A DNA stretch of 64,000 bases, taken from NCBI GenBank assembly GCA_039930045.1, contig JBDSQB010000009.1, positions 1 through 64,000 of the forward strand. The letters run 5' to 3'. Source of the DNA: Chthoniobacterales bacterium. Lineage in GTDB: Bacteria; Verrucomicrobiota; Verrucomicrobiia; Chthoniobacterales; DASVRZ01. Below, piece after piece: positions 1 to 64,000 of the stretch (its first letter is position 1; the number at the start of each line of letters is the position of its first letter). Below the pieces are notes generated by a model that was not told the DNA's origin, did not search any database, and was given only the letters and a program-made list of their open reading frames with translations. Position numbers and translations under genes: made by a program.

Positions 1-1290
1 CGGGAGCGTCAGCGGTGCCGGAGGCGGCCCGTAGAGTTGGAGGATCTTGATCCCCGACTCCACTGCCGCGTAGGCCGCCTGGCCCAGGCCGCAGATAGAG
101 GCGTCGCGCATGCCGGCGCCGACCTCGTCCAGGAGCCGCAGCTCCGCCGAGGCGCCCTGCTTGCCGCAGCCCGCGGCGATCCGGCCCAGGGCCTCTTCCT
201 GGCGCACCGTGCCCACCCGGCAGGGCACGCATTGGCCGCAGGACTCGTCGCGGAAGAAGGCGGCAATGCGCTGGAGAACGGCCGGCAGGTCGGCCCGCTC
301 GTCGAAGGCCATCACCACACCGGAGCCGAGCGTGGTCCCCGCGGCGCGTGCATTCTCCAGGGTCAGCGGCAGGTCGATCTGGTCCGGCCTGAGGAAGGAG
401 CCGGCCGCCCCGCCCATCAGGACCGCCTGCAGCCTGCGGCCCTCGGCCACGCCGCCGGCTTTGTCCAGGAGAGCCAGGAGGCTCGTGCCCATGGGGACCT
501 CGTAGATCCCAGGTCGGGCGACGTTGCCGCTCAGGCAGAAGAGCCGCGTGCCGCTGGATTGTTCGGTCCCCATCTGAGCATAGGCCGCGCCGCCGCGCTC
601 CAGGATGGGCAGGACGTTGACCAGGGTCTCTACATTGTTGACCACCGTGGGCTTGCCAAAGAGGCCCTGCTCCACCGGGAAGGGCGGCTTGCTGCGCGGC
701 TCGCCCCGCCGGCCCTCGATGGACTCGAACAGCGCGGTCTCCTCGCCGCAGATGTAGGCTCCGGATCCCCGGCGCAGCTCGATGTCGAAGTGCAGGCCGC
801 TGCCCAGGATGTCCGGGCCCAGGAGTCCCGCGGTCCGAGCTTGGGCGAGCGCATTCGCCAAGCGCTCGTGCGCCAGTGGGTACTCGGCCCGCAAGTAGAC
901 ATAGCCATGTTCGCAGCCGGTGGCCAGGGCGGCGATGGTCATCGCCTCCACCACCGCGAAAGGGTCGCCGCACATCAAGACGCGATCCTTGAAGGTACCG
1001 GGCTCGGACTCGTCGGCGTTGCAGATCAGGTAATTTGGCTTCGGCCCGTCCTGTTTGATGAAGCCCCATTTCACTCCGCAGGGAAAACCAGCGCCGCCGC
1101 GACCGCGCAAACCGGAGGCCTTCACCTCGTTGACGATGTCCACGGGTTGCATCGTGATGGCTTTTTTCAGTTCCTCGTAACCGCCGTCGTTGAGATACGA
1201 CTCGATGTCGTTGCTCCAACCCGGACGGTCGATGTTTTTGAAAATCATCCGGCGCTCACCGGGATGCGGCTGTTTGATTAGAGAAACCAT
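1..1290 (-). CDS. nuoF: NADH-quinone oxidoreductase subunit F (partial, C-terminus off the window)
   Basis: This is the 51-kDa FMN/NADH-binding subunit of complex I, which takes electrons from NADH. The frame runs open for 430 codons from ATG at 1290 to the window edge. Visible motifs are the glycine-rich FMN segment GLRGRGGAGFPCGVKW, the NADEPGTF-type segment (NADESEPGTF), GAYICGEETAL, and the 4Fe-4S motif ESCGQCVPC near the C-terminus. It lies 3 bp after nuoE on the same strand. The oddity is composition: the last two-thirds (positions 1 to ~950) is near 75% GC, while the 5' end (1080-1260) is near 58%. The high-GC part reads like the FdsB/NuoF-type proteins of other phyla. The gene may therefore be an assembly chimera or a recombinant. 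Confidence 0.9.
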   Translation of the reverse strand, partial: MVSLIKQPHPGERRMIFKNIDRPGWSNDIESYLNDGGYEELKKAITMQPVDIVNEVKASGLRGRGGAGFPCGVKWGFIKQDGPKPNYLICNADESEPGTFKDRVLMCGDPFAVVEAMTIAALATGCEHGYVYLRAEYPLAHERLANALAQARTAGLLGPDILGSGLHFDIELRRGSGAYICGEETALFESIEGRRGEPRSKPPFPVEQGLFGKPTVVNNVETLVNVLPILERGGAAYAQMGTEQSSGTRLFCLSGNVARPGIYEVPMGTSLLALLDKAGGVAEGRRLQAVLMGGAAGSFLRPDQIDLPLTLENARAAGTTLGSGVVMAFDERADLPAVLQRIAAFFRDESCGQCVPCRVGTVRQEEALGRIAAGCGKQGASAELRLLDEVGAGMRDASICGLGQAAYAAVESGIKILQLYGPPPAPLTLP

Positions 1291-1293
1291 AAA

Positions 1294-1812
1294 TTAAACG
1301 GCGTATTCTTCCTTGTCGGCGCAGTTGTCGAGGAGCGTGGTCGCCTCGTCGTGGGTCACGCCCTCGTAGAAATCGTCGCCAATCATACAAACCGGCGCGG
1401 TGCCGCAACTGGCGAGGCATTCGACAAATTCGATGGAAAATTTTCCATCCTCGCTCACGGAAATCGGGTCGCCGTGGCCGCCATGTTCATGCCGGTGAAT
1501 GCCCGCTTTCTGGCAAAAATGGTCCATCAACTCGTAACTCCCGCCCATTGCGCAGGAGAGCGTGCGGCAAACGCGAATGTGATGCAATCCCGCCGGTTTG
1601 CGGCGAAACATCGGGTAAAACGTGACGACTTCGAGGACGTTGATCGGCTGCAACTCGAGTTTGGTTGCAATCCAGGTGATCGTTTCATCGCTGATGTAGC
1701 CCATTTCCTCCTGAAACAGGTGCAGCAGCGGCAGGGTGGCCGACCGTTTGGAAACGGGATAATGGGTAATCGTTTCGTCGATCTTGGCAGCAAAGTCAGT
1801 GGGAAGGTCCAT
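1294..1812 (-). CDS. nuoE: NADH-quinone oxidoreductase subunit E
   Basis: This is the 24-kDa thioredoxin-fold subunit of complex I, carrying one [2Fe-2S] cluster beside NuoF. The 172-residue length is normal. The cluster cysteines appear as CRTLSC and, further on, CLASCG. An N-terminal helical part contains HLFQEEMGYIS and a VTFYPMF segment typical of the family. The start at 1812 (MDLPTDF) was chosen over a longer frame to 2067 because family homology begins here. It is followed after 3 bp by nuoF and is surely co-transcribed with it. No nuoD or other complex I genes are visible upstream; the next gene on that side is a pilin operon. Confidence 0.95.
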   Translation of the reverse strand: MDLPTDFAAKIDETITHYPVSKRSATLPLLHLFQEEMGYISDETITWIATKLELQPINVLEVVTFYPMFRRKPAGLHHIRVCRTLSCAMGGSYELMDHFCQKAGIHRHEHGGHGDPISVSEDGKFSIEFVECLASCGTAPVCMIGDDFYEGVTHDEATTLLDNCADKEEYAV

Positions 1813-1928
1813 GTGGTGTCTCGGTTCCGAAGTGGTCGGCAAATTTAATAACCGATAAAGGAACGCCACGAAAACGAAAAAATGGACACCGACGCCTATT
1901 CTTTCCGAAACGGGGCCGGGGCTGGCTA

Positions 1929-2501
1929 TTATTGGGCGTCCATCCAATGCCAGGAACAGAGGCTGCCTTCCAGGGCTTGGCTGAAGGTCTGAAACTGTTT
2001 CGCTGGCGCAGTGGAGACGATTTCCAAATACTCTTTGCCGAGATTGATGAAGGTCACGCGCAGACAAAATTTCTGCCCGTAAAAGGCGTAGGTGAGGTCG
2101 GCGGTGTAAAACTCGCCATTGGCAATGAGATGCTGTCCGGTGGATTCGGCGATGGTGACGTTTTGAGTTTCACTCGGCACCAGCTTCAGCGCGGCGGCCT
2201 TCAGATTTTTCAGCGTGTCGGCGTTAAAGGAAGCGGGCTTCGGGATTGGACACACTTGGAAATACGCCTGCCCTTGTCCGTTGGAGTCGTCGAGAGTGAG
2301 TCGGCTGCCGCTGCCAGTGGCTTTCCAGCCTGTGGGCGGCCCGTAGGCCACTCGTTGAGCCCCATCGGGAAAGCTCAAAAAATGAATCGGATACGTGTCG
2401 ATCATCTGCGTTTCCTGCCGGGGCGTGAAATCCAGCGCGAACGCGGCGGACGCTCCCCAAGCGGAGACGCAGGCGATCAACAGACGAGAAGCGGTTTTCA
2501 T
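1929..2501 (-). CDS. Secreted protein of unknown function at the end of a pilin operon
   Basis: This is a 190-residue protein with a clear signal peptide (MKTASRLLIACVSAWGASAAFA, cleavage expected after AFA) and a mature part of mixed alpha/beta character. I do not recognise the family. It contains the segment FLSFPDGAQRVAYGPPTGW and two scattered cysteines. Its start codon overlaps the stop of the preceding PilX-like gene by 4 bp, so it is translationally coupled to the minor-pilin genes. By position it could be a periplasmic accessory of the pilus or secretion machine. That is inference from context only. Confidence 0.7.
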   Translation of the reverse strand: MKTASRLLIACVSAWGASAAFALDFTPRQETQMIDTYPIHFLSFPDGAQRVAYGPPTGWKATGSGSRLTLDDSNGQGQAYFQVCPIPKPASFNADTLKNLKAAALKLVPSETQNVTIAESTGQHLIANGEFYTADLTYAFYGQKFCLRVTFINLGKEYLEIVSTAPAKQFQTFSQALEGSLCSWHWMDAQ

Positions 2502-4450
2502 TGCAGGAACCAGCGTCCGTCGGTCTTCGAGTAGGAAACGAGATAGGGCGTGCCGGGCGGCGGATTATTCACGAGGCGGCTGTCGAAGTTCCAGCGGCGT
2601 TTCGGAGCACTATAAACATTGGATTTGCCCCAAGGCTGGTTGGCTTGCTGGCTCTGAAACATTTCCACCATGGAGCCCCAGTAGGTGAATTCAATGTTGG
2701 TCCAGTCTTCGAGGAAACGCGGGAAATTCTCCGCGCCACCACTGTAGGCCGAGCTGGTGGTTTCCACGTTGCCGGTCATGAAGGCGGAATTCACGGTGGT
2801 GCGCGAGGCGGCGGTGACGGTGGTGGTGGAGGAGTTCACCGTGGCGTCGTTCCAGGCGTTGGAGAGGACGGTGACGGCGTCGGCGATGATGGCCGCTGGC
2901 TGCTGGATGGTACCGGTAATGGTGGGCTTGGTCTGATCGGGCGTGGAGGAGTTCGAGACGGGCTGCGTGGAGGGGGTGCGATCGGTGGTGGCCGTGGTGG
3001 CGTAGGTCCCATTGGTATTGTAGTCGCCCTGCACATAGACTGGGTTTTGACTGGCAAAGGTGAGCCCGCCACTCGGCAAAGCGGCACCGCGGATGAGACG
3101 GATGCCTTTGCGAGTGGTGCTGGTGCCACGCGAGTCGTAAACGTAGATGGTTTTGTTCCCGGCGAAGTATTTCGGGTCGGTGGTGGCGAGTTTCGAGCGA
3201 GCGGTGAGTTGACTTACATCGATATCTGTCACGTCCACATTTCCGCCCCAGCGGTTGTCGCGCACGGTCTTGCTGGGGGTGAAGACGGCGGCGAGAGTGG
3301 CGTCAGGCGCAACTCCATAAATGCTGTAGCCGTTGGCATCCTCTCCAGTTTTAACTTTTACGCTGACGGTGGCGGGACTGCCGCTGATTTGGACAAGAAG
3401 GTCTGCCTTGTTGTAATAACGCTGGCCAGCGATCTCGGCGGGATCGGGGTAGCTGGCGTTCGGGGGTTCGATGATCTCCTGAAAGTCGTCGTTGTTCGGA
3501 TTGGAATCCGTCGTGTTAAACGTACTGCTGGAGATATCGATGACTTTTTGCTGGGTGCCTGCGGTGGGCGGCGAAGTACTGGTCCAGTTGTCGAGATAGC
3601 CGTTGGAAACAGAGGAGCCAGAGACCAGGTCGGTGCCGCCGCCGTAAATGGGTGCCGAGGTGGGAAACAAGTTGGAGCCGCTGATGCGCCGGGAGTCGCC
3701 TGGCGCGTAGTTGCCCTCCATGCCGTTGCCGTAGGTCACGCGTCCCATCATGTGGACGCTGTTTTCTGCGGCGTAGAAAGTGCCGTTGCTGTGGATCCAG
3801 CCGTTGATGATCATGTCGGGACCCGGATGCAGCTCGAGGTTGTCATTATAGAAAATGGCGAAGCTCCAGGGAGATTTAAAGCGCTTGACGAAATAGCGAT
3901 TAGTCTCCACATGCACGCTTGCGCCAGTGGTGCTGCGGTCGCGGATGGGAACTGTGACGCCAACGTGGGCTTTGTAGTAGAAATTGCGCAATCCGGTGTC
4001 CGCGCCGATGGCGGGGCGGAGATAGTCCTCGCCGGTCGTCTTGGTGGGCGTCACCGAGGTGGTGACGTCATTTCCAAAGCCATCAATGTGGGTGATCTTG
4101 AAATCCTTTTTGAAGCCATCGCTGCCCACTGTGAGGTCCTGAGTGTAATAAAAGCCGGTGGCACTGCTCGCGACGGAGGCGGAAACCGGCGTGTAGGAGG
4201 CCAGAGTCGTCTTTAAGTCCGCTGTGGTGATCTCGCCGACTGCGCCGCGATTCTGGCTGGCGGTTTTCCAGACCGTGAACGCCTGGTCGATGAGACCGTC
4301 GGCGATGTTGGCGGCAGCTTGATACGCCTCGGTGCGCTCGCCGTTTTTATCCATGGCGGTGGTGAAGTCAAAGGAGACGCTGATGAGCGCGGCAAAAGTC
4401 GCGATGATCATCATGGTGATGACGATGGTGTTGCCTTGTTCGTTTTTCAT
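2498..4450 (-). CDS. PilX-like large pilus assembly protein (hypothetical)
   Basis: This 650-residue protein begins MKNEQGNTIVITMMIIATFAALISVSFDF, one N-terminal hydrophobic helix like that of PilX/GspK-type minor pilins. It lacks the usual G|FTLxE cleavage motif. The rest is a long Ser/Thr/Asn-rich beta-type region. The start at 4450 was chosen over a longer frame because the upstream extension would overlap the previous gene and the helix begins here. Order on the strand is PilV-like, PilW-like, this gene, then a secreted protein, matching the pilV-pilW-pilX order of minor-pilin operons. Its large size is unusual for PilX, and an adhesin-like role is possible. Confidence 0.65.
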   Translation of the reverse strand: MKNEQGNTIVITMMIIATFAALISVSFDFTTAMDKNGERTEAYQAAANIADGLIDQAFTVWKTASQNRGAVGEITTADLKTTLASYTPVSASVASSATGFYYTQDLTVGSDGFKKDFKITHIDGFGNDVTTSVTPTKTTGEDYLRPAIGADTGLRNFYYKAHVGVTVPIRDRSTTGASVHVETNRYFVKRFKSPWSFAIFYNDNLELHPGPDMIINGWIHSNGTFYAAENSVHMMGRVTYGNGMEGNYAPGDSRRISGSNLFPTSAPIYGGGTDLVSGSSVSNGYLDNWTSTSPPTAGTQQKVIDISSSTFNTTDSNPNNDDFQEIIEPPNASYPDPAEIAGQRYYNKADLLVQISGSPATVSVKVKTGEDANGYSIYGVAPDATLAAVFTPSKTVRDNRWGGNVDVTDIDVSQLTARSKLATTDPKYFAGNKTIYVYDSRGTSTTRKGIRLIRGAALPSGGLTFASQNPVYVQGDYNTNGTYATTATTDRTPSTQPVSNSSTPDQTKPTITGTIQQPAAIIADAVTVLSNAWNDATVNSSTTTVTAASRTTVNSAFMTGNVETTSSAYSGGAENFPRFLEDWTNIEFTYWGSMVEMFQSQQANQPWGKSNVYSAPKRRWNFDSRLVNNPPPGTPYLVSYSKTDGRWFLQ

Positions 4451-4460
4451 GGCGGTGATC

Positions 4461-5396
4461 TCAGTTATAGACGGTGCTTTGGAGCATGGTGCATTTGGCG
4501 GGAATGGTTTCATTGAGGACCATGCGGTCTCCAATGTATTTGCGGACACCGGTGTCGGCGTTGATGGAAATAAGCTGGACGGTGACGCTGCTGCTTCCCG
4601 TCGGAATGGAGAAGGCACCGTCGGGCAACGTCAAGGTGCCGGCAGGCAGATAGGTGGTCATGTCCCGGTTGGTAACGGTGTAACTCGTGGTCACCAAGGC
4701 ATCGGGATAAAACCGGACCTCCGTATTTGTGGGCAAACCATCACTGTCCGTCGCCGTGGTCGTAGGCACCACGCAATACGCTGCCAGTCGCGCGATATAG
4801 ATGAGAGTCGGCTCAATCGGCGGAGTGGGATACGTATTCGGGCTGATGTTCAGGTTGACGCCGAGATCCTTCACCGTGACCGTGGTCGGGCTGCCCAGGG
4901 AGACAGCCGTGATCGTGCGCGTCAGGGTGTTTCCCAAAATATCCGAGATGTCGGGAAAAATCAGGATGTCGCCCACTTTCGGCGAAACGGTCTGCTGTGG
5001 GATTTTCAGGGACACCGACGAAGTAGCGGACACCGTCGGGATGCTGTAAGTATTGGTGCTGCTGGAAACAACGTAAGAGGCTTTGGAATTGAGCAGCAAA
5101 GGAAACCGCACGCCCTGGCCCGTCGCTGTAGAAACGCTCTGAAAACTGCCACTCACCAGCTTGACCAATTCGGGACGTCCGACTGATTCGTGCAAATCTT
5201 GAATCAGGCGGAGCGAGGCCATGCGCACCGTAAGATTGGAATGGTTGGTGGCGATGTTTTTGGAGAAAAGAATCATTCCCCCATTCAGAACGGTGTAAAT
5301 CACGCCGCCCACGATGGTCAACATGCCCATGGAAATGGCGAGTTCCATGAGGGTGAAGGCCCTTGAAGAAAAGCGGCTGGCAGATGTCTTATTCAT
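4461..5396 (-). CDS. Prepilin-type protein, PilW-like
   Basis: This 311-residue protein has a type IV prepilin N-terminus: a short basic leader followed by FTLMELAISMGMLTIVGG and a hydrophobic helix. The glutamate at +5 needed for N-methylation and assembly is present. The residue before the cleavage point is Ala (SSRA|FTLME) where Gly is almost invariant, so processing by PilD may be weak, or the true cut may differ. It overlaps the PilV-like gene by 8 bp and is followed by the PilX-like gene. Its likely role is as a minor pilin or pseudopilin priming a type IV pilus or type II secretion pseudopilus in the inner membrane and periplasm. Confidence 0.8.
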   Translation of the reverse strand: MNKTSASRFSSRAFTLMELAISMGMLTIVGGVIYTVLNGGMILFSKNIATNHSNLTVRMASLRLIQDLHESVGRPELVKLVSGSFQSVSTATGQGVRFPLLLNSKASYVVSSSTNTYSIPTVSATSSVSLKIPQQTVSPKVGDILIFPDISDILGNTLTRTITAVSLGSPTTVTVKDLGVNLNISPNTYPTPPIEPTLIYIARLAAYCVVPTTTATDSDGLPTNTEVRFYPDALVTTSYTVTNRDMTTYLPAGTLTLPDGAFSIPTGSSSVTVQLISINADTGVRKYIGDRMVLNETIPAKCTMLQSTVYN

Positions 5397-5973
5397 CGAG
5401 TGAGCGGAAAGTGCTGAAGCGGACTTGGTATCGGTAGGCTGACTCGAAAGCCGCCTGAGTGGTGTAGGTGTAGGAAGCGTTGTTGGTCGCGCTGTTGCTG
5501 CCGCGATAGTTGTAGCCCACGGTCACGTCCACCTGACGCAAAGACGAATTGATGATCGTTATCTTCCGGAGCAACTGCCCGTTGACGATGGTCGTGCCTT
5601 TGTTCGCCCCAATCTGGAGTCCCACCGGGGAAATCACCACGCTGTAAGCACGTCCACTGGCATCCGTGCCCGACGCGGCCCAGCTATCTCCCGTGGCCAG
5701 AGTGCCGCCCTCGGATTGCACCCGCAAAATCTGCGGAACGCTGCTCGTCGCCGTGTAAGGCCGGGCCGACATCACATCATCAATCTCCTGCTGGGCCATG
5801 ACGACAGCCGCCGTTCCGATCCGGCTCCGGGAGCTCTGCCTGTTCAGCACCAGAAAAGTCGAGGTGATGCTCAGGAAAATAATCGCGAGCAAAGTCATGG
5901 AAATCAGGATTTCCGTCAGAGTGAAGCCGATCTTTCTCTTAAAAAAACCAGGAAATATGAGGACGGGCGACAT
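5389..5973 (-). CDS. Prepilin-type protein, PilV-like
   Basis: This 194-residue protein has a canonical prepilin leader (a basic stretch, then KIG|FTLTEILISMTLLAIIFL), including the invariant Gly at -1 and Glu at +5. It is the first gene of a four-gene minus-strand operon (PilV-, PilW-, PilX-like, secreted protein) with overlapping ends. A minor pilin or pseudopilin role is inferred from the leader and gene order. No pilin peptidase, secretin or major pilin is nearby. The only other pilus gene in the window is the GspE/PilB ATPase at 32-34 kb. Confidence 0.82.
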   Translation of the reverse strand: MSPVLIFPGFFKRKIGFTLTEILISMTLLAIIFLSITSTFLVLNRQSSRSRIGTAAVVMAQQEIDDVMSARPYTATSSVPQILRVQSEGGTLATGDSWAASGTDASGRAYSVVISPVGLQIGANKGTTIVNGQLLRKITIINSSLRQVDVTVGYNYRGSNSATNNASYTYTTQAAFESAYRYQVRFSTFRSLDE

Positions 5974-6088
5974 GACCCGTCTTAATACGCAGCTTCCATA
6001 CCATTGCTCCCCGCCGCGTGTTTTTACCTCAGATAGTCGGCAATTCCAAGAAGTTTTTCTTAGAATTGCGTCTCACTTCTCAAGAATG

Positions 6089-6161
<73 letters not shown>

Positions 6162-6265
6162 GGTCACTGGGCCTGTCATGGAATACAGGCGCTGTCAGTA
6201 TGTGTTGAAAAAGCTTTTCGGCAACCAAAAAGGCGGCCTCATTCCCATGGAACTCGACTCTCGTT

Positions 6266-7432
6266 TTATCCAGCCAGCAAACCAGCCATGTAGGCGGCGG
6301 GTTGGAAATTCTCGATGAGCACTTCGGTGCGGCCGTGGCGCGACATGCGGACTTGAGGGACGTTGATCTCGGGGGTTTTCGCCGGGGAGAAAAGGATGTC
6401 GTCGTGCGTGGCGTTGGCTTTTGTTTTGAACATGCTCGGAACCAGATTGCCGCCGAGGTGATCGCTGCGCCCGGTGGCGACGTGCATCGTGCCGAGGACT
6501 TTTTCATCCTGAATGTCGCGACCGGAAACGGGCAGCACTTGCGTCCCGAAACCGAGTTCGCCCAATTCGCCGGTAACCGGATCGTAGGCCAGTTTCGCGT
6601 TGTGCTCGGCGACGGTTCCCGGGTTGCCGCGCACGAAATCCGCGTGAACGATTCGCCCGCCGGTTACGTTCATGATTCCCAAAGTGCCGTCCTCGTATTT
6701 CGAGGGAAACTGCCCCTCGGCTCCGGTGGGGACGTAATAAATTTCACCCGCCGGCAGATTGGCAATGTCTGGACCGCCGCGACAGAGGCCGTGGCTTTTT
6801 TGCGCCTCCTGACCGTCGAGCTGGAGGCGCAGCGTGTATTTCGCGTCGTCCAGAGTGTAATCGATCTCGACCCAGTCCGCGTTCGTCATGCCGAGGCGCA
6901 GCTTTTCCGCATCGCGGCTGACTTCGTCGTAATCCACGGCCAGGCCGGAGCCGAGGATGATCTCATTCACCCCATGCAGCGTCGCGCCGCGGAAGCCGTA
7001 TTGCTTGGCAAAAGCCGTCAGCGGCGCGGTCGCCGAGTAGGTGGAAATGCAGAGAATGATCTGGTAATTCGGGTAAACGTCGCGCTCCAGGCTGACTTGT
7101 TTTCCCACGGGAGTGAACGCCTCGTCGCCCATGTCGAGGTTGCTGCCGCCGGTGATTTCAAAGGCGTAGAAATCCACGTTTCCGACGTTGATCGCCGCAC
7201 CCTCGCCGTTGAGCAAACCCTGGTAGAAGACCTCGTAGGCGTTACGCTGGATGGTGAGTTCCGGGTTTTTCAGAAAGGCGAAATCCTTCACCTCGGCTGG
7301 GTTTTCGAGATCGATCAGGATGGCCACATTTTCGCCGCCCTTCGGATGAAAGACCGTTTTCAACAGACGCGAGAGGCTAAATTCGGGGAAACCCGCGATG
7401 CGGGGAATGGCGGGTGCGGTGGCGGTGATCAT
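6266..7432 (-). CDS. Putative M29-type metallopeptidase (aminopeptidase T-like)
   Basis: This 388-residue soluble protein has no signal peptide. The C-terminal third resembles the thermophilic metalloprotease (M29) fold. It has LGTMHVATGRSDHLGGN, which recalls the GTxHLAxG...HxGG segment of that family, and a later HDDILFSP segment where M29 enzymes have an HxD metal ligand. The N-terminal half (ILIDLENPAEVKDF) is less clear. If right, it is a cytosolic metal-dependent aminopeptidase. The assignment rests on motif resemblance only, and a relative that has lost activity cannot be excluded. It stands alone, facing away from aroC across a 177-bp gap. Confidence 0.5.
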   Translation of the reverse strand: MITATAPAIPRIAGFPEFSLSRLLKTVFHPKGGENVAILIDLENPAEVKDFAFLKNPELTIQRNAYEVFYQGLLNGEGAAINVGNVDFYAFEITGGSNLDMGDEAFTPVGKQVSLERDVYPNYQIILCISTYSATAPLTAFAKQYGFRGATLHGVNEIILGSGLAVDYDEVSRDAEKLRLGMTNADWVEIDYTLDDAKYTLRLQLDGQEAQKSHGLCRGGPDIANLPAGEIYYVPTGAEGQFPSKYEDGTLGIMNVTGGRIVHADFVRGNPGTVAEHNAKLAYDPVTGELGELGFGTQVLPVSGRDIQDEKVLGTMHVATGRSDHLGGNLVPSMFKTKANATHDDILFSPAKTPEINVPQVRMSRHGRTEVLIENFQPAAYMAGLLAG

Positions 7433-7609
7433 AACGTCATGTTCGGTGGTTATCGAAGAATGTCAAAACTCGGATGCAGCTTACCCCGAGCAGGTCTTCA
7501 GTGTAAATCCTGATACGACTGCAACTCCCCCCCGCGATGCAGCGGAGTTGCATAAAACTGGAGTTTTTATTCGCGCCCAGCGGCGGCCTTTGCTTTGCTG
7601 TGCGGTCAC

Positions 7610-8701
7610 ATGTCGAGTCAACTGGGCCAGCTATTTCGCATTTCCACCTGGGGTGAATCCCACGGGGGCGGCGTTGGCGTGGTCATTGATGGCTGCCCGG
7701 CGCGACTGGAACTCAGCGAGGCCGATATTCAAGTCGATCTCGACCGGCGGCGTCCGGGTCAAAGCGAGATCGTGACCCCGCGCGACGAAGCGGACGAATG
7801 CCGGATTTTGAGCGGCGTTTTCCAGGGAAAAACCCTCGGGACTCCCATTTCCATCGTGGTGATGAACAAGGACGCGCGCCCGTCGGCTTACACCGAGATG
7901 GAGACCGCGTTTCGCCCATCGCACGCAGATTTTACCTACGAGGAAAAATACGGGATTCGCAATCATCAAGGCGGCGGTCGCGCGTCGGCCCGCGAGACAA
8001 TTGGCCGCGTGGCGGCGGCGGCGGTCGCGAAGAAACTTTTCGCCCACATCGCACCGCAACTCGAGGTGCTGGCCTACGTGAAATCGATCTACAACATCGA
8101 GGCCGAAGTCGATCCGTCTACGGTGACTTTCAGTGCTATCGAAGGTAACATCGTGCGCTGTCCCGACGCGGCTGCGGTGGAAAAAATGATCGCGCTGATC
8201 AAACAAATGCGGACCGACGGCAACTCGGTCGGCGGCGTCGTCGAATGCGTCATCCGAAATTGTCCGACCGGCCTCGGCGAGCCCGTTTTCGACCGGTTGG
8301 AAGCCGACTTGGCAAAAGGAATGCTCAGTCTGCCCGCGACTAAAGGCTTTGAGATCGGTTCCGGTTTTTCCAGCACGCGCATGACGGGCGCGGAGCATAA
8401 CGATCCTTTTGTGATGCGTGAGGGAAAGGTCCGCACGACGACGAATTTCTCCGGCGGCACCCAGGGCGGCATCTCGAATGGCGAGGACATTTTCTTTCGT
8501 GTCGCCTTCAAACCCACGGCCACGATTACGCGCTCGCAGCAGACCGTCACCAAATCCGGCGAAGCAACAGAACTCGCCGCCCGCGGACGCCACGATCCAT
8601 GTGTGCTGCCGCGCGCCGTGCCGATGGTCGAGGCCATGGCCTGGCTAACATTAGCCGATCATTGGCTGCGGCAGCGCGCGACCGATATCGTTCCCCGCTA
8701 A
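7610..8701 (+). CDS. aroC: Chorismate synthase
   Basis: This enzyme converts 5-enolpyruvylshikimate-3-phosphate to chorismate using reduced FMN, the last shikimate-pathway step. The 363 residues are normal for the family. Signature motifs are present: [17 protein letters not shown] near the N-terminus, the [24 protein letters not shown]-type stretch, and the C-terminal [21 protein letters not shown] at 7610 (MSSQLGQLF) matches the conserved N-terminus better than the in-frame codon at 7595. It is followed after 1 bp by the cvpA-family gene and gatB, suggesting one transcript. DAHP synthase for the same pathway lies at 61.6-62.7 kb. Confidence 0.96.
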
Positions 8702-8702
8702 C

Positions 8703-9620
8703 ATGACGCTCGCCGAGAACACTTTCGCGGGTCTCACCGTGCTACAAATCGCATTGGTTAGTCTCACGTTGCTCATCATCACGATGAACGTCTGGTCAGG
8801 CTGGCAAAACGGCATTGTGCGCCAGGTGCTGCGAATCTTCGCCATCCTCGCGGGCTACATTGCAGGCTACAAGCTAGGTCCGGTTCTAACTCCGATGGTG
8901 CCCGATGTGGCGGTGCTCGGCTCCGTGCAGCCAGCAGTGATTTCCCTCCTCACTGGCTTCCTCACCTACCTGTTTCTGCGCTTCCTAATCAACATGCTTT
9001 TCCGCAAAACGCGCGAGCAGGAATCCGCCATCATGCGCTTCATTTACGGCATCGGCGGCGCGACGATCGGGTTGTTCTTCAGCGTGTTCTTTCTAGTAGT
9101 TTTTCTGGCAGGCATCCGATTGTTAGGAACCGTCGTGGACGCTCAATTTCACGTGGCCGAGAAACGTCATGAGAAGCTGCCCGACGACACGCGCACTACA
9201 GTCATGACGCAATTCTCGAAGGCGCGTCAGGCGATTGAAAACGGTCCCGTCGCTGCAGTAGTCGAGACGATTGATCCGACTCCGACGACAGTTTACAAAA
9301 CGCTGGATCGCGTCACCACGATGACCGCCGATCCAGATGCGATGAATCGGTTTTTCAACTACCCCGGAACGAAGAAATTGATGCAGCATCCCGCATTGAA
9401 AAAACTAGCGGACGACCCGCAAGTTCAGGTCATGGTTCAGAAGAAAGACTACGTCGGTCTGATGCAAAATCCCAAAGTCGCGGAGATGTTGAAGGACGAT
9501 TCTTTGCGGACGCAGTTGAAGACGTTCGAGTTCAACAAAGCTCTGGACTACTCGCTCAAGCCCGGTCCGATTGCACCCGCCAAACCCTCCCCCACTCCTC
9601 TCAACACCATTCTCTACTAA
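8703..9620 (+). CDS. cvpA: CvpA-family inner-membrane protein
   Basis: This 305-residue protein has about four hydrophobic helices in its first 150 residues. They include LQIALVSLTLLIITMNVWSGW and a stretch followed by the GIVRQVLRIFAILAGYIAGY segment typical of the CvpA (colicin V production) family. A longer charged C-terminal tail is predicted to be cytoplasmic or periplasmic. CvpA proteins are linked to envelope integrity, with no settled biochemical function. It starts 1 bp after the aroC stop and ends 5 bp before gatB, so it is likely co-transcribed. The C-terminal extension is longer than in E. coli CvpA. Confidence 0.8.
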   Translation: MTLAENTFAGLTVLQIALVSLTLLIITMNVWSGWQNGIVRQVLRIFAILAGYIAGYKLGPVLTPMVPDVAVLGSVQPAVISLLTGFLTYLFLRFLINMLFRKTREQESAIMRFIYGIGGATIGLFFSVFFLVVFLAGIRLLGTVVDAQFHVAEKRHEKLPDDTRTTVMTQFSKARQAIENGPVAAVVETIDPTPTTVYKTLDRVTTMTADPDAMNRFFNYPGTKKLMQHPALKKLADDPQVQVMVQKKDYVGLMQNPKVAEMLKDDSLRTQLKTFEFNKALDYSLKPGPIAPAKPSPTPLNTILY

Positions 9621-9625
9621 CATTT

Positions 9626-11083
9626 ATGAAACCCGGATTGATCGTCACCATTGGACTGGAAGTCCACGTCCAGCTTAAGACTCGCAGCAAGATGTTCTGC
9701 GGCTGCCCCGTGGAGTTTGGAGCGGAACCTAACACGCACACCTGCCCCGTCTGTCTCGGCATGCCGGGCGCATTGCCGGTAATGAATTTGCAGGCACTGA
9801 AACTTACTGCGCTGACAGGTTTGATGTTGAAATGCGAGATTCCCGAGATCTGCAAATTCGACCGCAAACACTACTTCTATCCGGACATGCCGAAGAACTA
9901 CCAGATCACACAATTCGACCAACCGATTTGTCTCGGCGGCGGCGTTCCGCTGCACGATCTGGCCTACCCAAAAGATCACCAAAAGAAGATTACGACTCCT
10001 AACAAAATCATCGGGCTCACTCGCATTCATCTGGAGGAGGATGTCGCGAAAAGTTTCCACTTCGATGCGAACACTGGGATCGATTTTAACCGGGCCGGAT
10101 CGCCGTTGATGGAGATTGTTAGCGAGCCCGACATTGCATCACCCGAAGAGGCGTTTGCCTATCTAACCTCGCTGCGCCAAGTGTTAGTCTATGGCAACGT
10201 GAGCGACGCCGACATGGACAAGGGCCAGATGCGTGTGGACTGCAACATTTCCGTGAGACCCGCATCGCAGAAAGACTACAACGCGAAGATCGAGCTGAAG
10301 AACTTGAACACCGTCAGCGGAGTTAGACGCGCGCTGGCTTTTGAGATCGAGCGCCAGACCGAAGCAGTGGAAAATGGAGTTGTTCTCAAGCAGGAAACCC
10401 GCCGCTGGGACGACGACGCAGGCGAGACCTATCTCATGCGCGTGAAGGAAACTTCCGCTGACTATCGTTACTTCCCCGATCCCGATTTGCTGCCGGTGAA
10501 AACGGAAGCGTTTATGACGGAAGTTCGCACGCTGGTGCCTGAGTTGCCGACGCAAAAACGCGACCGCTATGTGAGTGATTACGCTGTAAGTCCGTATGAC
10601 GCCTCAGTGATTGCCAACGATCTCGATCTTTGCACCTATTTCGAGGCGGCGGTGAAGACTGCGCGCAAGCCAAAGGGTATCGCCAACTGGATGCTCAACG
10701 ATCTTCTCAGCGCCCTGAGCGCGGCCAATCTAACTATTGCGTCATCGCCCATCCAACCAGAGTTGCTGGATGAATTGGTTAACCTCGTGGACGACGGAAA
10801 AATCAATGGCAAGCAGGCGAAGGAAGTCTTTGCCGATATGTTTGCCACTGGCAAATCGGCCGGCGTGATCGTCGAGGAAAAAGGGCTCAAACAAGAGAGC
10901 GACAGCGGCGCGATTGAAACGATCTGCCTGCAAGTCATCGGCGAAAATCCGAAGTCGGTCGAAGACTATCGCGCTGGAAAAGTGGCAGCGGTGAACTTCC
11001 TCAAGGGACAAGTCATGAAGCTCAGCAAAGGAAAAGCGAATCCCGCCATCGTCGGCGATTTGTTAGTCAAGCTGCTGGGTTGA
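9626..11083 (+). CDS. gatB: Aspartyl/glutamyl-tRNA(Asn/Gln) amidotransferase subunit B
   Basis: This subunit binds and activates mischarged Glu-tRNA(Gln) or Asp-tRNA(Asn) in the GatCAB complex, so that the amide can be transferred. The 485 residues match the family. Visible hallmarks are GLEVHVQLKTRSKMFCGC, the CPVCLGMPGALPVMN zinc-site segment, KHYFYPDMPKNYQI, DFNRAGSPLMEIV and the C-terminal YqeY-like helical domain ending in NPAIVGDLLVKLLG. gatA and gatC are not in the window. Its last codons overlap a possible TTG start of the alkaline phosphatase gene. Confidence 0.97.
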   Translation: MKPGLIVTIGLEVHVQLKTRSKMFCGCPVEFGAEPNTHTCPVCLGMPGALPVMNLQALKLTALTGLMLKCEIPEICKFDRKHYFYPDMPKNYQITQFDQPICLGGGVPLHDLAYPKDHQKKITTPNKIIGLTRIHLEEDVAKSFHFDANTGIDFNRAGSPLMEIVSEPDIASPEEAFAYLTSLRQVLVYGNVSDADMDKGQMRVDCNISVRPASQKDYNAKIELKNLNTVSGVRRALAFEIERQTEAVENGVVLKQETRRWDDDAGETYLMRVKETSADYRYFPDPDLLPVKTEAFMTEVRTLVPELPTQKRDRYVSDYAVSPYDASVIANDLDLCTYFEAAVKTARKPKGIANWMLNDLLSALSAANLTIASSPIQPELLDELVNLVDDGKINGKQAKEVFADMFATGKSAGVIVEEKGLKQESDSGAIETICLQVIGENPKSVEDYRAGKVAAVNFLKGQVMKLSKGKANPAIVGDLLVKLLG

Positions 11084-11094
11084 CTTCCATTTCC

Positions 11095-12345
11095 ATGTTA
11101 GTCCGCTCACTTTTCAGCCTGCTGCTTCTAGCTATTTCGCTGCAAGCGGCGCCGAAGGGAGTCGTGCTGCTGATTGCCGACGGAACTTCGCTGGAACTAC
11201 TCACCGCCGCGCGCATTTATCAGGGCGGTGTTGCGTCCAAACTCAATCTGGAAACCATGCCGCAGTCGGCTTTTGTGAGCACGTATTCCTACGATGGAAT
11301 GGTGACCGACTCCGGCGCTGCCGCGACCGCGCTGGCTCGTGGTTTCAAGGCCGACAACCAGGCCGTCGGTTCTCCGCCGCCGGGAAAACCGAGCGCGCCG
11401 AGCATTGTGGATCTCGCAAAGAAAGCGGGGTGGGCCACGGGCGTGATCACCGACGACAGCGTGACCGGCGGCACTCCCGCGCCGTTTGTGATCGAGCACG
11501 ATCATCGCGAGGAGGAATACATTATTGCCAATCTGGAAGCGCAAAATCTCGGTAAAAACTGCGACTTTCTCCTCGGCGGCGGCCAGCGTTACTTCCAGGG
11601 CGGGCCACCCGGAGGCGGGAGCACTAAATTTGTGCCTGTCTTTAATTCGACTGTTTCCACCCTGACAGCATCTAACATCCAAATCTTCGACTCGTGGGAC
11701 AAATGGATGGCCGCGCCGCCCGCCGATTTGCGGAAGCCGATCCTGGGAATTTTTGCCCCTTTCAAACTGGACTTCATCGCCGATGGCGACCGCAAGCCGC
11801 ACCTCGAGGACATGGTTTCCGAAGGACTCCGGCTTTTGCAAAGCTCGGGAAAACCTTGGCTGCTCATCGCCGAGGCCGGGCTTCCGGACAAGGCCTGTCA
11901 TTTAAACAACATGAAGCGAGCTCTTGAGGAAGTGCTCGTGCTGGATCGCACCGTCGCTCTGATCCGCCAAAAGATCGGGCCAGACGTCCTCTTTCTCGTC
12001 ACGACCGACCACAACACGGGGGGACTCACCTTAAACCCTGGGCTACCGATTCGCACGAAGGGCGATGCTTTGTTAAAGACCAGTCCGATCACGAAACTGC
12101 CCGTGCTCACCTTCGCCAGCGGCCCCGGCGGCGTGCTCGATACGACTGTCACTCCGCCCGACCCGTCGGTGGATTACACCGCGCCGGAGGCTGTTTCTCC
12201 GGCGTTGATTCATAGCGGAGCCGCCTGGCACAGCGGCGGTAATGTCTGGCTCTTAGGCCAGGGCCCGGGCAGTGAAAAGGTTCACGGTTTCCTCGATAAC
12301 ACGGACATTTTCCAGATCATGGCTGCCGCTATTTCGGAAAAATAA
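11095..12345 (+). CDS. Secreted alkaline phosphatase (PhoA family)
   Basis: The signal peptide (MLVRSLFSLLLLAISLQAA) is followed by an alkaline-phosphatase-superfamily domain. A metal-binding Asp lies in VVLLIADGTS, the nucleophilic Ser in VTDSGAAATALARG, and late metal ligands in LFLVTTDHNTGG and IHSGAAWHSGGNVWLLGQGP. It would release phosphate from monoesters in the periplasm. ATG at 11095 was preferred; an in-frame TTG at 11080 overlapping the gatB stop would place five residues before the signal peptide. No Pho-box could be recognised upstream. Confidence 0.9.
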   Translation: MLVRSLFSLLLLAISLQAAPKGVVLLIADGTSLELLTAARIYQGGVASKLNLETMPQSAFVSTYSYDGMVTDSGAAATALARGFKADNQAVGSPPPGKPSAPSIVDLAKKAGWATGVITDDSVTGGTPAPFVIEHDHREEEYIIANLEAQNLGKNCDFLLGGGQRYFQGGPPGGGSTKFVPVFNSTVSTLTASNIQIFDSWDKWMAAPPADLRKPILGIFAPFKLDFIADGDRKPHLEDMVSEGLRLLQSSGKPWLLIAEAGLPDKACHLNNMKRALEEVLVLDRTVALIRQKIGPDVLFLVTTDHNTGGLTLNPGLPIRTKGDALLKTSPITKLPVLTFASGPGGVLDTTVTPPDPSVDYTAPEAVSPALIHSGAAWHSGGNVWLLGQGPGSEKVHGFLDNTDIFQIMAAAISEK

Positions 12346-12416
12346 GGCTCCGAGACGGATTGTTACCATTTTATTATTTGCACCGCTTCTGCATCTGGCT
12401 TACCACTGCGATTCCT

Positions 12417-13178
12417 ATGAAATTCACCCCTTTGGCACTCGTTGCCGCACTCACCATCACCTCTTTTGCGCAAGCTGAAGACCTCAAAGAACCCAAAGAC
12501 AAAGTCAGCTACAGCATCGGCGTCGATATTGGTTCCACCATCAAGCGCCAGGGCATCGAGATCGATCCCGACAAAGTATTGCTCGGCCTGAAGGACGCCT
12601 ACAGCGGCGGCAAACTCGCCCTCACCGACGAGGAAATGAAGTCCACGATGGAGACGTTTCAGAAGGAAATGATGGCCAAGATGGCCAAGAAGCGTGAAGA
12701 CGACGGCAAAAAGAACAAGGAAATCGGCGAGAAATTCCTCGCGGAGAACAAGAAGAAGGACGGCGTGAAAACCACCGCTTCCGGTCTGCAATACAAGATC
12801 ATCACCGAAGGCAAAGGCGAGAAACCGAAGGAAACCGACACCGTTGTCACCAACTATCGCGGCACGACCATCGACGGCAAAGAATTCGACAGCTCCTACA
12901 AGCGCAATGAGCCTGCGGAATTTCCTCTCGCTGGCGTGATCAAGGGCTGGACCGAAGGTCTCCAACTCATCCCCGTCGGCACCAAGGCCCAATTCTACAT
13001 TCCAGCGGAACTCGCTTATGGCGACAACGCTCCTCCCGAAATCGGACCAGGCCAGACCCTAATCTTCGACGTCGAGCTTCTCAGCATCAAGGCTCCTGAA
13101 GCCGCCGCACCAGACGCGGCTGCCAGCGCCACTCCAGCAACTGCGGCACCCGACCAGAAACCTGCGGAGAAGAAGTAA
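12417..13178 (+). CDS. FKBP-type peptidyl-prolyl isomerase, secreted (FkpA/Mip-like)
   Basis: This 253-residue protein has a signal peptide (MKFTPLALVAALTITSFAQA) and an N-terminal helical dimerisation domain (KVSYSIGVDIGSTIKRQGIEI and following). A long charged helix follows, then a C-terminal FKBP domain (VVTNYRGTTIDGKEFDSS, GVIKGWTEGLQLIPVG, FYIPAELAYGD, LIFDVELL). It resembles FkpA/Mip periplasmic folding catalysts. An Ala/Pro-rich tail of about 30 residues follows the FKBP domain and looks disordered. Its TAA stop forms the first part of the TAACTCCC that abuts the start of the next gene. Confidence 0.93.
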   Translation: MKFTPLALVAALTITSFAQAEDLKEPKDKVSYSIGVDIGSTIKRQGIEIDPDKVLLGLKDAYSGGKLALTDEEMKSTMETFQKEMMAKMAKKREDDGKKNKEIGEKFLAENKKKDGVKTTASGLQYKIITEGKGEKPKETDTVVTNYRGTTIDGKEFDSSYKRNEPAEFPLAGVIKGWTEGLQLIPVGTKAQFYIPAELAYGDNAPPEIGPGQTLIFDVELLSIKAPEAAAPDAAASATPATAAPDQKPAEKK

Positions 13179-13183
13179 CTCCC

Positions 13184-13864
13184 ATGCCCGCCATCCGGGT
13201 CACCTATTATCTGGAAGTCCTTTCCTCATGGTGTCACTGGGCGGAACCGACTTGGACTGCACTGCAGGCGAGATACGCCGCAGTCGCCGAGTTTGATTGG
13301 AAGATCGCCCTCATGGAGGCGTCCGCATTTCCCGAGTCCCTCGAGCAATGCGATTGGTTTTACCGGCGCAGCGGCACGATTCGCCGCTCGCCCTATAAGT
13401 TGAACCCTGGCTGGTTTGAAACTGGCCAGGGTCAATTTTTGCCTCCGAGTCTAATGGCTCTCGCAGCGAAACAGATGGGAGTTGCAGACGATTCCGTGCG
13501 GATGGCCCTAGCGCACGCTGCCCTCATCGAGGGGCAAAAAGTCGCGGACTGGCAGATAGCAGCCGAAGTCGCATCACGGGCGACCGGCATTTTTCCGCAG
13601 GAGCTTTTGGAGAAGGCGCGGTCGCCAGAAATTCTCCAGGCAGCGCAGGTTAGCACCGAGGAATTTCGCCAGTTGCAGGTAACGCAACGTCCGGCGTTTC
13701 TGATTGAGAGCCCCATCGGCGATCGGGCTGTTTTCTCCGGTCTGGTGCATTTCACGCCGCTTGCCGCGACCATCGACGCGATGTTAGAAGATGCCGCTGG
13801 CTATGCCTCCTACGAGGCGCATTTTGGCAAGACCGGAGCAGTTAGTGAGTGCGATTCACATTAA
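13184..13864 (+). CDS. DsbA-family (FrnE-like) thioredoxin-fold protein
   Basis: This 226-residue cytoplasmic protein has no signal peptide. It begins with a beta strand and the segment EVLSSWCHWAEPTW, which sits where DsbA/2-hydroxychromene-2-carboxylate isomerase relatives have their CPWCY-type active site. Only one cysteine remains there, so a dithiol oxidase activity looks unlikely; a glutathione-dependent isomerase or transferase activity is possible. The C-terminal FLIESPIGDRAVFSGLVHFTPL fits the strand that closes the thioredoxin fold. Its start directly follows the FKBP stop with the shared TAACTCCC leader. Confidence 0.7.
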   Translation: MPAIRVTYYLEVLSSWCHWAEPTWTALQARYAAVAEFDWKIALMEASAFPESLEQCDWFYRRSGTIRRSPYKLNPGWFETGQGQFLPPSLMALAAKQMGVADDSVRMALAHAALIEGQKVADWQIAAEVASRATGIFPQELLEKARSPEILQAAQVSTEEFRQLQVTQRPAFLIESPIGDRAVFSGLVHFTPLAATIDAMLEDAAGYASYEAHFGKTGAVSECDSH

Positions 13865-13865
13865 A

Positions 13866-14001
13866 GCTTGCCTGTGGGCAGAGGCGCTATTATATGCCTC
13901 GTTCCGCATGGCAGTGAACAAGCCTCGCAGATTTTTTAACCCAAACCAAAAACCGAGAGTCATCGCCTTAACCTGCGCCGATTTTCCAAGGAGATAGCAC
14001 C
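13866..14001 (+). promoter_or_regulatory. infC leader: Shine-Dalgarno and possible promoter
   Basis: The 136-bp gap before infC carries a strong Shine-Dalgarno AAGGAG at 13988-13993, eight bases before an ATA codon. That is one of the few good Shine-Dalgarno sites in the window. Further up, TTGCCT followed 17 bases later by TATATG (about 13868-13896) could be a sigma-70-type promoter; this part is weak. GAGGCG...CCTC around 13880-13899 could form a small hairpin. Confidence 0.4.
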
Positions 14002-14601
14002 ATACAGCAACCACCCCGTGTCAATGGCCGCATACGCGCTCGAGAAGTGCGCGTCATCGTGGCGTCCACTAATGAGCAACTTGGCGTCTTGAAACTGACC
14101 GACGCCATCAAGCACGCGCAGCAAGCCGGCTTGGACCTCGTCGAAGTCGCTCCCAACGCCAACCCCCCAGTTTGCCGCATCGTCGATTTCGGCAAATACC
14201 GTTACGAGATCGCCAAGCAGGAAAAGGAAAAGAAGGCTACCACCAGCAAACTCAAGGAAGTCAAATTCCGGGTCAATATCGACGAGCACGATTACATGAC
14301 GAAGATTCGTCGTGCCGAGCAGTTCCTCGACAAGGGCAACAAGGTTAAAACCCAACTCCAGTTTCGCGGACGCGAAATGGCGCACCAAGATCTGGGTTAC
14401 GCGCTGATGCAACGCGTCAAAGCCGATCTCGCCACCATGTCAGCCGTGGAGACCGAGCCGAAAATGATGGGCCGCAGCATTAACATGATGCTCTCCCCGC
14501 TCCCCGCCGCCCGCCGCAAACTGAAGTGGACGACCAAGGACGACGCCGACCTCGACGAGGAGGAAGAAGAAGACGACGAGGGCGACGAAGCGGAGGATTG
14601 A
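14002..14601 (+). CDS. infC: Translation initiation factor IF-3, apparently starting at ATA
   Basis: IF-3 binds the 30S subunit, checks start-codon/tRNA pairing and keeps the subunits apart. The N-domain runs from RVNGRIRAREVRV through GLDLVEVAPNANPPVCRIVDFGKYRYE. A basic linker leads to the C-domain with VKFRVNIDEHDYMTKIRRAEQFL and FRGREMAHQDLG. The family N-terminus (xINGEIRAQEVRL in E. coli) needs codons upstream of the first GTG at 14047. The only in-frame candidate with a Shine-Dalgarno is ATA at 14002, giving MQQPPRVNGRIRARE and 199 residues. Rare starts (AUU, AUC) in infC allow IF-3 to repress itself. A 20-residue acidic tail (DEEEEEDDEGDEAED) is unusual. rpmI and rplT, the usual partners, are absent. 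Confidence 0.93.
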   Translation: MQQPPRVNGRIRAREVRVIVASTNEQLGVLKLTDAIKHAQQAGLDLVEVAPNANPPVCRIVDFGKYRYEIAKQEKEKKATTSKLKEVKFRVNIDEHDYMTKIRRAEQFLDKGNKVKTQLQFRGREMAHQDLGYALMQRVKADLATMSAVETEPKMMGRSINMMLSPLPAARRKLKWTTKDDADLDEEEEEDDEGDEAED

Positions 14602-14643
14602 AACTCCCACGCCGGATAACGGCAGTTCGATTTTGAAAAAGAC

Positions 14644-14674
14644 AAGGCGGCAAATCCAAGCCGCCTTTTTCTTT
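14644..14674 (+). terminator. Rho-independent terminator after infC
   Basis: A perfect 8-bp stem AAGGCGGC/GCCGCCTT with an 8-base loop is followed by TTTCTTT. It separates infC from the convergent radical SAM gene ending at 14677. It also has an A-rich run (GAAAAAGA) on the other side, so it may serve both directions. Confidence 0.85.
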
Positions 14675-14676
14675 GG

Positions 14677-15744
14677 TTAGAACAACGACAACTGATTCGT
14701 CGGCACACGGAAGGCCGCCGTGGAAAGCTCGGGCATTTCCTTGGGGAAGCCGGCCTTGTGACGGGCGAGCTGGTAAAGATTTCGCATTTCAGTCGCATAG
14801 AAACCTTCGCCGCTCATCCGGGAGCCGAAACGCGGATCGTTCAATTTGCCGCCACGCATCGCCCTAACCCGGCTCAAAATTTTCTCCTTCTGCCCCGGCA
14901 GCGTTCGCTCCAGCCAATCCTCGAAAACGGGCGCGACCGCACCCGGCAGCCGCAGGGGAACGTAACCCACGCCGCGCGCCCCAGCCTTCGCGACCGCCGC
15001 AAAGATTGCGGGCATCTCGTGGTCGTTCAGCCCCGGAATACATGGAGCCATGAGGACTCTCACTGGGATGCCCGCCGCGCTCAGTTCCTCCACGGCGGCG
15101 AGTCGCCGGCTGGGAGCGGAGGCGCGGGGTTCGAGTGTTTTCGCCAGCTCGGCGTCCAGCGTGGTGATGGAAATATTCACCAGCGCCGCCTGATGCGCGG
15201 CGAGCGTTTTCAGGTGGTCGATGTCGCGCGTGACGAGGTGATTTTTCGTAATGATGCCAACCGGCTGACGAAATTCCGCCATCACTCCGAGACAGCGGCG
15301 GGTGATTTCCAGGGTACGCTCGATCTGTTGATAACAATCCGTGACACCGCTCATGATGAGCACCTGCGGTTTCCACTTTCGGGCCGAAAGCTCGGCGTGG
15401 AGGAGTTCGGGCGCGTTCTCTTTCACGACGATCTTCGATTCAAAATCCAGCCCGGCAGAAAACCCCAGAAACTCGTGCGTCGGCCGTGCGAAGCAATAGG
15501 CGCAGCCGTGTTCGCAACCCCGATACGGATTCAGGCTGGCCTCGAAACCAATATCGGGGCTGTTGTTGTAAGTGATGATCGACTGCGTAGCGTCCTTCAG
15601 AAACTGCGTGCGCAGCGGACGCAGTTCGTCATCTGGATCTAACTCCGCATCAGGATCAGCGACGTATTCGAGCTTCTCGAAGCGGTTTTTCGGGTTCAAT
15701 CCCGCCCCGCGACCGCGAGTTAGGTTCGAATCGCGCGGTTGCAT
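14677..15744 (-). CDS. Radical SAM protein, PA0069/SplB-like family
   Basis: This 355-residue protein carries the radical-SAM cluster motif as CEHGCAYCFARP (CxxxCxYC), preceded by NPYRGCEHG as in the PA0069/Rv2578c family. That family is related to spore photoproduct lyase but of unknown reaction. Further signatures are ESKIVVKENAPELL, SGVTDCYQ, TKNHLVTRDID and LMAPCIPGLND. The start at 15744 (MQPRDSNLTRGRGAGL) was chosen because the family N-terminus begins here and AAAGGGTGGGA lies just upstream. An in-frame ATG at 15831 would add 29 residues unlike the family. It converges on infC. Confidence 0.88.
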   Translation of the reverse strand: MQPRDSNLTRGRGAGLNPKNRFEKLEYVADPDAELDPDDELRPLRTQFLKDATQSIITYNNSPDIGFEASLNPYRGCEHGCAYCFARPTHEFLGFSAGLDFESKIVVKENAPELLHAELSARKWKPQVLIMSGVTDCYQQIERTLEITRRCLGVMAEFRQPVGIITKNHLVTRDIDHLKTLAAHQAALVNISITTLDAELAKTLEPRASAPSRRLAAVEELSAAGIPVRVLMAPCIPGLNDHEMPAIFAAVAKAGARGVGYVPLRLPGAVAPVFEDWLERTLPGQKEKILSRVRAMRGGKLNDPRFGSRMSGEGFYATEMRNLYQLARHKAGFPKEMPELSTAAFRVPTNQLSLF

Positions 15745-15846
15745 TCCCACCCTTTCGCACTGTCGCAGAATCCTCTGCAACTCGTCGCGCTGCGGAACCG
15801 GTGAAAACACTCGCCGCCAGCACGGCTCCATTCTAACCTAACTCCC

Positions 15847-16527
15847 TTGAAAAAACTCCTTCTCTTCGACATCGACGGCACCCTCATTGACACCGGCGGC
15901 ACCGGGTTTCCCGCCTTGCAACAAGCGTTGCAGGACAGTTTCGGCATCGAGGACGATCTGAGTCACATCAGTCTCGCCGGGGCGACGGATACGAATATTT
16001 GCCGCGAGATTCTGGCGCATCACGGGATTGAGCCGACGGCGGCGAACATAGCGCGCTACCTCGACAGCTACCTGCACCATTTGCAGATGTTGCTCCCGGA
16101 GAAAAGCGGACGCGTGCTGCCGGGCATCCTCGAACTGCTGGGAAAACTCCAGTCGCGTCCGGGCCTCGTCGTCGCCCTGCTCACCGGCAATCTCATTCGC
16201 GGGGCCGAGATTAAGCTCGCCCACTTCGGCATCTGGCATTTCTTCGAGTTTGGCGCGTTTGCCGACGATCACCACGTGCGCAACGAGCTGGGGCATTTCG
16301 CGAAGGCGCGCGCCTTGGAAAAGCACGGCGTCGAATTTCCACCGGAGGCGATCTATGTTATCGGCGACACCCCGAAAGACATCGCTTGCGGTCGGGCCAT
16401 CGGCGCGAAAACGGTCGCCGTCGCCACCGGCGAATACAGCAGGGACGAGTTAGAGAGTTATCAGCCTGATTTCGTTTTTGAGAATTTCTCGGAAACCGCC
16501 CACGCCATCGAGCGGCTCGGCTGGTAA
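15847..16527 (+). CDS. HAD-superfamily hydrolase (phosphoglycolate phosphatase-like)
   Basis: This 226-residue protein contains the four HAD motifs: DIDGTLIDTGG (nucleophile Asp), LLTGN (motif II Thr), the lysine region, and YVIGDTPKDIACGRAIGAKTVAVATG (acid motif). The cap between motifs I and II is the alpha-helical C1 type. A small phosphomonoester substrate is likely; the exact one cannot be read. The start is TTG at 15847, directly preceded by CTAACTCCC, the same octamer seen before four other starts. It diverges from the radical SAM gene. Confidence 0.85.
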   Translation: MKKLLLFDIDGTLIDTGGTGFPALQQALQDSFGIEDDLSHISLAGATDTNICREILAHHGIEPTAANIARYLDSYLHHLQMLLPEKSGRVLPGILELLGKLQSRPGLVVALLTGNLIRGAEIKLAHFGIWHFFEFGAFADDHHVRNELGHFAKARALEKHGVEFPPEAIYVIGDTPKDIACGRAIGAKTVAVATGEYSRDELESYQPDFVFENFSETAHAIERLGW

Positions 16528-16530
16528 AAC

Positions 16531-16974
16531 CTACGCCGCAGCCTTCGTCTGGTGCCGGAGCGATTCCGGACTCTTGAAAAGCACCGCCTCGGACTCGGAA
16601 ACCTTGATCAACCGGCCTTCCGGATCTCGGAAATTGGCATACGGTCCGTCATTCAAAACAATCACGCCATTGCGCCGCAACTGGTCGAGCACGGCTTGGC
16701 GCTCCTTGATCGACAGATACAAATGGAAGTAGCTCACGGCCTCGCCCATCAGGCACGGGCGAATGGTCAGCGGCATGCCGCCGAGCATGAGATCGACATA
16801 ACGGTCGGTGCGTTCACTGATCACCTTCGCCGCCAGGATATTGACGTAGAAGTTGCGAATCTCCCGCCAGCGCTCCGTAAAAACGGTGATGGAATAGCAC
16901 TGGGGTTTGATCATGCTGCGGTTGACCCGACGCCGGGGATTCACCCGGTTTAGTTGCTCAAATTCTGGTGGCAT
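16531..16974 (-). CDS. VOC-fold (glyoxalase/bleomycin-resistance-like) protein
   Basis: This 147-residue protein has a betaalphabetabetabeta-type layout: YSITVFTERWREIRNFYVNIL, then DLMLGGMPLTIRP, AVSYFHLYLSI and NFRDPEGRLIKV. The last segment matches the DPxGxxxxl strand typical of VOC proteins. One VOC module is made from the chain, so a dimer is expected. The usual His/Glu metal ligands are not obvious, so an enzymatic role is unsure. It faces the HAD gene tail to tail with a 3-bp gap. Confidence 0.6.
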   Translation of the reverse strand: MPPEFEQLNRVNPRRRVNRSMIKPQCYSITVFTERWREIRNFYVNILAAKVISERTDRYVDLMLGGMPLTIRPCLMGEAVSYFHLYLSIKERQAVLDQLRRNGVIVLNDGPYANFRDPEGRLIKVSESEAVLFKSPESLRHQTKAAA

Positions 16975-17261
16975 TATGGATTCCTTCTTAAGCAGGTTCC
17001 ATGCACCACTTGCGGAACATTCTTCATTTGCCAGCGGGAATTATTTTCAGAAGTGCCCTTTGCCGGGTAAATGAGGGCGAAAAAGCGGCTTCCGGGTGCC
17101 GATGAACCGTGGATTCTCACATTTGTCTTCCAAATTAGAGAAAACACGAGGTTTTACGTCGCATCCGCTGTGGACTGCCCCTGCGGCGGCAGGAAGAAAA
17201 AGGAGAAAAGAAAGTTCTGACCCGACTTGCAACTCGCAACTCTGGGGGAGGCGCGGGCTGC

Positions 17262-18560
17262 CTAGCCTTTCACCCGTTTGGCCAGGCGGAGAAACATTCC
17301 GATCGTCACACCGGCGAATATCCACGGGAGCCACGACAGGGCGGCCACGAAAACCTCATTCGGCGTGAGTGCCATCGAACCCGACTGCAAGCCGCGCAAC
17401 AAACCGGCAAACATCAGTCCCGCGCTGCCGTAGGCGAGATTCGTCGCCAGCCCGCGAAAGCTCAAGATCGTCGCCCGTCGCGCCGGGTCAGCGGCCTGAT
17501 TGAGATAATACGACGTGAGAAAATTCATCACCGACATGCCGAGACCGAGCAGAAGCGGAAAAATCAACCCCGTGTAAGGCAGCACAAAAGTCAGCCCCGT
17601 GAGTGCGATGAAACTCAAGCCCGACACCACGGCGAAAGCCCGCGTCGGCGGCCCTAGCGCGATGAGCCGTTTCGCCAGCGGCGGCGCGAGGTAGCCGAGG
17701 AGGGCAAACCCGGAGCCAATCAATCCAAACGACGCCTCGGGCAACTGGATGAGCCGGTAATATTGGCTGCCGATGGTGAGGAAGAGTCGAATGAAGCTGT
17801 CGTTGCAAATCGTCGCGGCAATGACGAAGAGCGCGAGCGGCGACGCCCAGATCCAGCGTCCGGCAGCAACCACTTCGCCAAAGGCTGCCCCGGCCGTGAC
17901 GTGTTTTCCCGTAGTCAGCGGTGGCTCGTGCAGGCGCAGCGCGGCGAGCACGGTGCCGAGCGATGTGGCCAGGGTGAGATACACCGGCCAGCGAACGGTG
18001 AGCGCCTTCGTTGCCACGAGCGGACTTCCAATGAAATGGAGCACGCGTGTGACCAGACCCGGATCATAGACCGCCGCACCGACGACCATGGCAAAGAAAA
18101 ATCCGCCCGACTGCCAGCGCGCCAGACGTTCCAGCACCCGGGGCCATTCGTTGTCGCGCCCGGCGGCTTTCAGCGAATCATAGACCAGCGCCTCGTCGGC
18201 CCCGCTCGCACTCGCCTCCGCCGCACCGCTGATCACCCGGTTCAGCATGAACAGCCAGAAGAGCAGCGTGAGATTTGACCGGGGCGCGAAGGAAAAGACG
18301 GCCATTTCGAGGACCATGAGGCAGGCGGCAAAGACGACGAGTCGTTTGCGTCCGACGAGATCGGCGAGCGCACCCGAGGGCACCTCCAGAAGGACGATGG
18401 CGGCAGCCCAGGCGACATTCAGGAGGGCGTATTGTGAGAGGGTGAGGCCGAGGTCGAGGAAGAGAATCGCCATCACCGGATAGTAAAACCGGGCATTGAA
18501 GAGCACGCGAAAAACGATGAACCACCGCACATTGCGATCGGCAGCGGAGTGGAGTTCCAT
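17262..18560 (-). CDS. Major facilitator superfamily transporter
   Basis: This 432-residue protein has about twelve hydrophobic helices and the MFS loop 2-3 signature as SGALADLVGRKRLV. The first helix begins after MELHSAADRNVRWFIVFRVLFNARFYYPV, and the C-terminus is short and basic (FLRLAKRVKG). The substrate cannot be told from the sequence. It stands alone; upstream of it lies the repeat-rich gap at 18.6-19.1 kb, and downstream a 287-bp stretch with no gene or RNA that I can identify. Confidence 0.85.
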   Translation of the reverse strand: MELHSAADRNVRWFIVFRVLFNARFYYPVMAILFLDLGLTLSQYALLNVAWAAAIVLLEVPSGALADLVGRKRLVVFAACLMVLEMAVFSFAPRSNLTLLFWLFMLNRVISGAAEASASGADEALVYDSLKAAGRDNEWPRVLERLARWQSGGFFFAMVVGAAVYDPGLVTRVLHFIGSPLVATKALTVRWPVYLTLATSLGTVLAALRLHEPPLTTGKHVTAGAAFGEVVAAGRWIWASPLALFVIAATICNDSFIRLFLTIGSQYYRLIQLPEASFGLIGSGFALLGYLAPPLAKRLIALGPPTRAFAVVSGLSFIALTGLTFVLPYTGLIFPLLLGLGMSVMNFLTSYYLNQAADPARRATILSFRGLATNLAYGSAGLMFAGLLRGLQSGSMALTPNEVFVAALSWLPWIFAGVTIGMFLRLAKRVKG

Positions 18561-18678
18561 CGCACTGTGATGTCAGGAAACGAGGGATGGGTCAGTATCT
18601 ATTTCGGTGTTTATCGAAAAAGGTAAGCGATGGAAGGTGGTGCGGGGCTGGGAGTGGGAGGATGGCGGCCTCTGCTTC

Positions 18679-18865
18679 GGGAGCGCACGCGTCCCGCGTG
18701 CTCCGTTGGGCGTCTCGCCCAATGGCGATCTTCCGTCCATGGAGGGTAAGAGCTTTTTCAGGCACCGGGCCTCGTATTCTATTTCACTCGACCGTCGCCT
18801 ATGCATGCTGACCCCCGTCTTTTCGGCGAGACGCCAAAAAGAACACGCGGGACGCGTGCGCTCCC
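18679..18865. repeat. Composite nested-hairpin repeat, copy 1
   Basis: The element is bounded by a 13-bp inverted repeat, GGGAGCGCACGCG at 18679-18691 and CGCGTGCGCTCCC at 18853-18865. Each end carries small perfect hairpins with three-base loops: GCACGCG-TCC-CGCGTGC, TTGGGCG-TCT-CGCCCAA, GGCG-AGA-CGCC and CACGCG-GGA-CGCGTG. The same plan recurs at 18898-19034 and 54718-54821. Confidence 0.85.
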
Positions 18866-18897
18866 AAAGAAACGGGCAGCGGCGCGCCGTTTGTCTG

Positions 18898-19034
18898 GGG
18901 AGCACAGGCCGCTGGCCTGCAGTTCTCGGCGGCCCGCCGGGAACCAATGGGCGATGCGAGTGATTCGAGTTCGATAGTTGCCATCCTCACTTTGGCGGGC
19001 CGCCAAAGGGTGCAGGCGAGCCGCCTGCGCTCCC
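18898..19034. repeat. Composite nested-hairpin repeat, copy 2
   Basis: This copy starts GGGAGC and ends GCTCCC. Internal three-base-loop hairpins are CAGGCC-GCT-GGCCTG, an imperfect GTTCTCGGCG-GCC-CGCCGGGAAC, TTTGGCG-GGC-CGCCAAA and GCAGGCG-AGC-CGCCTGC. It shares the architecture of copy 1, while most stems have changed sequence with pairing kept. Confidence 0.8.
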
Positions 19035-19114
19035 CGGAATTGTGGGCCACCGCTGGCCGTGGGAGTGCCATGCGACTGACATCCGGCGGCGGGGCGGGTG
19101 ACGTTTCTCTTCAT

Positions 19115-19345
19115 ATGAAAACATCCTTCGTCTCTCTGTTGCTGGCCGGTGTGCTAGGTGCTGGTGTTATGACTCCTTCGCCCACCGAAGCGGCCAGTCT
19201 GGTGGTGTCTATCGGCGACCGCGGTTACTATCATGGCCGCTCGTATCGACGGCATCATCGTCATTACGTGTGGGTGCCCGGTTATTGGCATCGCACGCGG
19301 CATCATCACCGCGTCTGGATCCACGGGCATTATGCGGTGAGGTAA
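19115..19345 (+). CDS. Small secreted His/Tyr-rich WXXGXW protein
   Basis: This 76-residue protein has a signal peptide (MKTSFVSLLLAGVLGAGV...TEAAS). The mature region is rich in His, Arg and Tyr, with the WXXGXW repeat signature YVWVPGYWHRTRHHHRVWIHGHY. WXXGXW repeats occur in small exported proteins of many Gram-negative bacteria with no settled role; metal or surface binding is only a guess. The start at 19115 was chosen because the signal peptide begins there; a longer frame to 18947 would translate the upstream repeat. Confidence 0.8.
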   Translation: MKTSFVSLLLAGVLGAGVMTPSPTEAASLVVSIGDRGYYHGRSYRRHHRHYVWVPGYWHRTRHHHRVWIHGHYAVR

Positions 19346-19412
19346 GCGGAGGCTTGGCCTACGGGATGGCGGTCAAGATTCGGAAGATCGAATAGAACGA
19401 CAAAGACTTCGA

Positions 19413-20828
19413 TTAAGCTGAGGCCAGGTTGAGGCGTTTTTGTTTCCGCATGACGCTCCACATGGCGAGGCCGCCGATGCAGCCGAAGCCGGCCATAATG
19501 GGATACCAGATGCCCCAGCCGTATTTCTGGATGCAGTAGCCGGTGAGGGGCAGCGCGATGGCGGCTCCGTAGTATTGGAAGCTGTCGATGACGCCGCTGG
19601 CGAAGCCAGCCATTTTCCGTCCGCCGATGTCCATGGCGGCGGAGGTGCCGACGATGCTGTGGGTGGAGTTGGCGGTGAAGGAGACGAGGACGAGGAACAT
19701 GCACCCGATAAAGATGCCACTCGGGGTGGGTCCGACGAAGTGGAGGTGGATGACGATGGCGGCGGCGGTGATGACGAGCGCCTCGATGAAGTAGAGGCCC
19801 ATGGCGACGGGCGAACGGTGGCCTTTGAAGACTTTATCGGAGACGATGCCGGAGAGGAAGGAACCGAGGACGGCGACAAGCGGCATGAGGTTTACGGTCC
19901 AGGCGACGGCGGCGGGCTTGGCGGCGAGGTCGAGTTTGAGCACGTCGTGGAAGTAGAGGATCATGAGTTGGTCGGAGCTGTTTCGCACCGCGCCGGTGCA
20001 GGCGTAGGCGAGGGCGTAAAACCAGATGAGCGGGTGCTGGAAGATGGTAATGAAACATTCGCGGATGCTGGCGCGGGTTTCGCTGCCTTCGTTACCTCGG
20101 CTACCGGGAGGGGTGGCATCGTCTTTAACGGCGTCTGGATGGCCGGCGGCCTCGGGGGTTTCCTTGACGAAAAAGACAAAGAGGAGCGCGGCGAAGGCGA
20201 CGATGAAGGGCGGGATGCGGAAGAGGTAATGCCAGTCGGTGGCGCGTCCGTTAGCGGGCCCAGGCGAGAGGACCCAGATGCCAACGGTGAGGCCGGCGAG
20301 GATGATGGGGGCGAAGTTGTTGATGGCAAACTGGCCCATCTGAATCATGAAGCCGAAGATGCCGGCAAAGGTGCCGCGCTCGGTGCGATGGAACCAGGCG
20401 GCGTTGATTTTGATCATGCCCGGCGCGCCGAAGGATTGGAAGTAGCCGTTGAAGAGCCAGATGAGGGAGAACGTCGAGAAGGTGCCGACGAAGGAAGAGA
20501 AGCCGAAGATAAGGTTGACGATAATGGTGCCGATGGCTCCGGTAATCATGGCGGTCTTTCCCCCAATGCGGTCGGTCAGGAGGCCGTTGACGAGCTGGCC
20601 GGTGCCGTAGGCGAGCGACCAGGCGCTGAGCATGGAGGTGATCTGGAGGGTGCTGAAGCCAAACTCGGCGACCATGCCGGGGGTGGCGAACCGGAAGTTG
20701 TACCGGCACATGTAGAAGGAGGCGTAGAGGAGGCCGATGATGGCCCAGTTGAGCCCGCGGCGGGCGCGGAAACCCGGAGGGTGATGCAGGATGGTGTCGG
20801 GGGTCGCAGCGGGGGAGATGGCAGCCAT
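19413..20828 (-). CDS. MFS transporter of the organophosphate:phosphate antiporter (GlpT/UhpT-like) type
   Basis: This 471-residue protein has about twelve helices. The N-terminal FYMCRYNFRFATPGMVAEFGF resembles the YxxRxNxxxA segment of GlpT/UhpT carriers, whose arginines bind phosphate. The loop signature LTDRIGGKTAMI follows helix 2. It could exchange a phosphorylated sugar or glycerol-3-phosphate for phosphate, but the substrate is unknown. The central loop (residues ~225-250) is acidic. The start is directly preceded by CTAACTCCC (20829-20837 on the plus strand), as for four other genes here. Confidence 0.82.
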   Translation of the reverse strand: MAAISPAATPDTILHHPPGFRARRGLNWAIIGLLYASFYMCRYNFRFATPGMVAEFGFSTLQITSMLSAWSLAYGTGQLVNGLLTDRIGGKTAMITGAIGTIIVNLIFGFSSFVGTFSTFSLIWLFNGYFQSFGAPGMIKINAAWFHRTERGTFAGIFGFMIQMGQFAINNFAPIILAGLTVGIWVLSPGPANGRATDWHYLFRIPPFIVAFAALLFVFFVKETPEAAGHPDAVKDDATPPGSRGNEGSETRASIRECFITIFQHPLIWFYALAYACTGAVRNSSDQLMILYFHDVLKLDLAAKPAAVAWTVNLMPLVAVLGSFLSGIVSDKVFKGHRSPVAMGLYFIEALVITAAAIVIHLHFVGPTPSGIFIGCMFLVLVSFTANSTHSIVGTSAAMDIGGRKMAGFASGVIDSFQYYGAAIALPLTGYCIQKYGWGIWYPIMAGFGCIGGLAMWSVMRKQKRLNLASA

Positions 20829-20889
20829 GGGAGTTAGATAATCATGGTTTTGCCGTATCGAACACGAGAAAAGATTGGACAGTTACAAT

Positions 20890-21669
20890 TTACTGTTCGG
20901 AGTAGTTCCAAGTGAGGCCGCCATCGACGACGAGAGTGGCTCCGTTGATGTAGTCGGCGTCGGAGGAAGCGAGAAAGGCGGCAAGCGCGGCGACGTCGTC
21001 GGTCTTGCCAAGGCGGGCAAGCGGGATGTTGCCGAGAAGCGATTTCAGGAGGGCCGGGTCGTGGAGGAGTTTGGCGTTGATGGGCGTCTCAATGGCTCCG
21101 GGGGCGATGTTGTTGACGGTGATGCCGTGGGGCGCGAGTTCGATGGAGAGGTTGCGCATCATCATTTTCATTCCACCCTTGCTGGCGCAGTAAGCGGTGA
21201 AATGCGGGAATGGCAGGTCCTCGTGGACGGAGCTGATGTTGATGATTTTTCCGGGCGACTGGCGGTCGATGAGGTGGCGGGCGAAGGCTTGCGAGGTAAA
21301 GAAGGTGCCCTTCAGGTTGGTGTCGAGAACGAGGTCGTAGTCGGCTTCGGTGACTTCGGTAAACGGGGCGTTTTTTTCGATGCCGGCGTTGTTGACGAGG
21401 ATGTCGAGCGAGCCGAGCGCGGCGATGGAGTCAGCCACGAGTTTCTGGACATCGGCGACGTTGCCCAAGTCGGCGACCAGCGCGACCGACTTTCGTCCGA
21501 GAGCGCGGATGTCGGCGGCGGTTTGCTCGGCGGTTTCCGGGTGCGAATGGTAGTTGATGACGACGTTCGCGCCTTCACGGGCAAGTCGCATGGCAATGGA
21601 CTGCCCGATGCCCTGGCTGCTGCCGGTGACGAGGACGTTGCGTCCCGCGAGTTGGTAGGAAGTGGCCAT
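20890..21669 (-). CDS. Short-chain dehydrogenase/reductase
   Basis: This 259-residue classical SDR has the NAD(P)-binding TGSSQGIGQSIA, the NNAGI motif, the catalytic Ser region INISSVHEDLP, and the catalytic YCASKGGMK (YxxxK). It ends with NGATLVVDGGLTWNYSEQ as in glucose 1-dehydrogenase-like SDRs. A sugar or polyol substrate is plausible but unproven. The gene lies 41 bp after gmd on the same strand, so it may act on nucleotide sugars or their products. There is no clear Shine-Dalgarno. Confidence 0.9.
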   Translation of the reverse strand: MATSYQLAGRNVLVTGSSQGIGQSIAMRLAREGANVVINYHSHPETAEQTAADIRALGRKSVALVADLGNVADVQKLVADSIAALGSLDILVNNAGIEKNAPFTEVTEADYDLVLDTNLKGTFFTSQAFARHLIDRQSPGKIINISSVHEDLPFPHFTAYCASKGGMKMMMRNLSIELAPHGITVNNIAPGAIETPINAKLLHDPALLKSLLGNIPLARLGKTDDVAALAAFLASSDADYINGATLVVDGGLTWNYSEQ

Positions 21670-21710
21670 ACGATTGAATCGCTACTGCTCCCCCGGCTTG
21701 TTGGAATTTT

Positions 21711-22715
21711 TTACGCCGGAATCCCCGACCGCACGATGCCCTGGGCTTTGTCCATGTCGGCATCGACCATGATTTTGACGAGCTCCTTGAATTTCGTTTT
21801 TGGTTCCCAGCCGAGTTTGGCTTTGGCCTTGGAGGGATCGCCGATGAGGAGATCGACCTCGGCCGGACGCTCGTAACGCGCGTCGTATTTCACGTATTCC
21901 TGCCAGTCGAGCCCGACACAGGCGAAGGCTTCCTCGACGTATTGTTGCACGGAGTAGGTCTCGTTGGTCGCCAGCACGTAATCGTCCGGCTCATCGGCCT
22001 GCAACATCCGCCACATGCCTTCGACGTATTCTGGCGCGTAACCCCAGTCGCGCTTGGCTTCGCGGTTGCCGAGGTAGAGGTCTTTCTGTTGGCCGATCTT
22101 GATGTTGGCCACGGCACGGGAGATTTTCCGGGTGACAAACGTCTCACCCCGTCGCGGGCTTTCGTGGTTGAAAAGGATGCCGTTGCAGGCAAACAAATCG
22201 TAGCTTTCGCGGTAATTGATCGTCGCCCAATAGCCGAACATCTTCGCGCAGCCATAGGGTGAGCGCGGCCAGAAAGGCGTTTTTTCCGTCTGCGGGATCT
22301 CCTGCACCTTCCCATACATTTCACTGGAACTCGCCTGGTAGAAACGCGGTTTCACCCCCGATTCGCGGATCGCTTCCAGAATGCGAATCGTGCCGACGCC
22401 CGTGACGTCCGCCGTGTATTCGGGGATGTCGAAACTCACCCGCACGTGGCTCTGTGCGCCGAGATTATAGATTTCATCGGGCTGCAATTTGTAGAGGAGT
22501 TTCACCAGTTGCACCGAGTCGGCCAGATCGCCGTAATGCAGAAACAGCCGCACGCCATTGATGTGCGGGTCGGCGTAAATGTGGTCGATGCGCGACGTGT
22601 TAAACGTGCTGGCCCGGCGGATGATGCCGTGAACTTCGTAACCTTTGGCGAGAAGAAGATCGGCGAGATAGGAACCGTCCTGGCCGGTGATGCCGGTGAT
22701 GAGCGCTTTTTTCAT
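21711..22715 (-). CDS. gmd: GDP-mannose 4,6-dehydratase
   Basis: The enzyme converts GDP-mannose to GDP-4-keto-6-deoxymannose, the first step to GDP-fucose, -rhamnose or -perosamine. The 334 residues are typical. Motifs are [16 protein letters not shown] (NADP site), [16 protein letters not shown], the [14 protein letters not shown] catalytic Ser/Thr region, [12 protein letters not shown] (YxxxK) and [16 protein letters not shown]. No fcl or GDP-mannose pyrophosphorylase is adjacent. TAACTCCC directly precedes the start (22716-22723 on the plus strand). Confidence 0.96.
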
Positions 22716-22742
22716 GGGAGTTAAATGGAAACCAGAGCCGTA

Positions 22743-23489
22743 TTAAGAGAGGGAAATGCCCAATGCCTCAAGTGCCATTTTCTGCCCTACGAGCAGTTCG
22801 GCAATGCCCTTTTTTCCCACAGCGATGAGAGCGGCCAGTTGCGCCTCGGAGAAAACGGATTCCTCGCCAGAACCCTGCAACTCGATGAACTCTAGGTCGC
22901 TGGTCATCACGAGATTCATGTCGACCTCGGCGTCCTTGTCCTCGAGGTAATTCAAGTCGAGCAACGCCTCGCCGCCGCAGATACCCACGCTCACTGCCGC
23001 CGCTAGTTTCTTGATCGGCAACGCCGCCAGCTTCCCCGCCGCGACCAGTTTGTGACACGCCATCACCACCGCCACCGTCGCGCCCGTGATCGCCGCCGTG
23101 CGCGTGCCGCCGTCGGCCTGCAACACGTCACAATCGACGCAGAGCGTGCGCGCGCCCAATTTTTCCAAGTCCAGGACGGCCCGCAGCGAACGCCCGATCA
23201 ACCGCTGAATCTCCGTGCTGCGTCCATCCAGCCGGCCCTTCGTAATGTCGCGTGCCTTCCGGTCGAGCGTCGAATAGGGCAACATGGAATACTCCGCCGT
23301 CAGCCAGCCGCCCGTCACATTTTGTTCCTTCATCCAGCGCGGCACTTTTTCATCGATCATCGCGCTGCAAATCACCCGGGTATTTCCCGTGGCGACGAGG
23401 ACCGAGCCGGTCGCATTTGGCGCGATGTCGGAAGTGAAAGAGAGCGGGCGAAGTTGGTCGACCGTGCGGCCGTCGTTGCGAAGTGACAT
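22743..23489 (-). CDS. rph: Ribonuclease PH
   Basis: This phosphorolytic 3'-5' exoribonuclease trims tRNA 3' ends. The 248 residues fit. Family hallmarks are RNDGRTVDQLRPLSF, GNTRVICSAMI, GWLTAEYSMLPYST, RSTEIQRLIGRSLRAVLDL and CDVLQADGGTRTAAITG, with the catalytic Asp region intact, and NLVMTSDLEFIELQGSGEE at the end. It lies upstream of gmd on the same strand with a 27-bp gap, and divergent from thrB. Confidence 0.97.
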   Translation of the reverse strand: MSLRNDGRTVDQLRPLSFTSDIAPNATGSVLVATGNTRVICSAMIDEKVPRWMKEQNVTGGWLTAEYSMLPYSTLDRKARDITKGRLDGRSTEIQRLIGRSLRAVLDLEKLGARTLCVDCDVLQADGGTRTAAITGATVAVVMACHKLVAAGKLAALPIKKLAAAVSVGICGGEALLDLNYLEDKDAEVDMNLVMTSDLEFIELQGSGEESVFSEAQLAALIAVGKKGIAELLVGQKMALEALGISLS

Positions 23490-23602
23490 AAGGCGCGCAG
23501 ACTAGGAGCCGGGTGAAATGCTGGCAAGGCTGCTGTTTGGGTGAACGGTGCGCACGCATTTCGTGATTGATGCGCGGCGGCCTGCATTCGATTCTAACTC
23601 CC

Positions 23603-24460
23603 ATGTCGATTCAGCGAGCCAGAGTGCAGGTCCCCGGAACCACCGCCAATCTCGGACCCGGCTTCGATTGCCTCGGCATTGCGCTGGCCGTGCATAATGT
23701 CTTTACCATCGAACGCGCCGAATCTTCGCTGCCCGAGCCGATGATTGATCAGGCCGCCGCAGGTTTTTTTGCGCGGGCGAAACAGGCGCCGTTTCCCTTT
23801 CGCTGGTCGATTGAGGGCGAGGTGCCGCGTTCCCGTGGCCTCGGCAGCAGCGTCACGGTTCGACTCGGGCTCCTCCACGGCCTGAACGAACTCTGCGGAC
23901 AACCCATGACGCGCCACGAGATTTTCCTCCTCTGCGCCGCTTTGGAGGGTCATCCCGACAACGCCGCGCCTGCGGTTTACGGTGGCTTCACCGTCGCCGG
24001 TGAGAATGGCCGCGTCGCCCGCTTCGAGGTGGATGCGAGTCTGATGTTTGTCCTGCTCATCCCCGACTTTGAAACGGAAACCACCTCCGCTCGCAAAGTG
24101 ATGCCAAAGACGCTGTCTGTTTCCGACGCCGTCTTTTCCCTCGCCAACGCCTGCGCGATCACCGCCGCCTTCGCCAGTAAAAACTACGAGTCGCTGCGCG
24201 GAGCGTTCGCCGACAAAATCCACCAGCCGTATCGCACTCCGCTCATCCCGTTTCTCCCCGATGTGCTCACAGCCGCAGAAAAAGCCGGCGCCCTCGGCGG
24301 ATTTCTCTCCGGCTCCGGCTCCACCATCGCCGCCGTCACCCTCAAAAACCCCGAAATGGTCGCCCGCGCGATGTCCCGTGCCTCCGGCCAGAAAGTCTGC
24401 GGCATCCGCATCGTCGGCGCCGACAACGCAGGCGTCCAAACCTTGTCCGTGGACAGCTAG
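23603..24460 (+). CDS. thrB: Homoserine kinase
   Basis: This GHMP kinase phosphorylates homoserine on the way to threonine. The 285 residues are slightly short for the family. Motif 1 is PGTTANLGPGFDCLGIAL; the phosphate loop is RSRGLGSSVTVRLG, where SSA is usual after GLG; motif 3 is GGFLSGSGSTIAAV. The start at 23603 follows CTAACTCCC immediately; an ATG 36 bp upstream was rejected because the family begins at SIQRARVQVPGTTANLG. lpxK follows after 8 bp, so the two are likely co-transcribed. Confidence 0.92.
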   Translation: MSIQRARVQVPGTTANLGPGFDCLGIALAVHNVFTIERAESSLPEPMIDQAAAGFFARAKQAPFPFRWSIEGEVPRSRGLGSSVTVRLGLLHGLNELCGQPMTRHEIFLLCAALEGHPDNAAPAVYGGFTVAGENGRVARFEVDASLMFVLLIPDFETETTSARKVMPKTLSVSDAVFSLANACAITAAFASKNYESLRGAFADKIHQPYRTPLIPFLPDVLTAAEKAGALGGFLSGSGSTIAAVTLKNPEMVARAMSRASGQKVCGIRIVGADNAGVQTLSVDS

Positions 24461-24468
24461 TTAGCATC

Positions 24469-25665
24469 ATGAGCCGACGTCTCGAGGAAGCGGAGGAATA
24501 CGCCATCGATGTCATCCTCGGTGGCCGCAAAGGCGCGCAAGCCTCCATGCTGCGGACGCTTTTGTTAGGACTTTCCCAGCTCTACAAACTCGGCGTGCAA
24601 ACCCGGCTCTGGCTTTTCCGCAAACGCCTCCTGCGCGATCACCAGCTAGGTTGCCTCGTCATTAGCATCGGCAATCTAACTGTCGGCGGAACGGGCAAAA
24701 CTCCCGTCGTGGAAAAATTTGCCCGCGCCCTGCAAAACGGCGGCCGCCGCGTCGCCATCCTAACACGCGGCTACAAAAGCAAACCGCCGCCCGACACCCG
24801 CACATTCTGGGACCGCGTGCTCTTAAAAAAGCCCGACCGCGAGCCGCGCATTGTCTCGGATGGAAAGACTGTTTTGTTAGATTCCGAATACGCTGGTGAC
24901 GAGCCCTACATGCTCGCAAAAAACCTCAAGGACGTGCTGGTCATCGTCGATAAAAACCGCGTGAAGAGCGGTCTGCGTGCAATCAAAAAATATGGCGCGG
25001 ACACGTTGTTGCTAGACGACGGCCTGCAATATCTCCATCTCAAGCATCGCCTCGATATTGTGCTGGTCGATTGCCAGGCGCCGTTCGGAAATGAGTTTCT
25101 CCTCCCGCGTGGCACCCTGCGCGAACCGCCCGAAAATCTGCGACGGGCGAGTTACATTTTTCTCACCAAAAGCGACGGCAACAACACCGCGCTCATCGAG
25201 CGCATTCGACGCTACAACCGCCGCGCCGAGATCATCGAGTGCGCCCACCAGCCGCTCCATCTGGAAAATTTACATTCGGGTGAGATCGTTCCCCTCGACT
25301 TTTTGAAGGACAAATACGTTGCCGCCCTCAGTGGCATCGCCTCGCCGGAAAGCTTCGAAAACGGCCTGCGCAGACTGGGCGCGATCGTCGAGGTTAACAA
25401 ACGTTTCGCTGACCATCATCGCTATACCAAGGAGGACTTGGATTCCTTTCTGCGACGCTGCATTCGGCGCGATGTGCATGCGATTATCACTACGGAAAAA
25501 GACGCCGTCCGCTTCCCCGCGATGAATGCATTGGAAGTCCCGATCTTCTTTCTGCGCGTCGAAATCCAGATTCTCAGCGGACAGGAAACCTGGGAACATT
25601 GCGTTCGCCGCATCTGCGATCCGCAGCACATCACACCCGCCGAAATCCGTCTCCAGACTGTCTAA
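24469..25665 (+). CDS. lpxK: Tetraacyldisaccharide 4'-kinase
   Basis: LpxK adds the 4'-phosphate to the lipid A disaccharide at the inner membrane, so the host makes lipopolysaccharide. Key features are the P-loop [63 protein letters not shown] and [10 protein letters not shown]. The 398 residues exceed the ~330 of E. coli; the extra part includes an N-terminal stretch ([22 protein letters not shown]) before the membrane-associated helix. The comEC start lies one base after the stop codon. Confidence 0.95.
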
Positions 25666-25666
25666 C

Positions 25667-27988
25667 ATGATGGACCCGGCGACTGGAAAATATCCATTCG
25701 TGGGTCTGACATTCGCCGCCATGGCTGGCATTTTGCTGGCCGATCACTGGCCCGCTTCACTCGGGAGTTCCATGGCAATCACAGCCATTGCCCTCGGCAT
25801 CTGGCGGCTCTATCGGCGAACTCCCACCTTGTTAGTACTCGTCGTCGCCATTTTCCATCTGCTGCACAGCTTGCAGTTCGATCACAATGCAAGTCGCATG
25901 TTAGCCGCGCAGCTCGGCGGCACTGAAACGACCATCCACGGCTCCGGCATCGTCGATTCCGTTCCCAACGAAATCGCGTCCTCCACCGGCAAGCTTCGCA
26001 GCAACTTCCAGGTCACACACGCCCAGCTAACTTTCGACGACACGCACCGGGTTGGATCGTTATCATTGCTGGTCAACTGGCCCGACGCCAAGCCAAAGCT
26101 GGGCGACCGAATCGAGTTTGAGGGCAATCTTCGGAACGTCGCCGCACCACGAAATCCTGGCGAGTTTGACTACCGAGCCTGGCTGGCGCGCCAAAACATA
26201 TTTAGCCAAATCACAGTCCCGTTTGCAAAGAAGGCCCACATCGTCACAGTCGGTTCTAACTCGAATCTGCGTCGCTGGGCCAATGAAACCAAACTCACCC
26301 TCGCCCGCATCATCACCACCGATCTAACCTCGTCGCCCGTCGAGGCGAGCGTCATATCCGCGATGATGTTAGGAACCAAGGACGACACTCCCGATTCGAC
26401 TCTGGAGTTGTTCATGAAGACCGGCACGTTTCATCTTTTCTCGGTCAGCGGGCTTCACGTCACCATGCTGGCGGCGATCACCTTTGGCATCTTCACCATC
26501 GTGCGAATCCCACGAAGAACGGCGCTGCTTCTAACCATTCCATCGGTCTTCATCTATGCACTGATCACCGGCTGGAGTCCGTCGAGTGTCCGCGCGGCGA
26601 TGATGACTTCCGCGTTTGTCGTGGCGACGTTGCTGGACCGCTCGTCGCTCTCCATCAACACGTTGGCCGTTGCCTGTTTTCTGATTCTGATCGCCAATAC
26701 CAACCAGCTTTTTTCCGCCGGCTTTCAGCTCTCCTTCACCGTCGTCGGCGCGATCATTCTCCTGAGCGGAACGATTACACGCTGGCTGCAAACATTTACC
26801 CAGCCCGATCCATTTCTTCCGAAGAAACTGCTCACGCCTTTTCAGAAAAGCCGCTGGCTGGTGACTAACAAAATCGCTGGCAATCTCGGCCTCACTCTTT
26901 CCGCCTGGGCCGGTTCGCTCCCGCTGACAGCAGTCTATTTTAACCTGCTCTCACCTGTCGCGCTCGTTGCCAATCTCTGCATCGTTCCCCTCGCCTTTCT
27001 CATTCTAACCTTGGGCATTCTCAGCCTGATGTCCTCGCTGGTTAGTTCATGGCTGGTGGTCGCATTTAACAACACGAGCTGGGCCTTCGTGAAAGTGCTT
27101 CTCCTCGTGTTAGGTGCCTTTGCCGCGATTCCCGGCAGCTCGGCTTTTGTGGGCTCGCATTGGTGGCAGCGTCCGAGTCAGCAGCGTGTCACGTTCTTTG
27201 ACTTGGGCAGCGGCGGAGCGACTGCGATTGAGACGAGCAACAGTTGCTGGTTAGTCGATTGTGGATCGGACACAGACTATCGCCGCGTGGTGCGACACTA
27301 CCTGCAACAACGCGGCATCAACCGCGTCGATGGCATCCTTCTAACCCATGGCGATGGAAGTCATATCGGAGGCATCACGCAGTTTCTGATCGATTTCCCA
27401 AAGGCTGCGGTCTATGTGCCCGAAGCAGGCCGAAAGTCGATTGTCTTCCGGCGGTTGGTTAACAAAGACACCGCCCACTGGATCACTGCCGGTGCGAATT
27501 TTTCTGTGGATGACCATGTTAGCATTGATGTTCTTTGGCCGCCCTCAACAGTCGATAGTGGACGCGCCGACGATCATTGCATGGTGCTGAAACTCTCAAT
27601 CAACAATCAGATGTTTCTACTAACTGGTGACAGTGGGCTCACCACGGAAATGAATTTGCTCGCGAATGAATCTCCCGATTTTCTGCGTGCCGACTGGCTT
27701 GTTATGGGACGTGACCGCAATGATGTCGGCGGCTCCAAAACGTTTTTCCAGCGAGTTGGGGCGAGATCAGTTTTGACAACTGGCACGAATTTTCCGCCTG
27801 CGGAAAAGGTTCCCGCATCGTGGGTTAAAAACTGCCGAGAGTTAGGTTTGAATTTTCTCCGCTTTGATGAAACGGGTGCGGTGCAAATCGACTTGCAGGA
27901 GAAGAAGGTGGACGTGAAAACTTTTGCCCGCGCGGGCGAGGTTACTTCAAGCGACGCAGTAGTTCCGCCGCGAAGTATATCCCGGTGA
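25667..27988 (+). CDS. comEC: ComEC/Rec2-family DNA uptake channel
   Basis: ComEC carries single-stranded DNA through the inner membrane during natural transformation. The 773 residues hold an N-terminal DUF4131 region and a middle competence domain of about eight helices, including FHLFSVSGLHVTMLA and GWSPSSVRAAMMTS. A C-terminal metallo-beta-lactamase-like domain starts near VTFFDLGSGGATAIE. The metal motif reads LTHGDGSHIGG, with Ser where the usual THxDxDH has its second Asp, so nuclease activity is in doubt. It starts one base after the lpxK stop and runs 47 bp into the convergent lipB. Confidence 0.93.
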   Translation: MMDPATGKYPFVGLTFAAMAGILLADHWPASLGSSMAITAIALGIWRLYRRTPTLLVLVVAIFHLLHSLQFDHNASRMLAAQLGGTETTIHGSGIVDSVPNEIASSTGKLRSNFQVTHAQLTFDDTHRVGSLSLLVNWPDAKPKLGDRIEFEGNLRNVAAPRNPGEFDYRAWLARQNIFSQITVPFAKKAHIVTVGSNSNLRRWANETKLTLARIITTDLTSSPVEASVISAMMLGTKDDTPDSTLELFMKTGTFHLFSVSGLHVTMLAAITFGIFTIVRIPRRTALLLTIPSVFIYALITGWSPSSVRAAMMTSAFVVATLLDRSSLSINTLAVACFLILIANTNQLFSAGFQLSFTVVGAIILLSGTITRWLQTFTQPDPFLPKKLLTPFQKSRWLVTNKIAGNLGLTLSAWAGSLPLTAVYFNLLSPVALVANLCIVPLAFLILTLGILSLMSSLVSSWLVVAFNNTSWAFVKVLLLVLGAFAAIPGSSAFVGSHWWQRPSQQRVTFFDLGSGGATAIETSNSCWLVDCGSDTDYRRVVRHYLQQRGINRVDGILLTHGDGSHIGGITQFLIDFPKAAVYVPEAGRKSIVFRRLVNKDTAHWITAGANFSVDDHVSIDVLWPPSTVDSGRADDHCMVLKLSINNQMFLLTGDSGLTTEMNLLANESPDFLRADWLVMGRDRNDVGGSKTFFQRVGARSVLTTGTNFPPAEKVPASWVKNCRELGLNFLRFDETGAVQIDLQEKKVDVKTFARAGEVTSSDAVVPPRSISR

Positions 27989-28559
27989 CATCGGCGAACT
28001 CCTTCACCGTCACATTGCGCCCTAACTCGATGCTGAGTGAAGTCATTGTGACACCTGCGATTCCGCAGGGTGTGATCGCTGCGAAGCCCGATAGATCGCG
28101 GCTAACATTCAGCGCGAAGCCGTGCATGGAGATCCATTTTCTAACACCGACTCCGATGCTGGCGATCTTGCGATCCTCGACCCAGACTCCAGTGAGTCCT
28201 TCACGACGTTGAGCGTGAACTTCGTAGATCGCTAGTATCTCGATGAGAAGTTCTTCCAGTGTGCGCAGATAGTGATGCAAGTCGCGTCTTAGTTCATTGA
28301 GGTCGATGATCGGGTAGCCGACCAACTGTCCGGGACCATGATAGGTGGCCTGTCCTCCGCGATTTGTCTGAATCACCGGATGCGACAGCAAACCTGTTCG
28401 CAAGCTAGATTGATCCGGCGTGCGTCCGATGGTGTAAATGGGTTCATGCTCGAGCAAAAGCAGCATGTTAGCATCGTGTTCCGCTACTAGCTTTTCCTGC
28501 AAGGCGAGTGCGTCCGGGTAGTTGACGCGTCCGAGCCATTGGACTTGAAGTCCGCTCAT
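27942..28559 (-). CDS. lipB: Octanoyltransferase
   Basis: LipB moves octanoate from acyl carrier protein to lipoyl domains. The 205 residues fit. Motifs are LLLLEHEPIYTIGR, NRGGQATYHGPGQLVGYPIIDL, GVWVEDRKIASIGVGVRKWISMHGFALNV (catalytic Lys) and AAITPCGIAGVTMTSL (catalytic Cys). The 3' end overlaps the convergent comEC by 47 bp. The start overlaps ruvC by 4 bp, so ruvC and lipB are coupled. lipA is not in the window. Confidence 0.96.
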   Translation of the reverse strand: MSGLQVQWLGRVNYPDALALQEKLVAEHDANMLLLLEHEPIYTIGRTPDQSSLRTGLLSHPVIQTNRGGQATYHGPGQLVGYPIIDLNELRRDLHHYLRTLEELLIEILAIYEVHAQRREGLTGVWVEDRKIASIGVGVRKWISMHGFALNVSRDLSGFAAITPCGIAGVTMTSLSIELGRNVTVKEFADVTGIYFAAELLRRLK

Positions 28560-29059
28560 AGCCGTTCGCCGCTAAGCTGGCGGAGTTGCAGGCTGGACTG
28601 GCTTTGCAAATGCGTGATTCCAATCGCCAGTGCGTCGGCGGCATCAGCGGACGGAGTTTCGGTGAGTCCTAACATCGCGCGCACCATGAAGGCGACTTGT
28701 TTTTTGTCCGCCGCACCGCTGCCGACGACGGATTGCTTGATCTTGCGAGGCGCATACTCGAAAATGGGAATCCCATGCTGCGCGACTGCTAGTATCGAGG
28801 CTCCGCGAGCCGCGCCGAGAGTGATGGCGGTGCGCAGGCTTTGCACAAAGATTACTCCTTCCACGGCGCATTCCTCTGGGCGATGTCTAACTACTAGCTC
28901 GGTGATCTTTTCGTGAATGGCAACCAGGCAGCCGGACTGGGAAAGTTTCGGCGCATTGGCGATCACCCCATATTCGAGAGCGATGTGCTTTCGTCCATCG
29001 GATTCGAGCACGGCGTAACCTGTGCCGCGCAGGGAAGGATCTATGGAGAGCAGGCGCAA
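28556..29059 (-). CDS. ruvC: Holliday junction endonuclease RuvC
   Basis: RuvC cuts Holliday junctions with RuvAB. The 167 residues are normal. The four acidic residues are visible in context: LLSIDPSLRGTGYAVLE (Asp), CAVEGVIFVQS (Glu), and PSADAADALAIGITH (two Asp). The initiating ATG at 29059 is followed by MRLLSID. No ruvA or ruvB is adjacent. It forms a two-gene unit with lipB through a 4-bp overlap. Confidence 0.96.
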   Translation of the reverse strand: MRLLSIDPSLRGTGYAVLESDGRKHIALEYGVIANAPKLSQSGCLVAIHEKITELVVRHRPEECAVEGVIFVQSLRTAITLGAARGASILAVAQHGIPIFEYAPRKIKQSVVGSGAADKKQVAFMVRAMLGLTETPSADAADALAIGITHLQSQSSLQLRQLSGERL

Positions 29060-29152
29060 GGGAAGAAACTAGAAAGCTGAAACTTGAAGGAAGAAAACTT
29101 CGCCACGGCGAAATACTCAGCTTTCAGGTTTGCAGTTTCAAGTTTCTTTTGC

Positions 29153-29623
29153 CTACCTCGGCGCTGCGACATCGACGCTACCTACATCGAAGCCGGAGAA
29201 ATTCATGTCGCCGCTGCCTTGAGCGCGGATGACGATGAGAAACTCAGCCAGACTTTTGCAGCAACCGGTTGCGTAGAAACGAACCAGACCGACGGTGGTC
29301 TGACTGCCGAAGACGGTGATCATGATCGTGTCGTCGTCCACTGAGTTCATGAAAATGTGACTGCCGTTGCCCTGATGATAGACGGCGTTAAACTCGATCT
29401 CGCCGATGCGTTTCGCCAGTTCCTTGGTGGCCGCAAACGAGCCCGCAGCGAGCGCCGCGATGATGGTAACATCCAGGATTTCCGAATGACCGCACTGCGA
29501 GATGACATTTCCCCCCTGGTCGATAATGACTGCCAAATCCGATTCGCTCTTGTCGAGATAAGACTGAAGAATTTCGTCGAGTCGGGCGACTTCTCGAATA
29601 CCTAATGATAAAACTGTATCCAT
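29153..29623 (-). CDS. Roadblock/LC7-domain protein (MglB-like)
   Basis: This 156-residue protein has a single roadblock/LC7 fold: VARLDEILQSYLDKS, DLAVIIDQGGNVISQCG, VTIIAALAAGSFAATKELAKRIGE, then SHIFMNSVDDDTIMITVFGSQTTVGLVRFYA. MglB-type roadblock proteins act as GTPase-activating partners of MglA-type small GTPases. The gene follows an MglA-like gene after 24 bp at the end of a five-gene unit, which supports that role. A tail of about 25 residues (GSGDMNFSGFDVG...) is not part of the fold. Confidence 0.85.
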   Translation of the reverse strand: MDTVLSLGIREVARLDEILQSYLDKSESDLAVIIDQGGNVISQCGHSEILDVTIIAALAAGSFAATKELAKRIGEIEFNAVYHQGNGSHIFMNSVDDDTIMITVFGSQTTVGLVRFYATGCCKSLAEFLIVIRAQGSGDMNFSGFDVGSVDVAAPR

Positions 29624-29647
29624 AATGTTAGCAGGGGCGGCAGATGC

Positions 29648-30286
29648 CTAGACGACGGCGATTTGGGGAGGGGCGGAGTTGGCCTGCGCAGCATCGCTGG
29701 CTTTGTTGAACTTGTGAAGCAATAGTTGCGACACGACATTCAAGGAACTGAAAACATTCTGGCCCGTGCTGGAGATGACCTCGAAACTTTGCACGCGCTT
29801 CTTGCGGTTGTTCAGGAGGAATTCCATGTAGTTGATCGGCGCGACATTGGGTAGATCGCGTTTGTTGTACTGAATGATGTAAGGCATCTCGTCGAGCGAC
29901 ATGTTCATCTTGTTCAAGTTCTCCTCGAGATTCTTAAATGCCTCTACGTTTTCCTCCATCTTGTCCCATTGCGAATCGGCGACGAAGACAATGCCATCGA
30001 CGCTGCGGAGGACTAGTTGTCTAGTGGCGTTGTAGATGACCTGGCCTGGCACAGTATAGAGCTGAAACTTCGTTTTGAAGCCCTTGATAACAATGGCACT
30101 CAAAGGTAGAAAATCGAAGAACAAGGTGCGGTCTGAAGCGGTAGCCAGGGAAACTAGATCTCCACGATTTCCCGGATCGATCTTGGAGTGAATGTAGGAA
30201 AGATTGGTTGTCTTTCCGCAGAGAGCGGGACCGTAGTAAACGATCTTGAATTGGATCTCTTTGCTGGCGTAGTTGATGATGGACAT
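29648..30286 (-). CDS. MglA-like small Ras-type GTPase
   Basis: This 212-residue GTPase has the Walker A motif as YYGPALCGKTTN, which in MglA/gliding proteins replaces the Ras form. The switch region holds LYTVPGQVIYN where Ras has DTAGQ, the specificity motif is QYNKRDLPN (NKxD), and VISSTGQNVF matches the SAxxG region. MglA sets cell polarity and controls type IV pili or gliding in Myxococcus and Thermus. Here it sits between two roadblock proteins and downstream of a pilus-type motor ATPase. A role in switching that motor is a strong inference from context. Confidence 0.92.
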   Translation of the reverse strand: MSIINYASKEIQFKIVYYGPALCGKTTNLSYIHSKIDPGNRGDLVSLATASDRTLFFDFLPLSAIVIKGFKTKFQLYTVPGQVIYNATRQLVLRSVDGIVFVADSQWDKMEENVEAFKNLEENLNKMNMSLDEMPYIIQYNKRDLPNVAPINYMEFLLNNRKKRVQSFEVISSTGQNVFSSLNVVSQLLLHKFNKASDAAQANSAPPQIAVV

Positions 30287-30315
30287 ACTCTGGGTTTCCT
30301 CGTGAAAAAATAGTG

Positions 30316-32163
30316 TTAGTGGGAGGCAAGTTCTCCGCTGTATTGCTTGGCTAGACCATCGACGATGGCGATGAATTTTTCCTTCACACCATGACCTAGA
30401 TCGGACTGGTTTTGGTGGAGGACAGCCAGCGTCATTCCGCTGCCAGTAAAGATGGTTACCGTGTGAGTTTCGGTCGAGAGCGAGAGGTGTTTAAGCTCGC
30501 CAAGTTTCATCTCGGCAGCGTGCTTGGCCATCTTGCGGTGGAGTTGCGGTGCCATGGCGCTGAAGCCTTCGGGATCCATGAAGCTAGGCATGTTGCCAGC
30601 GAGGGCGAGTCCGTCCTCGGTGATGATTGTGAGACTGGCGACGCCGGGCAGGGCTGAGGCGAGTTTGATTACTTTCTTCGCATCCAGCGCGTCCTGGGTG
30701 CCGAGTGCGGCGTGCATCGGGCTCGGGAATTTGTTGCCTGTGTTGTTGAGTTTGCGCGTGGTGTAGTTGGTAATCGCCGGAGTAATCAGCGGCTTGGTGC
30801 GATTCGGGCCGGCTGGTGCCGGAATCGCGGCGGACAATGGCGGCGGCGAGGGCGGTTTGACCGCAATCGTGTCAGGCGTGGTGTTGAAGGGCGTCTCAAA
30901 TTCGTCTGGATCGACTTCCTGCTCGTGCTGGTCCTCGCGCATCTGGAGGGCGGTGTTGGGCAGGTTTTTGACGATTTCCGAAAGGGAAATGGGCACCTCG
31001 GAACCGGTGTAGTTTTCCTTGAACAACTTTCGCATGGACGGGCTGAGCGCCTCGGAAAAAGTTTCCATGGAGAGTGCGACGCGGCCGCTGGCGAGCTGGT
31101 TTTCGATTTGATCCAGCGGCAGATCGACTTCGCTGTCCTCCGGGATGCTGCCGAGCAAGGCCTCGCGCTGCTGCATCGGCATGGCCTGAATGAGCGGGCG
31201 AACGCGCACGGTCACGCGGCGATCGGAATCTCTCGGCGCAGGCTTCGCGGCGGGTTTGGGAGCCTCCGCCTCCGGAGTAGAGCTGAGTTTGAGTCCAATG
31301 GGTTTCGGACGCGCCGGGGCCACGGGCTCTGGCGCGGGAGGTTGTGCCACGGGCGATGCAACAGGAGCCGGGGCGGCGACAGCACCGGAGACTTTGTGGA
31401 TTTCCTTGTCGCGCTGGGCGGCCTTTAGGAACGGCGTTTCGACTTCCTCAAAAACCTCGGGTGCCTCCTGGTCGGGACGGGTGAAAAGATCACTCATTTG
31501 CGCGACGATCTTCGGCAGCGGGAGTTGGATTTCAATGTCCTCCTCGGCGGAAAGTTTGCGCTTGAAGAGGGCAGGCAGCGCCTCGGCAATGATCGAGAGC
31601 GGCACGGTGGCGCGGCCCTTGGTCATGTCGGAGTAGAGATCGGAGGCGTCGAAGCGCACTTCCAGCGTGGGAGAAACGGCTTTTTCATCCACGAAATTGC
31701 TCGGAATGCGGCTGAGAAAATCGCTGACCAGAAGAACGATCTGGCGGCTGGAGGAAGCTGCGGGAGCCGAATCAAAACTGAGCGCGGGTTTCTTTTTCGC
31801 CGTGGTCAGGCGCACCATTGGAGGCGCGGCATCCAGAGCGGGCTCAGACTCGGATGTCTCTGCGGCCGGGGACAGGCGGACCGGAGACCGACGGATGACT
31901 GGTGCTGCCTCGGGTTCCTCAGCGCGCGGAGCCGGCATGGAAATCGGCGACGGCTTTGGCAGGCTGGGCGTGAGCGTAATGGTCGGTGCCTGGGCTGCGA
32001 CGGCGGGTCTGCTGGCAGCGTGGCGGGCTTCCTCCTCCTCGGCTTCGGCCTCGGCCTGTCGAAGGCTGGCGGGCACGATGCGTTTGACGACCCGCGTGGC
32101 ACGGACGTCGTTGGATTGGGGGGGCTTGCGCCCTTGGGCGAGGTTTTTGATCCAGTTAAACAT
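30316..32163 (-). CDS. Duplicated-domain protein with C-terminal roadblock/LC7 domain
   Basis: This 615-residue protein, by my reading, has no described family outside the roadblock part. Residues 1-140 are low-complexity (Ala, Pro, Glu). Two related blocks follow, about 141-246 and 317-427. Each has a strand-helix pattern (ATVPLSIIAEALPALFKR versus RVALSMETFSEALSPSMRKLF), then IQLPLPKIVAQM versus VPISLSEIVKNL, and ends in an ETPF motif (EEVETPF, DEFETPF). Pro-rich linkers separate them. Residues ~490-612 form a roadblock domain. It lies between the motor ATPase gene (5-bp gap) and the MglA-like gene, so it may link GTPase and motor. Confidence 0.75.
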   Translation of the reverse strand: MFNWIKNLAQGRKPPQSNDVRATRVVKRIVPASLRQAEAEAEEEEARHAASRPAVAAQAPTITLTPSLPKPSPISMPAPRAEEPEAAPVIRRSPVRLSPAAETSESEPALDAAPPMVRLTTAKKKPALSFDSAPAASSSRQIVLLVSDFLSRIPSNFVDEKAVSPTLEVRFDASDLYSDMTKGRATVPLSIIAEALPALFKRKLSAEEDIEIQLPLPKIVAQMSDLFTRPDQEAPEVFEEVETPFLKAAQRDKEIHKVSGAVAAPAPVASPVAQPPAPEPVAPARPKPIGLKLSSTPEAEAPKPAAKPAPRDSDRRVTVRVRPLIQAMPMQQREALLGSIPEDSEVDLPLDQIENQLASGRVALSMETFSEALSPSMRKLFKENYTGSEVPISLSEIVKNLPNTALQMREDQHEQEVDPDEFETPFNTTPDTIAVKPPSPPPLSAAIPAPAGPNRTKPLITPAITNYTTRKLNNTGNKFPSPMHAALGTQDALDAKKVIKLASALPGVASLTIITEDGLALAGNMPSFMDPEGFSAMAPQLHRKMAKHAAEMKLGELKHLSLSTETHTVTIFTGSGMTLAVLHQNQSDLGHGVKEKFIAIVDGLAKQYSGELASH

Positions 32164-32168
32164 GGCTT

Positions 32169-33911
32169 TTAGGTGTCTTCTGAGGTTGTGCGCCACACTT
32201 CTTCGAGAGTGGTAATACCTTCTCTAGCTTTATCCATGCCCACCATGCGCAAAGTTTTCATTCCCTCGGCCACGGCTTGGTTTTTGATGACGGCAGCGGA
32301 GGCGCGTTTGATGATCAGACGGCGAATCGTCTCGGAAATAGGGAGGACTTCGATGACGGGGGCGCGTCCGACGTAGCCGCGTTGCTTGCAGCGGTCGCAA
32401 CCGGTGCCCTGATAAAATATTTCGCCAGCTTCCGGGTCGATCCCGAGTTTGTCGCACATTTCAGAATCCGGGATCATTTCCTCGCGGCAATTCGGACAAA
32501 TTTTGCGAACCAAACGCTGGGCGCAGGTGAGCAGAACCGAACTCGAAATCAGGAATGGCTCGATGCCCATGTCGTCGAGACGGGCGATGGCGCCAGCAGC
32601 GTCATTCGTGTGCAAAGTCGAGAGCACCTGGTGGCCGGTGAGCGCGGCTTTGACCGCGATGTCGGCGGTCTCGTTATCGCGAATCTCACCGATCATGACG
32701 ATGTCAGGATCCTGACGCAAAATGGAACGCAACGAGCTGGAGAAATCGAGCCCGATGTCGGCTTTCACCGCGACCTGGTTGATGCCGGCGAGCTGGTATT
32801 CGACCGGGTCCTCGACGGTGACGATGTTGTAGATCGGGTTGTTCAGCTCGGAGAGCACGGAGTAAAGCGTCGTCGTCTTTCCAGATCCCGTCGGGCCGGT
32901 GACGAGGATCATCCCGTGCGGCGCGTCGATGGCTTTCTTAAAGCGCTCGAGGGTGAAATCGTCCATTCCGAGGTTGTCCACGGAGCCGGCGAGCGCGCTC
33001 TTGTCGAGAATACGAATAACGATTTTCTCGCCATAGACCGTCGGCAAAAACGAGATGCGCAGATCGACATCCTTGCCGCCGACGGTGATGCGAAAACGTC
33101 CGTCCTGCGGCAGGCGGCGCTCGGCGATGTCGAGCCCGGCGAGAATCTTGATGCGCGAGGCGATCGGGAGTTGCAGTGCTTTCGGCGGCGAGCTGGCCTC
33201 CACGAGAGCGCCGTCCACGCGGTAACGGAGTTTGAGCGATTTCTCAAATGGCTCGAGGTGAATGTCGGACGCTTTTTCCTTGAGCGCCTGGACGAGAATC
33301 AGGTTCACAATCTTGATGACGGGCGCTTCCTCGCTGTCCGCCGCCATGCGGTCGAGATCGACCTTGTCCTTCTGCGCGCCGGTGATCTCGATGTCGTCGG
33401 AAAGATTAGCCGCCGAGCGCATCGCCTCGTCCATCGCTGCGGAACCACCGCCATGCACGCCGCTAAGGGCGTCCATAATGCTCTTTTCCGTTGCAATCAT
33501 CGGAACGATTTCCAGCTTGGTGCGCTGGCGGACGTCGTCGATGGCGAGCACGTTCAGCGGGTCGGCCATCGCGATGAAAAGCTTTGTGCCGAGCTGGCAG
33601 ATCGGCACCAGCTTAAAGCTCCGGGCCATGTCCTTCGGGATGAGTCCCATCACACTCTCGGGCACACGGATTTTCACCATGTTGATCGGCGGCGTGTCGA
33701 GGCAGCGGCCCATGCCGAGGGCCATGTCCTGCTCGTTGACGAATTGTTTCTCGGTCAGAATTTTCAGCAGCCGTCCGCCGCTTTTCTTCTGGAGTTCCAT
33801 CGCTTCCTCGAGCTGGCTGGGCAGCAGGAGGCCGTCGTCGATCAAGACATCGGCGATGCGCTCGCCGAAGGACTTGGCTGCAATCTTGGTGGTTCTTTTA
33901 GCGGTTGCCAC
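32169..33911 (-). CDS. Type IV pilus/type II secretion motor ATPase (PilB/GspE family)
   Basis: This 580-residue assembly ATPase has an N-terminal MshEN domain (residues ~15-150). The catalytic core has Walker A GPTGSGKTTT near residues 339-348, an Asp box in VTVEDPVEYQL, Walker B in DPDIVMIGEIRDNETADIA, and the His box TGHQVLSTLHTNDA. A zinc tetracysteine is seen as CPNC and CDRC. It powers pilus extension or protein export from the cytoplasmic face of the inner membrane. It overlaps the TPR-MshEN gene by 14 bp. No PilT, PilC or secretin is nearby. Confidence 0.95.
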   Translation of the reverse strand: MATAKRTTKIAAKSFGERIADVLIDDGLLLPSQLEEAMELQKKSGGRLLKILTEKQFVNEQDMALGMGRCLDTPPINMVKIRVPESVMGLIPKDMARSFKLVPICQLGTKLFIAMADPLNVLAIDDVRQRTKLEIVPMIATEKSIMDALSGVHGGGSAAMDEAMRSAANLSDDIEITGAQKDKVDLDRMAADSEEAPVIKIVNLILVQALKEKASDIHLEPFEKSLKLRYRVDGALVEASSPPKALQLPIASRIKILAGLDIAERRLPQDGRFRITVGGKDVDLRISFLPTVYGEKIVIRILDKSALAGSVDNLGMDDFTLERFKKAIDAPHGMILVTGPTGSGKTTTLYSVLSELNNPIYNIVTVEDPVEYQLAGINQVAVKADIGLDFSSSLRSILRQDPDIVMIGEIRDNETADIAVKAALTGHQVLSTLHTNDAAGAIARLDDMGIEPFLISSSVLLTCAQRLVRKICPNCREEMIPDSEMCDKLGIDPEAGEIFYQGTGCDRCKQRGYVGRAPVIEVLPISETIRRLIIKRASAAVIKNQAVAEGMKTLRMVGMDKAREGITTLEEVWRTTSEDT

Positions 33912-34845
33912 GGTCGGGTTTGTCTAGTTTGTAAACGTCGGTGAGCGCCTTCGCGATAGCGGCAGGCGTGGCGACGTACCATTGAATGTTGTAGTCGAGC
34001 ATCTTCTGGGCGGCGGACTTGGCCGCGACGTCGAATGGATTGCAAGTGGCGATCATGAGCGTGCGGCTCATCAGGTCGAACGGCAAAACCAGCCGCCCAA
34101 TCGTGATTTCCTCGGGCAGCATCTTCACAATCGAGCGGTCGATGTCGTAAATTTCCAGCGGGATGTAGGCCAGCTTGACCTTGTCCAGGAGGTCGCAATA
34201 CAGCGTGTCGATGGGGATTTGCGTCTCATTGCAGACTTCCTCCAGCAAGGAAAATGGGAGCGTGCCCGGAGCGCGGCCTTCGTTGCGTTCCCGGATCCGC
34301 TCAAGGGCGACCTTGGCGGCTTTGTTGGGGCAAATGCCGTGGTAAATGAGAAATTTCGAGAGGGCCGTGTCGCCATCCTCGGCCACAGCTCCGGCCTGAC
34401 GCAGGGCGCTTTCGTTGCGCTGCGTGTCGCGCACTTCGATCAGCGAAGGCTCGGCCACGCTGCCTTGGCGCGCACTGCTGACCGACGCGCCGTTGATGAC
34501 TTTTTCTGTGAGCAGACTGTCCACCGGATTCCGGGCATTGCCGCCTTGGCTCATGCGTTCCTCGACGTCCTTTTTCTTGGCGAGGATTTCCTTGTCCGCC
34601 GGATGCCGCTGTAGCAGCGCCTCAAACTCCAACAGAGCCGAGGAATACTGCCCCATGCTGATGTAAGTCTCGCCGAGTTTGCGCGAAATCTGGTAGGCGT
34701 CATCGTCGCGACCGACCTTCAGATAGGCGTCCTTCAGAATGTCGTAGGATTGGTAATCGTCCGGATTCGACTGCGTGATCAGCTCGAACATCTCGATCGT
34801 CTGGAGGATTTGCTCCTGCTCGAGATTGGATAGGGTCGGATTCAT
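33898..34845 (-). CDS. TPR plus MshEN-domain protein
   Basis: In this 315-residue protein, residues ~1-100 are TPR-type helices (NPDDYQSYDILKDAYLKVGRDDDAYQ, then ETYISMGQYSSALLEFEALLQ). Residues ~165-310 resemble the GspE/MshE N-terminal domain that binds c-di-GMP in some ATPases, as seen from LPEEITIGRLVLPFDLMSRTLMIATCNPFD. It lacks the ATPase core. A good Shine-Dalgarno AGGAGG lies five bases before the ATG. It is the first gene of the unit. It could be a sensor or adaptor of the ATPase; cyclic dinucleotide binding is only inferred. Confidence 0.8.
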   Translation of the reverse strand: MNPTLSNLEQEQILQTIEMFELITQSNPDDYQSYDILKDAYLKVGRDDDAYQISRKLGETYISMGQYSSALLEFEALLQRHPADKEILAKKKDVEERMSQGGNARNPVDSLLTEKVINGASVSSARQGSVAEPSLIEVRDTQRNESALRQAGAVAEDGDTALSKFLIYHGICPNKAAKVALERIRERNEGRAPGTLPFSLLEEVCNETQIPIDTLYCDLLDKVKLAYIPLEIYDIDRSIVKMLPEEITIGRLVLPFDLMSRTLMIATCNPFDVAAKSAAQKMLDYNIQWYVATPAAIAKALTDVYKLDKPDRGNR

Positions 34846-34910
34846 TTCATCCTCCTAAAAAGCTATTCCTGTGCCGGAGACGGCTGACTTAGGGAAATAT
34901 CTCGATTTAT

Positions 34911-35669
34911 TTAAAGCCACCGTGTGTGATAAACGCGAATGACGTTCACCCGTCCGCCTGGGTAGTACCAGGTTTTCTGATACTCGAAACTGCTCGTCGC
35001 AGAATCGAACGTGAGCTGACAAATTTTCCCCGGCAGATTGGGGTCCACCACGGAGAAAACGAGCCCCGCCCGCGTCCGGCGATAACGGTAGGCAACGAGG
35101 CAGTGGTTCAGCGGCTTAAAACGTGTGATGTAAACCGCAGCGAGCGAGCCGGAGTCGATGCTTTGCGTGAGTTTTTCGGCGACTTCCCGTTGGCCGGAGC
35201 GGGGAAATGGAAGTCCCATGCGCCAGTTGCCGAAGCGAAAATAAGTCGGCCACCAGTTTCCGAGATTTTCTTCAAGCAACGCCGGGTAGGCCCGTGAGAA
35301 ACTTTGCAGATTTGCGAATCCGGGGATCAAAACCTCCTTTGGTTTTCTTTTTTGCGAAACAGGGATGCGACAGACTTGCCGGATTTTCTGGCGATATTCC
35401 TCCTCTGAAACCGTCGGCTGAGTCGGATCAAACTCCGCAAACTGATGAAACTGGATCAGCGCCCGGCCCATCACGAAGCACCGGCGAGAATACGGACGCC
35501 CCGTTTTCACCGCCGGACTCGCAGTGTCGCGATGCTGATTGCCGTAAGCCCAAAGCGTCTCGTTGCCAAAGGCAAACGTGTCCGTCGCCGGGTTAAATTC
35601 CGCCCGCAGCGACGTGGCCCCAAACGCCAGCAGGAAAAAGAAAAGCCTCCAATGCACAGGCCGCACCAT
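34911..35669 (-). CDS. Secreted protein of unknown function
   Basis: This 252-residue protein has a signal peptide (MVRPVHWRLFFFLLAFGATSLRAE). The mature part carries NETLWAYGNQHRD, a run of basic residues (SQKRKPKEVLIPGF) and NHCLVAYRYRRT...VVDPN, which loosely recalls papain-like folds. I cannot assign a family. The start at 35669 was chosen for the signal peptide; the longer frame to 35876 has no support. Its 5' end is close to, and may overlap, the divergent membrane-protein gene. Confidence 0.65.
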   Translation of the reverse strand: MVRPVHWRLFFFLLAFGATSLRAEFNPATDTFAFGNETLWAYGNQHRDTASPAVKTGRPYSRRCFVMGRALIQFHQFAEFDPTQPTVSEEEYRQKIRQVCRIPVSQKRKPKEVLIPGFANLQSFSRAYPALLEENLGNWWPTYFRFGNWRMGLPFPRSGQREVAEKLTQSIDSGSLAAVYITRFKPLNHCLVAYRYRRTRAGLVFSVVDPNLPGKICQLTFDSATSSFEYQKTWYYPGGRVNVIRVYHTRWL

Positions 35670-35741
35670 GATCTGAATCGAAGCGACTTGCAAAAGGCGA
35701 TTGAACTTGCAGGACACCGGCATTTTCCCAAGTCTCGCGCG

Positions 35742-37298
35742 GTGGAAGCCCCGAATTGGAGAAAAGTTTTCCTGCTTTGCCTGCCCGGACTCATCGTGGG
35801 TTTGGTCCTCCGCGCGTGGCTGCTCGCGGTCACCCCGGAAGCCTATTATGGACCCGACGGCGGCTCCTACTGGCACACCGCCGTCCGTCTCTGGACCGAG
35901 GGAAATCTATCCATGTTCGACAAGCGCCGCTGGCTTTATCCGGCCTGGCTTTGCATTTTGCCGCTGCTGCCGGTGAGACCGATTCAAGCCGTGGCTTTTT
36001 TCCAGCACCTGGCCGGTCTCGCCATGGTATTTGGAGGAGGCATGGTCGCCTCCCGCTGCACCCGGCAGTGGAAAATATGGGTGCCGCTGATTAGTCTGAT
36101 TCTGGCCACATGGCCGCAAACTCTCTTGCTGGAGCATAGTCTGGAGACCGAGACGTTTCTCGTGGCCACGTTTATGGCGCTCGTTTTTATCGGCCTGGCT
36201 CCCGGATCATTTTCACCACGGCGGTTGTTCTGGTTTCTTCTCACCGCCGCCCTCGTGGCCGCTTGGAAACCGCATGGTCGCGGCATCTGGCTGGCCTGCC
36301 TCCTCATTGCCATCTGGAAAAATGGCAGCCCGCTGCACTGGGCCCGGCGCAGTTGGGGCGCGATTGTTTTTGCCCTCGTCGTCATTCTGAGTTCCGGCAG
36401 CAGCGGACAGGGAAACTGGCTGCTGCTCAACTCCGTCCTGCCGCTCGTCCCGCTGGAGGGACGCGCTTATCCAGCCGAGCGCGCCGCCCTTCGTCCGCTC
36501 CTGCTGGAAGCACGCGGTGTCCGCCAAAACTACGCCTGGGAACAGGAAAATTTTAAGTATCGCCTGAACAGCCCCGACCCGGAAAACGTCGATCCCGCAT
36601 GGGCCCGCGTCGCCAGAGACGGCAAACATTTCAGCCGCGTCTGCCGCGCGTTTGCCTTCGAGGGTTTGCGCTCCGATCCCCTCACCTTCCTGAGATTCAC
36701 CCTGCAAAAAATCGCCCTCTCCCTCTCCGAGAATGGCTGCATCGAACGCCTGGAGCCGAAAAAATTCTGGCACGATCAAAACGCCGAAAACGCCACCCGC
36801 TGGAAGAAAACGCCGCCCAAGGAACTCGCCCTGCTCTACCGCCTCGACGCATCGGAATACCAGCGGATGGCCGAGCTTGGGGCGGCACGAAAATTCACAC
36901 CCATCACGGCCATTTATCGAATTGCCGACTGCTGGGGCTGGTTTCAGGAAAGCCTCTCGCCGCAAGGCAACACCCTCGCCCTGCGGACATCCGGCTGGCT
37001 CGCGCTGGCCGGGCTGCTCTGCACGTGGCTCCCGGGTCGTTTCCAGCGATTCAGCATTCTCTGGCTGCCCGCGGCGTTTTACGCCATCACCGTCTTTGCC
37101 ATGGGCGACCGCTTGCCCCGCTATGCCTATCTCTTAAATTGGCTGGGCGTGATCCTGGCGGCCATTGCCCTCGACACGGTCCTCGCCGTCCTCGCCCGGT
37201 TTATTCCGCAGCGCGCAGAAGCGCCGCCAGATGCGTCACGCAGATCTGCGACCAGCTCTCCAGCGAATCCTTTTTCGCCTGAAGCTGCTCCACGGTGA
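35742..37298 (+). CDS. Multi-spanning membrane protein, glycosyltransferase (GT-C)-like
   Basis: This protein of about 518 residues has around ten hydrophobic helices. The first extracytoplasmic loop begins TPEAYYGPDGGSYWHTA, and the Asp-rich loop after helix 1 recalls GT-C glycosyltransferases such as ArnT. The substrate is unknown. GTG at 35742 (giving MEAPNWRKVFLLCLPG) was preferred because the first helix follows at once. In-frame alternatives are TTG at 35688 and ATG at 35652, the latter overlapping the divergent gene. The 3' end overlaps the convergent Nudix gene by 98 bp, a long overlap that could mean the last residues are extra. Confidence 0.7.
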   Translation: MEAPNWRKVFLLCLPGLIVGLVLRAWLLAVTPEAYYGPDGGSYWHTAVRLWTEGNLSMFDKRRWLYPAWLCILPLLPVRPIQAVAFFQHLAGLAMVFGGGMVASRCTRQWKIWVPLISLILATWPQTLLLEHSLETETFLVATFMALVFIGLAPGSFSPRRLFWFLLTAALVAAWKPHGRGIWLACLLIAIWKNGSPLHWARRSWGAIVFALVVILSSGSSGQGNWLLLNSVLPLVPLEGRAYPAERAALRPLLLEARGVRQNYAWEQENFKYRLNSPDPENVDPAWARVARDGKHFSRVCRAFAFEGLRSDPLTFLRFTLQKIALSLSENGCIERLEPKKFWHDQNAENATRWKKTPPKELALLYRLDASEYQRMAELGAARKFTPITAIYRIADCWGWFQESLSPQGNTLALRTSGWLALAGLLCTWLPGRFQRFSILWLPAAFYAITVFAMGDRLPRYAYLLNWLGVILAAIALDTVLAVLARFIPQRAEAPPDASRRSATSSPANPFSPEAAPR

Positions 37299-37818
37299 GA
37301 AACTCCATTTCGGTGATCATCGCCTCGCGTTTCTCGACGGCGGGCGTCTCCAACTCGAAAATATGGACGACGCCCAGATGCACCTGGCCCACCTCGTTCG
37401 AGTCGTCGTTCAGCAAGGCGACGACGCTGTTTTTGTAAGGCGTGTTCACCTTCAGTTCCTCGTTTACCTCGCGCTGCACCCCGGCCTGATACGCCTCGAA
37501 GTCGAGTGCAAAAAGTCCCTCGTCCGCGTCGTTCATGTGGCCGCCGATGCCGATGGAACCCTTGCTCACCAGCCGTTGCTCGCCCGCTTTTTTGCCCCGG
37601 ACGTAATGCAGCACTTTCCCCTCATGCACGAGCAGCGCGTAGGGAATGATCTGCTTAAACTCCGGACTTTTCTCCGCCTCGGAGCGAACCATGAAAAAAT
37701 TATTCTGCCTCGCCAGCAACTGCGGCAGGTAGCGCTCGACGTTGAAATTCAGCCCTTGAAACGAGCCAATCGCGTCGAACACATCCCGTCGCACCACCAA
37801 AATCATTTCCTCAGCCAT
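37201..37818 (-). CDS. Nudix-fold hydrolase-like protein
   Basis: This 205-residue protein has a Nudix-like region. GSIGIGGHMND is followed by AYQAGVQREVNEELKV, which matches the REUxEExG helix except that the final Gly is missing. The spacing between the first Gly and the RE pair is longer than the standard Nudix box. A phosphohydrolase on a small diphosphate is possible. Its stop lies inside the tail of the convergent membrane-protein gene. It is preceded by the EVE-domain gene with a 3-bp gap. Confidence 0.7.
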   Translation of the reverse strand: MAEEMILVVRRDVFDAIGSFQGLNFNVERYLPQLLARQNNFFMVRSEAEKSPEFKQIIPYALLVHEGKVLHYVRGKKAGEQRLVSKGSIGIGGHMNDADEGLFALDFEAYQAGVQREVNEELKVNTPYKNSVVALLNDDSNEVGQVHLGVVHIFELETPAVEKREAMITEMEFLTVEQLQAKKDSLESWSQICVTHLAALLRAAE

Positions 37819-37821
37819 AAA

Positions 37822-38232
37822 TCAGTTTTTTGAAAGCTCCAGAATCCGCTCAAACTCCGCTTTCTCCAGCGGCAGAACGGAGATGCGCCCGTTGCGAACG
37901 AGCAGGATGTTTTGCAAAGCCGCGTCGGCCTTGATCTCCGCCAGGCTCACCGGACGCGACAACGCCTTTTTGGGCTGCAACTCCACGCAACTCCAGTCGC
38001 CCTCAGTCGCTGTCGGATCGGGAAACGCCGGCTTCGATACCACTGCAACTCCCACCACTTCCTTGCCCGTGACGCTGTGGTAATAGAAGACCTCGTCGCC
38101 TTTCTGCATCGCGCGCAGATTGTTCCGCGCCTGGTAATTCCGCACGCCCGTCCAATTCGTCCGGCCATCCTGCACAAACTGCTCCCAAGCGTAGGCCGTC
38201 GGCTCTTGTTTCACCATCCAGAAGCGTTTCAT
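37822..38232 (-). CDS. EVE-domain protein
   Basis: This 136-residue protein begins MKRFWMVKQEPTAYAWEQFVQDGRTNWTGVRNYQARN, a classic EVE (PUA-like) N-terminus. DEVFYYHSVTGKEVVGVAVV and FPDPTATEGDWSCVELQP follow. EVE domains recognise modified bases in DNA or RNA; stand-alone family members are common and of unclear role. The start at 38232 matches the family. It is divergent from tmk and co-directional with the Nudix gene 3 bp away. Confidence 0.9.
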   Translation of the reverse strand: MKRFWMVKQEPTAYAWEQFVQDGRTNWTGVRNYQARNNLRAMQKGDEVFYYHSVTGKEVVGVAVVSKPAFPDPTATEGDWSCVELQPKKALSRPVSLAEIKADAALQNILLVRNGRISVLPLEKAEFERILELSKN

Positions 38233-38302
38233 CGAGCGCCAAGCATCGCAAAGTGGCTTTCGCGTGGACAAGAGGAAAACATTCTTTTTTCATGGCAGCC
38301 GC

Positions 38303-38929
38303 ATGTCCCTGTTCATCACCTTCGAAGGCTCCGAAGCCTGCGGTAAAACCACCCAGATCGAGCGGCTGGCACAGCGTTTGGGTGAATTGAACCTCACTCC
38401 GCTCGTCACCCGCGAACCCGGCGGCACCGACGCAGGCGAAGCCATCCGCGACCTCCTGCAATACTCCAAGAACGGCGCGAAACTCGTCCCCGAGGCCGAG
38501 TTGCTCCTCTTCACCGCCAGTCGCGCGCAACTCGTTCGGGAAAAGATTCGACCCGCACTCGACCGTGGCCAGATCGTCATCAGCGACCGCTTCCTCGACT
38601 CCACCACCGTCTATCAAGGCGTCGCCCGCCACATCGACGCGGAGAAAGTCGCCGCCGTCAATCGCTTCGCCGTCGGCGACTGCCTGCCCACCATCACCTT
38701 CCTCTTCGACCTCGACCCCGACATCGCCGCCGCCCGTCTCGCCGCCCGGGTTGGGGAGAAATACGACCGCATGGAATCGCAGCCCCGCGCCTTTTACCAA
38801 GCCGTCCGCGCCGGCTACCTGGCCCTCGCCGAGAAAGAAAGCCAGCGCTTCGTCATCATCGACGCTGGATTGCCGATCGACGAGATAGCGGACTCGATCT
38901 GGGCTACTGTCTCGGGGCACCTTTCATAG
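38303..38929 (+). CDS. tmk: Thymidylate kinase
   Basis: This enzyme phosphorylates dTMP to dTDP. The 208 residues fit. The P-loop is FITFEGSEACGKTTQ, the DR motif lies in VISDRFLDSTTVYQG, TREPGGTDAGEAIRDLL is present, and the LID region is RVGEKYDRME. The start at 38303 (MSLFITFEG) was preferred to an upstream in-frame ATG at 38264. It is followed by holB after 25 bp, the common tmk-holB pairing. Confidence 0.96.
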   Translation: MSLFITFEGSEACGKTTQIERLAQRLGELNLTPLVTREPGGTDAGEAIRDLLQYSKNGAKLVPEAELLLFTASRAQLVREKIRPALDRGQIVISDRFLDSTTVYQGVARHIDAEKVAAVNRFAVGDCLPTITFLFDLDPDIAAARLAARVGEKYDRMESQPRAFYQAVRAGYLALAEKESQRFVIIDAGLPIDEIADSIWATVSGHLS

Positions 38930-38948
38930 GTCATATACGACCTATTTT
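38926..38948 (+). terminator. Small hairpin between tmk and holB
   Basis: A perfect 7-bp inverted repeat ATAGGTC/GACCTAT with a 6-base loop overlaps the tmk stop codon and is followed by TTTT. It may attenuate transcription into holB or be a weak terminator. The stem is AT-rich, so strength is doubtful. Confidence 0.45.
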
Positions 38949-38954
38949 CCACCC

Positions 38955-39944
38955 ATGTCCTTCACACCCGCCGAAGCCCTCGCCCTCCTCACCGCCGCCC
39001 AGCGCGACTCGCGGCTCGGGCACGCCTACCTCATCACCGGCGCCATTGGCAGCGGCAAACGCCAGCTCGCCGCCGACATCTTCCGCCTCATCAACCGGCT
39101 GCCATTCGACCCCAGCTCCGACCTCCTTTCCACCCACCCCGACGCCCACACCGTCGAGCCCGAATCCAAATCCCGCCGCATCGTCATCGAGCAAATCCGC
39201 GAACTCGAACGCGCCTTGCACATGAAATCCGGCCAGGCCGAAAAGAAACTCGGCGTCATCATCGAAGCCGACCGCCTCCAGCCGCAGGCCTCCAACGCCT
39301 TCCTGAAAACCCTCGAAGAGCCCCCGGCCAACTCCATGCTCCTCCTCCTCACCACCGCACCCGAGATGCTCCTCGACACCATCCTCTCGCGCTGCCTCAT
39401 CCTCCAGCTTCGCCCCCCTGCCGAAGTCGTCCGCAGCCCGTGGGAACTGAAACTCCTCGACACCCTCAGCCAATATTTCGCCCAGCCCGCTCCCGCATCG
39501 GGGAGGGAAATCCCCCAGATCTTCGGCCTCGTCCGCGACTTCCAAGACATCCTCAACGACTGCAAAGACACCATCGCCGCCGAGAACAAGACCGAACTGA
39601 AGGCCGAGGAAAAACACCTCAAAGGCACCGTCGAAGCCCGTTACCTGGAGAAACTCGAGGAACAATACGACGCCCAGGGGGCCGCCCGCAGCCAGCGCGA
39701 ACGCACCCACCTCATCGAGCTCCTCACCACCTGGTGGACCGACGTTTCCCGCCAGCGTGCCGGCATCCGCACCCACCTCGACCTCCCGCATTACGCCGCG
39801 CAGACCGAATGGCTCGCCGGCCAGGAGGACACCCTCGCCACCCTCGACCGCCTCGACGCCCTCGAAGCCCTCAAGACCCACCTCGCCCAAAACATCAACG
39901 AACCCCTCGCCCTCGAAGCCGCCTTCCTCAAAGCCTTCGCCTAA
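38955..39944 (+). CDS. holB: DNA polymerase III subunit delta'
   Basis: This clamp-loader subunit has 329 residues. The N-terminal AAA-type fold has GHAYLITGAIGSGKRQLA, where the P-loop is kept in modified form. DRLQPQASNAFLKTLEEPPANSMLLLLTT is the typical delta'/tau segment, and TILSRCLILQL is the SRC motif. The C-terminal half is helical and rich in charged residues. The zinc-binding cysteines present in many delta'/gamma subunits are absent. It lies just after tmk. Confidence 0.85.
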   Translation: MSFTPAEALALLTAAQRDSRLGHAYLITGAIGSGKRQLAADIFRLINRLPFDPSSDLLSTHPDAHTVEPESKSRRIVIEQIRELERALHMKSGQAEKKLGVIIEADRLQPQASNAFLKTLEEPPANSMLLLLTTAPEMLLDTILSRCLILQLRPPAEVVRSPWELKLLDTLSQYFAQPAPASGREIPQIFGLVRDFQDILNDCKDTIAAENKTELKAEEKHLKGTVEARYLEKLEEQYDAQGAARSQRERTHLIELLTTWWTDVSRQRAGIRTHLDLPHYAAQTEWLAGQEDTLATLDRLDALEALKTHLAQNINEPLALEAAFLKAFA

Positions 39945-40250
39945 AGCTTCGCCTAACTCAGCCAGCCCAGCTTCTTCTCGATCCCACCCGGCACTTGCCG
40001 CAGATCCAGCACCGCCCGCCCGAGCACGGCTCCGTCGGAGCCGAATATCTCTAGAAGCACGCTCGGGAAAAGCCTGAGCGCCGTAGGTGCGACATCGGAT
40101 TTCCCTCGTCCAACGACCAATGCCGGTCCTACGGACCTGATTCGACTGCCACTCGACTGGCTATAGATAGGCCGACCCTAAAGGGTCTATTTCCCTCGAC
40201 CTAACCACATGCCTGCATCGCTTGGTTTAGGCGACGTTCGGATGACGTGG
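39945..40250. other. Intergenic stretch with small inverted repeats, no gene seen
   Basis: These 306 bp between holB and the first cassette gene hold an inverted repeat pair CCGTAGG (40081-40087) and CCTACGG (40128-40134), and a tight palindrome GACCCTAAAGGGTC (40174-40187). Near 40200-40235 lies ACCTAAC...GTTTAGGC, which could be a worn cassette boundary. I see no credible coding region. Confidence 0.6.
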
Positions 40251-40601
40251 TCAGCGCGCATGGAGAGAGTAAGCTGCAAGGCAAAGCTCAAGACCAAAGA
40301 GCAGAAAGAAGGCGAAGCTGGTGAAGACGGATGGCCGCACTCCGCAATGCCGAAAAGCGCGAAGGCAGGCGAAGAATGTTGTGGACCAACCGATAACGCC
40401 AAGAGCAAACACAATGGTCGCGGGGATTAGGTTGGGTGGCGTGAACGGCGGCTCGCTGGAAATCGGCGGGTATGTGAACAGAAAGAGCACCGTGAATACG
40501 ACGGGAATGAGGAATGCGCGTTGCAGTGCAATCCGTCCCGCAGTGCCTCGAACTGGAAGTTCGGACAAGGGAGATTCTGTATTCGTAATTGCAGCCTTCA
40601 C
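40251..40601 (-). CDS. Small membrane protein, probable integron cassette gene
   Basis: This 116-residue protein has about three hydrophobic helices (AFLIPVVFTVLFLFTY, LIPATIVFALGVIGWSTTFF and FTSFAFFLLFGLELCLAAY) and a GTG start. I recognise no family. The start lies 18 bases after the GTTAGGC end of the attC site at 40620-40733, the usual position of a cassette gene. On its 3' side, near 40200-40235, lies a short GCCTAAAC...GTTAGGT pair that may be a degenerate second attC. Confidence 0.6.
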   Translation of the reverse strand: MKAAITNTESPLSELPVRGTAGRIALQRAFLIPVVFTVLFLFTYPPISSEPPFTPPNLIPATIVFALGVIGWSTTFFACLRAFRHCGVRPSVFTSFAFFLLFGLELCLAAYSLHAR

Positions 40602-40619
40602 GGGAGACGTGTGCTAGTC

Positions 40620-40733
40620 GCCTAACGACCCCAAGCTCAGCGACGGTGAGGCTGGCGCGATGGTTGCGCGGGCGAAGGCGGCGGAGCAGCCAGCATGGCA
40701 GCCGGAGCCGTTCGCTGCAGCGCATGGTTAGGC
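40620..40733 (-). repeat. attC-like integron recombination site
   Basis: This 114-bp imperfect palindrome, read on the minus strand, starts GCCTAAC (R'', consensus RYYYAAC) and ends GTTAGGC (R', consensus GTTRRRY). Inside, GCTGCAGCGAACGG pairs with CCGTCGCTGAGC over 12 bp, leaving two unpaired bases (G and A) on the 5' arm. Extrahelical bases on L'' are a hallmark of attC. The site lies directly after the stop of the 144-residue cassette gene and directly before the start of the 116-residue one. Confidence 0.8.
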
Positions 40734-40734
40734 A

Positions 40735-41169
40735 TCATCTTTTTCGTTTCCACTCTTCAAATCTCCGGCTGACGACTGCTGCAATCTTGTCGTAATTCTG
40801 CCATGTGTCCTCGACGTGATACATGCTGGGCAAGTCTCCGACAAGAGCAGCCTCGTAGTCCTCGAAATAAAGTCCGCCCTGTCCCTCTGTGCCATCGTAG
40901 TAAAATTTGGCGAACGCATTTCCCTCGTCGCTCAAGTCCTCGTCCCAGAACTTCTCGTCGCACTCTTTGGACAAGAACTGCCGTCCAGTCATCTGGCGAG
41001 CACGCACGGCGGCGAGAGATGCGGGTGACTCCTGTCGGTGGAACTCTCCCTCCAAGCCATTCGTAATGGCCCATGCGAGAAACATGCCGATATGCGTGCC
41101 GCCGTTCTCAGGAGGCAAGCCCTCTGGATAATCTCCTCCATAATGCCAATCAGCGCGGTCGTATGCCAT
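40735..41169 (-). CDS. Soluble protein of unknown function, probable integron cassette gene
   Basis: This 144-residue acidic, Trp/Tyr-rich protein (ADWHYGGDYPEGLPPENGGTHIGMFLAWAI, then FWDEDLSDEGNAFAKFYYD and YHVEDTWQNYDKIAAVVSRRFEEWKRKR) resembles small hypothetical proteins often carried in mobile cassettes. I cannot name a family. The stop is one base from the attC site. The start lies 13 bases after a GTTAGGC core (41183-41189), so the gene is neatly packed between two recombination points. Confidence 0.75.
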   Translation of the reverse strand: MAYDRADWHYGGDYPEGLPPENGGTHIGMFLAWAITNGLEGEFHRQESPASLAAVRARQMTGRQFLSKECDEKFWDEDLSDEGNAFAKFYYDGTEGQGGLYFEDYEAALVGDLPSMYHVEDTWQNYDKIAAVVSRRFEEWKRKR

Positions 41170-41182
41170 AGCGTGTGATGAT

Positions 41183-41189
41183 GCCTAAC
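41183..41189 (-). promoter_or_regulatory. GTTAGGC cassette-insertion core
   Basis: On the minus strand GTTAGGC stands 13 bases before the cassette gene start and matches the R' core of attC/attI, where recombination cuts after G. No matching RYYYAAC arm is seen upstream, so this may be the remnant of an attI or of a non-standard insertion point. Confidence 0.6.
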
Positions 41190-41568
41190 ATATTGTAGGC
41201 GAAAGAGGTGCGTCCATTTTGAAAAACGCTGGAGAGAAACGGCATGGGGTTCAAGGTGCTCCAGCAAAGCAGGGAATGGCAAGTGCGGAACTCAGGCTCC
41301 AGCGGCATCGCTGACACCTACCGTCGAAAAAAAAATCACACCCCTCGAAAATAATTCGCCGGAACGCTTGACGAGATTCAACGGAATCTTTAGCCAGTTC
41401 CATCGTCGGGCGGTTTTCTTATGAAACTCGGGAACATTTCGGCAGTCACGGGATTGGACGACGCATCGGTGGTCGATGCGTCGGGCGGATGCACCCCGGA
41501 CGGTGATTTCATTGCAACTCGCCTCTTCCCAGGCACTTGCGCAAAATTGGTCATCCGAACGCTCATCG
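41190..41568. other. Gap upstream of the cassettes, no gene seen
   Basis: An integron integrase gene would be expected here or just beyond, divergent from the cassettes. None is visible on either strand. Open frames in this part are extensions of frames kept open by the adjacent 21-bp array. Confidence 0.55.
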
Positions 41569-41783
41569 TCGGTTTGGGGTCTGTAAACGTCGGTTTGCGC
41601 CGCATCAACGTCGGTTTCCACCCGGTGATCGTCGGTTGGAGGGTGTTCAGCGTCGGCATGCGGTCGGTGATCGTCGGTTCGCGCCGGATCACTGTCGGTT
41701 TGCGCCAGATCAATGTCGGATCGTGGGTGGTCAACGTCGGAGCGCCCGCGTTCAGCGTCGGCGCGCGCTTCCGAAAGGTCGCC
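41569..41783. repeat. 21-bp tandem array A (ten units)
   Basis: GTCGG recurs at 41569, 41590, 41611, 41632, 41653, 41674, 41695, 41716, 41737 and 41758, exactly 21 bases apart, with a near-copy GTCGC at 41779. A typical unit is GTCGGTTTGCGCCAGATCAAT; bases between the cores vary. Because 21 is a multiple of three, all frames stay open, giving heptad peptides (for example a repeating KPTLMRR pattern on the minus strand). No frame has a convincing start signal. The array lies 175 bp before the start of the broken gene at 41959. Confidence 0.95.
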
Positions 41784-41958
41784 CAGCCATCGTTCAGCGG
41801 CTTTTTGTCTGCGATGAGTCGTTTTTCCCCAGCCCACGGACCCTTTTCAACGGCAGGGCGCGGCTTTTCGCATCCGCAAAACGTCCCCGCCACCCCGCAC
41901 CCTTTCCCGGAGCTTCTGCCGGGCAATTAAACGCAGCCATCACCACACACTACGACCC

Positions 41959-42909
41959 ATGGAATACCATCAAGCCATTCAAAATCGCACGCAGCAAACC
42001 GTCGCCGTCATCAATGCCCATGTGCCCACGATGCAGGTCGGCCTCGTGACTGCGGCCGATCTCACCACGCAAAGCAATGCCCTCAACGGGCTGGCGCTCA
42101 CCCGCGACAGCCGTCTGGCGGATTACGACGGGGCCGTGAATGCCGAGGCGGCGGGGTTTAACCTCCTGCGCAAGCTCAGTCTCGCGCTCCCACAGTCGGC
42201 CACCGGCGAACTCGACGAAGAGGTGCCCGCCGAGGCGAAACTCCTCAACCTCCTCGATGCCGTCTATTCCATCAATCCCAACACCACCGAGGCCGCCACG
42301 CAACGCGCGCAGAAAACCAAGGCGGCGCTGCTCGAGATCGATCCTTATCTGACCGGCTTGGTGCCGCCGCGCAACGCCATTACCAGCGGCGGACGCGGCC
42401 TGCCCGAGCTCACCGCTGCCCTCGATGCCCAGCCCGACCTGGAGCAAAACGTGGAAACCGAGGGCGCGTAAGTCACGAAAGCGCGCGGCGACCTGCGCCT
42501 GGCCGCGCGGGCACTCGACCGGCTGAACAAGCGTTTCTACAGCAAACTCGTTGCCGAGGCGCGCGACAACGAGGCCTTGGCGGCGGCTCTTTCGCAAATC
42601 CAGACCGACGATACCAACCAGCCCGCCACGCTCGGCATCCGCAAGCTCCTCCAAGGCGGCGCGAATGGCCTGCAAGTGCTGGTGAGCTACGACAACGCCA
42701 GCTTCGATGCCGACCTTACGAACACCCTCGAGTGGTTGGTGGAGGGAGCCGGGGCCGAGTTTGGCAACAATGTGGTGGCCGACCCGAGCGGCAACGCCCT
42801 GGGGCCCTTTGCCGTGGGTGCGGTGGTAAAATTGCGCACCCGAACGAAGAACGCCAACGGTACCACCACCGGCAGCGTCCGCACGCTGACGTTGCTCGCG
42901 CCGGTGTAG
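41959..42909 (+). pseudogene. Gene of unknown function split by an in-frame TAA
   Basis: One frame runs 316 codons from ATG at 41959 (MEYHQAIQNRTQQTVAVINAH) to TAG at 42907-42909, broken only by TAA at codon 171 (42469-42471). The frame is otherwise intact on both sides, with the same codon use (VTKARGDLRLAARALDRLNKRFYSKL follows at once). The N-terminal part is helical. The end (GAVVKLRTRTKNANGTTTGSVRTLTL) looks like a fibronectin-type strand. No signal peptide is present. This could be a recent nonsense mutation, readthrough, or a sequencing error (TAC to TAA would restore it). No family recognised. Confidence 0.75.
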
Positions 42910-42932
42910 GCGAGGGTGCGTTTCATGTGGAG

Positions 42933-43355
42933 ATGAATCCATCCAAGAAATCACAAAATTGGAGGCAGGCCGCTTTGGGGTGCTTTCCTGAACTGGACGA
43001 TTTGCTATCCATTCCCGATGAGGGAGATGCCTGTTATCAATACTTCATCTGGATGTTTTCTCGGTTTGAAGAGGCCCTTGAGGAGGGAGCCAGAAATCGT
43101 GCAGGGAAGTATCTCCAGTTCGTTCTCCGCGCCTTGGGAACAGAGTTGCACTCAGACAGCGAAGATCTCCAAGCCGCCGCTGGAGTTTGCTTTGCCGAAC
43201 ATTTGTTTGATGAGCGCTCCGAGGAGGATTGGCAGTTCATTCTTTCGCTCATGTCGCGCGAAGATTATCTATTGTGCAGACCCTATCTCCAGAACTGGCT
43301 CGACGCGGAAGAATTTATCAAAGCCGAGGGTGCCGCAGACCACCATTATGCTTAA
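42933..43355 (+). CDS. Small acidic protein of unknown function
   Basis: This 140-residue protein (MNPSKKSQNWRQAALGCFPELDDLLSI...) is helical, with acidic and aromatic residues (YQYFIWMFSRFEEALEEGARN, DERSEEDWQFILSLMSREDYLL). Size and composition recall immunity or antitoxin proteins of polymorphic toxin systems, but no family is recognised and no toxin is adjacent. It lies 23 bp after the broken gene and 45 bp before hicA, in the middle of the accessory region. Confidence 0.65.
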   Translation: MNPSKKSQNWRQAALGCFPELDDLLSIPDEGDACYQYFIWMFSRFEEALEEGARNRAGKYLQFVLRALGTELHSDSEDLQAAAGVCFAEHLFDERSEEDWQFILSLMSREDYLLCRPYLQNWLDAEEFIKAEGAADHHYA

Positions 43356-43400
43356 TAGCGTGGAGCTTGACGTATCGAGCGCGGCAGAAAGACTGGGGCT

Positions 43401-43586
43401 GTGAAAGTCCGTCAGATTCTAAAGCTCATCGAAGACGATGGCTGGTATCTGGATCGGACGCGGGGCAGCCATCGGCAATATAAACATCGTGCCAAACCGG
43501 GTCTGGTCACTGTGCCAGGCAAGCCGGGCGATGATCTTGCGCCGGGCACGCAAAATAGTATTCTCAAACAAGCAGGTCTCAAATGA
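43401..43586 (+). CDS. hicA: HicA-type mRNA interferase toxin
   Basis: This 61-residue protein with a GTG start has the HicA double-stranded-RNA-binding-like fold: VRQILKLIEDDGWYLDRTRGSHRQYKH, with the catalytic His in the GSHxxY motif, then VTVPGKPGDDLAPGTQNSILKQAGL. HicA cuts mRNA and tmRNA when not held by HicB. Its stop overlaps the hicB start by 4 bp, the common toxin-first arrangement. Confidence 0.93.
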   Translation: MKVRQILKLIEDDGWYLDRTRGSHRQYKHRAKPGLVTVPGKPGDDLAPGTQNSILKQAGLK

Positions 43587-43798
43587 AGCACTACCTCATC
43601 ATCATTGAAGGCACCGACACGGGGTTTTCCGCTTATTCTCCCGATCTTCCGGGTTGTGTAGCCACGGGTGCCAGCCGCGAGGAAGTGGAGCGGGAGATGC
43701 ACGATGCCATCGAATTTCACGTCGAAGGGCTGCGTCTGGCCGGTTATCCGGTTCCCGAGCCACGTTCGCAAGCGGCCTATTGCGACATCGCTGCCTGA
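43583..43798 (+). CDS. hicB: HicB-type antitoxin
   Basis: This 71-residue protein has the HicB partial RNase-H-like fold (YLIIIEGTDTGFSAYSPDLPGCVATGASREEVEREMHDAIEFHVEGL). The C-terminal DNA-binding domain found in longer HicB proteins is missing, so autoregulation may depend on another factor. It overlaps hicA by 4 bp. Confidence 0.93.
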   Translation: MKHYLIIIEGTDTGFSAYSPDLPGCVATGASREEVEREMHDAIEFHVEGLRLAGYPVPEPRSQAAYCDIAA

Positions 43799-43800
43799 GC

Positions 43801-45288
43801 TTATTTCTCCGCCCAGATGTTGCCTTCGCCGTAGCTGAACCAGCGGCTGGTGGTGACTTTGAGTTGGGTGAAGAATTGCACGCCTTCCCTCCCCTGCATG
43901 TGCAAGTCGCCGAAAAAGGAGTCGTCCCAGCCGTTGAAGGGGAACCACGCCATGCTCGCGGGCACGCCGATGTTGATGCCGACCATCCCGGCTTTGACGC
44001 GGTGTTTGAATTCGCGCGCGGCTTTGCCCGAGCGGGTGAAGATGCTCGCGCCGTTGCCAAAGACGGAGCGGTTGGTGAGCTCGATGGCGGCGTCGAGGTC
44101 GTCCATCCGCATGACGTTGAGGACGGGGCCGAAGATTTCTTCGCGGGCGACTTCCATCGTGCTCTCGACATGATCGAGAATGGTCGCGCCGACGAAGAAG
44201 CCTTTCGGGGCGTCGGCGACTCGCACGCCGCGTCCATCGACGGCGATCTTCGCGCCGTGTTGCAGGCCGCTGGCGATGAGAGATTCCACCCGATCCTTGT
44301 GCGCCTGGGTAATGACCGGGCCCATCTGAGGCTGGCTGGCAGTGTCGGTCGGGCCGACTTGGATCGCTTTCGTGGCGTCGATCAACGTGGGCAGGAAATG
44401 TTTCGCCGCATCGCCGATGACGACGGCGGTGGAGCCTGCCATGCAGCGTTCTCCGGCGCAGCCGAAGGCAGCCTCGGTGACGCCTTTGACGCTCGGCTCG
44501 AGGTCGGCGTCGGGCATGATGAGCACATAGTTTTTCGCGCCGCCGTTGGCTTGGACGCGTTTGCCGTTTTGCGTTCCAGTTAGATAGATATGGCGGGCGA
44601 CGGGCGTGGAGCCGACGAAGGAAATGGCGCGGACTTTCGGGTGAACGAGCAGCGCATCGACGACTTCGCGGCCACCGTGGACGATGTTGAAGACACCCGC
44701 TGGCAGCCCGGCTTCCTCCAATAACTCCCCAAGTCGAATGGCGGTGAGCGGGACTTTTTCGCTGGGCTTGAGGACGTAGGTATTGCCGCAAACGAGCGCG
44801 ACGGGGACCATCCAGAGCGGGACCATCGCGGGGAAGTTAAAGGGCGTGATGCCGGCGCAGACACCGAGCGGCTGGCGGATGGCGTCGCAATCGATGCCGC
44901 GCGCGACGTTTTCGAGGATTTCGCCCATCAATAACGATGGAACTCCGCAGGCAAACTCGACCATTTCGATCCCGCGCCGGACGTCGCCCCGGGCTTCGAT
45001 GGCGGTCTTGCCATGCTCGCGGGTGACGAGCGCGGCGAGTGCGTCGAAGTGGTCTTCGAGCAGAATCTTGAAGCGGAAAAAGATGCGGGCGCGTTCGGTC
45101 GGCGGGGTCTCCATCCAGCTCGGGAACGCGGCGGCGGCGGCTTCGACGGCTTCGTTGACCAATGCCGCGTCGCCCATCGGCACTTCGGCGATGACTTCGC
45201 CGCGCGAGGGGTTGAAGACGGGCGATGTGGGGAGATCGGAGAGGTTTCTCCATTCGCCCCCGATGTAAACCGGGCAGGGCGTGAGCAT
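43801..45288 (-). CDS. mmsA: CoA-acylating methylmalonate-semialdehyde dehydrogenase
   Basis: This aldehyde dehydrogenase family member oxidises methylmalonate or malonate semialdehyde to propionyl- or acetyl-CoA in valine, beta-alanine and inositol breakdown. Family signs are GVCAGITPFNFPAMVPLWM, KPSEKVPLTA, the catalytic FGCAGERCMAGST (Cys in ERCM), EEIFGPVLNV and GINIGVPASMAWFPFNGWDDSFFGD. The 495-residue length is right with ATG at 45288; an in-frame ATG at 45342 adds 18 residues before the family start. It converges on hicB with a 2-bp gap and stands alone. Confidence 0.94.
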   Translation of the reverse strand: MLTPCPVYIGGEWRNLSDLPTSPVFNPSRGEVIAEVPMGDAALVNEAVEAAAAAFPSWMETPPTERARIFFRFKILLEDHFDALAALVTREHGKTAIEARGDVRRGIEMVEFACGVPSLLMGEILENVARGIDCDAIRQPLGVCAGITPFNFPAMVPLWMVPVALVCGNTYVLKPSEKVPLTAIRLGELLEEAGLPAGVFNIVHGGREVVDALLVHPKVRAISFVGSTPVARHIYLTGTQNGKRVQANGGAKNYVLIMPDADLEPSVKGVTEAAFGCAGERCMAGSTAVVIGDAAKHFLPTLIDATKAIQVGPTDTASQPQMGPVITQAHKDRVESLIASGLQHGAKIAVDGRGVRVADAPKGFFVGATILDHVESTMEVAREEIFGPVLNVMRMDDLDAAIELTNRSVFGNGASIFTRSGKAAREFKHRVKAGMVGINIGVPASMAWFPFNGWDDSFFGDLHMQGREGVQFFTQLKVTTSRWFSYGEGNIWAEK

Positions 45289-45390
45289 GAGTAAATCTAA
45301 GCGTCGCGCCCGCAGCGTGTCTAATGGGAATCGGCCCGGCAAAGATAGGGAGATTTTGCACCGTGCGGAAGGTGTGTTACAGGTTTGCGC

Positions 45391-46554
45391 GTGACATTCC
45401 CCTCGCTTCTCCGTTTCGTCTGTGTGCTCTGGCTGGTGGGCTCCACTTTGTTCGCGGCCAATGAGCCGATCGTGGCGAACACTTTGCCCGATTTAAGTCT
45501 GATGCGTGGAGGGGCCACGACGACGCTGGATGTGTCGAATGTCTTCGGACTGACTGGCGTGACCGGGCCGCTGGTGGAGTTTGTTTTTTCTGGCGGCCAC
45601 ATGTTTCTCGAGCTGTTTCCGACGACCGCTCCCGCGACGGTGGCCAATTTCCTGCGCTACACGGATAACAAGGTTTACGACAACACCATCATTCATCGTT
45701 CCGAGCCGGGGTTCGTGATTCAGGCGGGGGGTTATCAGTGCGTAACCAATCTACCGCATGTGACGACATACGACCCGGTGCCGAATGAATTTTCGATCTC
45801 AAACACCGCTGGCACCATGGCGATGGCGAAAGTGGACGGCGATCTGAACAGCGCCACGAGCGAGTGGTTTGTGAACCTGGCGGATAACACCGGGCTCGAT
45901 GCGGACAATCAGAAGTTTACGGTTTTCGGACGTTTGATTGGCAACGGACTGGGGTTCTGCCAAAGCATCGCAGCATTGCCGAGGGTCGATCTTTTCCCCG
46001 GTGATCCGACGAATTCAGAAGACCCGAATAACTACGATCCTTTCAACACATTGCCGGTTTTCAACTACACGAGCGGTACGGTCTTTCTCTCGAATTTGCT
46101 CCTTCTCGAGACCGTTCGCCGCGTCCCATTGATCAAACTCGACAGCACCATTTCTGGCTACCTCACACTCACGGCCACGTCGTCCAACCCGAGTGTGATG
46201 GTTCCCACGGTCACTTCCAATGGACTGCAACTCACCAGCGGCAGCACGTCGGGCCAGGCTACGATCACGGTCACTGCAACCGACATTTATGGACAAAACG
46301 TGAGCACGACTTTCGTGGGCAGCGCGTTGACGCCATCGTATCTCGTTTCCCTTCGAGCCAGCCCCTCCAGCTATGGCTCCGTTCGCGGCGGAAACACCAT
46401 TCTCGCGGGCAGCCGCATCACGGTCAAAGCCATTCCACGGGCGCATCGCCGGTTCCGCAAATGGACGGAAAATGGCCGCACGATCAGCACACGGGCGAGT
46501 TACGTTTTTACCGTCGGATCGCAGCGTTCGCTGGTCGCAGTCTTCAGCCGCTAA
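45391..46554 (+). CDS. Secreted cyclophilin-type isomerase with C-terminal InlB-B-like repeat
   Basis: The signal peptide (VTFPSLLRFVCVLWLVGSTLFAA) is followed by a cyclophilin domain (FLELFPTTAPATVANFLRYTD, YDNTIIHRSEPGFVIQAGGY, SATSEWFVNLADN). An Ig-like strand region (TATSSNPSVMVPTVTSNGL, QATITVTATDIYGQ) comes next. The last ~60 residues match the InlB B-repeat pattern (RFRKWTENGRTISTRASYVFTV...LVAVF). Prolyl isomerase activity outside the inner membrane is likely. GTG at 45391 and TTG at 45385 are both possible starts. The domain mix suggests a surface or periplasmic anchor. Confidence 0.85.
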   Translation: MTFPSLLRFVCVLWLVGSTLFAANEPIVANTLPDLSLMRGGATTTLDVSNVFGLTGVTGPLVEFVFSGGHMFLELFPTTAPATVANFLRYTDNKVYDNTIIHRSEPGFVIQAGGYQCVTNLPHVTTYDPVPNEFSISNTAGTMAMAKVDGDLNSATSEWFVNLADNTGLDADNQKFTVFGRLIGNGLGFCQSIAALPRVDLFPGDPTNSEDPNNYDPFNTLPVFNYTSGTVFLSNLLLLETVRRVPLIKLDSTISGYLTLTATSSNPSVMVPTVTSNGLQLTSGSTSGQATITVTATDIYGQNVSTTFVGSALTPSYLVSLRASPSSYGSVRGGNTILAGSRITVKAIPRAHRRFRKWTENGRTISTRASYVFTVGSQRSLVAVFSR

Positions 46555-47351
46555 CTGGCAAAACGATAACCTGCGGCCCGAATCTGCGTCACGAGTTCGC
46601 GGATGAATTCCACGCTGGCGGGTGAGCCGGCGGCGTCGGTTTTTCCCTCGTGCACGAGCAGGATGGCACCGGGTTCCAGTCCGGTCAGAATGCGCTTCAT
46701 GCTCTTCTCCGGGTCGCAGCGCAGGCCATCGAAGGCGCGCACGCTCCAGCCGACGAGGGTGAGTTTTTTCCGTCGCAAAACACCATGAAGAAAGGGATTT
46801 TTGATTCCCGCAGGACAGCGAAACGCCGGGAGCAACGGGAGTTGCATCCGACTCGCAGTCGATTCGAACTCGTCCAGTTCGCGGGCGACTTTCCACCGCG
46901 GATAAATCCAGAAGCGGGCGAGGTCGTGGTTTTGCGTGTGGCTGGCTGCGGTGTGCCCGTGGCGTTGCAATGCGGCGAGCGCCTCGGGGAATGAGGGTAG
47001 TTTTTTTCCCATCAAAAAGAAGGTCGCGGAGACGCCCTGCGCTTCTAACATTTTCGCCAGTTCCACCGTGTCGGCGGAAGGTCCGTCGTCGATGGTGAGC
47101 CAGACGATTTTCTCACTCGTCGGCAGCCGCGCTAGGACCGGACCTAACATGGTTGAACGCGGATAAAGCAATGCGACTAACAACAGCCCGTGGGCCACGA
47201 CCGCATACAGCCAGACCCATAAGTGTGTGACTCCGATCAGGCCGACGAGCAGCGGCGGAGTGAGGTTCCAGACTAACAACGCGCGCCTGAGCCAGACGCT
47301 GGACGCGGTCACCCGATGCTCAGACAACGCACGGGCGATCAGCGATTCCAT
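46551..47351 (-). CDS. Polysaccharide deacetylase (NodB-type), membrane-anchored
   Basis: This 266-residue protein has two N-terminal hydrophobic helices (LVWNLTPPLLVGLIGVTHLWVWL and VVAHGLLLVALLYP). A NodB domain follows: IVWLTIDDGPSADTVELAKML (catalytic Asp), HGHTAASHTQNHDLAR (zinc His pair) and AFRCPAGIKNPFLHGVLRR. It would remove acetyl groups from a cell-wall or exopolysaccharide sugar at the outer face of the inner membrane. The 3' end overlaps the convergent cyclophilin gene by 4 bp. Confidence 0.9.
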   Translation of the reverse strand: MESLIARALSEHRVTASSVWLRRALLVWNLTPPLLVGLIGVTHLWVWLYAVVAHGLLLVALLYPRSTMLGPVLARLPTSEKIVWLTIDDGPSADTVELAKMLEAQGVSATFFLMGKKLPSFPEALAALQRHGHTAASHTQNHDLARFWIYPRWKVARELDEFESTASRMQLPLLPAFRCPAGIKNPFLHGVLRRKKLTLVGWSVRAFDGLRCDPEKSMKRILTGLEPGAILLVHEGKTDAAGSPASVEFIRELVTQIRAAGYRFAS

Positions 47352-47372
47352 TCGACTATGGAATTCCTAATT

Positions 47373-48950
47373 TTACTCCCACTCGATCGTCGCGGGCGGC
47401 TTGCTGCTGATGTCGTAAACCACGCGGTTGACACCTTTGACTTCGTTGATGATCCGCGTGCTGATGCGGGCCAGAATGTCGTAGGGCAGCCGCACCCAGT
47501 CGGCGGTCATGCCGTCCTGGCTCTCGACGATGCGCAGCGCGATGGTGTTTTCGTAAGTGCGCTCGTCGCCCATCACGCCGACGGAGCGGACGGGCAGGAG
47601 GACGGCGAAGGATTGCCAGACTTTGTAATACCACTCGGAGGCTTTCATTTCCTCGACAACAATGGAGTCGGCCTCGCGCACGACGCGGAGGTTTTCCTCG
47701 GTGATTTCGCCGAGAATGCGCACGGCGAGTCCGGGGCCGGGAAACGGCTGGCGAAAGACGACTTCCTTTGGCAAGCCGAGTTCGAGTCCGACCTTGCGAA
47801 CTTCGTCCTTGAAGAGCTGGCGCAGCGGTTCGATGAGCTGGAAATCCATGTCCTCGGGCAGGCCGCCGACGTTGTGATGGCTCTTGATAAGCGACGCCGG
47901 ATTGCCGTCGATGGCGACGCTTTCGATGACGTCGGGATAGAGCGTGCCCTGGGCGAGAAACTTGTATTGCGACTCGTCGCCCGGGGCGTGAGCGGACTTT
48001 AAGTCGCGTGTCGCCTGCTCGAAAACGCGGACAAATTCGTTGCCGATGATCTTGCGTTTTTTCTCTGGATCGGTGACGCCCGCGAGCTTGCCAAGGAAGC
48101 TGGCCGAGGCATCCACGGTGACCAGTTTCATGTGGAAGTTCTCGCCGAAAAGTTTCTGGACGGCCTCCGCTTCATTGGCGCGAATGAGGCCGTTGTTCAC
48201 AAAAACGCAGGTGAGCTGGTCGCCGATGGCCTTGTGCAAAAGCGCGGCCGCGACGGACGAATCGACGCCCCCGCTGAGCCCGAGAATGACACGCGCATCG
48301 CCGACTTTGGCCCGAATCTCGGCGCAGGTCAGCTCGATGAAGGAGCCCATCGTCCAGTCGCTTTTCGCGCCGGAAATAGTGTGGACGAAGTTTTTAATGA
48401 TCTCGCTCCCGCGCGGCGTGTGGACGACTTCGGGGTGAAATTGCAGTCCGTAAAACTTGCGGGTGGCATCTTCGACGACGGCGTAGGGCGAGTTTTCCGT
48501 GGTGCCGACCGACTCAAACCCGGATGGCAACTGGGTCACTTTGTCGCCGTGGCTGTTCCAGACGTCGATCTCCTCGGGCAGACCTTGAAAAAGCGGGCAC
48601 GCGGTGCGGACTTTCAATTTGCCGGGGCCAAACTCGCGGCGGCTGGAGTTTTCCACTCGACCACCGAGATGATGCGCCAAAAGCTGCATCCCGTAGCAGA
48701 TGCCGAGCACGGGCAAGCCCAGGGAAAAAATCGCTGGGTCGGGTTGCGGTGCTTTCTCGGCATAAACGCTGGCCGGGCCGCCGGAAAGGATGATGCCGCT
48801 GGCTCCGGCCTGCGCGAGAACGGCGGCGGGCGTGTCGAACCGCACGATTTCGGAGTAAACCTGGCATTCGCGCACCCGGCGGGCGATGACCTGAGTGTAT
48901 TGCGACCCAAAGTCGAGAATGAGAATTTTGGAAGGTGCGGCAGCAGACAT
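47373..48950 (-). CDS. guaA: GMP synthase (glutamine-hydrolysing)
   Basis: This enzyme makes GMP from XMP with glutamine amide nitrogen. The 525 residues are normal. The class-I amidotransferase domain has [11 protein letters not shown]-type [35 protein letters not shown] (catalytic Cys) and [11 protein letters not shown]. The ATP-pyrophosphatase domain has [16 protein letters not shown], and the C-terminal dimerisation part ends [16 protein letters not shown]. It is preceded on the strand by a cyclophilin gene with a 6-bp gap. Confidence 0.97.
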
Positions 48951-48956
48951 GCGAAT

Positions 48957-49472
48957 TTATTTCTTAACGATCACCATCTTCATCGCGTCGCCGCGCTTGA
49001 TCTGGTCCACCACGGTCATGCCTTCGCCGAGGACGCGTCCAAAAACGGTGTATTGCATGTCGAGATGCGGCGCGTCCTGGAGGACGATGTAAAACTGGCT
49101 ATTGGCCGAGTTGGGGGCGTTTGTGCGGGCGGCAGCGAGGGAGCCGCGGGAGTTTTTGTAGGCTTTGTTGACCTCGAGCGGGAGGTCGGGATAAGTCGAA
49201 CCACCCGACCCGGCTCCGGGAACATCGACGCCATTTTTAGTTTTTGGATCGCCGACTTGGGCGACGAAATTCGGCACGATGCGATGGAACTGGATGCCGT
49301 CGTAAAAGCCTTCGCCAGCGAGAAGAAGAATCCGCTCGACGTGTTTCGGGGCGGCATCGGGGAAGAGTTCTAGGTAAATGTCTCCAGCGGGCACTTCGAC
49401 GCGGACAATGGGATCTTTGCGGTCGAGATATTGGGCGTCCGCAGGTTTGGAGGTGGTGTCGTTCATCTGCAA
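48957..49472 (-). CDS. Cytoplasmic cyclophilin-type peptidyl-prolyl isomerase
   Basis: This 171-residue single-domain cyclophilin lacks a signal peptide: DIYLELFPDAAPKHVERILLLAGEGFYDGIQFHRIVPNFVAQVGD, then GSLAAARTNAPNSANSQFYIVLQDAPHLDMQYTVFGRVLGEG. The active-site Arg in FHRI is present; an Ala follows the QVGD region instead of the usual GGP. It is translated 6 bp upstream of guaA. A second, secreted cyclophilin lies at 45.4 kb. Confidence 0.94.
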   Translation of the reverse strand: MQMNDTTSKPADAQYLDRKDPIVRVEVPAGDIYLELFPDAAPKHVERILLLAGEGFYDGIQFHRIVPNFVAQVGDPKTKNGVDVPGAGSGGSTYPDLPLEVNKAYKNSRGSLAAARTNAPNSANSQFYIVLQDAPHLDMQYTVFGRVLGEGMTVVDQIKRGDAMKMVIVKK

Positions 49473-49608
49473 AACTAAGCAAACAGACCGGGCCTAGCAC
49501 AAGCGCGGAATTTTTTAATTTCTCCAAGCCACATCGCGAGTTGCATCGTTATGGGATTGACCCCGGGTTGCAGTCGCATGTATTACTAACTCGAACCCCT
49601 CCCCTATT

Positions 49609-49875
49609 ATGATCGAGCTTGAAGTTTATGCGGCTGGCGTCCGCGATCCCGACAAAATCCTCGAACTCGAGCACGCGCTCGAAGTGCTGGTCGGCTTGCG
49701 TTACAAAATCGATGCAAACCACGACGTCGTTTACATGGATCTCGATCAGCCGACGGTGAATCTCCAGGAACTGAAGGATCTCTTTCGCCGCGCCGGACTG
49801 GACCCGAAATTTGTCGGTTCCGTCCCAGCGGAAATGACGAAAAAAGCGAAGACGCAGAAGATCACCATCCGCTAA
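49609..49875 (+). CDS. Small conserved-looking protein of unknown function
   Basis: This 88-residue protein (MIELEVYAAGVRDPDKILELEHALEVLVGLRYKIDANHDVVYMDL...) has a betaalphabetabetaalphabeta-like pattern resembling an HMA/ferredoxin-like fold. The usual CxxC metal site is missing. It ends with KKAKTQKITIR. Possible roles are metal or ligand sensing, but none can be claimed. A pyrimidine-rich stretch (CGAACCCCTCCCC) precedes the ATG in place of a Shine-Dalgarno. Confidence 0.65.
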   Translation: MIELEVYAAGVRDPDKILELEHALEVLVGLRYKIDANHDVVYMDLDQPTVNLQELKDLFRRAGLDPKFVGSVPAEMTKKAKTQKITIR

Positions 49876-49931
49876 ATCGGGCGGTAAATTCTTTATCGGC
49901 GGGAATAACGCCCGCGGCCTCCATCGGCACC

Positions 49932-49960
49932 GTTCCTGCTTAGGAACAGGTATGCTTTTT
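49932..49960 (+). terminator. Probable terminator before the PIN-domain gene
   Basis: GTTCCT-GCTT-AGGAAC forms a 6-bp stem with a 4-base loop, followed after nine bases by TTTTT. The stem is short and the T-run is distant, so efficiency is unsure. Confidence 0.4.
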
Positions 49961-49980
49961 ATCACGGGAAATTCTCAGGT

Positions 49981-51009
49981 ATGACACCCTCCCGGACGAT
50001 CAACCTGATGCGGCTGCTGTTTCTGGCCTTCACCACCAGCATTGGCTGGCTCTGCATCGATCTCGGTCGCGGCCCTCTCTGGATCGGGGCCTGCATCGGC
50101 ATGGTGGCGGGTTTGATCACGATTTTGGTGGACCGCCTGCTCGACGGGATTCGGCTGCGGGCGTTCTCATCGGCCACTTTCGGGCTCCTCATCGGTTGCG
50201 TCTTCGCCCATCTTTTGCGTGCGTCCGGCGTGCTCGATTATGTGCCGGAAAGGACCGCTTGGATGATCAATCTCGGTGCCTACTGCTTTTTCGGTTACAT
50301 GGGAATGATGCTCGCCGTCCGCAGCAATCGCGACGAATTTTCCCTCATCATTCCCTACGTTCGCTTCCGGCAGCAATCGGTCCAGGAACAACCCGTTCTT
50401 GTCGATACCAACATCGTTATCGACGGTCGCATCACCGAGCTTTGCCTCTCTGGCTTCATTCGCGGACCACTCATCGTCCCGCGTTTCGTGCTCAACGAAC
50501 TCCAGCGCATGGCCGACTCCGGCGATTCAATCAAGCGTGAGCGTGGTCGGCGCGGTCTCAGTAAACTGCAGGAAATGCAGCTCTCGGAGATTGTAGGCGT
50601 CACCATTCACGAGACGGATACCCAAGCCATTGGCGACGTGGACAGCGAACTGATCCGGCTGGCGCAGATATTGGGAGCCCGCATTATTTCCAATGACAGC
50701 GGACTTTGCCAGGTCGCACGGCTGCAAAAAGTCAACGTCCTCAACCTCAACGAAATGGCCAAAGCCTTGCAAATGAAGGACTTGCCCGGAGACGAGTTGG
50801 AGTTGCATCTGGTCAAGGAAGGCCGCGACTTCCATCAGGCGGTCGGCTACCGCAACGACGGAACGATGGTCGTGGTGAACAACGCCCGTCATCTCATCGG
50901 CGAGACGGTCGATGTTGTCATCAGCAGTTTTGTCCAGACGAACGCCGGTCGGCTGACCTTTGCCGAGTTGAAAAATATGGAACACGCGCCGCTGAAAGCC
51001 AGCGCCTGA
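49981..51009 (+). CDS. Membrane-anchored PIN/TRAM-domain protein (YacL-like)
   Basis: This 342-residue protein has four hydrophobic helices in the first ~125 residues. A PIN nuclease domain follows, beginning PVLVDTNIVIDGRITELC, with later acidic residues in TDTQAIGDVDSELIRLA and ARIISNDSGLCQVA. A TRAM-like end (GDELELHLVKEGRDFHQAVGYRNDGTMVVV) is present. This layout matches Bacillus YacL. It may cut or bind RNA at the membrane. Confidence 0.9.
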   Translation: MTPSRTINLMRLLFLAFTTSIGWLCIDLGRGPLWIGACIGMVAGLITILVDRLLDGIRLRAFSSATFGLLIGCVFAHLLRASGVLDYVPERTAWMINLGAYCFFGYMGMMLAVRSNRDEFSLIIPYVRFRQQSVQEQPVLVDTNIVIDGRITELCLSGFIRGPLIVPRFVLNELQRMADSGDSIKRERGRRGLSKLQEMQLSEIVGVTIHETDTQAIGDVDSELIRLAQILGARIISNDSGLCQVARLQKVNVLNLNEMAKALQMKDLPGDELELHLVKEGRDFHQAVGYRNDGTMVVVNNARHLIGETVDVVISSFVQTNAGRLTFAELKNMEHAPLKASA

Positions 51010-51025
51010 GCAAACCGAGTTAGAC

Positions 51026-51289
51026 TTAATTCAGCGTCCGCTCGTAATCCACCAGCCGGTTGAGCGCGGCGGCAAAATCCTCGAAAGCCGGGGCCGGAAT
51101 CATGATCGTGTCGCGGCGTCCGTTCACGTCTTCGGTCACTTTCAGAAAGCGTCCGCGGGCGTTTTCCTTGAGGTCCAGAAAGAAAACTTTGCGGTCAATG
51201 ATCACTTTTTCGCTCGCGATCGGCGCATCGTGCACGCGCTCATTTCCACCGCGGGATTCATTTCTTTCGGACCACTCTGATTCGGACAT
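51026..51289 (-). CDS. PUR-domain (DUF3276-like) nucleic-acid-binding protein
   Basis: This 87-residue protein has one PUR repeat: IIDRKVFFLDLKENARGRFLKVTEDVNGRRDTIMIPAPAFEDFAAALNRLVDYE. The KxFFxDLKENxRGRFLKI core is the hallmark of bacterial PUR proteins (the Borrelia BpuR and Bacteroidetes DUF3276 type), which bind single-stranded DNA or RNA as dimers. A 30-residue charged N-terminus precedes the fold. It is convergent with the PIN-domain gene, 16 bp apart. Confidence 0.85.
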   Translation of the reverse strand: MSESEWSERNESRGGNERVHDAPIASEKVIIDRKVFFLDLKENARGRFLKVTEDVNGRRDTIMIPAPAFEDFAAALNRLVDYERTLN

Positions 51290-51353
51290 AAACGTGTTTT
51301 TTGGGGCTGAATCTTTGTTTTAGATTCTAAATGAACAATGTCAACCTCGCTCT

Positions 51354-52325
51354 TTAACTCCGCTGCAAGCCCACGGCAGAGCGGACTTTGAGCAGTGTCT
51401 TTGAGGCCACAGCCTGCGCCTTTTCGCTGCCTACGCTGAGAATTTTCTCCACACGAGTTGGATCGGATTGTAACTCGGCCCGGCGTTCCCGCATCGGCGC
51501 GAAATGGGTCCAGATCGCCTCGAAAAGCCGGTTTTTGAACTCACCGTAACCAATTCCGCCCGCCCGAAAATCGGCTTCCATGCGAGTTACATCCGACTCA
51601 GCGGCGAAGTGACGATAGAGCGCGACGATGCTGGAAGTCGCCGGATCCTTCGGCGATTCCACCGGAGTCGAATCCGTCTGCAGCTGGCGGATTTTCTTGA
51701 GCAACGCCTTTTCTTCCAGAAACAAATCGATGGTGTTCCCGTAGCTCTTGCTCATTTTTTGGCCGTCGAGTCCGGGCACGGTCGCGACTTCCTCGCGAAT
51801 GATCGGTGTCGGCAGTTTGAAGGTCGCGCCGTATTGTTCGTTGAGTTTGATCGCGATGTCGCGGGTCACTTCCACGTGCTGTTTTTGATCGCGCCCGACG
51901 GGAACGAGGTCGCTCTCGTAGAGTAAAATATCCGCCGCCATCAGCACCGGATAGGCAAACAACCCGTGATCCGCCGCGATCCCGCGCGCCGTTTTGTCCT
52001 TGTAGGAATGGCACTTTTCTAAGAGCGACATCGGCGTCACCGTGCTCAAAATCCAGGAAAGCTCGGTCACCGCTGGCACGTCCGACTGCACGAAAAGGCA
52101 GGCTTTTTCCGGGTCCAAACCGCAGGCGAGAAAGTCCAGCGCCACGCTTTTCACATAACTCCGCAACTGCGCCGGGTCGCGCACGGTCGTCAGCGCGTGG
52201 TAATCGGCAATGAAATAATAGGCGTCGCCGCGCTCCTGCAATTCGATTGCGGGCCGCATGGCGCCGAGATAATTGCCGATGTGCAACGTGCCTGAGGGCT
52301 GGATGCCGGTGAGGATGCGCGGCAT
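51354..52325 (-). CDS. trpS: Tryptophanyl-tRNA synthetase
   Basis: This class-I aminoacyl-tRNA synthetase has 323 residues. The HIGH-type motif is GIQPSGTLHIGNYLGAM, KMSKS is DGQKMSKSYGNTIDLF, and FIADYHALT, VPVGRDQKQHVEVTRDIA and VPAVTELSWIL are family signs. It starts 3 bp after the stop of the N-acetylglutamate synthase gene (TAACTCATG), so the two are probably co-transcribed. Confidence 0.97.
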   Translation of the reverse strand: MPRILTGIQPSGTLHIGNYLGAMRPAIELQERGDAYYFIADYHALTTVRDPAQLRSYVKSVALDFLACGLDPEKACLFVQSDVPAVTELSWILSTVTPMSLLEKCHSYKDKTARGIAADHGLFAYPVLMAADILLYESDLVPVGRDQKQHVEVTRDIAIKLNEQYGATFKLPTPIIREEVATVPGLDGQKMSKSYGNTIDLFLEEKALLKKIRQLQTDSTPVESPKDPATSSIVALYRHFAAESDVTRMEADFRAGGIGYGEFKNRLFEAIWTHFAPMRERRAELQSDPTRVEKILSVGSEKAQAVASKTLLKVRSAVGLQRS

Positions 52326-52328
52326 GAG

Positions 52329-53612
52329 TTATTTCGAGATGGATTTGACGAGCACCTTGCTATTGCGACCGCTCGCGTCGTATTTCTCGCGTCGGCTGGC
52401 GGGCAGCACGTCGGCGGACGTCTCCACGAAGCCGCCTTTCTGGTGCAAATAGGCAAATGCACGGGTCGAAAGCGCGAAGATTTCATTGAAACTCCGCTCA
52501 CGCGCCAGGTTCTCGACAAAGGCCATCAGCTTTTTGCCGTGCCCTTGATTCTCCGCGCCTTTCGCGACGTAGAGACAGGCCAGTTCGGCCTTCGATTCCT
52601 CGGGAAAGGCATGAAGCGCCACGCAGCCGACAAGCCGACGGTCGATTTCCAGCACCCAATAATCCTCGATTCGCGCGACGATGTCGGCCCGCGTGCGATG
52701 GATCAATTCCTCGTTATCGACCGACTCGCGGATGAGATTCATCACGCCACGCACGTCCTTTTTGTAAATGCGCCGAATCTGCTGGTAGTCGTTTGAGAAA
52801 ATCATCGTCCCGACGCCTTCATTGGAGAAAACCTCGGTCAACAACGCCTCATTCAGATTGCCGTTGATCAAATGCACTCGCGGAATGCCCAACCGGCAGG
52901 CGCGGGCGGCGTGGTCGAGCTTGGACGCCGTGCCGACGGGCAGTTTGGCGCGGTGCTTTTTGAGAAGATCCTCCGTCTCCGGCACGGAAAGCTGCGCCAC
53001 GAAACGCCCGTCGATCACCACGTCCGGGTGAGCCGAAATGAAAATAATCTTCGCCGCGTGCAGCGCCTCGGCGACTTCCAAGGCTATGGCGTCGGAGTTC
53101 ACCCGGAACGTGCGGCCCTCGCCATCGAACCCGAGCGGCGGAATCACCGGAACGATTCCCTCATTCAAAAACAGCTCCAAACAACGGTCGTCCACGCGCT
53201 CGACACGGCCGGTGTTTTGGTTGTCCACCCCGCCCAAAATGCCTGCCGGATGCGCGATCACGGTGTTCGCGTAAGCCGCCCGCAGATCGACATTGGTCAG
53301 GCCCTGCATGATCTCGTTGGTGAGATTGATCGCAATGTGAGTCGCGATCTCCAGCGTCGCGTCGTCCGTGATCCCAGTTCCATCGGTATTGGAGAGCGCG
53401 ACGTGCTCTTTCTGGCCCGCCGCCTCGATCTGAAAAGCCGCGCCGTGAATCAGCACGACCCGGATGTTCAACGAACGCAAGACCGCGATATCGAGGAGAA
53501 TATTGGGGAAATTGGGAGACGCCAGCACCTCGCCATCGATGGCAATCACGAAAGTCCGCTCCCGAAAACGGGGAACGTACTGCAAAATACCGCGGAGATC
53601 GGAGACCTTCAT
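52329..53612 (-). CDS. argA: N-acetylglutamate synthase (ArgA type)
   Basis: This protein makes N-acetylglutamate, the first step of arginine synthesis. The 427 residues have two domains. The amino-acid-kinase-like domain starts YVPRFRERTFVIAIDGEVLASPNFPNILLDIAVLRSLNIRVVLIHGA. The C-terminal GNAT domain has LYVAKGAENQGHGKKLMAFVE (acetyl-CoA loop QGxGxxL). The start at 53612 (MKVSDLRGILQYVPRF) matches the ArgA N-terminus; an upstream in-frame ATG at 53693 would run into the tsaD promoter region. Confidence 0.93.
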   Translation of the reverse strand: MKVSDLRGILQYVPRFRERTFVIAIDGEVLASPNFPNILLDIAVLRSLNIRVVLIHGAAFQIEAAGQKEHVALSNTDGTGITDDATLEIATHIAINLTNEIMQGLTNVDLRAAYANTVIAHPAGILGGVDNQNTGRVERVDDRCLELFLNEGIVPVIPPLGFDGEGRTFRVNSDAIALEVAEALHAAKIIFISAHPDVVIDGRFVAQLSVPETEDLLKKHRAKLPVGTASKLDHAARACRLGIPRVHLINGNLNEALLTEVFSNEGVGTMIFSNDYQQIRRIYKKDVRGVMNLIRESVDNEELIHRTRADIVARIEDYWVLEIDRRLVGCVALHAFPEESKAELACLYVAKGAENQGHGKKLMAFVENLARERSFNEIFALSTRAFAYLHQKGGFVETSADVLPASRREKYDASGRNSKVLVKSISK

Positions 53613-53711
53613 CTGCGGCCAGTGAATATCAATTTGGCGGATCGGAAAACAAGAAACTATGCCGGGTAATTTTCTCTGTGTCCGCTCCGGCACGTGTGAA
53701 ATAGTCGGGCG

Positions 53712-54710
53712 ATGATTCTGGCGATTGAGACTTCCTGCGATGAGACGGCAGTCGCGTTGTATTCAGCGGAAAAAGGCGTGCTGGCGTCGGAGATTTCGTC
53801 GCAGATTTTGCTCCATCGTCCGTATGGCGGCGTCGTGCCGGAGGTGGCGTCGCGCAGTCATTTGGAAGTAATCGAGCCGCTGATTCGAGTTGCATTGGAA
53901 TCAGCCAAAGTGGCCGTCAGTGACATCGATGCGTTTGCCGCCACGTCGGGTCCGGGGCTCGCTTCGTCGTTGCTCGTCGGCTCGTCGGTCGCGAAGGGTC
54001 TCGCCGTCGGGTCCGGCAAACCCTATCTCGCCGTCAACCATATCGAGGGTCATCTGCTCTCGCCGTTCATCGGAAATCCGGCGGGCGTGCTGCCGAATCT
54101 TTCGCTCGTGGTCAGCGGCGGTCACACGCTGCTCGTCGAGGTGGGTGGGGCAGGCGATTACCGATTGCTCGGCCGCACGGTCGATGATGCCGCAGGCGAG
54201 GCTTTCGATAAAGTGGCGAAGATGCTCGGACTGCCGTATCCGGGGGGGCCGGAGATTGATCGCGTGGCGAAAACCGGAGATCCGAAGCGCTTCGATTTCC
54301 CGCGTTCGATGCTGAAGAGCGGAGATTTTCAATTCAGTTTCAGCGGACTGAAAACGGCGGTGCGCTATCTGTTGCCGAAGCTGAAACCCGACGATCTGGC
54401 GGACGTTTGCGCGTCATTTCAGGAGGCGGTGATCGAGGTTCTGGTCGGCAAAGCTCTGGCTGCGGCCAAAAAAACGCAGTCGAGTTTGATTGCAATCAGC
54501 GGAGGCGTCGCGGGAAATTCCCGTCTGCGCGAAGCGATGACGCACGCCTGCGTCAAGAATGGATTGGAACTCCGGATCGCCGCTGGAAAATATTGCGGCG
54601 ATAACGCGGCGATGATCGCCCACGTCGCGCAAAAACATTTCGAGCGTGGCCTTTTTTCCGATCTGGATGAGGAGATTCAGCCCAATCTCAGCCTCGACTG
54701 GCTGCGCTGA
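53712..54710 (+). CDS. tsaD: tRNA N6-threonylcarbamoyladenosine transferase
   Basis: TsaD moves the threonylcarbamoyl group to A37 of ANN-decoding tRNAs. The 332 residues are typical. Motifs are ILAIETSCDETAVAL, the metal-binding VNHIEGHLLSP (HxEGH), SLVVSGGHTLLVEV, DDAAGEAFDKVAKMLGLPYPGGP and SGGVAGNSRLREAM, with YCGDNAAMIAH near the end. A nested-hairpin repeat begins 8 bp after the stop. Confidence 0.97.
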   Translation: MILAIETSCDETAVALYSAEKGVLASEISSQILLHRPYGGVVPEVASRSHLEVIEPLIRVALESAKVAVSDIDAFAATSGPGLASSLLVGSSVAKGLAVGSGKPYLAVNHIEGHLLSPFIGNPAGVLPNLSLVVSGGHTLLVEVGGAGDYRLLGRTVDDAAGEAFDKVAKMLGLPYPGGPEIDRVAKTGDPKRFDFPRSMLKSGDFQFSFSGLKTAVRYLLPKLKPDDLADVCASFQEAVIEVLVGKALAAAKKTQSSLIAISGGVAGNSRLREAMTHACVKNGLELRIAAGKYCGDNAAMIAHVAQKHFERGLFSDLDEEIQPNLSLDWLR

Positions 54711-54717
54711 TTTCCTT

Positions 54718-54821
54718 GGGAGCGCCCGCGTCTCGCGGGCAGTTCTCGGCGTCCCGCCGAGAACCTTTCCAGATGTGTTGCGTGGGACACGCAACACTGG
54801 CCGCGAGACGCGGGCGCTCCC
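54718..54821. repeat. Composite nested-hairpin repeat, copy 3
   Basis: Bounded by 13-bp inverted ends GGGAGCGCCCGCG (54718-54730) and CGCGGGCGCTCCC (54809-54821). Internal hairpins with short loops include GCCCGCG-TCT-CGCGGGC, GTTCTCGGCG-TCC-CGCCGAGAAC and TGTTGCGTG-GGA-CACGCAACA. It fills the gap between tsaD and the convergent glycosyltransferase and may act as a bidirectional terminator. Same plan as the copies at 18.7-19.0 kb. Confidence 0.88.
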
Positions 54822-54827
54822 CGGGGT

Positions 54828-55526
54828 CTAACTTTCCGGTTTGATCCGGTAATCCACCCGGCGTGAGTTCAGCCAAGCCACTCCAAACATGTCCATCGTG
54901 GCCTTGATCGCACGGTTGCCGAGGCCGTATTTGCTGATGCCAAACTGCCGGTGCCGGTGATTCACCGGGGTTTCCACCACTTTGTAACCCGCGTTTTTGA
55001 TCAGCGCCGGAATGAAACGATGCATTCCGTAGAAGGGCAGCAGCGCGCGGCGGCATTCGGTTCGCATTGCCTTCAGACTGCAACCCGTGTCGCGCACGCC
55101 GTCGCCGATGAAGCGACTCCGAACGAAATTGGCCACGCGGCTGGTGATGCGCTTGACCACCGTATCGCGGCGTTTAGCGCGGTAACCGCAGACGAGGTCA
55201 CCGCCGTTTTCCACGGAAGAGACGAGTTTCATAATATCGGCAGGATCGTTTTGCAGGTCGCCGTCGAGCAGGACGATGATGTCACCTTTCGCCGCCATGA
55301 TGCCGGCATACATCGCAGCGCTTTGGCCGGCATTTTTCTCAAAAGCGAGCACGCTCACGGTCGGCTTGCGCTCGATTTTGGCCACGGTGGCGTCCTTCGA
55401 TCCATCATCGACGAAGAGGATTTCGTAATCCTGTCCAGCCAGGCCGGACTCGAGTTGTTGCTGGAGCGGGGCGATATTTTCCTCCTCGTTGTAGAGCGGA
55501 ATGACGACGGAAATGTGTGGACTCAT
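54828..55526 (-). CDS. Family 2 glycosyltransferase (dolichyl/undecaprenyl-phosphate sugar synthase-like)
   Basis: This 232-residue GT2 protein has ISVVIPLYNEEENIAPLQQQLE, ILFVDDGSKDAT, IIVLLDGDLQNDP (DxD) and HRHRQFGISKYGL. It resembles the catalytic part of DPM1/ArnC-type enzymes that load a sugar onto a lipid phosphate. The C-terminal transmembrane helices of ArnC are absent. It is followed by a GT39-like protein and a PAP2 phosphatase read in the same direction, consistent with lipid-linked sugar transfer. Confidence 0.9.
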   Translation of the reverse strand: MSPHISVVIPLYNEEENIAPLQQQLESGLAGQDYEILFVDDGSKDATVAKIERKPTVSVLAFEKNAGQSAAMYAGIMAAKGDIIVLLDGDLQNDPADIMKLVSSVENGGDLVCGYRAKRRDTVVKRITSRVANFVRSRFIGDGVRDTGCSLKAMRTECRRALLPFYGMHRFIPALIKNAGYKVVETPVNHRHRQFGISKYGLGNRAIKATMDMFGVAWLNSRRVDYRIKPES

Positions 55527-55544
55527 GGAGATTTTGGCGGGGTC

Positions 55545-57110
55545 TTAGAGAGGCAGGGTCTTATAATTGGTGCAAATGAAAAAGCGAATTTTGCGGACGA
55601 GCAGCCCATTTTTCGTGATTTCCCGCTCGCCGAAATACTCCCAGCGCTCGAAGCCGCGCATGAGCGCCTCCGCCGGTTTGCCCTCGGCGCGGTCGGTGAC
55701 GTAGAGCGCGTTTTTGCCCATGAATCGATTCACACCCGCTTCTTCAGTGTTGAATGGATCGAGTTCGTGCGGCGCGGCATCGTCGAAAGTGTCGTAACTC
55801 GGCCAGAAGGAATATTGGTTCTGAATCATCTGCGACTCGGGGATGTAAACCGGCGGATCGCCCGCTCGCATCACCGGTTTTTCGGGCAGATACCAGGCGA
55901 GCGAGGCGGCGACCTGGTATTTGTTGGCGATCAGGAAAACCGGGCCGCCGGTCTTGGCTTCGACCTCACGGCGAACCTCGGCGACGGTTTTTCCCGTCTC
56001 GGTCCAGCCTTGCAGACGCGTGCCTGCGTCATATTCGTAGGGCCAGTGGATGCCCATTTTGCGGAGCGGTTCCGTGCCCATCGCGAGCAGGGAAATGAAA
56101 ACCCCTAGCACGAGCGCGGCCCGCGCCCAGATGCGAAACCACGGCTTGCGCTCGAACCGGCGCAGCCAGTCGCGCGTGGCAAAAATCGCCAGCGTGACCA
56201 TCGCGGGCGCGGTCCAGTTCGCCTCGCCGGCTTCCTTTAGCGACAATCCGAAGTAGAGAAAAATCAGCGGCGCGGCGAAGGAAATGAGGAAGGCTGTCTT
56301 GCGATGGTTGCTGAAATTCCAGAGTCCGGCGAAAAAACTCCAGCCGAGTCCGATCAATATCAGCGGCGAATAGACGCCGAGATGTTCGCCGAGGAACTTA
56401 AACGGCTCCTCCGGGTGCAGCGCGAAACCGGTCTCCAGATTGCCACGTTCGCTCAGGTGCGTGAGCGTGATCCAGTCGTGCTCATTATTCCAAAGCACCG
56501 GCGGAATCATGCAGAGCGCGGCAATGAGCAGCGCGAGATAAATGCCAAGCCGCCGCCACTGGATTCTCCATGCGGGCACGAGGGAAATCACCGCCGCCAT
56601 CGAGAGGAGCGCGGCAAGATTGGTGTATTTCGCGAGCGAACCGAGCCCGACCGCCAGCCCGGACAGCAGCCACCACGGGCTCCATCGGGGTGTGACTTCG
56701 ATGGCGCGCCAGAAGCTGTAAACCCCGAGCAGCCAGAAGAAAATCGACAGCGGATCGATCGTCATGAGAAGTGCGCCGATATTAAAAATCGGGAGGCATT
56801 GCGTCAGGATCGCCGCCCAGAATCCGGCGCGTTCGTCGTAGATCCGCCGGGCGAGTCCGAAGACGAGCAGCGACGTTCCCAAGCCCAGCAGCGGACTGAG
56901 CGCGCGCACGCCAAATTCCGTCGCGCCGAAGAGCTTTGTCGAAGCGAGAATCGTCATCGCCACGCCCGGTCCCTTGGAATAATAGGCGAGGTCGGGATGC
57001 TGCGACCATTGGTAGTAATACGCCTCGTCGGGCGACAGCTCGAAGCGTCCGCAAATCAGCAGCCGCAGCACCGTCAGCACGGCGAGAATCAGAAAAAGTC
57101 GTGTCTTCAT
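55545..57110 (-). CDS. GT39/ArnT-like membrane glycosyltransferase
   Basis: This 521-residue GT-C fold protein has about ten helices. The first outer loop holds FELSPDEAYYYQWSQHPDLAYYSKGPG (catalytic Asp-Glu region), as in ArnT/PMT enzymes that take sugar from undecaprenyl phosphate. A soluble C-terminal domain contains VFLIANKYQVAASLAWYLPEKP. It may modify lipid A or a cell-surface glycan. The start overlaps the PAP2 gene by 4 bp; the GT2 gene follows after 18 bp, so a three-gene unit is likely. Confidence 0.9.
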   Translation of the reverse strand: MKTRLFLILAVLTVLRLLICGRFELSPDEAYYYQWSQHPDLAYYSKGPGVAMTILASTKLFGATEFGVRALSPLLGLGTSLLVFGLARRIYDERAGFWAAILTQCLPIFNIGALLMTIDPLSIFFWLLGVYSFWRAIEVTPRWSPWWLLSGLAVGLGSLAKYTNLAALLSMAAVISLVPAWRIQWRRLGIYLALLIAALCMIPPVLWNNEHDWITLTHLSERGNLETGFALHPEEPFKFLGEHLGVYSPLILIGLGWSFFAGLWNFSNHRKTAFLISFAAPLIFLYFGLSLKEAGEANWTAPAMVTLAIFATRDWLRRFERKPWFRIWARAALVLGVFISLLAMGTEPLRKMGIHWPYEYDAGTRLQGWTETGKTVAEVRREVEAKTGGPVFLIANKYQVAASLAWYLPEKPVMRAGDPPVYIPESQMIQNQYSFWPSYDTFDDAAPHELDPFNTEEAGVNRFMGKNALYVTDRAEGKPAEALMRGFERWEYFGEREITKNGLLVRKIRFFICTNYKTLPL

Positions 57111-57754
57111 TTCAGCAGATCAGGATGCAACTCCGCCGTCTTCGGAAACCAGCGCGGGCCGAGCCGCCGCCAGAGCGCGTTGCAAATGAGGAAGAGCAGC
57201 AGCGCCTCGCCCACCCCGAGAAAGATCGAAACCACCACATCGCTGGGATAATGCGCGCCGACGTAAATCCGCGAATACGCCACCAGCGCCGCCGGCAGAA
57301 AGAGCAGCCAGCCGCGTCCGCGAAAAAATACCGCCGCCAGCGTCGCCATCGCAAAATTATTCACCACATGCGACGACGGAAACGAGTTCCCCTCCACCGG
57401 TTTCTCCGACGGACGCGCCATCTTGATTTTCAACGGCTTGCCCAGCGCCAGCAGACGCGGCGACGCGTTTGCCAGATCGACCATGCGCACGTCGGCCCGG
57501 ACGTCGTTGGGTCGTGGACGAGCCACGCTTTTCTTGAGCGATTTGCTGCTCACGCCATCGAGCAAACCCAGCGTCAGCCCCGCGCAAAGCACGAACGCCC
57601 GCACCCGGAAATTGCCAAAAATCAGCATCAGCCCGCCCGCCAAAATCAGGAGCGGCATCCACACTGCCACACAGGAGGCCACCGCCATCACCCAGTCCAG
57701 CGCGGGACTTGTCCAGGTGCGGTTGAATAAATAAAGTAACTCCAGGTCCATCAA
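57107..57754 (-). CDS. PAP2-family membrane phosphatase
   Basis: This 215-residue protein has about five helices and the PAP2 signature spread as KKSVARPRPN (KxxxxxxRP), SFPSSHVVNNFA (PSGH-type with Ser-Ser-His) and SRIYVGAHYPSDVVVSIFLG (SRxxxxxHxxxD). All catalytic residues are present. A lipid pyrophosphate such as undecaprenyl diphosphate is a likely substrate. It heads the PAP2-GT39-GT2 unit. Confidence 0.92.
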   Translation of the reverse strand: MMDLELLYLFNRTWTSPALDWVMAVASCVAVWMPLLILAGGLMLIFGNFRVRAFVLCAGLTLGLLDGVSSKSLKKSVARPRPNDVRADVRMVDLANASPRLLALGKPLKIKMARPSEKPVEGNSFPSSHVVNNFAMATLAAVFFRGRGWLLFLPAALVAYSRIYVGAHYPSDVVVSIFLGVGEALLLFLICNALWRRLGPRWFPKTAELHPDLLK

Positions 57755-57771
57755 AAACAGACCGCCAAACT

Positions 57772-58449
57772 ATGACTCATCGCCCCGGCAAACAAGCACG
57801 GAAAACCGCCCTTCTCCTTTTCAGCATCGCCACTTTCATCGCATTGGCACTCCCCTCGTGGGCGAAACCCAGCGGCCCCGAAATCGTCGCCCAAGCCCGC
57901 GAAATGATCCGCGCGCAGGACGTTTCCCTCACCGGCAAACTCCGCACCGGCGCGACGAACATCCCCTTCCAGCTCACCCAGCGCGGCGGCGTTTCCACTT
58001 ACGTTTTTCGCGACCCGGCGGAAACCATCCGCGTCCAGCTCGGGGAAAATGGCGTCAAAATCACCGGCGCTGATAAGACCACGACTCCGATCAGAAATTC
58101 CGTCCTCACCTACGACGACCTCGCCCTGCGCTTCCTTTATTGGACCCGGATCGAAGACCTCGGCGACGAGAAACTCCGCTCCCTCCCCTGCTGGAAACTC
58201 CGCCTCGATGCGCCCGATAAATCATCGCCCTACGCCTTCGTCAAACTCTGGGTCAACGTGCAAAGCGGCGCCTTCATCCGCGCCCAAGCCTTCGACTGGA
58301 CCGGCGCCCTCGCCAAACAATTCGACGTCATCAGCACCCAAAACATCGAAGGCCGCACCTTCCTGAAGTCGATGAAAATCCAACTCACCAAACCCGCCTC
58401 ACCCAACCCCGAAACCCTCAGCTACTTGGAGATCGACAAGCCGAATTAG
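57772..58449 (+). CDS. LolA-like outer-membrane lipoprotein-sorting protein
   Basis: This 225-residue protein starts with a basic stretch and one hydrophobic helix (TALLLFSIATFIALALPSWA), a likely signal peptide. The mature part is rich in beta strands (SLTGKLRTGATNIPFQLTQRGGVSTYVF and CWKLRLDAPDKSSPYAFVKLWVN) like the LolA/DUF4292 fold. It may carry lipid or lipoprotein across the periplasm. It diverges from the PAP2 gene with a 17-bp gap. Confidence 0.7.
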   Translation: MTHRPGKQARKTALLLFSIATFIALALPSWAKPSGPEIVAQAREMIRAQDVSLTGKLRTGATNIPFQLTQRGGVSTYVFRDPAETIRVQLGENGVKITGADKTTTPIRNSVLTYDDLALRFLYWTRIEDLGDEKLRSLPCWKLRLDAPDKSSPYAFVKLWVNVQSGAFIRAQAFDWTGALAKQFDVISTQNIEGRTFLKSMKIQLTKPASPNPETLSYLEIDKPN

Positions 58450-58492
58450 AGAGTTATCAGACTAAGTAAACGAGGGGGCGAGCAGCTTAAAT

Positions 58493-59062
58493 TCATTGTT
58501 GAGAAATTTTTTTGAGCCAAGCTCCAAGCCACCCCATTCTGATTAAGTCTACTTGCTCTATGATCTGTTTGCGGAGAGTATCTTTCCATTCGAAGATTTT
58601 ACTCTCGTCTATTTGCTTATTGACGTATGGATGCGTCGGATTTTTTAAATGATCTTGATATCGTCTATATCGATCTTCAATTTGGCTTCCGCTGGCAATA
58701 ACGCTGTTAATTAGTTCCTGTGCAGAATTCCTTAAATCTGGATACCAGATATCTGTTAAGACCATTAGACGCTTGTATGCATCCCAATGTTCTCTATCTA
58801 TTTCGTCCACAAGGGCCTTAATATGTTGGGATTTTTCTACCTTTATGGTTCCGATGAACAATCCTAAACGTAAGTCTTGATATTGTTTACCCCAGGCAAA
58901 TGCATCCTGTGTTGCCATCGCAATTTCTTCTAGTTTGCTTAACTGCCGGTCTCTATCAGCTCGATACAGCGTTATACCTTGGCTCAAGAGAGCCGAGACA
59001 ACCCCCCCAAACAAGATCGTCAAAAGAGCAACCGCTATTGTGGTATATGATATCCCTTCCAT
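58493..59062 (-). CDS. AT-rich membrane-anchored protein of unknown function
   Basis: This 189-residue protein has one N-terminal helix (TTIAVALLTILFGGVVSALLSQGITLY) followed by a long, mostly helical cytoplasmic region (DRDRQLSKLEEIAMATQDAFAWG and ALVDEIDREHWDAYKRLMVLTDIWYPDL). Its base composition is far more AT-rich than the neighbours. No family recognised; the layout recalls single-helix effectors or partners in defence loci. It lies 119 bp downstream of the SIR2-like gene on the same strand. Confidence 0.65.
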   Translation of the reverse strand: MEGISYTTIAVALLTILFGGVVSALLSQGITLYRADRDRQLSKLEEIAMATQDAFAWGKQYQDLRLGLFIGTIKVEKSQHIKALVDEIDREHWDAYKRLMVLTDIWYPDLRNSAQELINSVIASGSQIEDRYRRYQDHLKNPTHPYVNKQIDESKIFEWKDTLRKQIIEQVDLIRMGWLGAWLKKISQQ

Positions 59063-59181
59063 TTAACGCTTTTAAGTGAGATGTGCTGCTTTGAAAAGAC
59101 AACATGCCTTATTAGTGTCATTCCACCCATCTGATTCAACTAGGCAATGACTGAAACACCACTGACGTTTTTCTCTTCCAT

Positions 59182-60195
59182 TCATTGGGTACCACTCTTT
59201 TTATTCTCAGCTTCTAATCGCGGCAAAAGATAACTATAAAGCTCAGGGAAATCTGCCGCTTTTGGAAAATCAATCTGATCCAGAAATTGGCAATCCATCA
59301 AGCACGCCCATAATGCTTCACATGTTCTTCGAGGATGCTTTGCTAGTAGAGAATCGTAGAAATCCAATGCGGTCCGATAATGATGTGTATGGATAAAAGG
59401 CGACCATGTATCTACTAGCTCTTTCTCTGATCTAACATCTATAATCTCGGTTTCTTCTAATTCGCGCTCAGCAACGTTTCCCCAAGCACTTTTCATCAAC
59501 CTTATTGCTTCCACGTCTGTATGGGGAGCGCCGTAGCCAAAAATAGTTAATGTCCAAGCATTTTTCAAAGCATGATCCAATGTTCTCCAGTGTGCCGCAA
59601 TTGCAGGATCCAAGGTATAATCCTTGTTTTGGATGGGATAAAGTAAAGGAGAAGGAATCAACGTCGATCCACATTTCTTGCAATGAAGAAAACGTGTCGT
59701 GACAATCTTGCATTTGGGACAATGAGCAGTAGCCACGCAACCATGGAGAAACAATATCGTAGGAGGGGTGCTAAAGGTATAATTTCTGGCACAAGCATTC
59801 CATAAAAACGGATCCCAATTGAAGGTGGCGATAAAGTCTTTAGGCCGCAGACTTAAAACTAAATGGTCATATATTGTAGGGGTATCCGGGAGTTCTAGCG
59901 AGCTAAAGTAGTTGCTGATAGTTGTCTCTACATATACCATCAGCTCGCTTAGCGAGGGATCAAGAGCAACTTTAGTAAAAAGTAACTCGAAATTGTCAAA
60001 GTCCTCTGAAACGCCAGCTTTTAGCAGCTCTCCACGAAGTCCTAGAACATCGACAAAATCCTTCATCACGGGCAGCTTAGTTCCATATCTATCTCCATTT
60101 GGAAATGCTGCTCGACTAGCACCTGCTCCTAGGATCACAACATGAGGCCTCCCAAACGAGACAGTTTGTATCTCCTTGGCGGTCGTGAATATCAT
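59182..60195 (-). CDS. SIR2-like domain protein with zinc ribbon, possible defence NADase
   Basis: This 337-residue protein has a SIR2-like Rossmann core. The nucleotide loop is HVVILGAGASRAAFP (residues ~19-32), FIATFNWDPFLW (~121-132) fits the T-x-N-x-D segment, and ILFLHGCV (~147-154) holds the candidate catalytic His. Four cysteines (CPKC at 159-162, CKKC at 172-175) form a zinc ribbon, and TIFGYGAPHTDVEA closes the fold. SIR2-like NADases act in several phage-defence systems. A good Shine-Dalgarno (TGGAG) precedes the ATG. A line counted here is about 40% GC, so recent transfer is likely. Confidence 0.8.
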   Translation of the reverse strand: MIFTTAKEIQTVSFGRPHVVILGAGASRAAFPNGDRYGTKLPVMKDFVDVLGLRGELLKAGVSEDFDNFELLFTKVALDPSLSELMVYVETTISNYFSSLELPDTPTIYDHLVLSLRPKDFIATFNWDPFLWNACARNYTFSTPPTILFLHGCVATAHCPKCKIVTTRFLHCKKCGSTLIPSPLLYPIQNKDYTLDPAIAAHWRTLDHALKNAWTLTIFGYGAPHTDVEAIRLMKSAWGNVAERELEETEIIDVRSEKELVDTWSPFIHTHHYRTALDFYDSLLAKHPRRTCEALWACLMDCQFLDQIDFPKAADFPELYSYLLPRLEAENKKSGTQ

Positions 60196-60241
60196 AAGCT
60201 CTCCAGTAGGATTAAAGAAAAGCTGAACTTACTAGAAACGC

Positions 60242-60997
60242 TTACACTTGTGTCCCGCTAGTACTAGCACCCGGCGTATTTCCATCGGGGGTGTTTTTGT
60301 TTCTGGGTGGGAAGCTATCCACCAGGAAACGGCTGCGGGCGTTGACGGTTTCGGGCGCGATGGTTTGGCCGGGGCGGGGCAAGGGCCATTGCAGGCGGCA
60401 GGCGTTTTGCACGCGCAGGCTGCGGGCATAGACGGCGTTCGCGGCGTTGGTGACGGCGGCGGTGAATTTCGTGCCGTCGGCCAGGGCGGCTTCCTGCGCG
60501 AGGTCGGCCTCGGCCACGATCTCGATGGCGGCGATAAAATCGGTGGCGTCGCTCGCCATCCAGGCTTCCTCGGCGAGGGCGGTGGCGTATTTCACGCTGG
60601 CGGCATGGGTCTTGCGGGCGCGACCGACTTCGCCGCCTAGGGTGGAATCGGTCTCGCTCTGGCCGATTTGAAATTCCCCGCTGAGGACGACGTCCTGTCC
60701 CTTCAGCGCGAGGCTGGCACTGCGGCGGGCTCCGGAGGCGAGGCGGCGCATCTCATGGAGGGCGTCGTTTTGCGCCTGGGTCAGGGTGCCGCTGTCGCCG
60801 CCCTGGCCGGATTGTTTGACGATTTCCTGGTGCAAGGTTTCGCGGAGCGCCTCGAAGTCGGCGGCAGCGCTGGCTCCACCGAGACGCGGAAGGATGGCGG
60901 CGAACAGGGTGTCGGCGACAGCTTGCTGGAGTTTGCCCGACTCGGTGATGAGGACGGAAAGAGGGAAGTGGAATTGGCGTTTGGGTGTTTTGTCCAT
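60242..60997 (-). CDS. Cytoplasmic helical protein of unknown function, next to 21-bp array B
   Basis: This 251-residue protein (MDKTPKRQFHFPLSVLITESGKLQQAVADTLF...) is helical and Ala-rich in the middle (SVKYATALAEEAWMASDATDFIAAIEIVAEADLAQEAALADG). It ends in a Pro/Asn/Thr-rich tail. It has no signal peptide or recognised family. The start at 60997 was chosen because the longer frame to 61162 runs through a MITE-like palindrome. Upstream, beyond that element, lies 21-bp array B, the same layout as the broken gene at 41959 with array A. Confidence 0.7.
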   Translation of the reverse strand: MDKTPKRQFHFPLSVLITESGKLQQAVADTLFAAILPRLGGASAAADFEALRETLHQEIVKQSGQGGDSGTLTQAQNDALHEMRRLASGARRSASLALKGQDVVLSGEFQIGQSETDSTLGGEVGRARKTHAASVKYATALAEEAWMASDATDFIAAIEIVAEADLAQEAALADGTKFTAAVTNAANAVYARSLRVQNACRLQWPLPRPGQTIAPETVNARSRFLVDSFPPRNKNTPDGNTPGASTSGTQV

Positions 60998-61098
60998 AAG
61001 GAGTGTTTTTAAGTGGTTTACCGCAGTTGAACGCGAGCTTGAACGATTAAACTCAGGAAGAAAAGAAAAAGAGGGAGCAGGCGATTTTTCCTCGTTTC

Positions 61099-61219
61099 CC
61101 TCGTTCCCAAACTCCAGTTTGGGAATGCCTTGCTCTGGAAACTCTGGTTTCCATTGTCTCATGCGACACGCAGGGGAAACGGAGTTTCGGGGACAAGGAT
61201 GTGGAGTTTGGGAACGAGG
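61099..61219. mobile_element. MITE-like palindromic element
   Basis: Perfect 18-bp inverted ends CCTCGTTCCCAAACTCCA (61099-61116) and TGGAGTTTGGGAACGAGG (61202-61219) enclose 85 bp with further hairpins (TTCCCAAACTCCAGTTTGGGAA at the left end, GGAAAC-TCTG-GTTTCC at 61137-61152). There is no coding capacity. It sits between array B and the gene at 60242-60997. No target-site duplication is clear. Confidence 0.75.
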
Positions 61220-61271
61220 ATGTGCTAAAACGCTGATCTGGAAAAGCGGCGAGGTTTGAACTAATCAATAC

Positions 61272-61565
61272 CGATAAATGGACTACAATCGCCGATTTGT
61301 GGCTGCGCAAGCCCGATAAACGGCTGCGCATTTCCGATAATTGGCTGCGCACTGCCGATGAGCCTCTGCACAACGCCGACGAGCGGTTGCGGGAGTGCGA
61401 TGGAACTCAAATCACCTCCGACAAGCCTCTGCGGCTCTCCGACGAAGGGCTGCGCACGGGCGATGGCTCGTTGCGCGACGCCGATGAGGCGCTGCGAAAG
61501 GCCGATGAGTGGTTGCGCTACTGCGACGCGCTGCTGCGAAGTCGCGATTCAGAGTCGGATGCAAC
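61272..61565. repeat. 21-bp tandem array B (fourteen units)
   Basis: CGA (mostly CCGAT or CCGAC) recurs at 61272, 61293, 61314, 61335, 61356, 61377, 61398, 61419, 61440, 61461, 61482, 61503, 61524 and 61545, always 21 bases apart. A typical unit is CCGATAATTGGCTGCGCACTG. Read on the plus strand, one frame gives heptads such as DEWLRYC, with Asp, Leu and Arg kept through several synonymous codons, but there is no ATG and no ribosome site (only a TTG at 61297). Both a coding and a DNA-level role are open. Confidence 0.95.
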
Positions 61566-61652
61566 TCCGATGGGTTTCACTTGGAGGGCACTGCGCTGTC
61601 AGTGCCTGATTTGAGGAAGCGAGGGCCGCTTCCCTCCAGGGAAACGGCGGAT
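61566..61652. other. Short gap between array B and the DAHP synthase gene
   Basis: These 87 bases contain the 3' flank of the array and no recognisable terminator or gene. Confidence 0.5.
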
Positions 61653-62663
61653 TTATTTGCCGACGGCTCGCAGAAAGGGCTCCAACTCGGCTGGGAGGCT
61701 GGCGTAGCCGGCGAGGTCGAGTTGTTGCTGGCCGTCGCTGAGGGCTTCGGCGGGGTTGGGGTGGACTTCGATGAGCAATCCATCGGCTCCGAGGGCGACG
61801 GCGCCACGGCAGAGGACTTTGACCAAATCGGCGCGTCCGGCTCCCTGGCTCGGATCGACGATGACGGGCAAATGCGATTCTTTTTTCGCGATGGCGACGG
61901 CGGCGAGATCGAGGGTGTTGCGGGTGTAGGTCTCGAAGGTGCGGATGCCGCGTTCGCAAAGGAGGACGTTGGGGTTGCCGTGGGCGAGGATGTATTCGGC
62001 GGCCATGAGCCATTCCTCGATGCGCTCGCTCATGCCGCGCTTCAGCAGGATGGGTTTGCCGGTCTTGGCGGCGGCGATGAGAAGGGCGAAATTTTGCGTG
62101 TTGCGCGCGCCGATTTGCAGGATGTCGGCGGTTTCGGCGACGTGTTCGACGTCGAGTTCGCTGAGGAGTTCGGTGATGATCTTGAGGCCGGTTTCTTTTT
62201 TCGCGAGGGCGAGGAGGCGGAGGCCTTCTTTGCCAAGGCCCTGGAATTCGTAGGGCGAGGTGCGGGGTTTGTAGGCTCCGCCGCGGAGAATCGTGGCACC
62301 GGCAGCAGCGACGGCGTGGGCGGTGTCGAGGAGTTGTTTCTCGCTCTCGACGCTGCACGGGCCGGCCATCATGGCGAAGTGGCCGCCGCCGATTTTCACG
62401 CCATCGACATCGACGATGGTGTCTTCGGGATGCGCGTCGCGGCTGACGAGTTTGTAGCGTTTCTGGACGCGGACGACGCGTTCGACGCCGGGAAGTGCGG
62501 TGAGCGACTCGAGGGTGTGATGGGTGGTTTCGTCCCCGATGGCGGCGATGACGGTCTGGTTGGTGCCGTGGATGGGGCTGGCGGCGTAACCGAGTTTTTC
62601 GATTTCAGCGATGACGAAATCGATGTCGGGACGCGGCGTGTGGGGTTTGAGGATGACGATCAT
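61653..62663 (-). CDS. aroF: 3-deoxy-7-phosphoheptulonate synthase (DAHP synthase, type I-beta)
   Basis: This enzyme joins phosphoenolpyruvate and erythrose-4-phosphate, the first shikimate step. The 336 residues have an N-terminal ferredoxin-like regulatory domain (MIVILKPHTPRPDIDFVIAEIEKLGYAA) as in Thermotoga-type enzymes. The barrel follows with AGPCSVESEKQL, LRGGAYKPRTSPYEFQGLG, LLKRGMS, LCERGIRTFETYTRNTLDL, VIVDPSQGAGRADLV and DGLLIEVHPNP. Its start is 55 bp from the trpA stop, on the same strand. The gene name follows common usage. Confidence 0.95.
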   Translation of the reverse strand: MIVILKPHTPRPDIDFVIAEIEKLGYAASPIHGTNQTVIAAIGDETTHHTLESLTALPGVERVVRVQKRYKLVSRDAHPEDTIVDVDGVKIGGGHFAMMAGPCSVESEKQLLDTAHAVAAAGATILRGGAYKPRTSPYEFQGLGKEGLRLLALAKKETGLKIITELLSELDVEHVAETADILQIGARNTQNFALLIAAAKTGKPILLKRGMSERIEEWLMAAEYILAHGNPNVLLCERGIRTFETYTRNTLDLAAVAIAKKESHLPVIVDPSQGAGRADLVKVLCRGAVALGADGLLIEVHPNPAEALSDGQQQLDLAGYASLPAELEPFLRAVGK

Positions 62664-62718
62664 GGGAAAATTTGCGGGTCGGAAGGTTGGAGCACGCGCG
62701 AGTGCAATGCAACTCGAA

Positions 62719-63522
62719 TCAAACTCCGTGCGCCGCAGCGACGAGCGGCTGGACGAATTGGAAAATCTTCTCGCCCAGTTCTGGATCGGCGGCGTGTTCC
62801 TGGATGCGTTTGACGATGGCGCTGCCGACAACGACGGCGTCCCCGGCGGCGGCGACTTCGGCGGCTTGCTCGGGATTCGACACGCCGAAGCCGATGGCGA
62901 TGGGCAGTTTTGTGGTGGCGCGGATCATTTCCACGCGCTCGGGCAAGGAGGTGGCGACGCTGCTCTGCTCGCCGGTGACGCCTTCGCGGGAGACGTAATA
63001 AATGAAGCCCGATCCAGCGGCGGTGATCTTGGCGATGCGCTCGGCGGGTGTGGTCGGCGCGATGAGGAGAATGCGTTGCAACCCGGATGAGTTCGCGAGT
63101 TCCGCGCTGCGATTCGCTTCATCGGGCGGCAAGTCGAGCAGGAGAAGGCCATCGACTCCGGCGGCTGCGGCTTCCTCGTGGAATTTGCGGAAGCCGTAAG
63201 TCAGCACAGGATTCAAATAGGAATAAATGACGATCGGAAGCTGCGACGTTTTGCGAAATTCAGCGATCATCGCTAGCAGTTTCGGGATGTTCGTGCCGGC
63301 TTCGAGGGCGCGCTGGGCGCTGAGTTGATTGGCGATGCCGTCGGCCAGCGGATCGGAAAATGGGAGGCCGATTTCGAGGATGTCCACCCCGGCGCGCTCG
63401 AGGGCGTGGGCGATGATCCGAGTTCGATCCAAATCGGGGTCGCCGCCGGTGATGTAGGCGATGAAGCCCTTATGATTTTGGCTGCGGAGTCGGGCGAAAG
63501 TGTCGTCGATGCGGGTGCTCAT
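62719..63522 (-). CDS. trpA: Tryptophan synthase alpha subunit
   Basis: This subunit splits indole-glycerol phosphate to indole and glyceraldehyde-3-phosphate. The 267 residues fit. AYITGGDPDLDRT, the catalytic ILEIGLPFSDPLADG (Glu), GVDGLLLLDLPPDE (Asp), LIAPTTPAERI, FIYYVSREGVTG and IAIGFGVSNPEQA are all present. It overlaps the fumC gene by 4 bp and is followed by DAHP synthase; trpB is not in the window. The gene order fumC-trpA-aroF is unusual. Confidence 0.96.
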   Translation of the reverse strand: MSTRIDDTFARLRSQNHKGFIAYITGGDPDLDRTRIIAHALERAGVDILEIGLPFSDPLADGIANQLSAQRALEAGTNIPKLLAMIAEFRKTSQLPIVIYSYLNPVLTYGFRKFHEEAAAAGVDGLLLLDLPPDEANRSAELANSSGLQRILLIAPTTPAERIAKITAAGSGFIYYVSREGVTGEQSSVATSLPERVEMIRATTKLPIAIGFGVSNPEQAAEVAAAGDAVVVGSAIVKRIQEHAADPELGEKIFQFVQPLVAAAHGV

Positions 63523-64000
63523 GCGTTGCCCGTCATTTTGACGGGATCGAGCGCGGCGGCGAGTTTTTCTTCGGGTAAAATCTGCCGCTCCTGACAAATC
63601 TCCCGCACGGTGCGTCCGGTCTTGGCGCTTTCCTTGGCAATCTCTGCCGCCAAATCGTAGCCGATGATCGGCGCGAGACTCGTGACCATTGCCAGGCTTT
63701 TCTCGATCAAGGACTCGCAGTGTTCGCGGTTCGCCACGATCCCGGCGACGCAGCGGTCGGCAAAAAGTCGAGTCGAGTTCGATAGCAATCGGATGCTCTC
63801 CAAAATGTTGTGCGCCATCACGGGCATCATGACGTTGAGATCGAGATTTCCATTCGCGCCGGCCCAGGTGATCGTGGCGTCGTTGCCGATGACTTGCGTA
63901 CAAACTTGCATGAGCGATTCGCACATTACGGGGTTCACCTTGCCGGGCATGATCGAGCTGCCGGGTTGAGTTGCAGGCAATTGGAGTTCGCCAATGCCGC
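63519..64000 (-). CDS. fumC: Fumarate hydratase class II (partial, N-terminus off the window)
   Basis: Only the last ~160 residues are in the window. They include the superfamily signature GSSIMPGKVNPVMCES (catalytic Ser loop), ANGNLDLNVMMPVMAHNILESIRLL, and the C-terminal LAPIIGYDLAAEIAKESAKTGRTVREI typical of FumC. It catalyses fumarate/malate interconversion in the citric acid cycle. Aspartase is a less likely alternative because the tail matches FumC better. It overlaps trpA by 4 bp. Confidence 0.92.
   Translation of the reverse strand, partial: GIGELQLPATQPGSSIMPGKVNPVMCESLMQVCTQVIGNDATITWAGANGNLDLNVMMPVMAHNILESIRLLSNSTRLFADRCVAGIVANREHCESLIEKSLAMVTSLAPIIGYDLAAEIAKESAKTGRTVREICQERQILPEEKLAAALDPVKMTGNA

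What the first reader, a model, noticed from the sequence alone, without database searches (positions are those of the whole stretch)
41569..41783. Array A: ten units of exactly 21 bp with an invariant GTCGG core
GTCGG occurs ten times at an exact 21-bp spacing while bases between vary. No indel has broken the phase. Twenty-one bases equal two helical turns, which would put every core on one face of DNA, and also seven codons, which keeps a frame open. The array is not CRISPR-like because it has no spacers. It may be a binding platform for a regulator or nucleoid protein, or an unusual heptad-repeat coding region.
Basis: seen in the sequence. Interest (0 to 1): 0.65.

Follow-up and report, generated by a model that had tools for sequence, protein, structure and literature searches.

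The report
Helically phased repeats beside orphan genes
The ten 21-bp repeats are real, do not encode protein, and belong to a seemingly undescribed class of repeat arrays in Verrucomicrobia that repeat exactly every two turns of the DNA helix and sit just upstream of genes for small proteins of unknown function, which suggests a row of protein-docking sites along one face of the DNA.

Summary
In detail: GTCGG occurs ten times at exact 21-bp steps (41568-41757); none is expected by chance. The heptad-coding reading is rejected: no frame shows amino-acid selection (array A lowest pN/pS 0.91), and several related arrays have stops in all six frames.

The array is one of a class. In 864 kb of the genome, 14 intergenic tandem arrays have period 21 and only one has any other period from 13 to 40. 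The gene behind array A (41959-42909, carrying an in-frame TAA) belongs to an orphan helical-bundle plus FnIII family. Of 19 homologues elsewhere in the class, 16 have a 21-bp array within about 700 bp upstream, against 2.3% of genes. At least two unrelated orphan families show the same linkage. The core motif follows the gene family, in fixed orientation. Many units carry dyads that do not covary like hairpins, and there is no RNA-structure signal.

Best reading: cis-linked rows of double-stranded-DNA binding sites spaced two helical turns apart. The binder is unknown; autogenous binding by the orphan protein is possible but untested. Neutral minisatellites, RNA function and curvature remain rivals. 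I found no description in the papers searched.

The parts
41563..41772 (+). Array A: ten 21-bp units, consensus TCAnCGTCGGtTtGCGc..G. (orientation of the downstream gene)
41557..41562 (+). GAACGC at the 5' edge of the array; AACGC or a close variant also ends the upstream flank of the homologous arrays C12, L070, G380, G216, L072, L077 and G345
41959..42909 (+). Orphan 'MEY' family gene (helical bundle + FnIII), interrupted by in-frame TAA at 42469-42471; the paralogue on contig C12 is intact (315 aa)
61292..61538 (-). Array B: second 21-bp array in the window, about 12 units, in the gene's orientation ttGCGCAGCc.ctcaTCGG..
60242..60997 (-). Orphan 'MDK' family gene (251 aa, predicted mainly helical at low confidence) downstream of array B

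Best explanation
Array A is a non-coding row of ten double-stranded-DNA sites, spaced exactly two helical turns apart so that every core faces the same side of the helix. It is the cis-acting partner of the orphan gene just downstream. Shown by sequence: the fixed period, the conserved core against a variable remainder, the gene linkage, gene-family-specific cores in fixed orientation, frequent dyads (in other arrays of the class) without hairpin covariation, and the absence of a coding or RNA-pairing signal. Inferred: a DNA-binding protein occupies the cores cooperatively on one face and so controls, or assembles a nucleoprotein complex at, the orphan locus. Because cores differ between gene families, the binder is probably family-specific, either the orphan protein itself (autogenous, about 0.25) or a co-inherited regulator.
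For: Intergenic tandem arrays in 864 kb: 14 with period 21 and one with any other period 13-40, while genic arrays are multiples of 3. MEY homologues outside this genome: 16 of 19 have an array within about 700 bp upstream; MDK 4 of 8; FN3 4 of 5; own paralogues found by protein search 4 of 4; background 29 of 1243 genes (my tallies; rates). Core similarity is high among MEY arrays (mean z 2.52) and near background between different arrays of this genome (0.41); it falls with protein divergence (Mantel rho 0.57, p 0.004). The conserved 8-bp block exceeds a neutral birth-mutation simulation in 21 of 35 arrays. Dyads: combined z 7.3, significant in 17 of 53 arrays, no covariation between arms. 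Orthologous arrays G345b/L077 keep 9 units and 94% core identity with 55% in variable columns; flank 75%.
Against: No DNA-binding domain is recognised in the linked proteins: Pfam, PHROGs and NCBIfam give no confident match, and Foldseek finds only FnIII. About half of the arrays in this genome have no orphan gene next to them, and some lie between convergent genes. Orientation of flanking genes shows no promoter bias. Core-gene co-divergence also follows from simple co-inheritance. No binding or expression data exist here.
Confidence: 0.45

Rival explanations
1. Neutral or near-neutral minisatellites born by replication slippage, which decay slowly and accumulate in long intergenic gaps.
For: One array, at the ends of contigs C14 and C17, is almost perfect. 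Units at lag 2 are more alike than expected, as from duplication of pairs. Array orientation matches ordinary gaps. 14 of 35 arrays do not exceed the neutral simulation.
Against: Slippage has no reason to give only period 21, or to track orphan gene families at 84% against 2.3%. Most tested arrays keep a conserved block. Nine units persist in both orthologues while variable columns change. Genome G009 had no array in 80 kb, yet its single FN3 homologue has one.
Confidence: 0.17
2. The array acts as RNA: a transcribed leader or sponge with repeated 21-nt protein- or RNA-binding sites, controlling the gene after transcription.
For: Arrays lie upstream of start codons in a fixed orientation, and the 5' edge is conserved in the MEY family.
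Against: Folding is no better than column-shuffled arrays in most cases. Adjacent units do not pair. Dyad arms do not covary. No Rfam match. RNA gives no reason for exactly two helical turns, and several arrays lie between convergent genes.
Confidence: 0.15
3. The array works by intrinsic DNA shape (phased curvature or nucleoid or gyrase wrapping), with the core sequence of little importance.
For: Predicted 10.5-bp-phased curvature of arrays is 0.54 against 0.23 in other intergenic DNA. 21 bp is the smallest integer that is a whole number of 10.5-bp turns. Any sequence could serve, which would explain the diversity of cores.
Against: Any 21-bp repeat scores high by construction; the excess over column-permuted arrays is no stronger at 10.5 bp than at 7 or 21 bp. 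It does not explain gene-family-specific cores.
Confidence: 0.15
4. The array encodes a heptad-repeat protein.
For: 21 bp is seven codons, and three long ORFs cross array A.
Against: Array A minimum pN/pS 0.91, permutation p 0.97; 1 of 42 arrays below 0.05, in a frame with 14 stops. No codon-phase entropy. Stops in all six frames in G003, G020 and G296.
Confidence: 0.03

Closest known systems
Iteron and operator arrays (plasmid Rep/iteron, ParR/parC; from general knowledge)
   Same: Tandem direct repeats of about two helical turns, conserved core, cognate specificity per locus, upstream of a gene
   Different: Chromosomal, tens per genome by extrapolation, no Rep or Par gene beside array A, linked proteins lack a recognised DNA-binding domain
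TAACTGA intergenic direct repeats of Beggiatoaceae (PMC4679880)
   Same: Many intergenic repeat sets, often upstream of start codons, function unknown
   Different: One fixed heptamer in 2-6 copies; here units are 21 bp, about 6 to 17 copies, the core is gene-family specific and only part of the unit is conserved
Non-coding prokaryotic satellites (PMC6749651; planctomycete intergenic tandem repeats noted in PMC9426551)
   Same: Intergenic tandem arrays of short total length
   Different: [quoted passage not shown] no fixed 21-bp non-coding class or gene linkage appeared in the passages read (parts of the text)

Membership tests
Rep/iteron replication origin | cognate Rep gene next to the iterons | tested here: not met
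   Neighbours of array A are a DUF7832 gene and the MEY orphan; no Rep
Rep/iteron replication origin | tandem repeats in helical phase | tested here: met
   ten units of exactly 21 bp
CRISPR array | near-identical repeats separated by unique spacers of about repeat length | tested here: not met
   8-10 bp core with 11-13 bp variable part, which is semi-conserved between units
REP/BIME or hairpin RNA elements | palindromic hairpin with compensatory changes | tested here: not met
   Dyads in 17 of 53 arrays but no covariation, overall z -2.15; array A is not among the dyad arrays; no Rfam match
Heptad-repeat coding region | one open frame with purifying selection on amino acids | tested here: not met
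   stops
Helically phased operator array | conserved core on one face at integral helical turns | tested here: met
Helically phased operator array | a protein that binds the core in vivo | not testable with these tools
   needs footprinting or pull-down

The most novel reading that the evidence does not exclude
A widespread two-part system in Verrucomicrobiota in which each of several unrelated orphan protein families assembles on its own 21-bp-phased array next to its gene, and on solo copies elsewhere: a class of bacterial nucleoprotein locus without a known counterpart.
Probability: 0.25. Interest if true: 0.85.

Novelty: new variant of a known kind. Interest (0 to 1): 0.62.

Why it matters
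Intergenic tandem arrays in this genome are almost exclusively one period, two turns of B-DNA, and they mark genes of orphan families. That gives a handle on proteins that Pfam, PHROGs and NCBIfam do not name, and a directly testable case of helical-phase selection acting on non-coding DNA. If a phase-dependent binder exists, it would be a new regulatory or chromosome-organising device in a phylum where such devices are little studied.

Tried and rejected
Coding in any frame. RNA structure: whole arrays, adjacent-unit hairpins, Rfam, dyad covariation. Tuning of the unit for 10.5-bp curvature: not specific. Alternation of AT-rich and GC-rich halves: weak. A common core across all arrays of the genome: absent. 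One protein superfamily for all array-linked genes: no support from hhalign. A sigma-70 promoter or terminator near array A: none found. The structure of the MDK protein from a single sequence was poor (pLDDT 45.5). Conservation of the hemL-linked array in other genomes: one of three has an array, on the other side of hemL.

Full report
Observation. Array A is as described: ten GTCGG at exact 21-bp steps, 41568-41757, with no match to three such cores in 100 shuffles. The unit consensus is TCAnCGTCGGtTtGCGc..G. The array begins about 390 bp from the start of a divergent DUF7832 gene (40735-41169, minus) and ends about 190 bp before ATG 41959. Three long ORFs cross it; none matches a family at a meaningful score.

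Not coding. A pN/pS comparison between units in six frames gives a minimum of 0.91 for array A (permutation p 0.97); 1 of 42 arrays falls below p 0.05, in a frame with 14 stops. Column entropy shows no consistent codon phase. Homologous arrays G003, G020 and G296 have stops in all six frames. The frame that carries the C12 core as GGA-ACG-TC is open in C12 but stopped in every unit of G216.

A class of arrays. A lag-based scan of 464 kb of this genome gave 10 arrays at period 21 and 0-2 at every other period 13-40. With gene prediction on 864 kb, intergenic arrays were 14 at period 21 and one at period 14; genic arrays were nearly all multiples of 3. My crude gene caller placed array A inside a spurious ORF, so 14 is conservative. 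Arrays occur in convergent, co-directional and divergent gaps in about the background proportions. Density is about one per 45 kb here and one per 13 kb in G216/G386, which carry the same array and are probably one genome; 80-kb samples of G009 and G363 had none. Rare neighbours of the period exist in G171: a 22-bp array that alternates as a 44-bp dimer, and a 10-bp array.

Gene linkage. The gene after array A has an intact paralogue on contig C12, which also has an array of eleven units GGAACGTC+13 upstream. In 384 genomes of the class the family is patchy (10 genomes). By my tally, 16 of 19 non-redundant homologues outside this genome with an intact 5' end have an array (score at least 50) within about 700 bp upstream; two of these are weak (L034, L043). 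Background: 29 of 1243 predicted genes. The gene of array B (window 60242-60997) belongs to a second orphan family; 4 of 8 outside homologues have arrays. A third family with an FnIII domain, found at L110, has 4 of 5. Own paralogues reached by protein search alone (C12, L158, L165, L167) all have arrays. The families are not detectably homologous. The tallies were made by hand after seeing the arrays, so the p-values should be read as descriptive.

What the array conserves. In 21 of 35 arrays an 8-bp block is more conserved than a neutral duplication-and-mutation simulation allows (the simulation is simple and runs were few for some arrays). Cores are similar among MEY arrays, almost always in the same orientation relative to the gene, but not between gene families of one genome; core similarity rises with protein identity (Mantel rho 0.57, p 0.004). 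Solo arrays sharing a core with a gene-linked array exist (L056 with L158, L111 with L110). In the pair G345b/L077, genes are 83% identical over the first 249 nt, the 3' flank 75%, array cores 94% and variable columns 55%, with 30 of 53 changes C-to-G or G-to-C against 3 of 25 in the flank; unit orthology is uncertain there, so unit turnover may contribute. Units two apart are more alike than neighbours. Dyad symmetry beyond column permutation occurs in 17 of 53 arrays; arms do not covary. Array A itself is not a dyad array.

RNA and shape. Folding energies, adjacent-unit pairing and Rfam give no support for an RNA structure. Predicted curvature is high but follows from 21-bp repetition itself.

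The linked protein. AlphaFold2 predicts an N-terminal helical part and a C-terminal beta domain (pLDDT 89.5); Foldseek matches only FnIII domains. No DNA-binding domain was recognised. In the window the gene carries an in-frame TAA at 42469-42471, so this copy may be a decaying paralogue.

Interpretation. Period 21 in non-coding DNA is most simply read as two helical turns. With conserved cores, dyads without hairpin covariation and strong gene linkage, the array is best explained as a one-face platform for a DNA-binding protein tied to the orphan gene. The binder and effect are inferred, not shown. Neutral slippage explains neither the single period nor the linkage; RNA and shape models remain open.

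Literature. Full-text searches of the held library found bacterial satellites (PMC6749651), planctomycete intergenic tandem repeats (PMC9426551) and TAACTGA repeats (PMC4679880), but no description of this class. Most subscription papers are not in the library, so absence is weak evidence of novelty.

Noticed in passing
42469-42471: In-frame TAA splits the orphan gene behind array A; the paralogue on contig C12 is intact.
   Followed up: partly
L018 2700-2903 and L019 2780-2915 (ends of contigs C14 and C17): Both contigs break inside a nearly perfect 21-bp array (unit TTCCCCCAACGGGCAACCGAC) next to an ABC-export permease gene on C17 and an ABC-transporter ATPase gene on C14, probably one locus split by the repeat.
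   Followed up: partly
L026, L079, L080: Orphan MEY genes lie within about 0.5-2 kb of a gene that looks like the translation factor lepA (EF4) in distantly related genomes.
   Followed up: no
L170 505-823: A 22-bp array that alternates as a 44-bp dimer with CTCGACCnCGAG palindromes, upstream of an FnIII orphan; one of the few departures from period 21.
   Followed up: partly
G345b (L044) and L077 arrays: Variable halves of the units differ mainly by G-to-C or C-to-G changes (30 of 53), unlike the flanks (3 of 25); the cause is unknown.
   Followed up: partly
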